NCBI GenBank assembly: GCA_020200315.1 | Contig: JAIVIZ010000096.1 | Coordinates: 1 to 33,471 of the forward strand | DNA length: 33,471 nt | From: Sphingomonadales bacterium | GTDB lineage: Bacteria; Pseudomonadota; Alphaproteobacteria; Sphingomonadales; Sphingomonadaceae | Direction: 5' to 3' | Shown: piece by piece, positions 1-33,471 of the stretch | Numbering within the stretch: the first letter of the stretch is position 1 | How the letters are laid out: every line of letters begins with the position of its first letter | The notes under the pieces: model-generated | The model's database searches: none | What the model saw: the letters and a program-made list of their open reading frames with translations, nothing else | What the model was told of the DNA's origin: nothing | Program-made: the position numbers and the translations under genes

Positions 1-2
1 GC

Positions 3-2846
3 CTCGAGGCGCAGCTGGAAGCGCGCGTGCTGATGATGAGCACCAACAACATCCTGTCGCCCGCCAACGGCAAGCCGATCATCGTCCCGTCGCAGGACAT
101 GGTTCTCGGCCTTTACTACCTCAGCATCGAGAAAGAGGGTGAGCCGGGCGAGGGCATGATGCTGACCGACATGACCGAGGTGCATCAGGCCCTCGCGGCC
201 GGCGCGGTCACGCTGCACTCGAAGATTGTCAGCCGCGTTCCGCAGACCGACGAGGCCGGCAAGCAATATATGAAGCGCTTCGAGACGACGCCAGGCCGCA
301 TGCTGCTCGGCGAGACGCTCCCGAAGAGCCACAAGGTGCCGTTCGAGACCGTCAACCGCCTGCTGACCAAGAAGGAGATCGGCGACGTCATCGACATCGT
401 CTATCGCCATACCGGCCAGAAGGAGACGGTGCTGTTCGCCGACGCGATCATGTCGCTGGGCTTCCGCCACGCGTTCAAGGCCGGCATCAGCTTCGGCAAG
501 GACGACATGGTCATCCCGCAGGCGAAGGTATCACTCGTCGACGAGACCCGCGCCCTGGTGAAGGACTATGAGCAGCAGTATCAGGACGGCCTCATCACCC
601 AGCAGGAAAAGTACAACAAGGTGATCGACGCCTGGTCGCGTTGCGGCGACCGCGTGGCGAGCGAGATGATGAAGGAAATCTCGTCGGTAAAGACCGGCGA
701 GGATGGCCGCGAGCTGCCGATCAACTCGATCTACATGATGGCCCACTCGGGCGCTCGGGGTTCGCAGGCGCAGATCAAGCAGCTTGCCGGCATGCGCGGC
801 CTGATGGCCAAGCCGTCGGGCGAGATCATCGAAACGCCGATTATCTCGAACTTCAAGGAAGGCCTGACCGTCCTTGAATATTTCAACTCGACTCACGGCG
901 CCCGCAAGGGTCTTGCCGATACGGCGCTCAAGACCGCCAATTCGGGTTACCTCACTCGCCGCCTCGTCGACGTGTCGCAGGACTGCGTCGTCGCGGAGGA
1001 GGATTGCGGGACCGATCAGGCGCTCGAGATGCGCGCGATCGTCCAGGGCGGCGCGGTGATCGCCTCGCTCGGCGACCGGGTTCTGGGCCGGACCACGGCC
1101 GAGGACATCGTCGATGGGAAGACCAACAAGGTGGTCATCCCCGAGGGGACGTTGCTCGACGAGGCGATGGTCCTCAGGATCGAGGAGATCGGCCTTCAGG
1201 CGATGAAGATCCGTTCGCCTTTGGTCTGCGCCTCCAAGCAGGGCGTGTGCGGCAAGTGCTACGGGCGCGATCTCGCCCGCGGCACGCCGGTCAATATCGG
1301 CGAAGCGGTCGGCGTGATTGCCGCCCAGTCGATCGGCGAGCCGGGCACCCAGTTGACGATGCGGACCTTCCACATCGGCGGCGCGGCGCAGCTCAACGAG
1401 CAATCGAACCTCGAAGCGCCGGTCGACGGCACGATCGAGTTCCGCGACATGCCGACGATCACCGACCCGCGCGGCCGGCACATCTCGCTGTCGCGCTCGG
1501 GCGAACTCGCCATCCTCGACATGGATGGCCGCGAGCTGTCCACCCACCGCGTGCCTTACGGTGCCCATCTCCTGTGCGAGAGCGGCCATATCGTCAGCCG
1601 CGGCGATCGTATCGCCGAGTGGGATCCGTCGTTCGCGCCGGTGATCACCGAAAAGGCCGGCGTCGTGAAATACCAGGACGTGATCGACAATCGCACGCTG
1701 TCCGAACAGACGGACGAGTCGACCGGTATTTCGCAGCGCGTGATCATGGATGACGTCGCCAAGTCGAAGAAGGAGGATCTTCGTCCTCGCCTCACCCTGA
1801 CCGGTGCCGACGCGGCGGAGGCGGGCGTCTATCGCCTGGTTCCGGGCGCGATCATCGCCGTCGAGGATGGTGCGACGGTCGAGGCCGGCGAAGTGCTGGC
1901 GCGGCTTCCGCGCGAAGCAGCCCGGACCCGCGACATCACGGGCGGTCTGCCGCGCGTGGCGGAGCTGTTCGAGGCGCGCAAGCCGAAGGAAAACGCGATC
2001 ATCGCCCGGGTCTCCGGCAAGGTCAGCTTCAAGAAGGACTATAAGGCGAAGCGCAAGATCGTGATCATTCCCGACGACGGGTCGGAAGAGGTCGCGTACC
2101 TGGTGCCCAAGTCGAAGGTGATCGACGTTCAGGAAGGCGACTACGTCAAGCGCGGCGACAACCTCGTCGGCGGTTCACCGGACCCGCATGACATTCTGGA
2201 CGTGCTCGGCGTCGTTGCACTCGCCGAATATCTTGTCAGCGAGATCCAGGAGGTCTATCGACTCCAAGGCGTGAAGATCAACGACAAGCATATCGAAGTG
2301 ATCGTCCGCCAGATGCTGCAGAAGGTCGAGATCACCGACGGTGGCGACACCGTTCTCCTCGCCGGCGAGCAGGTCGATCGCGACGAGATGGACGAAGCCA
2401 ACGCCAAGCTCGAGAAGAAGCAGAAGAAGGCGGAGGGTAAGCCCGTCCTGCTCGGCATCACCAAGGCGTCGCTGCAGACCCGCAGCTTCATCTCGGCGGC
2501 GTCTTTCCAGGAAACCACGCGGGTGCTCACCGAGGCTTCTGTCCAGGGCAAGATCGATACGCTCAACGGCCTCAAGGAGAATGTCATCGTCGGACGGCTG
2601 ATCCCGGCGGGCACCGGCGCCGGCATGAGCCGGATGCGCGTCGCGGCGACGAGCCGCGACACGGCGCTCAGGGCCGCGCAGAAGCGCTTCCAGGAAGCGC
2701 TGATCGCGCCCGACACCGCAGCCGAAGAACATGCCGCCGAACTGGCGCAGGGACCCGAGGCCGCGATGGGCAACGATCCGCTCGGCGAAGTGGCGATGTC
2801 CGGCCATGGCAGCGATGCCGACGCCGGGGATTATCTTCAGAGCTAG
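3..2846 (+). CDS. rpoC: DNA-directed RNA polymerase subunit beta' (C-terminal two thirds, 5' end outside window)
   Basis: Catalytic subunit of RNA polymerase; it works with beta, alpha and omega in transcription. The frame is open from the window edge (first codon at base 3), so the N-terminal zinc site and the NADFDGD catalytic loop lie outside. About 947 residues are visible of the usual 1400 or so. The second zinc site is intact: Cys in EEDCGT, then [14 protein letters not shown] (about bases 1000-1265). Next comes the bridge-helix/trigger-loop segment [18 protein letters not shown], then the long jaw region and the conserved C-terminal block [13 protein letters not shown], with [17 protein letters not shown] just after. 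The stop is TAG, followed by a strong terminator, so rpoC ends its transcription unit here. Identity is certain from sequence motifs. Confidence 0.98.
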
Positions 2847-2867
2847 GCGTCGGAGAGAGATCGGACG

Positions 2868-2909
2868 AAAAAAGCCCCGCGCGTCCTCGGACCCGCGGGG
2901 CTTCTTTTT
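2868..2909. terminator. Bidirectional intrinsic terminator between rpoC and the entericidin gene
   Basis: A perfect 10-bp stem, AAGCCCCGCG at 2872-2881 pairing with CGCGGGGCTT at 2894-2903, with a 12-base loop. It is preceded by six A and followed by a T run at 2905-2909. It can end rpoC on the plus strand and the convergent lipoprotein gene on the minus strand. Confidence 0.9.
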
Positions 2910-2944
2910 GCCTGATCGAAAGCCGCCCAACGAGCGGCCTCAGA

Positions 2945-3073
2945 TCAATGCATGGCATTCTCGGTTGCGTTGGCGGCAGAGCTGACGTCGGCGCCCATGC
3001 CGCGAACGGTGTTGCACGCCGCCAAGGCGAGCGAGCCGCCGATCAGCGCCAGGGTGACAATCTTGCGAACCAT
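2945..3073 (-). CDS. Entericidin A/B family small lipoprotein, copy 1
   Basis: A 42-residue protein: a short positive N-terminus (MVRK), a hydrophobic stretch, then the lipobox LALAAC with the lipidated Cys at residue 20. The mature part, NTVRGMGADVSSAANATENAMH, is about 23 residues. The NTxxGxGxDV pattern after the Cys is the entericidin A/B hallmark. Such lipoproteins are envelope-associated and stress-linked; entericidin B in E. coli is bacteriolytic and entericidin A acts as its antidote, but the role here is only inferred. An SD GGAGG sits at 3079-3083, 5-6 bases before the ATG. A close paralogue lies just upstream on the same strand, with a terminator between, so the two may be transcribed separately. 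Too short for most gene callers. Confidence 0.88.
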   Translation of the reverse strand: MVRKIVTLALIGGSLALAACNTVRGMGADVSSAANATENAMH

Positions 3074-3110
3074 GTGTTTCCTCCGTGAACGGTCAGGAGG
3101 TCATGATTCA

Positions 3111-3151
3111 AAAGCCCGCCGGCTGTCCAGAGTCTGAACGAGCCGGCGAGC
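3111..3151 (-). terminator. Intrinsic terminator between the two entericidin-like genes
   Basis: Read on the minus strand, GCTCGCCGGCT (3151-3141) pairs over 11 bp (one G-U) with AGCCGGCGGGC (3124-3114) and is followed by TTTT. It lies downstream of copy 2 and upstream of copy 1. The T run is short, so termination may be partial. Confidence 0.65.
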
Positions 3152-3206
3152 GAATTTTTCTCCCGTCCTCTACCCTCGCGTTTGCGTCGGTTTCGGACAG
3201 CAGCTT

Positions 3207-3335
3207 TTAGTGGATCGCATTCTCGGTCGCGTTGGCCGCCGAATTGACGTCCTTCGCCGCGCCGCGAACCGTGTTGCATGCCGCCATCATCAGGCCGCTG
3301 CCGATCAGGACGACCGTTACAATCTTGCGCACCAT
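3207..3335 (-). CDS. Entericidin A/B family small lipoprotein, copy 2
   Basis: A 42-residue paralogue of the downstream copy, identical in length: MVRKIVTVVLIGSGLMMAAC, then NTVRGAAKDVNSAANATENAIH. The lipobox is MMAAC with the Cys at residue 20. The two copies share MVRKIVT, the AACNTVRG block and the SAANATENA tail, so this is a recent or constrained tandem duplication. SD GGGAG precedes the ATG. Mature charge differs: this copy has AAKD where copy 1 has MGAD. That fits an antidote/toxin-like pair as in E. coli ecnA/ecnB, but the sequence cannot say which is which or whether either is bacteriolytic. Confidence 0.88.
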   Translation of the reverse strand: MVRKIVTVVLIGSGLMMAACNTVRGAAKDVNSAANATENAIH

Positions 3336-3461
3336 CTTGCTTCTCCCTTGGATTCCACGCCGGAGCACCAACCGCACATGCGGGCCGCCGATCCTAGCGG
3401 GTCAACAACGCCCATCCACGCGGTCGGGTCCATTACGGGAGCGGTTCATTTGCCGGTAACG

Positions 3462-4256
3462 TCACACAGCAATTGGCGCGGCAATCGACGGATGCGCGTC
3501 ATAGCCTTCGAAGACGAAATCCTCCGGTTCATAGCCGTCGATCGGCTGGCCCCTGTCCTTCAGTAGCAGGCGCGGCAGCATCCGCGGTGCGCGCGTCAGT
3601 TGCAGCCGCGCCTGGTCAAGATGGTTCGAGTAAAGGTGGACGTCGCCCCCGGTCCACACGAACGTGCCCGGCTGCAGGCCGCAGTCGCGCGCCAGCATGT
3701 GGGTAAGCAGCGCGTAGCTCGCGATGTTGAACGGCACGCCGAGGAACAGGTCGGCGCTCCGCTGGTAGAGCTGCAGATTGAGCCGACCGGCCGCGACCTG
3801 CGTCTGGAACAGGCAGTGGCAGGGAGCGAGCGCCATGCGCTCGATCTCGCCCGGGTTCCAGGCGGTGACGATCTGGCGGCGTGACGAAGGATCGCGTTCT
3901 ATAATCGCGATGAGCTCGCGGATCTGGTCGATGTGCTGGCCGTCGGCCGTCTCCCAATCGCGCCATTGCTTGCCGTAGACCGGGCCGAGCTCGCCCTGCT
4001 CGTCTGCCCATTCGTCCCAGATGCTGACCTTGCGCTCCTGCAGCCAGCGGACGTTGGTGTCGCCGTTGAGGAACCACAGCAGCTCGACGATGATCGAGCG
4101 GAGATGGAGCTTCTTGGTGGTCAGCAGGGGGAAGCCTTCCGCCAGATCGAAGCGCATCTGCGCCCCGAACAGGGATAGCGTGCCGGTGCCGGTGCGGTCC
4201 TGCTGCTCGATGCCTCTGTCCAGCACCTGGCGCATCAGTTCGAGATATTGCTGCAT
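3462..4256 (-). CDS. thyA: Thymidylate synthase
   Basis: Converts dUMP to dTMP using methylene-tetrahydrofolate as carbon donor and reductant; cytosolic, essential for DNA precursors when no thyX is present. The protein has 264 residues, the same as E. coli ThyA. Motifs: RTGTGT near residue 21 (folate/phosphate loop), WDEWA and GPVYGKQWR around 80-98, and the catalytic nucleophile Cys146 in [27 protein letters not shown] is the dUMP-binding block. The C-terminus IAAPIAV matches the mobile folate-closing tail. The start ATG is fixed by the conserved [13 protein letters not shown] opening. No gene lies close enough to be an obvious operon partner. Confidence 0.97.
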
Positions 4257-4393
4257 CGGACGAGCCTAGCCGGACGCGCGCTCCGCTCCAAGATCAACCA
4301 ACGGATGCCAAGCGCGTTGCAGCAGGATGGAGTCCTCCGGATGAGCGGCTGGAAAGGATCGGCGGGGCGCCACGGCAAGCGGCGGAAAGGCCG

Positions 4394-4933
4394 ATGCAAA
4401 TCATCCGGATTCAGCCCCCACCCCCTGCCCGGCCAGCCCCGCGCCACACCCGTGTGTCGGGTGCTTCTCCTCCAAAGGCCACGCTCAAATCGCTCCCGGT
4501 GTCACCCCGGCCGGTCCCGACACCTCCCGCCCCCGCCGAGGCACCGGTCGCGACCACGAGCGCCGGCAGCGGCGATTCCATCGGTGCGGGAGCCGGCAGT
4601 GGTGCGGGAGGAAACGGGCCTGGCGGTGGCGGGGACCCTGCCCGTCACGCGGTGTGGATCGGCGACGACCTCACCGATCGCTACTACCCCGAGGCGGCCA
4701 AGCGCGCCCGACTGCAAGGCGTCGTCGAGGTTCGCTACACCGTTAGGGTCGACGGCTGGGTGCGCGGCTGTCAGGTCGATCATGTCAGCGGCGATGCCGA
4801 ACTCGGCCGACTGACCTGCGCATTGGTGGAACAGCGCCGCCTCTACGATCCCGCCCTCAACGCATTGGGAGAACCGGTTGAGGAGCTCGCGGGCCGACGC
4901 TTCCGATTCGTACTGCGGCCGCACCGCTCGTGA
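4394..4933 (+). CDS. TonB C-terminal domain protein without an obvious membrane anchor
   Basis: A 179-residue protein. Residues 1-55 are rich in Pro and Ala (PPPPARPAP and similar), followed by a Gly-rich linker (GAGAGSGAGGNGPGGGGD). A TonB_C-like domain follows from about residue 85 to the end: YYPEAAKRARLQGVVEVRYTV, then a pair of Cys in GCQVDHVSGDAELGRLTCAL, and a C-terminal beta strand. The Pro-rich spacer and domain fit the TonB family, which couples inner-membrane proton motive force to outer-membrane receptors. The usual N-terminal transmembrane helix is missing: upstream in-frame codons are open but hold no start I can support, and they are not hydrophobic. It may be a degraded or specialised TonB. 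The weak SD GGAAAGG precedes the ATG. The gene ends 3 bases from the convergent ThDP-enzyme gene. Confidence 0.65.
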   Translation: MQIIRIQPPPPARPAPRHTRVSGASPPKATLKSLPVSPRPVPTPPAPAEAPVATTSAGSGDSIGAGAGSGAGGNGPGGGGDPARHAVWIGDDLTDRYYPEAAKRARLQGVVEVRYTVRVDGWVRGCQVDHVSGDAELGRLTCALVEQRRLYDPALNALGEPVEELAGRRFRFVLRPHRS

Positions 4934-4936
4934 CGG

Positions 4937-6598
4937 TCAAGCCTTCGAACGCAGCTTCGCGATCGTCGTTGCGTTGCTGATCACCTCGACGTCGGTGATG
5001 CAGTGGAGCAGGCGGATGCCGTTGCGTGCCCTCGCCCGTTCGAGCGCCGGGGCGAAATCTTCCGTGCGCTCGACCCGTTGGGCCCAGCCGCCATAGGCCT
5101 CCGCCAACTTGACGAAATCGGGATTGGCGAGCTTCGTGGCGCTGATCCGCTCCGGATACTCGCGCTCCTGGTGCATCCGGATCGTGCCATAGGCGCCGTT
5201 GTCGACAACGACGACCAACAGGTCCGCGCCGTGCTGCGCCGCCGTCGCCAGTTCCTGCCCGTTCATCAGGAAATCGCCGTCGCCTGCAACGCATACCACG
5301 GTCCGGTCGCGGAAGCGAAGCGCTGCGGCGACGGCGGCGGGCAGGCCGTAGCCCATCGTGCCGCTGGTCGGCGCCAGCTGGCATGGGGTTGGTCCGTAGC
5401 GCCAATAGCGGTGCCACCAGCCCGAGAAATTGCCCGCGCCGTTGCAGATGATCGTGTCGGTCGGCAGTGCCTCGCGCATCGCCGCGACGCACGGGCCCAA
5501 GTCCATCTTGACCCCCTCGCGTGGCTTGGGCTCGCTCCATGCAAGCCACTCTTCATGCGCTTCGCGCCCGGCCGAGAAGCGGACTAGATCCGGGTCCTCC
5601 CACTCGTCCACCATCTGCGCGAATTCGCCCATATCGCTGACGATCGGCAGGTCGGCGCGATAGACGCGGTCAAGCTCGTTCGGATCGGGATGGATGTGGA
5701 CCAGTGTCTGGCCGGGATGGTCGGGTGAGATCAGCTTGTAGCCGTCGGTCGTCGACTCGCCGAGCCTAGCCCCGACGACCAGCAACAGGTCCGCCTCGCG
5801 GATTCGCTGCTGGAGTTTGGGGTTCGGGCCATAGCCGAGATTGCCGGCATAGACCGGGCAAGCATTGTCGATTGCATCCTGCCGGCGAAAGGCGGCGGCG
5901 ACCGGAATGCCGTGGCGATCGGCGAAGCGCGCGAAATGATGCGCCGCGCATGGACTCCAGTCGGCGCCGCCGATGATTGCGACCGGCGCCGCAGCCTCGC
6001 GCAGCAGCGCGAACATCGCCTCGACCGCACCGGGGTCGGGCATCTCGGCCACGGGCGCGAGCCGCGGGCGGTCGAGCGCCTCGACTTCGTCGCGCAGCAT
6101 ATCCTCGGGAATGGCGAGCACGACCGGTCCGGGTCGTCCGGCCGTCGCCATGCGATAGGCGCGCGCGACATATTCGGGAATGCGCCGCGCATCGTCGATC
6201 CGCGCGGCCCACTTGGCGATCGGCGCGAAGAAGGCGGGGAGATCGACCTCCTGGAACCCCTCGCGATCGCGATCGGCGCGGTCGAGATCGCCGACGAACA
6301 GGATCATCGGCGTCGAATCCTGCATCGCCACATGCACTCCGGCCGAAGCATTGGTCGCCCCCGGCCCCCGCGTGACGAAGGCCACGCCGGGCCGCCCGGT
6401 CATCTTGCCGTCGGCGTCAGCCATATAGGCGACCCCGCCCTCCTGACGGCAGACGACGATGTCGATTTCGGGCGTGTCGTGGAGGGCGTCGAGGACCGCG
6501 AGGAAGCTTTCGCCCGGCACGGTGAACACCCTGTCACACCCTTGGGCGACAAGCTGATCAACAAGAATGCGACCACCGGTGCGAAGGAGAGAGGTCAT
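4937..6598 (-). CDS. Thiamine diphosphate-dependent enzyme (acetolactate synthase/decarboxylase-like)
   Basis: A 553-residue protein with the three-domain layout of the IlvB/POX family. The N-terminal Pyr domain opens GGRILVDQLVAQGCDRVFTVPGES and carries the activating Glu in CRQEGGVAYMADA (about residue 53). The central domain follows, and the C-terminal PP domain has the ThDP/Mg motif GDGDFLMNGQELATA ending in DNGAYGTI. It probably handles a 2-oxo acid, as in acetolactate synthase, benzoylformate decarboxylase or related enzymes. No small regulatory subunit (ilvN-like) is adjacent, so it is unlikely to be the main biosynthetic acetolactate synthase. The substrate cannot be assigned. The start ATG gives a normal-length N-terminus. 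Confidence 0.85.
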   Translation of the reverse strand: MTSLLRTGGRILVDQLVAQGCDRVFTVPGESFLAVLDALHDTPEIDIVVCRQEGGVAYMADADGKMTGRPGVAFVTRGPGATNASAGVHVAMQDSTPMILFVGDLDRADRDREGFQEVDLPAFFAPIAKWAARIDDARRIPEYVARAYRMATAGRPGPVVLAIPEDMLRDEVEALDRPRLAPVAEMPDPGAVEAMFALLREAAAPVAIIGGADWSPCAAHHFARFADRHGIPVAAAFRRQDAIDNACPVYAGNLGYGPNPKLQQRIREADLLLVVGARLGESTTDGYKLISPDHPGQTLVHIHPDPNELDRVYRADLPIVSDMGEFAQMVDEWEDPDLVRFSAGREAHEEWLAWSEPKPREGVKMDLGPCVAAMREALPTDTIICNGAGNFSGWWHRYWRYGPTPCQLAPTSGTMGYGLPAAVAAALRFRDRTVVCVAGDGDFLMNGQELATAAQHGADLLVVVVDNGAYGTIRMHQEREYPERISATKLANPDFVKLAEAYGGWAQRVERTEDFAPALERARARNGIRLLHCITDVEVISNATTIAKLRSKA

Positions 6599-6611
6599 AA
6601 AGCCGGCGTTA

Positions 6612-6650
6612 CCCCTCCCTGCAAGGGAGGGGCAAGGGGTGGGTGCGAGC
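6612..6650 (+). repeat. Palindromic repeat element, copy 1 (upstream of the DUF559 remnant)
   Basis: A perfect 9-bp stem, CCCCTCCCT at 6612-6620 and AGGGAGGGG at 6624-6632, with a 3-base loop. It is followed by the tail GGGGTGGGTGCGAGC at 6636-6650. The same stem core and tail occur again at 6941-7041 on the other side of the DUF559 remnant. REP-like by structure. Confidence 0.85.
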
Positions 6651-6679
6651 GCAAGCGAGCTCTGCTATCTCCTTGGGAA

Positions 6680-6934
6680 ATGAAGCGCGTTGACGAAACT
6701 CTCACGCGGGACGCACGCGATCTGCGCAATAACGCCACACACGCCGAGAGAGTCCTGTGGCGGCTGCTCTCGCGCTATCGTCCCCGGTTCACTCGGCAGC
6801 TTGTGGTCAGCTCATACATCGTCGATCTGGCCTGTCGCGAAGCAAAGGTGGCCATAGAGGTGGATGGTGGCCAACACGGCAAGACGCTGGTCTATGATGC
6901 CCGGCGGACCGCATTCCATGCGCAGAGCGGCTAG
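6680..6934 (+). pseudogene. DUF559 (Vsr-like endonuclease fold) protein, C-terminally truncated
   Basis: An 84-residue reading frame starting at an ATG after the repeat. It has the DUF559 signature: LRNNATHAERVLWRLLSRYRPRFTRQ, then VDLACREAKVAIEVDGGQH, in which Glu-x-Asp-Gly-Gly-x-His is the presumed nuclease core. Family members are usually about 110-130 residues and continue after TAF with a GYRVLRFWN-like strand and a last helix. Here the frame stops at TAFHAQSG, at the point where the Gly-Tyr of that strand is expected. Palindromic repeat sequence begins within 10 bases of the stop. It therefore looks like a gene whose 3' end was lost or replaced by the repeats. It could still encode a short protein. 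The larger open frame running back to 5912 is antisense to the ThDP-enzyme gene and is not real. Confidence 0.75.
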
Positions 6935-6940
6935 GAGGAG

Positions 6941-7041
6941 CCCACCCCCAGCCCCTCCCTTTCAGGGAGGGGAGAGTTAGGAAGCCCCGCTCACGCAACA
7001 ATTCCCCTCCGTGAAGGGAGGGCGGGGGTGGGTGCGAGCAC
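6941..7041. repeat. Palindromic repeat elements, copies 2 and 3 (inverted pair)
   Basis: Copy 2 is inverted: CCCACCCCCAG, then the stem CCCCTCCCT (6952-6960) and AGGGAGGGG (6964-6972) with a 3-base loop. Copy 3 is direct: an imperfect stem CCCTCC (7005-7010) with GGAGGG (7017-7022), then GGGGTGGGTGCGAGC at 7025-7039, identical to the tail of copy 1. Copies 2 and 3 point in opposite directions, as in paired REP (BIME-like) arrangements. They may also stop transcription from the adjacent aldehyde dehydrogenase gene. Confidence 0.8.
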
Positions 7042-7048
7042 GCTCCCT

Positions 7049-8476
7049 TCACGCCTGATGAATCGCCTTCACTACCTGATACGTCTCCAACCCTTCCTTG
7101 CCGCCTTCGCTGCCGAAGCCTGAATCCTTCACCCCGCCGAACGGTGCATCCGCGCTGGAGATGGCAAAGGTGTTGATCCCGACCATCCCCGCCTCGATCG
7201 CGTCGCCGAGCAGGTTCGCGCGCCGGCCGTTCTCGGTGAACGCGAACGCGGCCAACCCATAGGGCAGGCGGTTGGCTTGGCTGACCGCCTCGTCGAAATC
7301 CTTGAACGGGCGAGTCACGGCAACCGGGCCGAACGGCTCGTTGTTCATGATCTCCGCCTCGACCGGCACGTCGGCAAGCAACGTCGGGCGATAGAAGAAC
7401 CCGCCTTCGCCCGGCTCGCCCCCGACGACGACGCGGGCGCCGCGCCGGCGGGCATCGTCGACCAGCGCCTCGACCGCGCCGGGGCGTCGCGCGTTAGCGA
7501 GCGGACCCATCCGGGTTCCCGCCGTCAGGCCGTCGCCCATCGTCACCTTGGCCGTCCGCTCGCCGAAGCCCTTCACGAACGCGTCGTAGATGCCCTCCTG
7601 CACATAGAAACGCGTCGGCGAGACGCACACCTGGCCGGCGTTGCGGAATTTCTGCGGGACGACCATGTCGAGCGTCTTGTCGAGGTCGCAATCGTCGAAG
7701 ATCAGCACCGGCGCATGGCCGCCAAGCTCGAGCGTCAGCCGCTTCAGCCCGTCGGCGGCAAGCTTCATCAGATGCCTGCCGACCGGGACCGATCCGGTGA
7801 AGCTGACCTTGCGCACGATTGGCGAGGCGAGCAAATGCCTGCTGACCGCGTCCGGCACCCCGTGGACCAGCTGGAACACCCCCTTGGGCAGGCCCGCATC
7901 GTCGAGCGCGCGGGCGACCGCGCCGGTGCTCCCTGGCGTCTCCTCCGGCGGCTTTGAAATTACCGAGCATCCCGCGGCGAGCGCCGCCGCCACCTTCTTC
8001 GCCAGCAGATAGATTGGGAAGTTCCACGGCGTGAAGGTCGCGACCACGCCGACCGGCTGATGAACGACCATCGAGCGCTGCCCGGTGGGCCGGACCAGCA
8101 GCCGGCCGTAATCGCGAAGGATTTCCTCGGCGTACCAGTCGAACATTTGCGCCGCGCCGGCAACCTCGCCGCGCGCCTCGGCCAACGGCTTGCCCTGCTC
8201 CTGCGTCAGCAGGATGGCGATATGGTCGGACCGATCGCGGATCAGCGCCGCCGCCTTGTGGAGGATCGCGCCGCGCGCATCGGCGTCGGTTGCGCGCCAG
8301 GCCGGGAGCGCCCGCTCCGCCGCCGCCAGCGCCTCGTCGAGGTCGGCCTCGCTCGCCATCGGCAGCTGGGCGATGCCGCCCCCGGTCGCCGGGTTGACAA
8401 CGGTGAACTCGTCGCGCCCCTCGCCGGTGCGCCACCCGCCGTCGATGAACAGTTGCAGGTCTGCGTCATAGGTCAT
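7049..8476 (-). CDS. NAD(P)-dependent aldehyde dehydrogenase, succinate-semialdehyde dehydrogenase-like
   Basis: A 475-residue protein that oxidises an aldehyde to the acid. Motifs along the chain: the oxyanion Asn in PWNFPIYLLAKK, the nucleotide-binding KPPEETPGSTG and FTGSVPVGRHLM, the general-base Glu in LELGGHAPVLIFDD, and the catalytic Cys in FRNAGQVCVSPTRFYVQ. The C-terminal block NNEPFGPVAVTRPF ends in PFGGVKDSGFGSEGG. The opening FIDGGWRTGEGRDEFTVVNPATG and length fit the GabD branch (succinate semialdehyde), but substrate is an inference. The ATG at 8474-8476 is chosen over an in-frame ATG ten codons upstream because it gives the usual N-terminus. Downstream lie the palindromic repeats. 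Confidence 0.88.
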   Translation of the reverse strand: MTYDADLQLFIDGGWRTGEGRDEFTVVNPATGGGIAQLPMASEADLDEALAAAERALPAWRATDADARGAILHKAAALIRDRSDHIAILLTQEQGKPLAEARGEVAGAAQMFDWYAEEILRDYGRLLVRPTGQRSMVVHQPVGVVATFTPWNFPIYLLAKKVAAALAAGCSVISKPPEETPGSTGAVARALDDAGLPKGVFQLVHGVPDAVSRHLLASPIVRKVSFTGSVPVGRHLMKLAADGLKRLTLELGGHAPVLIFDDCDLDKTLDMVVPQKFRNAGQVCVSPTRFYVQEGIYDAFVKGFGERTAKVTMGDGLTAGTRMGPLANARRPGAVEALVDDARRRGARVVVGGEPGEGGFFYRPTLLADVPVEAEIMNNEPFGPVAVTRPFKDFDEAVSQANRLPYGLAAFAFTENGRRANLLGDAIEAGMVGINTFAISSADAPFGGVKDSGFGSEGGKEGLETYQVVKAIHQA

Positions 8477-8569
8477 GGCAGCGCAGATAGGCCTCCCTTT
8501 GCCCAAGGAAAACCCCCCGCTTGAACGCGTCCCGCCCGCTCGCTAGGCGTGCGTCAAAGGGAGACGACG

Positions 8570-8872
8570 ATGACCAAGCATGAACTGGCGACGAAGATGC
8601 AGGACGCCGGCGCGTTCCTGCCCGGCAAGAAGGTCAAAATCGATTTTGGCGGCAGCGACGGCGCGCTGATGCTCGACGGCGTCGATCAAACGGTGGGCGA
8701 GGAGGATGGTGTCGCCGACACGACGATCAAGGTCAGCTGGGACGACTGGCAGGCGCTGTCGTCGGGACAGCTCGACGGCATGACCGCCTTCATGACCGGC
8801 AAGCTCAAGGTCGAGGGCGACATGTCTAACGCGATGCAGCTGCAGAGCGTGCTCGGGAAATTGCGAGGGTGA
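8570..8872 (+). CDS. SCP2 sterol-binding domain protein
   Basis: A 100-residue single-domain protein. VKIDFGGSDGALMLDG, the acidic VGEEDGVADTTIKVSWDDW and GQLDGMTAFMTGKLKVEGDMSNAMQLQSVL form the SCP2 fold, a hydrophobic-ligand (acyl-CoA, sterol, lipid) tunnel. In bacteria such proteins are thought to carry lipidic substrates. Start chosen at 8570: SD GGGAG lies about 8 bases upstream, and the upstream in-frame ATG at 8549 overlaps that site. It precedes the CoA-transferase operon but is separated from it by about 130 bases of palindromic repeats. Confidence 0.88.
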   Translation: MTKHELATKMQDAGAFLPGKKVKIDFGGSDGALMLDGVDQTVGEEDGVADTTIKVSWDDWQALSSGQLDGMTAFMTGKLKVEGDMSNAMQLQSVLGKLRG

Positions 8873-8880
8873 TTACCAGT

Positions 8881-8990
8881 CCCTCTCCCCTTGCGGGAGA
8901 GGGAGGGAGCCGCGTAGCGGCGGAAGGGAGAGGGGACAGTTGCTCGCTGAGTCCCCTCTCCCCAACCCCTCTCCCGCAGAGGGGAGAGGG
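8881..8990. repeat. G/C-rich palindrome cluster upstream of scoA
   Basis: First hairpin CCCTCTCCC (8881-8889) with GGGAGAGGG (8895-8903), loop CTTGC. Then a small hairpin GCCGC-GTA-GCGGC (8909-8921). A second CCCCTCTCC / GGGGAGAGGGG palindrome spans about 8953-8990. This is a different length class from the 6.6-7.0 kb elements but has the same C-run/G-run style. Its last arm, GGGGAGAGGGG, ends 11 bases before the scoA ATG and is the only SD-like sequence there. Confidence 0.8.
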
Positions 8991-9001
8991 GCTATGAAAC
9001 G

Positions 9002-9709
9002 ATGCAGAAAATCTACTCCGACGCGGCCGCTGCCCTCGACGGCCTGCTCCACGACCGCATGACCATCGCCTCGGGGGGATTCGGGTTGTGCGGCATTCCG
9101 GAACGGCTGATCGACGCAATCGTCGCCTCGGGGGTAAAAGGCCTGACCATCGCCTCCAACAACGCCGGCATCGATAACGAAGGGCTCGGCAAACTGCTGC
9201 GCTCGCGGCAGGTCGCCAAGATGATCTCCTCCTATGTTGGCGAGAATAAGGAGTTCGAGCGGCAATATCTCGCCGGGGAGCTTGAGGTCGAATTCTGCCC
9301 TCAGGGCACGCTCGCCGAGCGGATGCGCGCGGGCGGTGCCGGCATTCCCGGCTTCTATACCAAGACCGGCGTGGGCACGAAGGTCGCCGAGGGCAAGGAA
9401 GTCAAATCGTTCGACGGCGAGGAGTATATTCTCGAACGCGGCATCCGCACCGACCTATCGATCGTCAAAGGCTGGAAAGCCGACGAGAGCGGAAACCTCA
9501 TGTTCCGCAAGACCGCCCGCAACTTCAATCAGCCGGCGGCGACCTGCGGCAAGGTTTGCGTCGCCGAAGTCGAGGAGATCGTGCCCGTCGGCAGCCTCGA
9601 TCCGGACTGCATCCACCTGCCGTCGATCTACGTCAACCGCCTGATCTGCGGCGCGCCCTACGACAAGAAGATCGAGTTCCTGACCGTTCGCGAGAGGGAA
9701 GCCGCCTGA
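9002..9709 (+). CDS. scoA: 3-oxoacid CoA-transferase subunit A
   Basis: A 235-residue alpha subunit of succinyl-CoA:3-ketoacid (or related 3-oxoacid) CoA-transferase, which moves CoA from succinyl-CoA to acetoacetate-type acids in ketone-body and polyhydroxyalkanoate breakdown. Seen: [21 protein letters not shown] (the glycine-rich CoA-loop signature of family I), [44 protein letters not shown], and the C-terminal VDP-type block [20 protein letters not shown]. The start is the ATG that keeps the family N-terminus; its only SD candidate is the arm of a palindromic repeat. The stop overlaps the subunit B start by one base (TGATG), implying translational coupling. Confidence 0.93.
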
Positions 9710-10344
9710 TGGTTTGGGATCGCAACCAGATGGCCGCCCGCGCCGCGCGGGAACTCAAGGACGGCTATTATGTCAACCTCGGCATCGGCATTCCGACGTT
9801 GGTTGCCAACAATATTCCGGAGGGCATGACGGTCACGCTGCAGAGCGAGAACGGCATGCTCGGGATCGGCCCCTTCCCTTACCCGGACGAAGTCGACCCC
9901 GACCTTATCAACGCCGGCAAGCAGACCGTCAGCGAGCTTCCGCAGACCGCCTATTTCAGCTCGGCCGACAGTTTCGCGATGATCCGCGGCGGCCACATCG
10001 CTCTCGCCGTGCTCGGCGCGATGGAAATCAGCGAGGGCGGCGACATCGCCAACTGGATGATTCCGGGCAAGATGATCAAGGGCATGGGCGGCGCGATGGA
10101 CCTGGTTGCCGGCGTCAAGCGGATCATCGTCGTGATGGAGCACACGGCGAAGGACGGCAGCCCCAAGTTCATCCCCGCCTGCACCCTGCCGCTGACCGGC
10201 AAGAATGTCGTCGACATGATCGTCACCGATCTCGCGGTGTTCGAGCGGACCGATCACCGAAGTCCCTTCAAGCTGATCGAAACCGCGCCCGCCGTCACCC
10301 GCGATGAGGTGCGCACCAAGACCAGCGCTCAGTACGAGGAATAG
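9709..10344 (+). CDS. scoB: 3-oxoacid CoA-transferase subunit B
   Basis: A 211-residue beta subunit carrying the catalytic Glu, here Glu47 in [11 protein letters not shown], which forms the glutamyl-CoA intermediate. Other family blocks: [17 protein letters not shown] at the N-terminus, then [26 protein letters not shown], and [20 protein letters not shown]. The start is set by the 1-base overlap with subunit A; the longer open frame starting at 9556 is inside subunit A and is a shadow. A metallo-hydrolase gene follows after only 2 bases, so the three genes form one likely operon. Confidence 0.94.
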
Positions 10345-10346
10345 CC

Positions 10347-11159
10347 ATGCTCCGATCGACGCTCGCCTTAACCGCCATTGCAATCGCTACTTCGGCGAGC
10401 GCCGCCGACCGGCCCGCCATCAGCCTCACCCGGCTCGATTGCGGCAGCGCGCTGATCAAGGACTTCAACAGCTTCTTTTCCGACACGCTCGAATATCCGT
10501 CGGGACCCCGGCGGATCACCGACAGCTGCTACGTCATCCGCCACAGCCGTGACATCCTTCTCTGGGACACCGGCTTCCCAGCGGCGCTCAAGGGCAAGCC
10601 GATGGACATGGGCGCGCTGATCGCGTCGATCGACAGGACCATCCCGGAACAGCTTGCGGTCATGGGGCTCAAGCCGTCCGACATCACCATCGTCGGCATC
10701 AGCCACATGCACGGCGACCACACCGGCCAGGCGGTGGACTTTCCGGCGGCGAAGCTCCTGATCGGCAAGGCCGATTTTGACCTCACCAAGGGTCCCAAGG
10801 ATCCGTTCGGGCCGTGGCGCGGCGCCGGCGCCAAGGTGCAGACGATGCACGGTGGCGACATCGACGTGTTCGGCGACGGCAGCGTCATAGCGCTCAACAT
10901 GCCCGGCCACACGCCCGACCATATGTCGCTGCTGGTCAGACTAGCGTCCGGCAACGTGCTGCTGACCGGCGACCTTTATCACGCAACCGAGGCGCGCCAG
11001 ATGCGGGGCGTGCCGCCGTTCAACACCAGCCGCGCCGATACGCTCGCCTCGATCGACCGGTTCGAACGGCTGGCAAAGCATTACAATGCCAAGGTCGTCA
11101 TCCAGCACGAACCGCGCGACATCGCCAAGCTGCCGGCCTTCCCCGCCTCGCTGAAGTAG
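10347..11159 (+). CDS. Exported metallo-beta-lactamase-fold hydrolase (N-acyl homoserine lactonase-like)
   Basis: A 270-residue protein with a cleavable signal peptide (LALTAIAIATSASA, cut near residue 19) and a metallo-beta-lactamase fold. The dinuclear zinc motif HxHxDH is seen as SHMHGDHTGQ (His120, His122, Asp124, His125). Further ligands are likely the His in MPGHTPDHMSLLV, the Asp in LLTGDLYH and the His in VVIQHEPRD. The overall layout, DCGS start and LLWDTGFP strand resemble the AiiA/AttM lactonases, but family members also hydrolyse other esters and lactones. AHL activity is not provable here. It sits 2 bases after scoB and 2 bases from the convergent L,D-transpeptidase gene. Confidence 0.85.
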   Translation: MLRSTLALTAIAIATSASAADRPAISLTRLDCGSALIKDFNSFFSDTLEYPSGPRRITDSCYVIRHSRDILLWDTGFPAALKGKPMDMGALIASIDRTIPEQLAVMGLKPSDITIVGISHMHGDHTGQAVDFPAAKLLIGKADFDLTKGPKDPFGPWRGAGAKVQTMHGGDIDVFGDGSVIALNMPGHTPDHMSLLVRLASGNVLLTGDLYHATEARQMRGVPPFNTSRADTLASIDRFERLAKHYNAKVVIQHEPRDIAKLPAFPASLK

Positions 11160-11161
11160 AA

Positions 11162-12511
11162 CTACCGCGCGGCGGTCTGCGCCAGCAGCCGGGCGCCCCC
11201 GTCGCGATGGTAGATGTCGTCGCGAAACGCGATCTGGCCATTCTCCGGCGCCGCCGTCAGATAGGTCACATAGACCGGCACCGGGGTCGGCACCGGCACC
11301 TTTTGTTCGGGCTTCTTGGAGGCCGTGGTCGGCTGCTTGCCGAACAACCATTTCGCTAGCCGGTTTGCCGCCTGCAGGCGAATGCAGCCGCCGCTGCGCA
11401 TCCGCGCCGGCTCCGCGAACAGGCTCTTGTCGTCGGTGTCATGAAGGTAGATGCCCATGTCGTTGGGAAACATGAATTTGATCCGGCCCATGCTGTTGTC
11501 GGGTCCCGGCAGCTGGCGCATGCGAAGGTCGGGCATCCGTCCCGCCGCAACCGCTTGCCAGTCGATCGTTTTGGGGTTCAGCCGCTTGGGATTGTCGCCC
11601 CAGTCGCTCAGCACTTCGTAGTGCGCCTTGGTAAGATAGGAGAGGCCGTCGCTGACGACATGCGGCGCGAGCCGAGTGGCGGCGAGATCGGGCGGCACGT
11701 TCCAATAGGGATTGAGGATTGCATAGCGAATGATGCCGGCGAGCATCGGCGTCGGATTGTCCGGACGACCGACGACGACCCGCATCATATCCTTCACCTC
11801 GCCATTTTCAATCATGTAGAGCCGCGCCGCCGCCGCGTCGACGAGGACGTAGCGGCCACCTTGCAATGCCCCCGGAAGGGCCCGCGCGCGTTCCAGGTTG
11901 ACGCGCAGCACCTGCGCCTGACGCGGGTCAGCCTGTGCCCGCACGGCTTGGCGCAGGGCGACATAGGCCGGGCTCATCCACGGCATGGCGTCAAGCCATG
12001 CCGACAGCGACGGCGCCTTCGCCGCGGCGTCGAGCAGCAGGCCGGCGCTCGGCAGCGTCGGATAGGCCGCGCGATCGGCGAACTTCATCTCGTTGCCGCG
12101 GACGTTGCGCATGTCGCGCGAGACGGCGACCAGCGTTTGCGACAGCAGGAAGTCGGCCTTGGCGAGATCCTTGGGGTTGCCTCCGAACGCCCCGCGCACC
12201 GCTCCTTCCAGGTTGCGCACGCGGTACGCGTCCGGATCCAGCCCATCGATCCGCGCGCTTCGCACCAGCTCGATCAGTTGCTGCGCCTCGGGCCGAAGCT
12301 GACCGTTATCGACCCACAGCGTTTGCGGCCCATGATAGCGCTGCCAGGCGGCGACCTCCGCCTGCGCGCTCTTGAAGCTCTGCGCGGTACGAGCCCAAGC
12401 CGGCACTGGGCTGATCGCCAGGCTCATTGCCAAGGCGAGCGCTCCTGCCCCTCGAACAACTCGCGCCGGCCCCATTGAGGGACCGGCGCCGGCATACCGC
12501 AACTTACTCAT
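11162..12511 (-). CDS. L,D-transpeptidase, YcbB/YkuD family
   Basis: A 449-residue exported enzyme that makes 3-3 peptidoglycan cross-links or attaches proteins to the wall. Signal sequence near residues 18-40 (ALALAMSLAISPVPAWA). The N-terminal scaffold region has RSARIDGLDPDAYRVRN and FLLSQTLVAVSRDMRNVRGN. The YkuD domain follows: YVLVDAAAARLYMIENGEV, YAILNPYWNVPPDLAA, then the catalytic motif with His357 in YLHDTDDKSLF and the nucleophile Cys376 in RMRSGGCIRLQ. This layout matches the large LdtD-type (YcbB) enzymes. It lies 17 bases downstream of a glycine-zipper lipoprotein gene on the same strand, so co-transcription is plausible. Confidence 0.92.
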   Translation of the reverse strand: MSKLRYAGAGPSMGPARVVRGAGALALAMSLAISPVPAWARTAQSFKSAQAEVAAWQRYHGPQTLWVDNGQLRPEAQQLIELVRSARIDGLDPDAYRVRNLEGAVRGAFGGNPKDLAKADFLLSQTLVAVSRDMRNVRGNEMKFADRAAYPTLPSAGLLLDAAAKAPSLSAWLDAMPWMSPAYVALRQAVRAQADPRQAQVLRVNLERARALPGALQGGRYVLVDAAAARLYMIENGEVKDMMRVVVGRPDNPTPMLAGIIRYAILNPYWNVPPDLAATRLAPHVVSDGLSYLTKAHYEVLSDWGDNPKRLNPKTIDWQAVAAGRMPDLRMRQLPGPDNSMGRIKFMFPNDMGIYLHDTDDKSLFAEPARMRSGGCIRLQAANRLAKWLFGKQPTTASKKPEQKVPVPTPVPVYVTYLTAAPENGQIAFRDDIYHRDGGARLLAQTAAR

Positions 12512-12528
12512 CTCGACGTTCGACCTCG

Positions 12529-13107
12529 TCAGCCGCGCTCGCCACGCGCCGGGGGCGGCGCGGCGGGCATCGGCATTGGGGCGCTCGCCGGCTGGGCCGT
12601 GGGAGCACCCGGATAATATTGGCCATTGTAGACATAGCCGTCCGGCTGGCCATCGCCATTGTTGTCGGCCCAGACCGCGCCGGCAAGGCCGCCTACCGCG
12701 GCACCGATGACTGCACCCTGAAGAACGCTGACGCCCGGAATGAGCGCGCCAGCCGCCGCGCCGAGCGCCGCGCCGCCCACCGCACCCGTGGCGACACCGC
12801 GAATCGTCGGGTCGTAACCCTGCGGCGTGCCGGGATAATAGCTGCCGTTCTGGACATAGCCGTCAACATAGCCGTCGCGGTTCTGGTCGGCCCACACCGC
12901 ATTGCCGAGGCCGCCGATCGCAGCGCCGGCAATCGCGCCTTCGGCAACGCTGACGCCCGGGACCACGGCGCCGATCGCCGCTCCGCCCGCCGCACCGACC
13001 GCAGCGCCGGTCACCGCCGCATCGGCCGTGCGGTCATTGCCGTAGGTGGAACACGCCGACAGGCTCATGCTTCCCGCCAGCAAGGCGACGATCATGACTT
13101 TGTTCAT
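12529..13107 (-). CDS. Glycine-zipper lipoprotein with an internal tandem duplication and EF-hand-like loops
   Basis: A 192-residue protein: signal peptide with lipobox SLSAC (Cys19), then two copies of one module of about 65 residues (32-95 and 105-169). Each module is a Gly/Ala-zipper helix pair (GAAVGAAGGAAIGAVVPGVSV; GAVGGAALGAAAGALIPGVSV) followed by AVWADxNxDG, then DGY, and finally YYPGxP. The D-x-N-x-D-G-x-x-D loops at 74-82 and 148-156 look like calcium-binding EF-hand/dockerin loops. The C-terminus is Pro/Ala-rich. The start was moved to 13107 because the SD GGGAG and the MNKVMIVALLAGSMSLSAC signal fit there. Glycine-zipper lipoproteins are outer-membrane or periplasmic; the function of this one is unknown. 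Confidence 0.85.
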   Translation of the reverse strand: MNKVMIVALLAGSMSLSACSTYGNDRTADAAVTGAAVGAAGGAAIGAVVPGVSVAEGAIAGAAIGGLGNAVWADQNRDGYVDGYVQNGSYYPGTPQGYDPTIRGVATGAVGGAALGAAAGALIPGVSVLQGAVIGAAVGGLAGAVWADNNGDGQPDGYVYNGQYYPGAPTAQPASAPMPMPAAPPPARGERG

Positions 13108-13314
13108 GGACTTTCTCCCGGTCTGTTTTCTCGATCGTGGACGATGCAGCATCGCCGAGCGTCGGCGTGCGCACTAGTCACGGCAATGTAACGACGCCCC
13201 TTCGGGTTCGTTCCGGGACGAATAGAAAGCGGGCGGATGCCAGCAACGGCGCGGCGCTCGAACGGTTGGCGGACGATGGCGCGCCTGCTACGCTCGGGAT
13301 AGGAGAAGGCGGAA

Positions 13315-14437
13315 ATGGCGACCATCGCGCCTGAGAGCATCACGGCAGACCACAGCGGCGTTGCGGGCCGTCGCTCCTGGACGTTGCTTATCGCATTGCT
13401 CACCCTGCTCGTGGTGCTGAACTATGCCGATCGCGGCGCCATCGCCATTGCTGCTCCTGGATTGAAGGACGAGCTTCACCTGAGCGCCTTTGGCTTCGGC
13501 GTGGCGGTATCCGCTTTCGCCTGGATCTACGCGCCCGCCCAGTTCGCGGTCGGTTGGCTTAGCGACCGGCTGTGCGTCTATCGGCTGATCGCGCTCGGCC
13601 TCACGCTATGGTCGCTGAGCACGATGCTCACCGCCGCGACCACCGGTCTTGCCATGCTGGTCGCCTTGCGCATCGGCCTTGGCCTCGGCGAGGGCGTCGC
13701 CTTCCCTTCGGCTTCCAAGATCATCGCCCGGCACGTTCCCGCTGCCCGCCGCGGTTCGGCCAATGGCGCGCTCGCCGCGGCGCTTGCGATCGGCCCGGCG
13801 ATCGGAATGCTGGGTGGCGGCATCATTCTCTCGGGGCTCGGCTGGCGCTCGATTTTCCTGATCTTCGGCGCGATTACCATCCTGTGGCTGTTGCCCTGGC
13901 ACTTCGCATCGAAACCTCACTGGCGGAACGCGAGTGACGTCAGGGAGGAGCTGGTGCCGATGCGCAGCATCCTTCGCCAGCCGACCGTCTGGTCGATGGG
14001 GTTCGGCCATTTCTGCAACACTTACGGCTTCTACTTCCTGCTCGCCTGGCTGCCGCTCTATCTCGTCAAGGACCGGGGTTTCAGCATCCTCGCCATGACC
14101 AGCCTGACCACCACGGTTTATCTGGTGCAGGCGGTGAGCGCGCTGTTCTTCGGCTGGTGGTCGGATCGGCTGGTTGCGACGGGACGCGATGAAGGCCGAT
14201 TGCGCAAGGGGTTGATGAGCTTTTCGCTCGCCACCACGGCGGTCGCGATTGGCGGCTTGGCAATGGCCAGCTCGATGGAGGCAATCGCCTTCTGGCTGCT
14301 GTTCGGGGCGGCCGGGGCCGGTCCGGGCGGGACCAATCCTCGCTGTTCTGATCTCGGTGGTCGGCGCCTTGTGGTGGTGGTTCGCCATTCCTTCTGTCGT
14401 CCCGATCACCGAGTATCAGGACCCTTCACCAGCTTAG
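13315..14437 (+). pseudogene. MFS transporter, disrupted near its 3' end (frameshift and probable deletion)
   Basis: Reads as a clear major facilitator from the ATG: NYADRGAIAIAAPGLKDELHLS after helix 1, the loop motif GWLSDRLCVYRL between helices 2 and 3, and helices up to ASSMEAIAFWLLFGAAGAG near 14320. The +1 frame then loses membrane character and reads straight into arsC. The membrane-like ending ILAVLISVVGALWWWFAIPSVV, followed by a stop at 14435-14437, is found in the +2 frame. Joining both parts gives about 370 residues against the usual 420-450, so one or two of the last helices are missing as well as the frame. SD GGAGAAGG precedes the ATG. It resembles anion or sugar-acid symporters, but the substrate cannot be assigned. 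Confidence 0.82.
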
Positions 14438-14460
14438 GTCCGCCTTGCTATAGGTCGGGG

Positions 14461-14808
14461 ATGAAGGCGACCATCTACCACAATCCGCTGTGCGGCACCT
14501 CGCGCAAGACGCTGGCGATTCTTGAAGATGAGGGTGCCGATGTCCGCATCGTCGACTATCTCAAGGCGCCCCCGAGCCGCGACGAGCTGCAGCGAATCTA
14601 CGCCCGCGCCGGCATCAGCCCGCGCGAAGGCCTGCGCGCCAAGGAGCCACTCGTCGCCGAGCTCGCCCTGCTCGACGAGGGAATCAGCGACGACGTGATC
14701 CTCGACGCAATGGTGGCACACCCGATCCTGATAGAGCGCCCGCTGGTCGAAACCGACAAGGGCGCCGCGCTGTGCCGGCCGCAGGACAGGGTGCGCGAAT
14801 TGCTGTGA
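14461..14808 (+). CDS. arsC: Arsenate reductase (glutaredoxin type), ArsC/YfgD family
   Basis: A 115-residue thioredoxin-fold protein. The catalytic Cys11 lies in YHNPLCGTSRKTL, and LIERPLVETDKGAALCRPQDRV holds the conserved Arg residues used to bind arsenate. Members reduce arsenate to arsenite with glutathione/glutaredoxin; some YfgD-type paralogues have other or unknown roles. No arsenite efflux gene or ArsR-like regulator is nearby, which weakens an arsenic-resistance reading. The real start is the ATG at 14461. The in-frame extension into the broken MFS gene is an artefact of the frameshift. The stop overlaps the aat start as GTGA, so translation is probably coupled. Confidence 0.88.
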   Translation: MKATIYHNPLCGTSRKTLAILEDEGADVRIVDYLKAPPSRDELQRIYARAGISPREGLRAKEPLVAELALLDEGISDDVILDAMVAHPILIERPLVETDKGAALCRPQDRVRELL

Positions 14809-15413
14809 GCGGACTCGACCCGCATCTGCTGCTGCGCGGCTATGCCGCAGGCATCTTCCCGATGGCCGACAGCCGCGACGCCTGCGACATTTTTTGGGTC
14901 GAGCCGCGTGCCCGGGCAATCCTCCCGCTCGACAATTTCCATATCTCCCGTTCGCTCGCCAAGCGAGTCGGTTCCGACCGCTTTAAGGTGACCCGCGACG
15001 CCGCGTTCGGCGAGGTCGTGCTGGCCTGTGCCCAGCGCGGCGAAACCTGGATCAACGAAACGATCGAACGCGCGACCCTCGGCCTGCACGCTGCCGGTCA
15101 CGCCCATTCGGTCGAAGTGTGGCTCGGCGATGCGCTGGTCGGCGGCCTTTATGGCGTGAAACTCGGCGGCGCCTTCTTCGGAGAAAGCATGTTCAGCCGC
15201 GCAAGCGACGCATCGAAGGTTGCGCTCGCCTGGCTGATTGCACGGCTCAAGGTCGGTGGATTCTCACTGCTCGATTGCCAGTTCATCACGGCGCACCTCG
15301 CCTCACTCGGGGCGGTCAGCGTCTCGCGCGACGATTACGTGGCGTTGCTGGGCTCGGCGCTTGGCTCCGGCGCGGCGGGCGGCATCGTGCAGCTCTTGGG
15401 CCAGACATCGTAA
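14805..15413 (+). CDS. aat: Leucyl/phenylalanyl-tRNA--protein transferase
   Basis: Adds Leu or Phe from aminoacyl-tRNA to proteins with N-terminal Arg or Lys, feeding the N-end-rule (ClpS/ClpAP) degradation path in the cytoplasm. The 202-residue product shows GYAAGIFPMADSR, FWVEPRARAILPLDNFHISRS, then GVKLGGAFFGESMFSRAS followed by SKVAL, and LLDCQFITAHLASLGA, all hallmarks of Aat. The start is the GTG at 14805, overlapping the arsC stop; the upstream ATG at 14772 is inside arsC. The last 79 bases overlap the convergent DUF2155 gene. Confidence 0.93.
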   Translation: MSGLDPHLLLRGYAAGIFPMADSRDACDIFWVEPRARAILPLDNFHISRSLAKRVGSDRFKVTRDAAFGEVVLACAQRGETWINETIERATLGLHAAGHAHSVEVWLGDALVGGLYGVKLGGAFFGESMFSRASDASKVALAWLIARLKVGGFSLLDCQFITAHLASLGAVSVSRDDYVALLGSALGSGAAGGIVQLLGQTS

Positions 15414-15838
15414 ACCGGGTGCTCCACCGCGTTGAGCGAGGGCGACTCCTTGTACAACCAGCCTGAAAACACCCGCTTCCACTGATGGTTGGTCTGCTCG
15501 ACGTCGAGTTGAACGAACGCGCCTGTCAGCGTCGGCGTTTCCCACGGCGCGGTGGTCTCGCAGGCGCGCAGTCGGACCACCGCATCGCGGATGCGCAGCG
15601 CCTGGCCGGGTTTCATCGTCAGATTGCGGACGATGCCGTTGCGCTTGTTGAGCAGCCCGATCACTGCGACCCGCTCGCCCATCGGTGTTTCGCCGACATT
15701 CTGCGGCGGCGGCGCCAGCTTCACGGTCGTACCATTGGCTTGCTCGGGCGCCTTGCCGGCGCGGTTGCACGCCGAAAACAGAACCGCCGCCGACAGGATC
15801 AAAAGGAAAGCGGGGCGCACGCCTATTCGGGCTTCCAC
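15335..15838 (-). CDS. DUF2155 domain lipoprotein-like protein
   Basis: A 167-residue protein with an N-terminal hydrophobic segment ending in a lipobox-like LFSAC (Cys24). The DUF2155 domain follows: VAVIGLLNKRNGIVRNLTMKPGQALRIRD, then RLRACETTAPWE, then QLDVEQTNHQWKRVFSGWLYKESPSLNAVEHPVYDVWPKSC. It holds conserved Cys and Trp residues. The family is periplasmic, typical of alphaproteobacteria, and of unknown function. The start overlaps the end of the NDUFA12 gene by 16 bases, and the two are commonly neighbours, so co-expression is likely. The 3' end overlaps aat on the other strand by 79 bases. Confidence 0.87.
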   Translation of the reverse strand: MEARIGVRPAFLLILSAAVLFSACNRAGKAPEQANGTTVKLAPPPQNVGETPMGERVAVIGLLNKRNGIVRNLTMKPGQALRIRDAVVRLRACETTAPWETPTLTGAFVQLDVEQTNHQWKRVFSGWLYKESPSLNAVEHPVYDVWPKSCTMPPAAPEPSAEPSNAT

Positions 15839-16212
15839 GCCTGATAATCACCGGTCGCGGCGGGGCGAACGCCTTGGCCGCCGAGCGATCCGCCGGGCTT
15901 GAACGCGGCGAAGGTGCCGGTCTGATTGGCGACTGGGGGCTGCTCGAAGGGGCGGCGGGGAGGCAGCGCTTCGCCCGGCAACTCCATGATCGTCCCTTTC
16001 AGCCACGCCTGCCAACCGGGCGGAACGCGGCTTCCGTCATTGCTGCCGTCGTAGATGACCCAGCGCTGCGCCGAGTCCCGACGGCCCTGAAAATAGACGT
16101 TCCCGATGTCGTCGCGGCCAACCTCGCGGCCGTGTCGGCGAGTGAACAGCGCGGTACCGAAGGTCGCGCCCTTCCACCATGTCGCCGAGAAAAATTTACC
16201 GATCAGTCCCAT
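15823..16212 (-). CDS. NADH:ubiquinone oxidoreductase subunit NDUFA12 (B17.2) family
   Basis: A 129-residue accessory subunit of respiratory complex I, found in alphaproteobacteria and mitochondria. Seen: FFSATWWKGATFGTALFTRRHGREVGRDDIGNVYFQG, then RWVIYDG, VPPGWQAWLKG and the tail DYQAWKPE. The WKG, GTALFT, DxxGNxYF and RWVxYxG blocks are family hallmarks. The ATG at 16210-16212 gives the standard MGLIGKFF start; the longer open frame above it is not supported. The stop overlaps the DUF2155 start. Confidence 0.92.
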   Translation of the reverse strand: MGLIGKFFSATWWKGATFGTALFTRRHGREVGRDDIGNVYFQGRRDSAQRWVIYDGSNDGSRVPPGWQAWLKGTIMELPGEALPPRRPFEQPPVANQTGTFAAFKPGGSLGGQGVRPAATGDYQAWKPE

Positions 16213-16258
16213 GTCCCGCGCCTTTGCCGCGTTCGGCGCCGCCGCGCAACCGGTGCGA

Positions 16259-16741
16259 TCAGTGCGGCCAGCGCACCCTGTCACCGGGGCGGATGCCAAG
16301 CTCCGCAGCGCGCCCGCCGGCAAGCTCGAGCACGGCCGAGACCGGTTCTTCGGAGCTGACAACGTCGAGGGTCATCGGGACGGCGTTGGCCGCGACGCGT
16401 GCGATCGTCCCGTCTGCGCGAATGAACACCATGTCGAGCGGGATCAGTGTATTCTTCATCCAGAAGGTTGCCACATCAACGCGGGCGAGGGGAAAAATCA
16501 TGCCTCGATCCGGTGCTAGACTCTCGCGAAACATCAGGCCCTTCTCCTGTTCCGCAGGGCTCGCCGCGACTTCCACGGTGAAGCGGTGGCTCGCGCCGTG
16601 GCCCGCGATTGTCAGGGGCACCTGAGCGAGACCTGAAGGCGCCGCCGCGAGCGGAGCCCCCGTCGACGCCGCCGACTGACACGCCGCGAGCGAGAGTGCG
16701 ACCGCAACGCCGAGACTTACTGCGCGCAGTGCGCTATTCAT
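16259..16741 (-). CDS. DUF192 domain lipoprotein
   Basis: A 160-residue exported protein with signal sequence and lipobox LSLAAC (Cys21). The DUF192 domain covers about residues 50-158: [32 protein letters not shown], then [21 protein letters not shown] and [22 protein letters not shown]. The family is a small beta-barrel of unknown biochemical role, often exported. The start overlaps the stop of the double cold-shock-domain gene as ATGA, so translation is coupled to it. This pairing is frequent in this group, but its meaning is unknown. Confidence 0.88.
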
Positions 16742-17400
16742 TCCACGTCCAGCGCAACCGCCGTCAGGCCCTTGCGCCCCTGCGCAATTCGCGCCCGCAG
16801 CCGCTGTCCCGGATCGAGGTCCGCCAACTGCGCCCGGCGCACCGTTTCCATATGAACGAAGATATCCCCACCCTCGCCCTGCTCCTCGACGAGGAAGCCG
16901 TAGCCCTTGACGCGATTGAACCATTTCACCTCCACCGGCACGAACGGGCCGGCATCCTCCGCCAGCGCCTGGCGGTCCGCCCTGTCGGCTGTCGGCATGG
17001 CGTTGCGTGGCGCGGAGGGCAAGGCCGTCGAACAGTCGATCGAAAGGATTCTTGTCGCCTGAAATCCGCGTTGCTGCGCAACGCAATGACATTCGACCAT
17101 CGCCCCCTCCGGCAGCGAGCGCCGGCCATGCTCCTTGAGCACGCTGAAGTGAACGAGGATGTCGCCTTCAAGGTCGTCGCTCACCAGAAAGCCGAAACCG
17201 CGCGTTGCGTCGAACCATTTGATGCGCCCGAGAACGACCTCTTGGTCGGACGATGGCTTCTTGGACGCTTCCCCATTGCAGGTGTCGTGTCCGCTGGGAA
17301 TGTCCCGCACCTCGCTCGGCGCCGACTCGTGTGGCTCGATCGGCTCCGCTAGGTCGGCTTCTGCTGGACGGGAACGTTTCACAACCGGTCCATACTCCAT
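16738..17400 (-). CDS. Protein with two cold-shock domains
   Basis: A 220-residue nucleic-acid-binding protein. An acidic, disordered N-terminus (1-52) precedes CSD1 (about 56-122) with RNP1-like [12 protein letters not shown] and RNP2-like [10 protein letters not shown] linker of about 30 residues leads to CSD2 (about 155-219) with [15 protein letters not shown] and DIFVHMETV. Single-domain CspA proteins are about 70 residues; this double form is typical of alphaproteobacteria and likely binds single-stranded RNA or DNA. Start ATG at 17398-17400. The stop overlaps the start of the DUF192 gene by 4 bases. Confidence 0.92.
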
Positions 17401-17433
17401 CCGGATATGTCTTGGAACCGACGTAATGCGCGC

Positions 17434-17982
17434 TTACCGCAGGTCCGCAAGAGCGACTTCATCGATCACGCCGCCCGGCGGCAAGTGGACGAGCGCACGC
17501 GCCAGCGCGGAACCGTGGCCAGCGCGAATCAAGGCCGCAATCGCCTTTTCTCGCTCGGCCGGTGCAAGCGGTGTTGAGGCGAACGGACCAATGCGCCGCC
17601 GCCGCGCGAGCCGCAGCGCCGCGTCGACCCGCGCTTCCACGGCGAGAACCCGCGCGTCGGCTCCGTCCTCTTCGCTGATTCCGGCCGCATACAGCGCCTG
17701 GCCCACCCGGCGTGCGCCATAGCCGCGCCCGCTCAGCGCGCGCGCCTTGCCAAGCGCGAAGGCCGCATCGTCAACATAGCCAAGACCCGCAAGCTTCTCG
17801 GCGATCAACTCGGGATCGGGGTCGCGCTCCCCTGCCCAGCCGCGCTCGCGTAGCTTGCGCTTCAGATAGGCCGTCAGCTTGCTGCGTGAGGTAGCAAACC
17901 GGCCGACATAGTGCAGCGCCAGTTCGTCGAGCTGCGCCGCGTCGAGCGGCGGGCGGGGCCGGTGGCCGGTTCGGGGCGGCAT
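17434..17982 (-). CDS. recX: Regulatory protein RecX
   Basis: A 182-residue helical protein that binds RecA filaments and limits their activity. RecX three-helix repeats are visible: LDELALHYVGRFATSRSKLTAYLKRKLRERG, then LIAEKLAGLGYVDDAAFALGKARALSGRGYGARRVGQALYAAGI, and EREKAIAALIRAGHGSALARALV near the end. The YVDDxxFA and L..YVGRFATSRxxLxxYLxRK patterns match the family. recA is not adjacent. The ATG at 17982 is used; upstream in-frame ATGs at 18021 and 18090 would run into the divergent acyl-AMP ligase region. The start is moderately certain. Confidence 0.85.
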   Translation of the reverse strand: MPPRTGHRPRPPLDAAQLDELALHYVGRFATSRSKLTAYLKRKLRERGWAGERDPDPELIAEKLAGLGYVDDAAFALGKARALSGRGYGARRVGQALYAAGISEEDGADARVLAVEARVDAALRLARRRRIGPFASTPLAPAEREKAIAALIRAGHGSALARALVHLPPGGVIDEVALADLR

Positions 17983-18084
17983 CACGCCTTGTTTGTGCCA
18001 CAGTCCCTTCGCATTCACCATGCCGGCCTTGGCGGTCGCCGTATGGACAACGGCGGACGGCTTGGGTGCCGCGAAACGACCAGG

Positions 18085-19587
18085 ATGCACTCATTGCCCG
18101 ATTTCAACGCGCCCGAGCAAAACGCGCTCGACCACGCCGCCCCGGTGGTCTGGCCCGTGCCGCTGCCGTTGCCGACCAGCTTTGGCGGCCGTGAGGCATA
18201 TGTCGAGCAATTGCGGGTCATGCTGACCAGCAGCGATCCCAAACTGTTCCTCTTCCCTTCCGAATTAGCCGACTTCGCGGGCGAGGCCGCCCGTGCGCTG
18301 GGCATTACCGCGCGTGAGTGGGAAAGCCTCGACGAGATCGTGCCGAGCGAGGGCGAGCTTCCCGCGCAGAACCCCGACGAGATCGGCTATCTTCAATATT
18401 CGAGCGGATCGACCCGCTTCCCTCACGGCGTCGCCATCACCCATCGCTCGCTGCTCGCCAATCTTCGCGCGCACGGCCTTGGCCTGCAACTCACCGACGA
18501 GGACCGGGTCGTCAGCTGGCTGCCCTGGTATCACGACATGGGCCTGGTCGGCTGCATGCTGTCGCCCGTCGCCAACCAGCTGTCGGTGGATTACCTCAAG
18601 ACCGAGGATTTCGCCCGCCGCCCACTGGCCTGGCTCGATCTCATCAGCCGCAATCCGGGAACCACGCTGAGCTACTCGCCGACCTTCGGCTACGACATCT
18701 GCTCGCGCCGCCTGTCGACCCTGACCCGCGTCGAAGATCGCTTCGACCTGTCGCGCTGGCGGATCGCCGGCAATGGCGCGGACATGATCCGCCCCGACGT
18801 GATGCAGGCGTTCGTCGACGGCTTCGCCGACGCTGGGTTCAAGGCGCAGGCTTTCTGCCCCAGCTACGGCTTGGCGGAAGCGACGCTCGCCGTCTCGCTC
18901 ATGCCGCCGGGCGAAGGCATTCGCCTCGAGCTGGTCGAGGAGAGCGAATTGTCCGGCGTCGGTACGCCCGCGCAGGAACGCCCGCGCCGCTATCGCGCGA
19001 TCGTCAATTGCGGCCGCCCGGTCGACGGGATGGAGGTCGAAATCCGCGATGCCGCTGGTGCGATCCTCCCTGACCGCGGCATCGGCAAGCTCTATTGCCG
19101 CGGCACCAGCGTCATGGTCGGCTATTTCCGCGACGAGAACTCGACGGCGGCGTGCCTTGGAGGCGACGGCTGGCTCGACACCGGCGACATGGGTTACCTC
19201 TCCGATGGTTATGTGTTCATCGTCGGCCGCGCCAAGGACATGATCATCATCAATGGGCGCAATCACTGGCCGCAGGACATCGAGTGGGCGGTCGAGCAGC
19301 TGCCCGGCTTCAAGTCGGGCGACATCGCCGCCTTCGCGATCACCGGCACCACCGGCGAGGAAACCCCGGCCGTGCTCGTCCACTGCCGCACTAGCGACGC
19401 CAGCGAGCGCAGCCGGCTGCGCGACGACATCCGCGAGCGGGTCCGCGCCATCACCGGCATCTCGCCGGTCGTCGAACTGATTCCGCCCCGCACCCTTCCG
19501 CGTACGTCCTCGGGCAAGCTGAGCCGAACCAAGGCCCGCAATCTCTACCTGAGCGGCGAGATCGTGCCCTTCGACATTGCCGCCTGA
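18085..19587 (+). CDS. Fatty acyl-AMP ligase (FAAL-type), N-terminally shortened
   Basis: A 500-residue adenylating enzyme that activates a fatty acid as acyl-AMP for loading on an acyl carrier protein. Motifs: P-loop-like LQYSSGSTRFPHGVAITH, WLPWYHDMGLVGC, SYSPTFGYDICSRR, PSYGLAEATLAVSLMPP, GDGWLDTGDMGYLSDGYVFIVGR and KDMIIINGRNHWPQDIE. The C-terminal domain ends in PRTSSGKLSRTKAR. Related proteins are usually about 570-600 residues and have 80-90 more residues before the WPVPLPLPTSFGGRE block. Here that block follows only about 32 residues after the ATG (NALDHAAPVVWPVPLP), suggesting an internal deletion in the N-terminal subdomain. A weak AGG next to the ATG is the only SD. It may be inactive or specialised. 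A terminator follows. Confidence 0.85.
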   Translation: MHSLPDFNAPEQNALDHAAPVVWPVPLPLPTSFGGREAYVEQLRVMLTSSDPKLFLFPSELADFAGEAARALGITAREWESLDEIVPSEGELPAQNPDEIGYLQYSSGSTRFPHGVAITHRSLLANLRAHGLGLQLTDEDRVVSWLPWYHDMGLVGCMLSPVANQLSVDYLKTEDFARRPLAWLDLISRNPGTTLSYSPTFGYDICSRRLSTLTRVEDRFDLSRWRIAGNGADMIRPDVMQAFVDGFADAGFKAQAFCPSYGLAEATLAVSLMPPGEGIRLELVEESELSGVGTPAQERPRRYRAIVNCGRPVDGMEVEIRDAAGAILPDRGIGKLYCRGTSVMVGYFRDENSTAACLGGDGWLDTGDMGYLSDGYVFIVGRAKDMIIINGRNHWPQDIEWAVEQLPGFKSGDIAAFAITGTTGEETPAVLVHCRTSDASERSRLRDDIRERVRAITGISPVVELIPPRTLPRTSSGKLSRTKARNLYLSGEIVPFDIAA

Positions 19588-19636
19588 GCAACGCTGTTTC
19601 TGGACATTTGTTGTAATTTCGTATTGGTATCCGATC

Positions 19637-19667
19637 AAAGGCGACGGGTTAAACCCGGCGCCTTTTT
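19637..19667 (+). terminator. Intrinsic terminator after the acyl-AMP ligase gene
   Basis: AAAGGCG (19637-19643) pairs with CGCCTTT (19659-19665), with an inner CGGG/CCCG stem around TTAAA and one A-G mismatch; a five-T run is at 19663-19667. It is placed 50 bases after the stop. Confidence 0.8.
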
Positions 19668-19684
19668 GTGTTGGGAGGCTGCTC

Positions 19685-20325
19685 GTGAACATATCTGACA
19701 TCGTAGAGTTCTGGCGCGATGCACAATCTCCGGACGATTCTGGCAGTTGGGCTCACAAGCTTGATCGGCAATTCCTCCGAACCGAACAGCACCGCTTCAA
19801 CTTGGATTTTCCGGTGAGCCCATACGTTGGTGACATCGAAAATGCGCCTGTCATCATCCTGAATGCGAATGCAGGATACGACTGTTACTCACTCCAAGTG
19901 AGTTCTCATCTCACAGCGCTATTTCCGCTTACGTCCACCGAGTGGAGCACCCGTCTGCGTCCGACTGGTCCTTCGTTAGTCAATACTATGATCGCACGAA
20001 CTACGGTTCGTTGATTCCGCTCGGAAGGGCCGCTTTGATCAACGCATGTGCATACCGTAGCCCAAAGCTCAGCCAAGAACCCGATAATCAACGGCTGCTC
20101 GGTAAGCTCCCGTCAGTCCGCTTCACACGTCGCTGGCTTCAGGAAGCCATATTACCGCTGGCGAACCGGGGAGAGCGGCTCATCGTGGTCAAGCGCGGCG
20201 GTCAGTGGAATCTGCCGTCGTCGTTCGCATCCGAAGCTGGCGTGGCAAAGGACCCGGCACCCGTGAGTCCTTACATTACTGGCGTTCCGTTTGGCCGGAT
20301 GATGAGTTTTCTTGAGGCGCTTTGA
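19685..20325 (+). pseudogene. Unknown-family gene, split by a frameshift, AT-richer than neighbours
   Basis: The 5' part reads from a GTG at 19685, with a strong SD GGGAGG 5-6 bases upstream, as VNISDIVEFWRDAQ, then VSPYVGDIENAPVIILNANAGYD, and continues to a stop at 20014. The homologous-looking continuation is in another frame from about 19921: HPSASDWSFVSQYYDRTNYGSL, ALINACAYRSPKLS, LPSVRFTRRWLQEAI and RGERLIVVKRGGQW, with a stop at 20325. The shift fits a single missing base between about 19905 and 19942; no homopolymer run is there to blame. The pieces resemble a family of uncharacterised proteins with an N-terminal GNPDAPVVLLNLNPG-like strand and a late RGxRLIVV strand, from memory only. 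Codon use is less GC-rich than in the flanking genes, hinting at recent acquisition. Confidence 0.65.
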
Positions 20326-20389
20326 TGCGTTCGCGGACCAGGCATCCCTTGCCAGTGCCTACCAGCACGGCTACTTCGCAGCCCGGCCT

Positions 20390-20465
20390 AGGGGTATAGC
20401 TCAGTTGGTAGAGCATCGGTCTCCAAAACCGAGGGTCGTGGGTTCGAGTCCCCCTGCCCCTGCCA
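20390..20465 (+). tRNA. tRNA-Trp (anticodon CCA)
   Basis: A 76-base cloverleaf including the encoded CCA. Acceptor arms AGGGGTA and TGCCCCT pair (one T-G). The D arm is GCTCAGTTGGTAGAGC. The anticodon stem TCGGT/ACCGA holds the loop CTCCAAA with anticodon CCA at 20423-20425. The T arm is GTGGGTTCGAGTCCCC. Its place just before secE-nusG is a widely conserved arrangement. Confidence 0.97.
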
Positions 20466-20507
20466 CGCCCTTGAACCGCCCGGCGCTTGCCGCTAGATAA
20501 CGGACAC

Positions 20508-20541
20508 GAGGTCTAGCGGGTCGCCCGCGGACCTCTTTTTT
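20508..20541 (+). terminator. Terminator/attenuator-like hairpin between tRNA-Trp and secE
   Basis: GAGGTC (20508-20513) pairs with GACCTC (20530-20535), with an inner GCGGG-TCG-CCCGC stem (20516-20528) and then a T run at 20536-20541. It ends only 27 bases before the secE GTG, so a secE promoter downstream of it is hardly possible. Either it ends the tRNA transcript and secE is read by read-through, or it is an attenuator. Confidence 0.85.
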
Positions 20542-20567
20542 CTATCCGCGAGAGGATGTGACGAGCA

Positions 20568-20768
20568 GTGGCGAAAGTCTCCCCCGGCGAATTCATGCGG
20601 CAGGTGCGCGTCGAAGGCAGCAAGGTCGTCTGGCCGACCCGCAAGGAAACCGTCACCACCGGCATCATGGTCGGCATCATGACCCTGATCCTCGCCGTCT
20701 TCTTCTTCGGCGTCGATGCCGCGTTCAGCGCGATCGTCCAGTTCCTCCTCGGCCTCCTCAGCAAGTAA
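20568..20768 (+). CDS. secE: Preprotein translocase subunit SecE
   Basis: A 66-residue inner-membrane protein, the small clamp subunit of the SecYEG channel. Seen: the conserved amphipathic helix GEFMRQVRVEGSKVVWPTRKETVTTGIMVGIM, with the VxWPTRxE signature, then one transmembrane helix (MTLILAVFFFGVDAAFSAIVQFLL). This is the short, single-helix form usual outside gammaproteobacteria. The start is GTG at 20568, with AGAGGA about 11 bases upstream; the nearer ATG at 20555 runs directly into TGA. nusG begins 16 bases after the stop. Confidence 0.95.
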   Translation: MAKVSPGEFMRQVRVEGSKVVWPTRKETVTTGIMVGIMTLILAVFFFGVDAAFSAIVQFLLGLLSK

Positions 20769-20784
20769 GAGAGCGACAGCACGC

Positions 20785-21324
20785 ATGTCCCGCTGGTACA
20801 TCATCCACGCTTATTCCGGGTTCGAAAACAAGGTGCGCGAGTCGATTGTCGCCGAGGCCGGCCGGCTCGGACTGGCGCAGGCGGTCGAGGCGGTCGAAGT
20901 GCCGACCGAGAAGGTCACCGAGGTGCGCCGGGGCAAGAAGGTCACCAGCGACCGCAAATTCTTCCCCGGCTATGTGCTCGCCAAGCTGACGATGACCGAC
21001 CAGGTCTATCACCTCGTCAAGAACACGCCCAAGGTGACCGGCTTCCTCGGCCCCAACGGCAAGCCGCAGGCGATCACCGAAGCCGAGGCTGCGCGCATTC
21101 TCAACACCAAGGAAGAAGCCGCCGCCGCCGCGCCCAAGGCCCGGATCAAGGTCGATTACGAGATCGGCGATGCGGTCAAGGTGCTCGACGGCCCGTTCGC
21201 GAGCTTCAACGGCATCGTCGAGGAACTCGATTTCGACCGCAGCCGCGTCAAGGTTTCGGTCTCGATCTTCGGCCGCGCCACGCCCGTCGAGCTCGAATTC
21301 GAGCAGGTCGAGCGGGTTAAGTAG
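20785..21324 (+). CDS. nusG: Transcription termination/antitermination protein NusG
   Basis: A 179-residue elongation factor that bridges RNA polymerase with Rho or the ribosome. The N-terminal NGN domain starts RWYIIHAYSGFENKVRESI and includes FPGYVLAKLTMTDQVYHLVKNTPKVTGFLG. The C-terminal KOW domain is GDAVKVLDGPFASFNGIVEELDFDRSRVKVSVSIFGR. The ATG at 20785 starts the NGN domain; the earlier in-frame start lies in secE. It is the second gene of secE-nusG. Normally rplK-rplA follows, but here a convergent gene follows instead. Confidence 0.97.
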   Translation: MSRWYIIHAYSGFENKVRESIVAEAGRLGLAQAVEAVEVPTEKVTEVRRGKKVTSDRKFFPGYVLAKLTMTDQVYHLVKNTPKVTGFLGPNGKPQAITEAEAARILNTKEEAAAAAPKARIKVDYEIGDAVKVLDGPFASFNGIVEELDFDRSRVKVSVSIFGRATPVELEFEQVERVK

Positions 21325-21346
21325 CAGCGCCTGACGCGCCCAGCGC

Positions 21347-22570
21347 CTATAAGGCCGCGACGTCGATCGGCTGGTGCCGGTCGAGGCTATTGGTGGCGGG
21401 TGGCATCGGGTATTTGAGGCCGGTGGCGCAGTTGAACAGCACCACGCGCTCCTCCTCGTCGACCACCCCGTCGCGCAGCGCATGGCGGTAGGCCGCGAGC
21501 GTCGCGCCGCCTTCAGGGCACATCAGCAGCCCGTCCCTCTTCGCCGCATCGTCCACGGCGGCGAGGATCTCGGGGTCCCCGACCGCAAGCGCCTGGCCTC
21601 CGGACTCGCGGACCGCGCGCAGGATCAGGAAGTCGCCGACCGCCTTGGGCACGCGAATGCCGGCCGCGACCGTCGCCGCATCCTCCCACCGCTCGGCATG
21701 TTCCTCGCCCGCCTCGAACGCGCGGACGATGGGGGCGCACCCCGACGCCTGAACGGCGTACATGCGCGGGCGCCTGGCGCCGATCCAGCCGAGCTTCTCC
21801 AGCTCGTCGAACGCCTTCCACATGCCGATCAGCCCGGTGCCGCCCCCGGTCGGGTAGAAGATCGCGTCGGGCAGCTCCCAGCCGAATTGGGCGGCGAGCT
21901 CCAGGCCCATCGTCTTCTTGCCCTCGATCCGATACGGCTCCTTGAGCGTCGAGAAGTCGGACCAGCGGCCTTCCGCCGCGCCCCGGCCGACGATCGCGCC
22001 GCAATCGTCGATCTGGCCGTTGACGCGATAGACGCGGGCACCGTGGGCCGCGATCTCGCGGACATTCACTTCCGGCGTTTCCTCCGGGCACAGGATGATC
22101 GTCTCGATCCCGCAGCGCGCGGCATAGGCGGCCAGCGCCGCGCCGGCATTGCCGTTGGTCGGCATGGCGATGCGGGTGACGCCAAGCTCGCGCGCCATCG
22201 CCACGGCCATGACCAGCCCCCGCGCCTTGAACGATCCGGTCGGCAGCCGCCCCTCGTCCTTCACCAGCACGTTGCCGCCACTTGAGCGCGGGATCGGCAC
22301 CAGCGGGGTCTCGATCTCGCCGAGCGAGACGATGTTCTCCGTCCGCCGCACCGGCAGCAGCTCGCGCCAGCGCCACAGGTCGGTCGGCCGGGCCGCGATC
22401 GCGTCGCGGTCGACGGCGGCCTTCACGCCCGCCAGGTCGTAGCGAACCAGCAGCGGCCGCCCGGCGCGCGACAGCCCCTGAAGCCGGTCCGCTTCGTAGC
22501 GCTCCCCGGTCATCGAACATTCGAGGTGGGTGACGAAGGTCGGCCGGTCGGTGTGGAGGTTCTCGTTCAT
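21347..22570 (-). CDS. Threonine synthase-like PLP enzyme
   Basis: A 407-residue fold-type II PLP enzyme. The N-terminus THLECSMTGERYEADRLQGLS is the small Cys-containing domain seen in one branch of threonine synthases. Then ETPLVPIPR, VKDEGRLPTGSFKARGLVMAVA with the Schiff-base Lys in SFKARG, the phosphate-binding region AMPTNGNAGAALAAYAA, and YPTGGGTGLIGMWKAFDEL follow. It probably converts O-phosphohomoserine to threonine, but close relatives do other beta- or gamma-replacements; no other threonine-pathway gene is in the window. It ends 22 bases from nusG, convergent. Confidence 0.82.
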   Translation of the reverse strand: MNENLHTDRPTFVTHLECSMTGERYEADRLQGLSRAGRPLLVRYDLAGVKAAVDRDAIAARPTDLWRWRELLPVRRTENIVSLGEIETPLVPIPRSSGGNVLVKDEGRLPTGSFKARGLVMAVAMARELGVTRIAMPTNGNAGAALAAYAARCGIETIILCPEETPEVNVREIAAHGARVYRVNGQIDDCGAIVGRGAAEGRWSDFSTLKEPYRIEGKKTMGLELAAQFGWELPDAIFYPTGGGTGLIGMWKAFDELEKLGWIGARRPRMYAVQASGCAPIVRAFEAGEEHAERWEDAATVAAGIRVPKAVGDFLILRAVRESGGQALAVGDPEILAAVDDAAKRDGLLMCPEGGATLAAYRHALRDGVVDEEERVVLFNCATGLKYPMPPATNSLDRHQPIDVAAL

Positions 22571-22652
22571 GGCGCCGCTTTAGGCGTCGCGCGTCCGCGC
22601 CAGTCAACGCTTTTCGGCGCAGTCGATCGGTTGCTTCACATCCCGGGCAACG

Positions 22653-22682
22653 AATGTCTGCTTTCGACCCGTTGCGGACATT
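22653..22682 (+). repeat. 30-base palindromic intergenic repeat, copy 1
   Basis: AATGTCTGC at the left pairs with GCGGACATT at the right (9 bp, one T-G). The core reads TTTCGACCCGTT. The same element recurs at 24041 and 24367. It contains an ATG that creates a false N-terminus (MSAFDPLRT) for the following gene. Confidence 0.85.
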
Positions 22683-22722
22683 GGCTTGTCTGTTAGGTTC
22701 CGCTCCGTTGGGGGCCTGCTGC

Positions 22723-24006
22723 ATGCATTTCCATTTACTCAAGCCGCGCCATGGCTGGCGCGCTGATGGCGAGGTCGGTGCTCTGGATGACGGAAGCACC
22801 ACGGGCAAACTGACAGGTGGCGGGCCGCGGATCGCGGCAATCAATCCCAAGCAGGCGCTGATTGTCGTCTTGCTCGTGGCTTTCGCGGTCGCCGCGGCCA
22901 CGCGCGTCGTCTACCTCGGCGGCGGCGCCGACGATGTGAAATATATTCGCGCCGCGCAGTGCGTTGCGGATCACCTGTGGTGCGTCCCCGACGACCACTG
23001 GGCCCGGCGCTTTCCGCTCGTTCTGCCCTTGGCGCTCGTGATCCGGCTGTCAGGCACGACCTTGGCGACGCTGTGGATCGTACCCGCGCTCTACTCAGTC
23101 GCCGTCGTCGCGCTGTTCGTCACCATTGTCTCGCGACAATTCGACGGCACTCGAGGGATGCTGGCGGGCCTCGCATTCGTGCTCACGCCGGCCATCGGCA
23201 TGCGGTTCGTATCGGTCGGAATCGACCTCCCGGAGTTCGCATTCCTGCTCGGCGCAACCTATTTTCTCCAGCGCTGGGTGAGCCGGTGCGATTCTCCCTC
23301 GGCAGGAGCAATGGGCTTGTGCCTGGGCTTCGCCGTTGCCTGCCGGCCGACTATGCTGGCCGCGGTGTTGATCTTGGGCATCGGCTTCCTGGCGCTCGGC
23401 GGACGACGGCACACCGTGCAAGCCGCCGCCTTCTTCCTCCTGCCGCTACTGATCGAGCTGCTGGTCTACGCCGCCGTCGGCGATCCTCTTCGCCCGTGGC
23501 GCCTGTCGCTCGCCCACGCCACCATTCCATCCGATTTCCTCACCGGAGTCGACTTGCACGAGAGCCCGATCCTCAACGTCCATTTCATCCAGAACTGGGA
23601 ACCGGCAGCTGGCGTCAAGGCGCATTGGGCCGTTCAGGGGCTCTTGAACTATCTCATCAGCATGGAGGTGTGGTTCACGCATCTGTTCGCAGTCACCATG
23701 GCGGTGTTCGCCATCCGCAATCCGGCAGATAGGGCAGAGATTCGTATCATCGGATTGCTTCTACTCCTCGGCCTCCTTCACTTCGCACTGCTGACATACG
23801 TATTCAGCATCGATCCGCGGCCCCGCATGTTCATGCCCCTCATTGCCGTGGAGTGCGTCGCCATCGGGGTGTTCGCGACCAGGACCTTCAGCGGCGCGGA
23901 ACGCCTCGTCGCTCCCGCCTTGTTCGCATTGCAGGTAGCAGTCCTCATCCCCGCCGCCTTCGGCGATCACGGCCACTCGCTTCCGGCCGCTGAAGTCGCT
24001 CGTTGA
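22723..24006 (+). CDS. Multi-pass membrane protein, GT-C glycosyltransferase-like
   Basis: About 427 residues from the chosen ATG. The first transmembrane helix is ALIVVLLVAFAVAAATRVVYL, followed by GGADDVKYIRAAQCVADHLWCVPDDHWARRFPLVLP. A pair of Asp in the first extracytoplasmic loop and many later helices (about 9-11 in all) fit GT-C/PMT-like (GT39, ArnT-type) polyprenyl-sugar glycosyltransferases, but the family is not certain. The in-frame ATG at 22654 belongs to a repeat element and is unlikely to be the start; 22723 is the next one, and the true start could be later still. Between two copies of that repeat it looks like an inserted gene. Confidence 0.7.
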   Translation: MHFHLLKPRHGWRADGEVGALDDGSTTGKLTGGGPRIAAINPKQALIVVLLVAFAVAAATRVVYLGGGADDVKYIRAAQCVADHLWCVPDDHWARRFPLVLPLALVIRLSGTTLATLWIVPALYSVAVVALFVTIVSRQFDGTRGMLAGLAFVLTPAIGMRFVSVGIDLPEFAFLLGATYFLQRWVSRCDSPSAGAMGLCLGFAVACRPTMLAAVLILGIGFLALGGRRHTVQAAAFFLLPLLIELLVYAAVGDPLRPWRLSLAHATIPSDFLTGVDLHESPILNVHFIQNWEPAAGVKAHWAVQGLLNYLISMEVWFTHLFAVTMAVFAIRNPADRAEIRIIGLLLLLGLLHFALLTYVFSIDPRPRMFMPLIAVECVAIGVFATRTFSGAERLVAPALFALQVAVLIPAAFGDHGHSLPAAEVAR

Positions 24007-24040
24007 GTATGCCCGCCATTTCGCGGGGAGAACAAAGGGG

Positions 24041-24070
24041 AATGTCTGCTTTCGACCCATTGCCGACATC
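24041..24070 (+). repeat. 30-base palindromic intergenic repeat, copy 2
   Basis: Matches copy 1 at 26 of 30 bases (ATTGCC and ATC in place of GTTGCG and ATT). It sits between the GT-C-like gene and the 89-residue membrane-protein gene. Confidence 0.82.
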
Positions 24071-24093
24071 CGAGTTGAGGCTAGGTTAGCCAT

Positions 24094-24363
24094 ATGCTCG
24101 CAACCGCTCGAACTCTGCTGCTCATGCTAGTGGTGCCGCCATTGGTGCTCCTGTTGTGGGCGCATCTGATTCGTCCAGCGTGGCCGGGCCTCGATTGGCC
24201 TGCGGTTATTGCAGCGGGCGTGCTTGGGTTGGCCGGAGCAGTCACAGCCCCGTGGCGGAGGCCAGTGAAAATAGGCCTCGCCGCCGCATACGTTGTGATT
24301 GGAGTTGCGGCGCTGCCCTTTTTGGGCCTCCTCGCGGTCTGTTCGACAGGGGATTGCCTCTGA
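24094..24363 (+). CDS. Small membrane protein of unknown function
   Basis: An 89-residue protein with three hydrophobic helices: LLLMLVVPPLVLLLWAHLI, VIAAGVLGLAGAVTAPW, and IGLAAAYVVIGVAALPFLGLLAV. It ends in CSTGDCL, a close Cys pair at the C-terminus. No family is recognised. It lies exactly between copies 2 and 3 of a 30-base palindromic repeat. No strong SD is visible (the region before the ATG reads GGCTAGGTTAGCCAT). It could be spurious, but the hydrophobic periodicity favours a real product. Confidence 0.55.
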   Translation: MLATARTLLLMLVVPPLVLLLWAHLIRPAWPGLDWPAVIAAGVLGLAGAVTAPWRRPVKIGLAAAYVVIGVAALPFLGLLAVCSTGDCL

Positions 24364-24366
24364 GGC

Positions 24367-24396
24367 AATGTCCGTTTTCCACCCAAAGTGGACATT
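24367..24396 (+). repeat. 30-base palindromic intergenic repeat, copy 3
   Basis: AATGTCC (24367-24373) pairs perfectly with GGACATT (24390-24396). An inner CCAC/GTGG can also pair. This copy is more diverged from copies 1 and 2 in the loop but has the same length and ends. Confidence 0.8.
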
Positions 24397-24405
24397 CAAA
24401 GATAT

Positions 24406-24433
24406 AAAAAAGGCCGGAGCTTTCGCTCCGACC
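24406..24433 (-). terminator. Intrinsic terminator of the rplK-rplA operon
   Basis: On the minus strand GGTCGGAGC-GAAA-GCTCCGGCC (24433-24412) forms a 9-bp stem with one G-U and a GAAA tetraloop, followed by six T (24411-24406). It is placed about 40 bases after the rplA stop. Confidence 0.92.
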
Positions 24434-24475
24434 CCTCTCTATAAACCAGGTCGAAGGTTCACTTTGACCTAAGCG

Positions 24476-25174
24476 CTATACGCCCGCCATCTCCGTCGTG
24501 TCGATCTTGATGCCCGGGCCCATGGTCGAGCTGAGGCTGACCTTCTGGACGAACTTGCCCTTGGCGCCGGCCGGCTTGGCCTTGACGATCGCGTCGAGGA
24601 AAGCGTCGAAGTTGGCGCGGAGGTCGGCGGCGGGGAAGCTCGCCTTGCCGATGCCGGCGTGGACGATGCCGGCCTTTTCGACGCGGAACTCGACCTGGCC
24701 CGACTTGGCGTCGGTCACCGCCTGCGTGACGTTCATCGTCACCGTGCCGAGCTTCGGATTGGGCATCAGTCCCTTGGGGCCGAGCACCTTGCCGAGGCGT
24801 CCGACCAGACCCATCATGTCGGGCGTGGCGATGACGCGGTCGAAGTCGATCGTGCCGCCCTGGATCGATTCCATCAGATCCTCGGCGCCGACCACTTCGG
24901 CACCCGCCGCGGTGGCTTCCTCGGCCTTGGCGCCGCGCGCGAACACCGCGACGCGGACGTCCTTGCCGGTGCTTTTGGGCAGGTTGACGACGCCGCGCAC
25001 CATCTGGTCGGCGTGGCGCGGATCGACGCCGAGGTTCAGCGCAACCTCGACGGTCTCGTCGAACTTGGTCGAGACCAGGCTCTTCACCAGTCCGATCGCC
25101 TCGGAAACCTCATAGAGCCGCTCACGGTCGACCTTGCCGGCCTGAGCCTTCTGCTTCTTGGTCAGCTTGCTCAT
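24476..25174 (-). CDS. rplA: 50S ribosomal protein L1
   Basis: A 232-residue protein of the L1 stalk, also the usual translational repressor of its own operon. Motifs: [30 protein letters not shown], then VRVAVFARG, the domain II region [32 protein letters not shown] and the C-terminal [21 protein letters not shown]. All are standard for bacterial L1. The ATG lies 3 bases after the rplK stop, so the two are co-translated. It runs opposite to secE-nusG, with which it is usually in one operon. Confidence 0.97.
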
Positions 25175-25177
25175 CGC

Positions 25178-25609
25178 TCAGCCCTCCACGACCTGGAGGC
25201 CCATCGCGCGCGCGGAGCCTTCGATGATCTTCGTTGCGGCCTCGATGTCGTTGGCATTGAGGTCCTTCATTTTCTGTTCGGCGATCTCGGCGACGGCGGA
25301 ACGCTTGATCGTGCCCGCGGAGACCTTGCCCGGCTCCTTCGAGCCCGACTTCAGCTTCGCCGCCTTCTTCAGCAGGAAGCTCGCCGGCGGGGTCTTGGTG
25401 GTGAAGGAGAAGCTGCGATCCGCGAAGACGGTGATAACCGTCGGGATCGGCATGCCCTTTTCCATTTCCTGGGTCGACGCGTTGAACGCCTTGCAGAATT
25501 CCATGATGTTGACGCCGCGCTGGCCAAGCGCCGGGCCGATCGGCGGCGACGGGTTGGCGGCGCCCGCGGGCACCTGCAGCTTGATGTAACCGGTGATTTT
25601 CTTCGCCAT
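25178..25609 (-). CDS. rplK: 50S ribosomal protein L11
   Basis: A 143-residue protein of the GTPase-associated centre. Seen: [37 protein letters not shown] (the conserved N-terminal Pro-rich block), then [28 protein letters not shown] and the C-terminal domain up to [13 protein letters not shown]. The ATG at 25609 gives the normal [10 protein letters not shown] start; three codons more are open upstream. First gene of rplK-rplA on the minus strand. rplJ-rplL is not next to it in this window. Confidence 0.97.
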
Positions 25610-25808
25610 TGGTCTCACTCTGTAGAGGGACGCGTGCCCGAGGCGCGGTCCCGTTCAAGTTTAGCGGTTCAGACGGACGGCATCGTCGTCGAAAACGACG
25701 CGGCCATCCTCCCGCGGCAGATTTTCCAGGCCTGTGCCGGAAGCTGGCGCGCATAGCGCAAGGGCCGGGGGCGATCAAGCGCGCTTGCCCTTGCCCAGGG
25801 CTGCGGGC

Positions 25809-26498
25809 ATGCGCCGCGCGATGAACCCGCTCGACCGCCCGATCTGGCATGCGCTCGCCGGCCCTCAGGCGCGGTTCGCGGCTGGGCACGGCTCGGTGCT
25901 GCGGTTCCAGCCCGACGTTTCGCCGTTCATCGCCTGCAAGGACGACAGCGAGGCAGCGCTGGCCGCGGTGGCGCCCCTGATCGGCAAGGACGATGCCGTG
26001 CTGTTCCTTCAGGCCGGCGCGGTGCCGCTTCCGCCCGGCTGCCGCCGCATCGACGGCGGGCGCGGCGTGCAGATGATCGCCGAGCGGTTTGAGCCGAGCG
26101 ATCCGCCGGCCGGTATCGTCGCCCTGGACGAAGCGGATGCACCGGCGATGCTCGACCTCGCGACGCTGACTCAGCCGGGTCCGTTCCGCGCGCGGACCCC
26201 CGAGCTGTCGCAATTCTGGGGAATCAAGGACGCGGCCGGTCGGCTGCTCGCCATGGCCGGCGAGCGGCTGCGCCTGCCCGGCATGAGCGAGATCAGCGGC
26301 GTCTGCACTCATCCCGAAGCGCGCGGGCAGGGCTTCGCGGAAACCCTGTCGCGCCACGTCGCGAACGAAATCGTCCGGCGCGGCGAGACGCCCTTCCTCC
26401 ACGCCTATGCGGGCAATAACGGCGCAATAGCACTCTACGAGCGGCTCGGCTTCCGCCACCGCGGCTTCATCGAGGCCCTGTTCGTGGCGCTCGCCTAG
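25809..26498 (+). CDS. GNAT family N-acetyltransferase (FR47-like)
   Basis: A 229-residue protein. Its N-terminal half (1-120) is GNAT-like but weakly conserved. The C-terminal half has the acetyl-CoA motif: EISGVCTHPEARGQGFAETLSRHVA (pyrophosphate loop R/Q-x-x-G-x-A-like) and ETPFLHAYAGNNGAIALYERLGFRHRG. The substrate is unknown. The ATG at 25809 has AGGG about 7 bases upstream; a second in-frame ATG follows at 25821. It is divergent from rplK, with about 200 bases between; that gap holds the rplK promoter region, but I see no clear -10/-35 pair. Confidence 0.85.
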   Translation: MRRAMNPLDRPIWHALAGPQARFAAGHGSVLRFQPDVSPFIACKDDSEAALAAVAPLIGKDDAVLFLQAGAVPLPPGCRRIDGGRGVQMIAERFEPSDPPAGIVALDEADAPAMLDLATLTQPGPFRARTPELSQFWGIKDAAGRLLAMAGERLRLPGMSEISGVCTHPEARGQGFAETLSRHVANEIVRRGETPFLHAYAGNNGAIALYERLGFRHRGFIEALFVALA

Positions 26499-26568
26499 GC
26501 GCTCGCCACCGGCAAGGAACGGCGCTGCCCGCTCGCTCGTATAGAGCGGCGAGGAAGGAGCGCGCGCT

Positions 26569-27066
26569 ATGGCCGATCACGTCGAGGAAGAGGCGATCGT
26601 CGCCGACGATCGCCGCACCCGCGATGCGTCGCTCGCGCCGCGCCATGGCCTCGCCGGCGGGCTTCACCGGTGGCTGGGCGGCTTCCCCACGGCGTTCTTC
26701 ACGCTCGCGCTGATCACCGACTATGCCTACCTGCAGACCGCCGAGCTGCAGTGGCAGTATTTCTCGATCTGGCTGATCACCGCAGCGCTGATCATGGGCG
26801 GCCTGGCGGTGCTTGCCGGCATCGTCGACTGGGCGACCGGCGGCGCGCGCGGGCGGCGTGGAGTCGTCTGGCATTTCGGCCTCACGGTGCTCGCGCTGAT
26901 CGTCGGCTTGATCAATGCGTTCATCCACAGCCGCGATGGCTGGGTCGCGGTGGTGCCGCAGGGCATCCTCCTGTCGCTGCTGACGGTCATCCTCCTCTAT
27001 GGCGGCGCGCTCGTCGCCGGGCTGCTCGACCGTCCGCGAACCGCTGATCGGGAGGCACGCGCATGA
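26569..27066 (+). CDS. DUF2231-like membrane protein
   Basis: A 165-residue protein with a charged N-terminus and four hydrophobic helices: GGFPTAFFTLALITDYAYL, FSIWLITAALIMGGLAVLAGIVDW, VVWHFGLTVLALIVGLINAFI and VVPQGILLSLLTVILLYGGALVAGLL. The GxFPTAFF and GxVDWATG loops and the His residues between helices fit DUF2231, a family suggested to bind heme or take part in electron transfer. SD AAGGAG is upstream. The stop overlaps the next gene as ATGA, so it is co-translated with a sorbosone/glucose dehydrogenase-like lipoprotein. Confidence 0.75.
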   Translation: MADHVEEEAIVADDRRTRDASLAPRHGLAGGLHRWLGGFPTAFFTLALITDYAYLQTAELQWQYFSIWLITAALIMGGLAVLAGIVDWATGGARGRRGVVWHFGLTVLALIVGLINAFIHSRDGWVAVVPQGILLSLLTVILLYGGALVAGLLDRPRTADREARA

Positions 27067-28406
27067 CCGCCCGCCTGCTCCTCACCGCCGCGCTAGCGGC
27101 CTGCCTGGCGGCATGCGGCGGCGACCCCGACTTCGACGACAATAGCCAGGTCGGCCCCGACCCGGCGCTCCCTGCTGCGCAGAATTACCTGTTTCCCCCG
27201 ATGGGCATTTCGCCCGGCATCGGCTGGAAGAAGGGGCAGGCGCCGATCGTCCCGGCGGGGCTGCAGGTCAGGGCGCTTGCGACCGGGCTCGCCCACCCGC
27301 GCAACGTCTATGCACTGCCCAACGGCGACATCCTCGCGGTGCAGGGGGATTCCCCCGGCACCGAACCCATCTTCCGCCCCAAGCAATTCGCCTTCAACAT
27401 CGTCCGCAGCGGCGCCAACAGCGCGCCCGGCGCCGAACCGGCGAGCCGCATCACCCTCATCCGCGACGCCAACGGCGACGGCGTGCCGGAGCTGACGACG
27501 ACCCTGGTCGACCATCTCACCTCGCCGTTCGGCGTCGCGTGGATCGACAATATCCTCTATGTCGCGAACACCGACGGCGTGGTCATGTACCCGATGCCGC
27601 TCGGCACGACGCAGATTACCGCACCGGGCAAATTGCTGACCCCGCTGCCGGGTCCGCCGATCGACCACCATTGGACCAAGAGCCTGGTGCTCTCGCCCGA
27701 CGGTAAGCGGCTCTACGCCACGGTCGGTTCCAATTCCAACATTCTCGAACATGGGCTGGAGGCGGAGAAGAACCGCGCTGCGGTATGGGAAATCGACCGC
27801 GCGACCGGCGCGCACCGCCTGTTCGCGACCGGCCTGCGCAATCCCAACAGCCCGTCCTTCTACCCCGGCACCAACGATCTCTACGTCGTCGTCAACGAAC
27901 GCGACGAGCTCGGCGCACACCTCGTGCCCGACTATATGACGCGGGTGCAGGATGGCGGTTTCTACGGCTGGCCGTACAGTTACTGGGGCCAGCATGTCGA
28001 TGAGCGCGTCCCGCCGATGTGGCGCCGCCCCGACCTCGTCGCCCAGGCGATCAAGCCCGACTATGCGCTCGGCTCCCACTCGGCGGCGCTCGGCCTGAGC
28101 TTCTACAACGCCGGCCTGCTCCCCGCCCATTACCGCGGCGGCGCCTTCATCGGCGAGCATGGCAGCTGGGACCGCACCAAGCCCTATGGCTACAAGGTGG
28201 TGTTCGTGCCGTTCGTCAACGGCCGCCCGAGCGGCAAGGCCGAGGACGTCGTGACCGGCTTCCTCACCCCCGATACGAAGAACACTTATGGCAGACCAGT
28301 CGGCGTGGCCATCGACCGCACCGGAGCGCTGCTCGTCGCCGACGACGTCGGCAATACCGTCTGGCGCGTGACTCCGGCTGGCGGGGCTCCGCCGCCGAAG
28401 CCGTGA
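27063..28406 (+). CDS. Sorbosone/glucose dehydrogenase-like beta-propeller lipoprotein
   Basis: A 447-residue exported protein with signal peptide and lipobox LAAC (Cys18, followed by GGD). A six-bladed propeller follows. Seen: LATGLAHPRNVYALPNGDILAVQ, SPFGVAWIDNILYVANTDGVV, LVLSPDGKRLYATVGSNSNI, TGLRNPNSPSFYPGTNDLYVVVNERDELG, DYMTRVQDGGFYGWPYSYWGQH and FIGEHGSWDRTKPYGYKVVFVPF. These match the L-sorbosone dehydrogenase / soluble aldose dehydrogenase (PQQ-type) family. PQQ binding and substrate are not shown. Coupled to the upstream DUF2231 gene, which could be its membrane electron partner; that is inference. Confidence 0.85.
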   Translation: MTARLLLTAALAACLAACGGDPDFDDNSQVGPDPALPAAQNYLFPPMGISPGIGWKKGQAPIVPAGLQVRALATGLAHPRNVYALPNGDILAVQGDSPGTEPIFRPKQFAFNIVRSGANSAPGAEPASRITLIRDANGDGVPELTTTLVDHLTSPFGVAWIDNILYVANTDGVVMYPMPLGTTQITAPGKLLTPLPGPPIDHHWTKSLVLSPDGKRLYATVGSNSNILEHGLEAEKNRAAVWEIDRATGAHRLFATGLRNPNSPSFYPGTNDLYVVVNERDELGAHLVPDYMTRVQDGGFYGWPYSYWGQHVDERVPPMWRRPDLVAQAIKPDYALGSHSAALGLSFYNAGLLPAHYRGGAFIGEHGSWDRTKPYGYKVVFVPFVNGRPSGKAEDVVTGFLTPDTKNTYGRPVGVAIDRTGALLVADDVGNTVWRVTPAGGAPPPKP

Positions 28407-28467
28407 TTTTTTCAAGCGGAAACAGCGGCTAACTGGACGGCGGCCAATTAGCCGTTACGGGTGCGCC

Positions 28468-29439
28468 ATGCCGCTCGCCCCCGACATCGACACGGTCCAG
28501 TTCGGCGCGATCCTCAAGACCGCGCTCGACGCCGTCGTGGTGATGCGTGAGGACGGCACCGTTGCCGGCTGGAACGATGTCGCCGCGCGGACCTTCGGCT
28601 GGACTTTCGCCGAGGTGAAGGGCCGCCGGATGAGCGAATTGATCATTCCGGAGCGATATCGCCAGGCCCATGAGGACGGGCTTGCACGGCTGCTGGCCAC
28701 CGGTGAAGGCCGCGTGCTCGACCGCCACATCGACATCGAGGCCATTCACCGCTCGGGCCGCGAGCTTCCGGTCGAACTGTCGATCACCCGTGCGACCGAG
28801 TTCGGCGAGCCGGTGTTCCTCGGCTTTCTCCGCGACATTTCGGAGAGGCGTGAGCACGAACGGCGTCAGGCGATGCTCGTCGCCGAACTCAATCACCGGG
28901 TGAAGAACCTGCTTGGGGTCGTCGGCGCGGTCGCCCACCAGACCGCGCGCTCGTCGGCCAGCCTCGACGCGTTCACGCCCGCCTTTACCGGCCGCCTTGA
29001 ATCGCTCGGCCGCGCGCACGAGATCCTCACTGCCGCGACATGGGACCGCGCGCCCCTCCGCCCGCTCGCGGAAGCGGTGCTGGGAAGTTTCATCGGCACC
29101 GGTGATGCGTGCGCCACTGTCATCGGACTCGAGGTGACACTGTCCCCGCGCCAGTTCCTCAGCGTCAGCATGATCCTCCACGAACTCACCACCAACGCGC
29201 TCAAATATGGTGCGCTGGCGTCGCCCGAGGGCCGCGTGGCGCTTCGCTGGGAGATCGAGCGAGAGCGCCTCACCTTGTCCTGGCGCGAGACCGGCCCCGG
29301 ACCGGTCGCCGCACCGGCACGCGAGGGCTTCGGGAGCAGGATGATCGCGCTCAACGTTCGCCACGACCTGCGCGGCACGGCGGAAAGCCGCTGGCTCCCG
29401 GCCGGTCTCGAGTTCATTCTCGCTTTCGCGCTTGACTAA
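28468..29439 (+). CDS. PAS-domain HWE-family sensor histidine kinase
   Basis: A 323-residue cytoplasmic kinase without membrane helices. The N-terminal PAS domain (about 8-130) includes DAVVVMREDGTVAGWNDVAARTFGWTFAEVKGR and ends in FLRDISERREHERR. The kinase core has the H-box ELNHRVKNLLGVV (His143), the ATP-binding N-box HELTTNALKYGALA (Asn243), and WRETGPG, the HWE family WxExGGP-like signature. Such kinases in alphaproteobacteria signal light, redox or general stress, often to single-domain receivers; a receiver gene follows 38 bases later. The PAS lacks an obvious LOV Cys motif (NCRFLQ), so it is probably not a blue-light sensor. Confidence 0.9.
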   Translation: MPLAPDIDTVQFGAILKTALDAVVVMREDGTVAGWNDVAARTFGWTFAEVKGRRMSELIIPERYRQAHEDGLARLLATGEGRVLDRHIDIEAIHRSGRELPVELSITRATEFGEPVFLGFLRDISERREHERRQAMLVAELNHRVKNLLGVVGAVAHQTARSSASLDAFTPAFTGRLESLGRAHEILTAATWDRAPLRPLAEAVLGSFIGTGDACATVIGLEVTLSPRQFLSVSMILHELTTNALKYGALASPEGRVALRWEIERERLTLSWRETGPGPVAAPAREGFGSRMIALNVRHDLRGTAESRWLPAGLEFILAFALD

Positions 29440-29477
29440 GCGCGCAGCAAGGCCGACCGCGCGCGCCGGGAGTTTCG

Positions 29478-29978
29478 ATGCACTCGCGTGACTTCAGATT
29501 TCTGCCGGCGCTCCGTTTTCATCCGGATACCCCGCCGTTCACGCCGGATTCTGCCGGCGATTCTCCGGACCCCACCCGCCGCACCACGCTCTTCTCCACC
29601 CCGATCCTGATCGTCGAGGATGAATCGATGATCGCGTGGATGATCGAGGACATTCTGCTGGCGGCCGGCTTCACCGCCGTGGCCATGGCCCCCGACGGCG
29701 ACAGCGCACTGGCCGAGGCCGCCCGCACCCCGCCCGGACTGATCGTCAGCGACGTCAATCTGGGACCCGGCGCGGACGGCATCGCCACCGCCCGCACGAT
29801 CATCGCCGCCCGGGCCGCCGCCGGCACCAGTTCACCGGGCGTGATCTTCATTACGGGCTATGCCGACGACATGATGCGCCAGCGGCTGTCGGCCGAGCTT
29901 CCCGCGGCGCAGCTGCTGCGCAAGCCGGTCGAACCCAACGCGCTCACCCGCGCCGTAATGCGCGCCCTCGCCAGCTAA
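29478..29978 (+). CDS. Single-domain response regulator (receiver)
   Basis: A 166-residue protein: an unusual 40-residue Pro-rich leader, then one receiver domain (about 42-165). Acidic pair Glu47-Asp48 in ILIVEDES, phospho-acceptor Asp92 in LIVSDVNLG, Thr126 in VIFITGYAD and Lys149 in LLRKPVEP. No output domain, so it is a phosphate relay or sink, probably for the HWE kinase upstream. The long leader may be an annotation artefact; the nearest in-frame Met inside (residue 51) would remove the acidic pair, so the upstream ATG is kept. It ends next to a degenerate RHS fragment. Confidence 0.88.
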   Translation: MHSRDFRFLPALRFHPDTPPFTPDSAGDSPDPTRRTTLFSTPILIVEDESMIAWMIEDILLAAGFTAVAMAPDGDSALAEAARTPPGLIVSDVNLGPGADGIATARTIIAARAAAGTSSPGVIFITGYADDMMRQRLSAELPAAQLLRKPVEPNALTRAVMRALAS

Positions 29979-29991
29979 GCGGACGCGACCG

Positions 29992-30337
29992 CCCCACACG
30001 AACCGGTGCTGGATCGCGCCCGCCGGGTTGTCGACCTCGGCGGCGGCGTTGGCGCCGTCGAACACGAACCTTGTCGAGACGGTCGTGTCGTATTCGACCA
30101 GGCGATCGAGCGCGTCGTAGTAGAGATTGGCGCCGTTGCTGGCGGACTTGAGCATGTTCTCGGCGGTGTAGGCGAACGTCAGGCCGAGCTGGGGATCGGA
30201 GCTCTGGTTGCCGTTGCCGTCGGACACGACATTCTGACCGCCAAGGCTGATCAGCCGGTTGCGCGCGTCATAAGCATAGCCCGTGCTGCCCGACGCATGC
30301 CCGGTCCAGGCGAAGCTGTCGTTGCTGCGTAGTTCGG
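29992..30337 (-). pseudogene. RHS remnant A
   Basis: Minus-strand reading: RSNDSFAWTGHASGSTGYAYDARNRLISLGGQNVVSDGNGNQ, then the rest of a RHS/YD repeat region up to AGAIQHRFVWG. It closely matches the main RHS gene at about 31834-32165 (RSNDAYAWTGHSSGTTAATFDARN and so on). No start, no C-terminus: it begins at a repeat boundary (AGTTCGGAATCAGTGCACTG, plus strand) and ends 13 bases past the response-regulator stop. A piece of a former RHS gene or tip, not a functional protein. Confidence 0.82.
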
Positions 30338-30340
30338 AAT

Positions 30341-30376
30341 CAGTGCACTGTCACCGTAATCCCGTCACCGTAATCC
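30341..30376 (-). repeat. GTGCACTG-TCACCGTAAT repeat cluster 1
   Basis: Contains CAGTGCACTGTCACCGTAAT, then a second GTCACCGTAATCCC 14 bases later. The same words recur at 30651-30740. Read on the minus strand the word is GGATTACGGTGAC. REP-like in character. Confidence 0.7.
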
Positions 30377-30392
30377 CAGGCCACCCTCCCGT

Positions 30393-30527
30393 TCAGTGAC
30401 CAACGACTAAGTACGACGCGATCAACAACGAAACCACTACGATGCCAATGACCCGATGTCGTCGAAAGAACCCTGGATTTTCCTTCGAAATAATCGAGCC
30501 TACTGCACCTGAAAGCCAGTCCAACAT
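30393..30527 (-). CDS. Small single-helix membrane protein (orphan immunity candidate)
   Basis: A 44-residue protein: amphipathic MLDWLSGAVGSIISKENPGFF, a positive stretch RRHR, then a transmembrane helix VIGIVVVSLLIASYLVV and GH. It is between two RHS remnants and follows the break of remnant B within about 20 bases. In RHS and CDI loci, small orphan immunity genes commonly sit next to displaced tip fragments; that is the basis for the suggestion, and no immunity family is recognised. The region is AT-richer than its neighbours. The SD is weak (AGGA 10 bases or more upstream). An in-frame upstream extension to 30629 reads antisense-like sequence from the RHS remnant and is rejected. Confidence 0.5.
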   Translation of the reverse strand: MLDWLSGAVGSIISKENPGFFRRHRVIGIVVVSLLIASYLVVGH

Positions 30528-30542
30528 CTCACTCAATCCTAC

Positions 30543-30645
30543 TCTGACCGCCAAGGGTGACCAGCCGGTTGCGGGCGTCCTAGACATAGGCCGTGCTGCT
30601 CGACGCATGCCCGGCCCAGGCGAACGCATCTTTGCTGCGTAGTCC
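30543..30645 (-). pseudogene. RHS remnant B
   Basis: Minus-strand reading: RSKDAFAWAGHASSSTAYV, then an in-frame TAG, then DARNRLVTLGGQ, after which homology to RHS stops. It corresponds to the same stretch as the start of remnant A and of the main gene near 32065-32165. With a nonsense codon and both ends missing it is not functional. It starts at the same GTGCACTG repeat boundary as remnant A. Confidence 0.8.
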
Positions 30646-30650
30646 GGAAT

Positions 30651-30740
30651 CAGTGCACTGTCACCGCGATCGTCCGTAATCGCCTGTCACCGTAATCCAC
30701 CCGTCACCGTAATCCACCAAATCCGTAATCTCACTGTAAT
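30651..30740 (-). repeat. GTGCACTG-TCACCGTAAT repeat cluster 2
   Basis: Begins CAGTGCACTGTCACCG (30651-30666) and then has four more CCGTAATC- or CTGTAATC-type words, two of them as GTCACCGTAATCCACC (about 30685 and 30703). It fills the gap between RHS remnant B and the 54-residue membrane-protein gene. No gene is seen here. Confidence 0.7.
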
Positions 30741-30784
30741 CGTACCTTAATCGTGTCGGCCCATTCTCGCGCATCGCACTCACC

Positions 30785-30949
30785 TCACCGATCATGTTCG
30801 CGCGCTTCACCCAACTTCCTGATGTAGTAGCCGATGAAGTAAGCGCTCGTTATGCAAATGTGGATCTCAAACTCGACGAAGTAGAATATGACAAGTAAGG
30901 CTGCAAAGCCACACAACATAATCACGTCTATCCGCTGCTCTTTAAGCAT
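30785..30949 (-). CDS. Small two-helix membrane protein, candidate immunity partner of the RHS tip
   Basis: A 54-residue protein: MLKEQRID, then a first helix (VIMLCGFAALLVIFYFVEF), a short turn with EIHICI, a second helix (TSAYFIGYYI) and a charged end RKLGEAREHDR. The ATG lies 12 bases after the RHS stop, and the SD AAGGAAC overlaps that stop, so it is translated right after the RHS protein. RHS and related polymorphic toxins are usually followed directly by their immunity gene; a membrane-located immunity would fit a tip that acts on or through the inner membrane. No family is recognised and no activity is shown. Base use is clearly less GC-rich than the RHS core. Confidence 0.68.
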   Translation of the reverse strand: MLKEQRIDVIMLCGFAALLVIFYFVEFEIHICITSAYFIGYYIRKLGEAREHDR

Positions 30950-30961
30950 ATAGTCTGTTCC

Positions 30962-33471
30962 TTAAAATGGGAGGCAACCGAAGCTCGCAAAGAAGCCGTT
31001 CACTCCACCTTCCATCGTGAGCAAAGCAGAAAGACCAGCCCTTGCTACTCCAGCGACGCCGAAAGCGCAGGCAGATGCTTTTAGCCCACCGATGACCCCG
31101 TCCCGGAGAGGATCGATCCCTTGTTGAGGACCGGTTGCTCTCGGCAATGGATTCTGCTTCATATAAACTCCGAAGAGCGACAAGTACGCTTGTGTCGCTG
31201 CAGCGCAAGCAGCTGACCTTGGAGCGGCAGCGCACGCTGCGATCATGCGTTTTTTCGCATCTTCAATGTCTTTGGTAGTGACCTTAATCGGCAAAGAGGT
31301 CTGGTTTCTATCTTGCGATCCTCCACCGCCCTCTCCCCTTCCGCTAAGGTCAGGGCGCACACTTCCAGCCGGTTGTGAGTCACCTGGTCGATAACTCCGC
31401 CAACCATCGCCGGTGTCGTGCCAACCGCAGCTCATGGGGCCCCCTGCTACGCCAACACAGGCCCATATCCGCGTTAGCCCACTCGGATCCACCCAGTTCA
31501 CCGGATCGCCGCCGACATAGGCGTAGAGATTCGGTCCACCGCCATAGCGGATCGGGTCAGGCTGGAGGAACCGACCGGAATGCGGTGCAAGCATGCGTTC
31601 CTTGTAATTGTTGAGGCCCACCTCGGGCAACCACATCTGGCCGGTGTACTGGAACCGGCCGGAGTTGCCCGACTGCGGCTTGCCGTATTCGTCGTAGCGG
31701 TCGATCGTGACCATGTTGCCGCTGCTGTCGCTGGTGGCGATGACCGAGCCGCGCTCGTCGGCGTGGATGAACCGCCGGTTGGTGGCGCCGCTGCCGACAT
31801 AGTCGACCAGCAGCTCATCGGGACCATCCCCCCACACATAGCGGTGCTGGATCGCGCCCGCCGGGTTGTCGACCTCGGCGGCGGCGTTCGGGCCGTCGAA
31901 CACGAACCTCGTCGAGACGGTCGTGTCATATTCGACCAGGCGATCGAGCGCGTCGTAGTAGAGATTGGTGCCGTTGCTGGCCGCGCTCAGTCTGCCTTCA
32001 CTGGTGTAGCTGAACGTCAGCCCGAGCTGCGGATCGGAGGTCTGATTGCCGCCGCTGTCGGATACGACATTCTGGCCGCCAAGGCTGGTCAGCACGTTGC
32101 GGGCATCGAATGTAGCGGCGGTGGTTCCGGAGCTATGCCCGGTCCACGCGTACGCGTCGTTGCTTCGCGTGATGCTCGCGATCTGGCTGGCGGGGTTGTA
32201 GGCGAAGCTCGTATTGAGATCGCTGCTTGTGCCGGCCAGATCGTGGTTGAGCGAGGCCAGCCGCGACAGCGGGTCGAACCCGTAGGTCGTGCTGGTGCCG
32301 TTGCCCCGCGTCAGGCTCGTCCGATTGCCAAGGTCGTCGTAGGCGAACGTCGCCAGCACGCCGACGCCCGAGGTCGCGCCCTGCTCGCGCACCTTGGACA
32401 GCTCGCCGGTGACCAGCCGATCGTAATCGACCGTGAACCCGTCCCACCACGTCGTGCGGGTCAGCCGGCCGGCGAGATCGAACTGGCGGGTGAGCGACCC
32501 GAACCCCTCGACCTCCGACACCTGCCGCCCCAGCGCGTCATAGCTAAAATGCATGTCGTAACCCGGCTGCACCAGCGCGGTCAGCCGGCCGAGATTGTCG
32601 TAGGCGTAGCTGGGGTCCGGCTCGCTGCCGGGACGGTCCTTGGAGATCAGGCGACCCAGGGCATCGTAGCTGAGGTTGAAGGTGAACCCGCGCCGGTTCT
32701 TGAACGAGGTGACGTTGCCGGCCGGGTCGTAGCTCAGCTGCTCATTGTCCGAAGGGTTGCTGACCCCTGAGCCTTGCGGCGGATTGGGATATTGGGTCTG
32801 CGACAGCCGATCGAGGCCGTCATAGACATAGCTCGTCTTGTTGCTCTCGCCGTCGGTCAGCGAGGCGAGCTTGCCGTTGGGCGTGTAGCTCAGCATCGCT
32901 TCGTTCGCCTCGGCCGTCGTGCCGATCGCCACCCGCTTCTGGGTCACCTGACCAACATTATCGTAGCTGAGCATGGTGATCCGGTCGGGACCGTTGGCGG
33001 CGTCGGTCTGCAGCGGGGCGCAGCCGGTCGCCTGCGGTCCCCAGCGGGTCGGGTCCATGTAGGCGATGCCGCACTGCACCCGGCCAAGCCCGTCATAGAC
33101 GTAATCGGTCACCGCATAGTCGACGCCCGCCGCCCACAGCACCTGACGGATCACCTGCCCCTTGGCGTTATACTGGCTATACCGGTGATAGGCCTTGACG
33201 AAGCTGGTCCACGCCGCGTCGGATGGGTCGGTCACCGTGCCGACTTCGCTCAGCCACATCTGCCCCGCGCCGTCGTAACTGTAGCGGGTGGCGCGCAGCT
33301 TGAGCGGGCCGGCGCCGTCGGGATCGGGCGCGATCGTGCCGACCAGCTCGCGGTCGGCATCGTAGCGGGCCCGCGTCGTGTCGGCGGCGCCGGCGAGCGG
33401 CCCGTCGAGAGTCAAGAGATTGCCGACATCGTCATAGGTGAAGGCGGTGGTCGCGGTCAGCGCGCCGTCGC
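30962..33471 (-). CDS. RHS/YD-repeat protein with a variable C-terminal tip (5' end outside window)
   Basis: A frame of about 835 codons open to the window edge, so the N-terminus is missing. Many YD repeats are visible (YDGLGRVQCG, YDALGRLISKDRPG, YDNLGRLTALVQPG, YDPAGNVTSF). The RHS core closes with RFLQPDPIRYGGGPNLYAY and DPVNWVDPSGL near 31477-31495, the typical end of the cocoon-like shell. After that comes a tip of about 170 residues: a Gly/Ser/Arg-rich linker (PDLSGRGEGGGGSQDRNQ), a helix KDIEDAKKRMIAACAAAPRSAACAAATQAYLSLFGVYM, and a hydrophobic C-terminus (GLKASACAFGVAGVARAGLSALL) ending FGCLPF, with six Cys in the tip. I recognise no toxin fold. Base use drops in GC from about 31250 to the end. 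The delivery system is not visible. Confidence 0.88.
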   Translation of the reverse strand, partial: DGALTATTAFTYDDVGNLLTLDGPLAGAADTTRARYDADRELVGTIAPDPDGAGPLKLRATRYSYDGAGQMWLSEVGTVTDPSDAAWTSFVKAYHRYSQYNAKGQVIRQVLWAAGVDYAVTDYVYDGLGRVQCGIAYMDPTRWGPQATGCAPLQTDAANGPDRITMLSYDNVGQVTQKRVAIGTTAEANEAMLSYTPNGKLASLTDGESNKTSYVYDGLDRLSQTQYPNPPQGSGVSNPSDNEQLSYDPAGNVTSFKNRRGFTFNLSYDALGRLISKDRPGSEPDPSYAYDNLGRLTALVQPGYDMHFSYDALGRQVSEVEGFGSLTRQFDLAGRLTRTTWWDGFTVDYDRLVTGELSKVREQGATSGVGVLATFAYDDLGNRTSLTRGNGTSTTYGFDPLSRLASLNHDLAGTSSDLNTSFAYNPASQIASITRSNDAYAWTGHSSGTTAATFDARNVLTSLGGQNVVSDSGGNQTSDPQLGLTFSYTSEGRLSAASNGTNLYYDALDRLVEYDTTVSTRFVFDGPNAAAEVDNPAGAIQHRYVWGDGPDELLVDYVGSGATNRRFIHADERGSVIATSDSSGNMVTIDRYDEYGKPQSGNSGRFQYTGQMWLPEVGLNNYKERMLAPHSGRFLQPDPIRYGGGPNLYAYVGGDPVNWVDPSGLTRIWACVGVAGGPMSCGWHDTGDGWRSYRPGDSQPAGSVRPDLSGRGEGGGGSQDRNQTSLPIKVTTKDIEDAKKRMIAACAAAPRSAACAAATQAYLSLFGVYMKQNPLPRATGPQQGIDPLRDGVIGGLKASACAFGVAGVARAGLSALLTMEGGVNGFFASFGCLPF

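What the first reader, a model, noticed from the sequence alone, without database searches (positions are those of the whole stretch)
30785..31476. Unrecognised RHS C-terminal tip followed directly by a 54-residue membrane protein
Seen: after the conserved DPSGL end of the RHS shell there is a tip of about 170 residues with a Gly/Arg linker, six Cys and a hydrophobic C-terminal segment. Thirteen bases after the stop codon starts a two-helix membrane protein too small for ordinary gene calling, and both are AT-richer than the shell. Known: RHS shells carry exchangeable toxin tips with the immunity gene right behind. Inferred: a new toxin-immunity pair acting at the inner membrane.
Basis: partly seen in the sequence, partly recalled or inferred. 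Interest (0 to 1): 0.8.

Follow-up and report, generated by a model that had tools for sequence, protein, structure and literature searches.

The report
Disulfide-rich secreted toxin with tiny immunity protein
An environmental alphaproteobacterium carries a large shell-like toxin whose unique tip, followed by a tiny membrane protein that probably protects the producer, belongs to a group of toxin tips whose cysteines come in pairs, a sign that they are exported and locked by disulfide bonds before attacking a rival's envelope.

Summary
In detail: after DPSGL the RHS gene has a 170-residue tip with six Cys, and 12 bases after its stop a 54-codon membrane-protein ORF starts behind AAGGA. I tested the design instead. 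Of 113 RHS tips read in the same family, 21 have a membrane partner of at most 100 residues next to them. Unexpectedly, 98 of 100 Cys-bearing tips have an even Cys count (77 of 77, one per homology group; 18 of 18 with related shells outside Sphingomonadales); less related RHS tips of the phylum: 15 of 59. Full-length relatives mostly carry Sec signal peptides, their shells hold even, closely spaced Cys, TssB is absent from 39 of 40 genomes, and in seven genomes the RHS gene lies near type II secretion genes. A Cys near the tip's end tends to go with a membrane or exported partner. Best reading: a Sec-exported, disulfide-stapled RHS toxin acting at the rival's inner membrane, with the 54-residue protein as immunity. 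The pair is a new member of a known kind; the paired-Cys, T6SS-independent group is a new variant. Toxicity, immunity and export of this pair are untested.

The parts
31475..33469 (-). RHS/YD-repeat shell, 5' end cut by the contig end; holds one Cys pair 17 residues apart
   Evidence: PF05593 1.7e-28, TIGR01643 1.1e-22 and TIGR03696 6.2e-21; contig C129 is 33471 bases; Cys 133 and 150 of the translation
31475..31696 (-). RHS-associated core domain ending in DPSGL; Asp of DPIRY (31556-31558) and Asp of DPSGL are 23 residues apart, as are D1141 and D1164 of Tse5
   Evidence: TIGR03696 match; spacing; Tse5 residue numbers from passages of PMC9637101
30965..31474 (-). Polymorphic tip, 170 residues: Cys-paired beta hairpin, Gly-rich linker, helical hairpin with C81/C90, hydrophobic C-terminal part bracketed by C136 and C167 (the pairing is inferred)
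   Evidence: no Pfam or NCBIfam family above cut-off
30959..30963 (-). AAGGA ribosome-binding-like site overlapping the tip's TAA stop
   Evidence: sequence
30785..30949 (-). 54-residue membrane protein, putative immunity protein (stop included)
   Evidence: no relatives in the other genomes of a 298-genome family search
30543..30671 (-). degenerate RHS-core fragment B (remnant of a displaced cassette)
   Evidence: 87% identical to 30233-30361; frames
30396..30527 (-). 44-codon ORF with one hydrophobic segment between two RHS remnants; possible orphan immunity remnant
   Evidence: no family
29992..30361 (-). degenerate RHS-core fragment A
   Evidence: 29992-30291 is 84% identical to 31830-32129 of the main gene

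Best explanation
The tip is the exchangeable toxin of a secreted RHS protein and the 54-residue protein is its immunity protein. Steps: (1) seen as signal peptides in most full-length relatives, inferred here because the gene's 5' end is missing: the RHS protein is exported by Sec, without a T6SS. (2) inferred from Cys counts: in the periplasm shell and tip are oxidised and every Cys pairs; here C6-C16 would staple a beta hairpin, C81-C90 a helical hairpin, and C136-C167 would close the hydrophobic C-terminal part. (3) inferred: the folded protein crosses the outer membrane (perhaps by a linked type II system in some relatives; route unknown in this genome), and the shell releases the tip by the DPxGL aspartyl self-cleavage known from other RHS proteins. 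(4) inferred: the tip reaches the rival's periplasm and its hydrophobic part inserts into or disturbs the inner membrane. (5) inferred: the 54-residue inner-membrane protein, made by coupled translation, blocks this in the producer.
For: Position, coupling and chance test of the small ORF. Same layout with unrelated tips and partners: 21 of 113 family tips have a membrane partner of at most 100 residues. Cys parity 98 of 100, and 77 of 77 non-redundant; 18 of 18 with related shells outside Sphingomonadales, 17 of them without BLASTP similarity to the family tips or each other; controls 15 of 59; random placement at most 64% even. Shell Cys even in 16 of 16. A C-terminal Cys goes with membrane or exported partners: 39 of 50 against 12 of 36 homology groups, p 5e-5. 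Tips with membrane partners are more hydrophobic and Gly/Ala/Ser-rich. Signal peptides in relatives. TssB in 1 of 40 RHS genomes and not in this one. T2SS genes near RHS in seven genomes. Precedents: Tse5/Tsi5, CDI ionophores, Bcn-A.
Against: No homologue of tip or partner was found, so this exact pair rests on one MAG contig. The RHS gene's N-terminus is missing, so its signal peptide is not seen. No GspD above cut-off in this genome (87% complete) or in 18 further RHS genomes of the 40, so T2SS is not a general route. The tip's C-terminal stretch is below a strict TM threshold and its model there is poor (pLDDT under 50). The small protein was modelled as one helix. 15 of 41 tips with a soluble partner also have a C-terminal Cys, and a Cys in the last 12 residues is not rare in controls either (26 of 82 against 68 of 113 in the family). 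Small membrane partners also follow unclasped tips (L048, L098, L121; L261, L266). Odd Cys counts: L076 (3), L091 (7), L252 (3). Parity follows the shell type, not the class: control tips of other alphaproteobacterial genomes have 0, 1 or 3 Cys (0 of 5 Cys-bearing tips even). The controls' own excess of odd counts is unexplained.
Confidence: 0.63

Rival explanations
1. The tip is a toxin exported and oxidised in the same way, but acts on a periplasmic or membrane-protein target (cell wall, envelope enzyme) rather than by making pores; the small protein shields that target in the membrane.
For: Many clasped tips in the family have lipoprotein or exported soluble partners, so the clasp would mark envelope action, not pores; the window tip does not pass a TM threshold; confident helical hairpin before the hydrophobic part.
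Against: No enzyme family found; a tiny membrane partner is what pore and ionophore toxins have; tip hydrophobicity is 15th highest of 106.
Confidence: 0.25
2. The tip is a decayed or non-toxic RHS end and the small ORF a fortuitous or unrelated membrane peptide.
For: No homologues found; RHS remnants and decayed ORFs lie just downstream; ORFs of this length alone are not rare by chance.
Against: Six Cys in the layout of relatives; an ORF with such a hydrophobic segment is rare by chance and has a ribosome-binding site coupled to the tip's stop; unique tips are usual in this family, 88 homology groups in 113 tips.
Confidence: 0.08
3. The even Cys counts reflect metal binding (for example zinc) in cytoplasmic toxins rather than disulfides.
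For: A few tips are rich in Cys (8 in L098 and L114 of the family; 7 in controls L220, L232, L237).
Against: Counts of 2 are common (29 of 113); the last two Cys lie a median 107 residues apart in 69 tips with four or more; shell Cys are also even and closely spaced and signal peptides are present.
Confidence: 0.04

Closest known systems
Tse5 (RhsP1)/Tsi5 of Pseudomonas aeruginosa (PMC9637101; passages read)
   Same: RHS protein with a 149-residue C-terminal toxin for which no enzyme activity was predicted, an aspartyl self-cleavage pair 23 residues apart, an immunity protein with two predicted TM regions found in the cytoplasmic membrane
   Different: Tse5 has a PAAR-like N-terminus and is an H1-T6SS effector; the word cysteine does not occur in that paper's text; here TssB is absent, the tip has six Cys, and no sequence similarity was tested or shown
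CDI ionophore toxins CdiA-CT/CdiI (PMC11630599; passages read)
   Same: C-terminal ionophore domain after an entry domain; CdiI are 72-100-residue hydrophobic two-helix hairpins with both ends in the cytoplasm; a predicted disulfide links two helices of an entry domain
   Different: CdiA with VENN motif, not RHS; five-helix bundle not shown here; partner here only 54 residues
Bcn-A of Xanthomonas perforans (PMC7259588; passages read)
   Same: 1,398-residue RHS-family bacteriocin whose activity is lost in an xpsD (T2SS) deletion; immunity gene in the same locus, product predicted in the inner membrane
   Different: needs further ORFs; immunity protein 145 residues; no Cys pattern in the passages seen
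Bacterial teneurin-like proteins (PMC13018210; passages read)
   Same: predicted Sec signal peptides in many, YD shell, polymorphic C-terminal toxins with linked immunity genes, one CTD that inhibits E. coli only with a signal peptide
   Different: teneurin-type superfold with extra domains, many in Myxococcota; 'sphingomon' does not occur in that paper's text
CdzC/CdzD/CdzI of Caulobacter (PMC5380434; passages read)
   Same: alphaproteobacterial contact-dependent membrane-active toxin with a small inner-membrane immunity protein
   Different: short glycine-zipper proteins exported by type I secretion, no RHS shell

Membership tests
RHS polymorphic toxin | YD/RHS repeats plus RHS-associated core ending in DPxGL | tested here: met
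   PF05593, TIGR01643, TIGR03696
RHS polymorphic toxin | variable C-terminal tip after a conserved shell | tested here: met
   nearest same-genus shells 59-60% identical with unrelated tips
RHS polymorphic toxin | tip is toxic and neutralised by the adjacent gene product | not testable with these tools
   needs expression
T6SS RHS effector | T6SS in the genome | tested here: not met
   TssB (TIGR03358) absent from this genome (87% complete) and present in 1 of 40 RHS genomes
T6SS RHS effector | N-terminal PAAR or clade domain | not testable with these tools
   the gene is cut by the contig end; most full-length relatives start with a signal peptide instead
Tse5/Tsi5 type pair | small two-TM immunity protein in the cytoplasmic membrane | tested here: inconclusive
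   54-residue protein, one strong and one weak hydrophobic segment, one helix in a single-sequence model
Tse5/Tsi5 type pair | membrane depolarisation by the tip | not testable with these tools
   assay needed
CDI ionophore toxin | CdiA context and VENN motif | tested here: not met
   no VENN in the 835-residue translation; RHS shell instead
Paired-Cys secreted RHS group (this report) | even Cys count in the tip, Cys within 12 residues of the end in the clasped kind | tested here: met
   six Cys, last at position 4 from the end
Paired-Cys secreted RHS group (this report) | Sec signal peptide | not testable with these tools
   5' end missing; found by rule in 16 of 20 full-length relatives
Paired-Cys secreted RHS group (this report) | T2SS genes near the RHS gene (only in part of the group) | tested here: not met
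   no GspD above cut-off in this genome; RHS upstream side lies beyond the contig end

The most novel reading that the evidence does not exclude
The RHS toxins of this shell type, found in several alphaproteobacterial families, form a T6SS-independent group that is exported by Sec, fully disulfide-bonded in shell and tip, and in some species sent out by a dedicated type II secretion system encoded nearby. A disulfide clasp whose last Cys sits near the tip's very end marks toxins that act in the rival's periplasm or inner membrane, while clasp-free tips mostly act in the cytoplasm, so that cysteine positions would help to predict the compartment of action and the kind of immunity protein. The window pair would be an unseen membrane toxin of this group with one of its smallest immunity proteins.
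Probability: 0.48. Interest if true: 0.75.

Novelty: new variant of a known kind. Interest (0 to 1): 0.62.

Why it matters
RHS toxins of Gram-negative bacteria are known mainly as T6SS cargo (general knowledge). A group in which tips and shells carry almost only paired cysteines, with signal peptides and in some species neighbouring type II genes, would show another delivery logic: fold and oxidise first, then export. It makes two questions directly testable: how a closed RHS shell leaves a cell without a T6SS, and whether cysteine layout helps to predict where an unknown toxin acts. It also points to many small membrane immunity proteins that ordinary gene calling may miss.

Tried and rejected
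Profile searches with tip and partner gave nothing above cut-off: Pfam (tip: only DUF6862, E 0.014, below cut-off, residues 76-97; partner: two below cut-off), NCBIfam, PADLOC, PHROGs; PDB sequences for the tip, best E 0.17, chance. Relatives of the tip: none in viral contigs, plasmids and the GTDB contig scan (the two contig scans find close relatives only), none in the other 70 genomes of the genus; four weak hits among 397 family genomes have internal stops and are rejected. The tip matches no other tip of the survey (best BLASTP E 0.64). No fold search was run, because the tip model is poor. Having any GspD does not go with having RHS: 21 of 40 RHS genomes against 12 of 30 without an RHS match at the thresholds; only physical linkage is used. 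In one search the tip Cys counts are wrong because most stretches end 500 nt after the core; only the shell counts are used. In one search the same cut makes tips look 171 long.

Rows dropped: 121 family loci were read, 3 were open, 5 tips under 100 residues were left out, leaving 113. L017 and L021 were not used because their match stops before the core end. The 80 extra family places were the next ones down the list, which was itself capped. Controls: 89 loci, 2 open, 5 short, 82 used; their export route was not tested. In one search, 28 of 51 loci were read, 2 open, 1 short; the rest had distant shells or matches ending before the core end. L241, L260 and L264 repeat places of the family set. 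In some searches two tips (L042, L128) had no partner ORF. The partner rule (start codon, ribosome-binding motif, length, penalty for Arg-rich ORFs) was written by me after seeing part of the data; it calls the window partner 'SP/Nterm' and misses at least one likely lipoprotein (L035). In one search the window tip was put into the membrane-partner group by hand.

Novelty searches. None listed a paper that by title or abstract start deals with paired cysteines in RHS tips or with Sphingomonad RHS toxins; the library lacks most subscription papers.

Full report
What is there. The window is one contig (C129, 33471 bases) of a 202-contig genome, 87% complete. On the minus strand an RHS gene enters from the contig end and stops at 30962. 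It has YD/RHS repeats and an RHS-associated core that ends in DPSGL. The Asp of DPIRY and that of DPSGL are 23 residues apart, the same distance as the two Asp needed for self-cleavage of Tse5 (D1141, D1164; passages of PMC9637101). After DPSGL come 170 residues with six Cys, then TAA, 12 bases, and a 54-codon ORF whose AAGGA overlaps the stop. ORFs of this length alone are not rare in random sequence of the same make-up (6-10%), but with such a hydrophobic segment they are (0.0002-0.0003). GC is 0.575 in the tip and 0.461 in the small ORF against 0.661 in the shell.

No relatives of the pair itself. Tip: none in viral contigs, plasmids, the GTDB contig scan (close relatives only), the other 70 genomes of the genus; four hits among 397 family genomes carry internal stops and are weak. 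Small protein: only itself in 298 family genomes. No Pfam, NCBIfam, PADLOC or PHROGs match above cut-off, and no PDB match of weight for the tip.

The design in relatives. With the last 156 residues of the shell as query, 11 of 71 genus genomes and 80 of 397 family genomes have an RHS end. I read 121 of these ends; 118 had a complete tip and 113 tips were at least 100 residues long. They fall into 88 homology groups and the window tip stands alone. A partner ORF starting between -50 and +100 nt from the tip's stop was chosen by a rule of mine. By a simple hydropathy rule 70 of 111 partners are membrane, lipoprotein or signal-peptide proteins and 41 are soluble. 21 of 113 tips have a membrane partner of at most 100 residues, down to 43 and 52, and 18 of these 21 tips have a Cys in the last 12 residues. 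Brevundimonas, Parvularcula and Hyphomonadaceae records also show 54-62-residue membrane partners, two of these four behind unclasped tips. Tips with membrane partners of up to 150 residues are more hydrophobic (median best window 1.37 against 0.85), richer in Gly/Ala/Ser and less polar than tips with soluble partners (p 0.005, 7e-5, 2e-4). The window tip (1.52) is 15th highest of 106.

Cysteines. In these 113 tips the Cys count is 0 (13), 2 (29), 3 (1), 4 (54), 6 (13), 7 (1) or 8 (2): 98 of 100 Cys-bearing tips are even (binomial p 8e-27), and 77 of 77 when one tip per homology group is taken. Trp, His, Met and Tyr counts in the same tips show no excess of even numbers, and random placement at the same frequency gives at most 64% even in 2000 trials. 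In RHS tips of 39 genomes of the phylum outside the family, found with the general RHS core model, 15 of 59 Cys-bearing tips are even (82 tips in all). As a repeat, 18 of 18 tips from named records with related shells outside Sphingomonadales (16 alphaproteobacterial, one unclassified bacterium, one Alteromonadaceae) are even; 17 of these show no BLASTP similarity to family tips or to each other. Of named Sphingomonadales 6 of 7 are even, three of them repeats of family places. The rule follows the shell type rather than the class: nine control tips from other alphaproteobacterial genomes have 0, 1 or 3 Cys, none of the five Cys-bearing ones even. In 16 of 16 full-length relatives with a signal peptide found by rule, the shell holds an even number of Cys, mostly in close pairs at recurring spacings (6, 6, 17-18). 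The window shell fragment holds one pair 17 apart. I conclude that shell and tip are oxidised in this group. This is inference from counts; no disulfide was observed, and the excess of odd counts in controls is unexplained.

Clasp and compartment. The first Cys lies within 30 residues of DPxGL in 83 of 100. A Cys within 12 residues of the C-terminus goes with membrane, lipoprotein or signal-peptide partners: 53 of 70 against 15 of 41 (p 1e-4), one per homology group 39 of 50 against 12 of 36 (p 5e-5). It is a tendency with many exceptions, and a C-terminal Cys is also found in 26 of 82 control tips against 68 of 113 in the family. The window tip has it (last Cys fourth from the end).

Export. 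A Sec-type signal peptide was found by rule in 16 of 20 full-length relatives; three of the other four look like signal peptides by eye and the fourth is open at its start. TssB is found in 1 of 40 RHS genomes, not in this one. Type II secretion genes lie near the RHS gene in seven genomes: six GspD genes of 400-444 bits, five of them second copies and one the only copy, lie within 20 kb of an RHS place, and a seventh genome has a broken GspD on an RHS contig; the other 20 GspD above cut-off in RHS genomes lie more than 50 kb from, or on other contigs than, the RHS places listed (compared by eye, lists capped). Pfam names GspE, F, G, D and M in two of these clusters (L292, L293). In L292 and L293 the RHS gene follows the cluster on the same strand; in others the order varies. 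The 20-kb stretches of 13 further RHS genomes show no such cluster, only one gspE-like ORF in L303. GspD above cut-off is present in 21 of 40 RHS genomes and 12 of 30 without RHS, so a T2SS is not typical of RHS carriers, and none was found in this genome. A precedent exists: Bcn-A, an RHS-family bacteriocin of Xanthomonas perforans, loses activity in a T2SS deletion (passages of PMC7259588).

Model of the tip. Single-sequence AlphaFold2 gives mean pLDDT 60: strands 3-8 and 16-21 that could bring C6 and C16 together, a confident helix pair 68-84/89-108 around C81 and C90, and low-confidence helices 123-151 and 158-168 (model numbers are one higher than tip numbers). The small protein is modelled as one helix. 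By charge (KEQR before, RK after) and the EFE between its two hydrophobic stretches a two-helix hairpin with both ends inside is possible, the topology predicted for CdiI; Tsi5 has two predicted TM regions.

Mechanism. Export by Sec, oxidation, release of the tip by DPxGL cleavage (known from other RHS proteins, not tested here), action at the rival's inner membrane from the periplasmic side, and blocking by the 54-residue membrane protein. Only the anatomy and the comparative statistics are shown; each functional step is inferred.

Known or new. As a toxin-immunity pair it is an unseen member of a known kind, closest in working to Tse5/Tsi5 and the CDI ionophores. RHS proteins with signal peptides as such are known (bacterial teneurins; myxobacterial Rhs, passages of PMC10433427; a Sec/T2SS entry that lists RHS repeats in PMC3482391; Bcn-A). 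I found no paper reporting the paired-cysteine rule, the clasp, or RHS genes beside a T2SS cluster (searches; listings, and passages of seven papers). I rate the group as a new variant of a known kind.

Noticed in passing
window 29992-30671 (-): Two degenerate RHS-core fragments (A and B) downstream appear to begin at the same point of the core, each behind a stretch with GATTACGGTGAC repeats; a 44-codon ORF with one hydrophobic segment (30396-30527) lies between them. It looks like remnants of displaced cassettes with a possible orphan immunity gene.
   Followed up: partly
window 30350-30377, 30674-30718; L016:1259, L050:3166, L065:1848, L071:1632: GATTACGGTGAC occurs four times in the window (chance 0.1) and recurs downstream of the tip in RHS loci of four other genomes, in two of them followed by RHS-like frames, judged by eye. 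A related 18-mer with one mismatch allowed is found in 14 of 298 family genomes, reversed control 0. It may mark cassette borders; its place relative to RHS in those genomes was not checked.
   Followed up: partly
L292, L293, L294, L295, L296, L297, L298: Type II secretion genes near RHS genes.
   Followed up: partly
L293:8503-12986, L294:14071-18545, L303:6563-11262, L304:8214-12706, L307:12757-17309, L310:4571-9270: In several relatives the RHS protein is split into two adjacent ORFs of roughly 600-680 and 880-910 codons that overlap or nearly touch, a two-piece shell.
   Followed up: no
L030, L032, L033, L036, L037, L081, L083, L086, L103: Tips with a C-terminal Cys followed by lipoprotein-like or signal-peptide partners, suggesting periplasmic toxins.
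   Followed up: partly
L010, L044, L064: Tips with a C-terminal Cys whose soluble partners of 86-94 residues look alike by eye, counter-examples to the clasp tendency.
   Followed up: no
control tips: RHS tips outside the family have an excess of odd Cys counts (44 of 59), nine with a single Cys in the last seven residues; unexplained.
   Followed up: no
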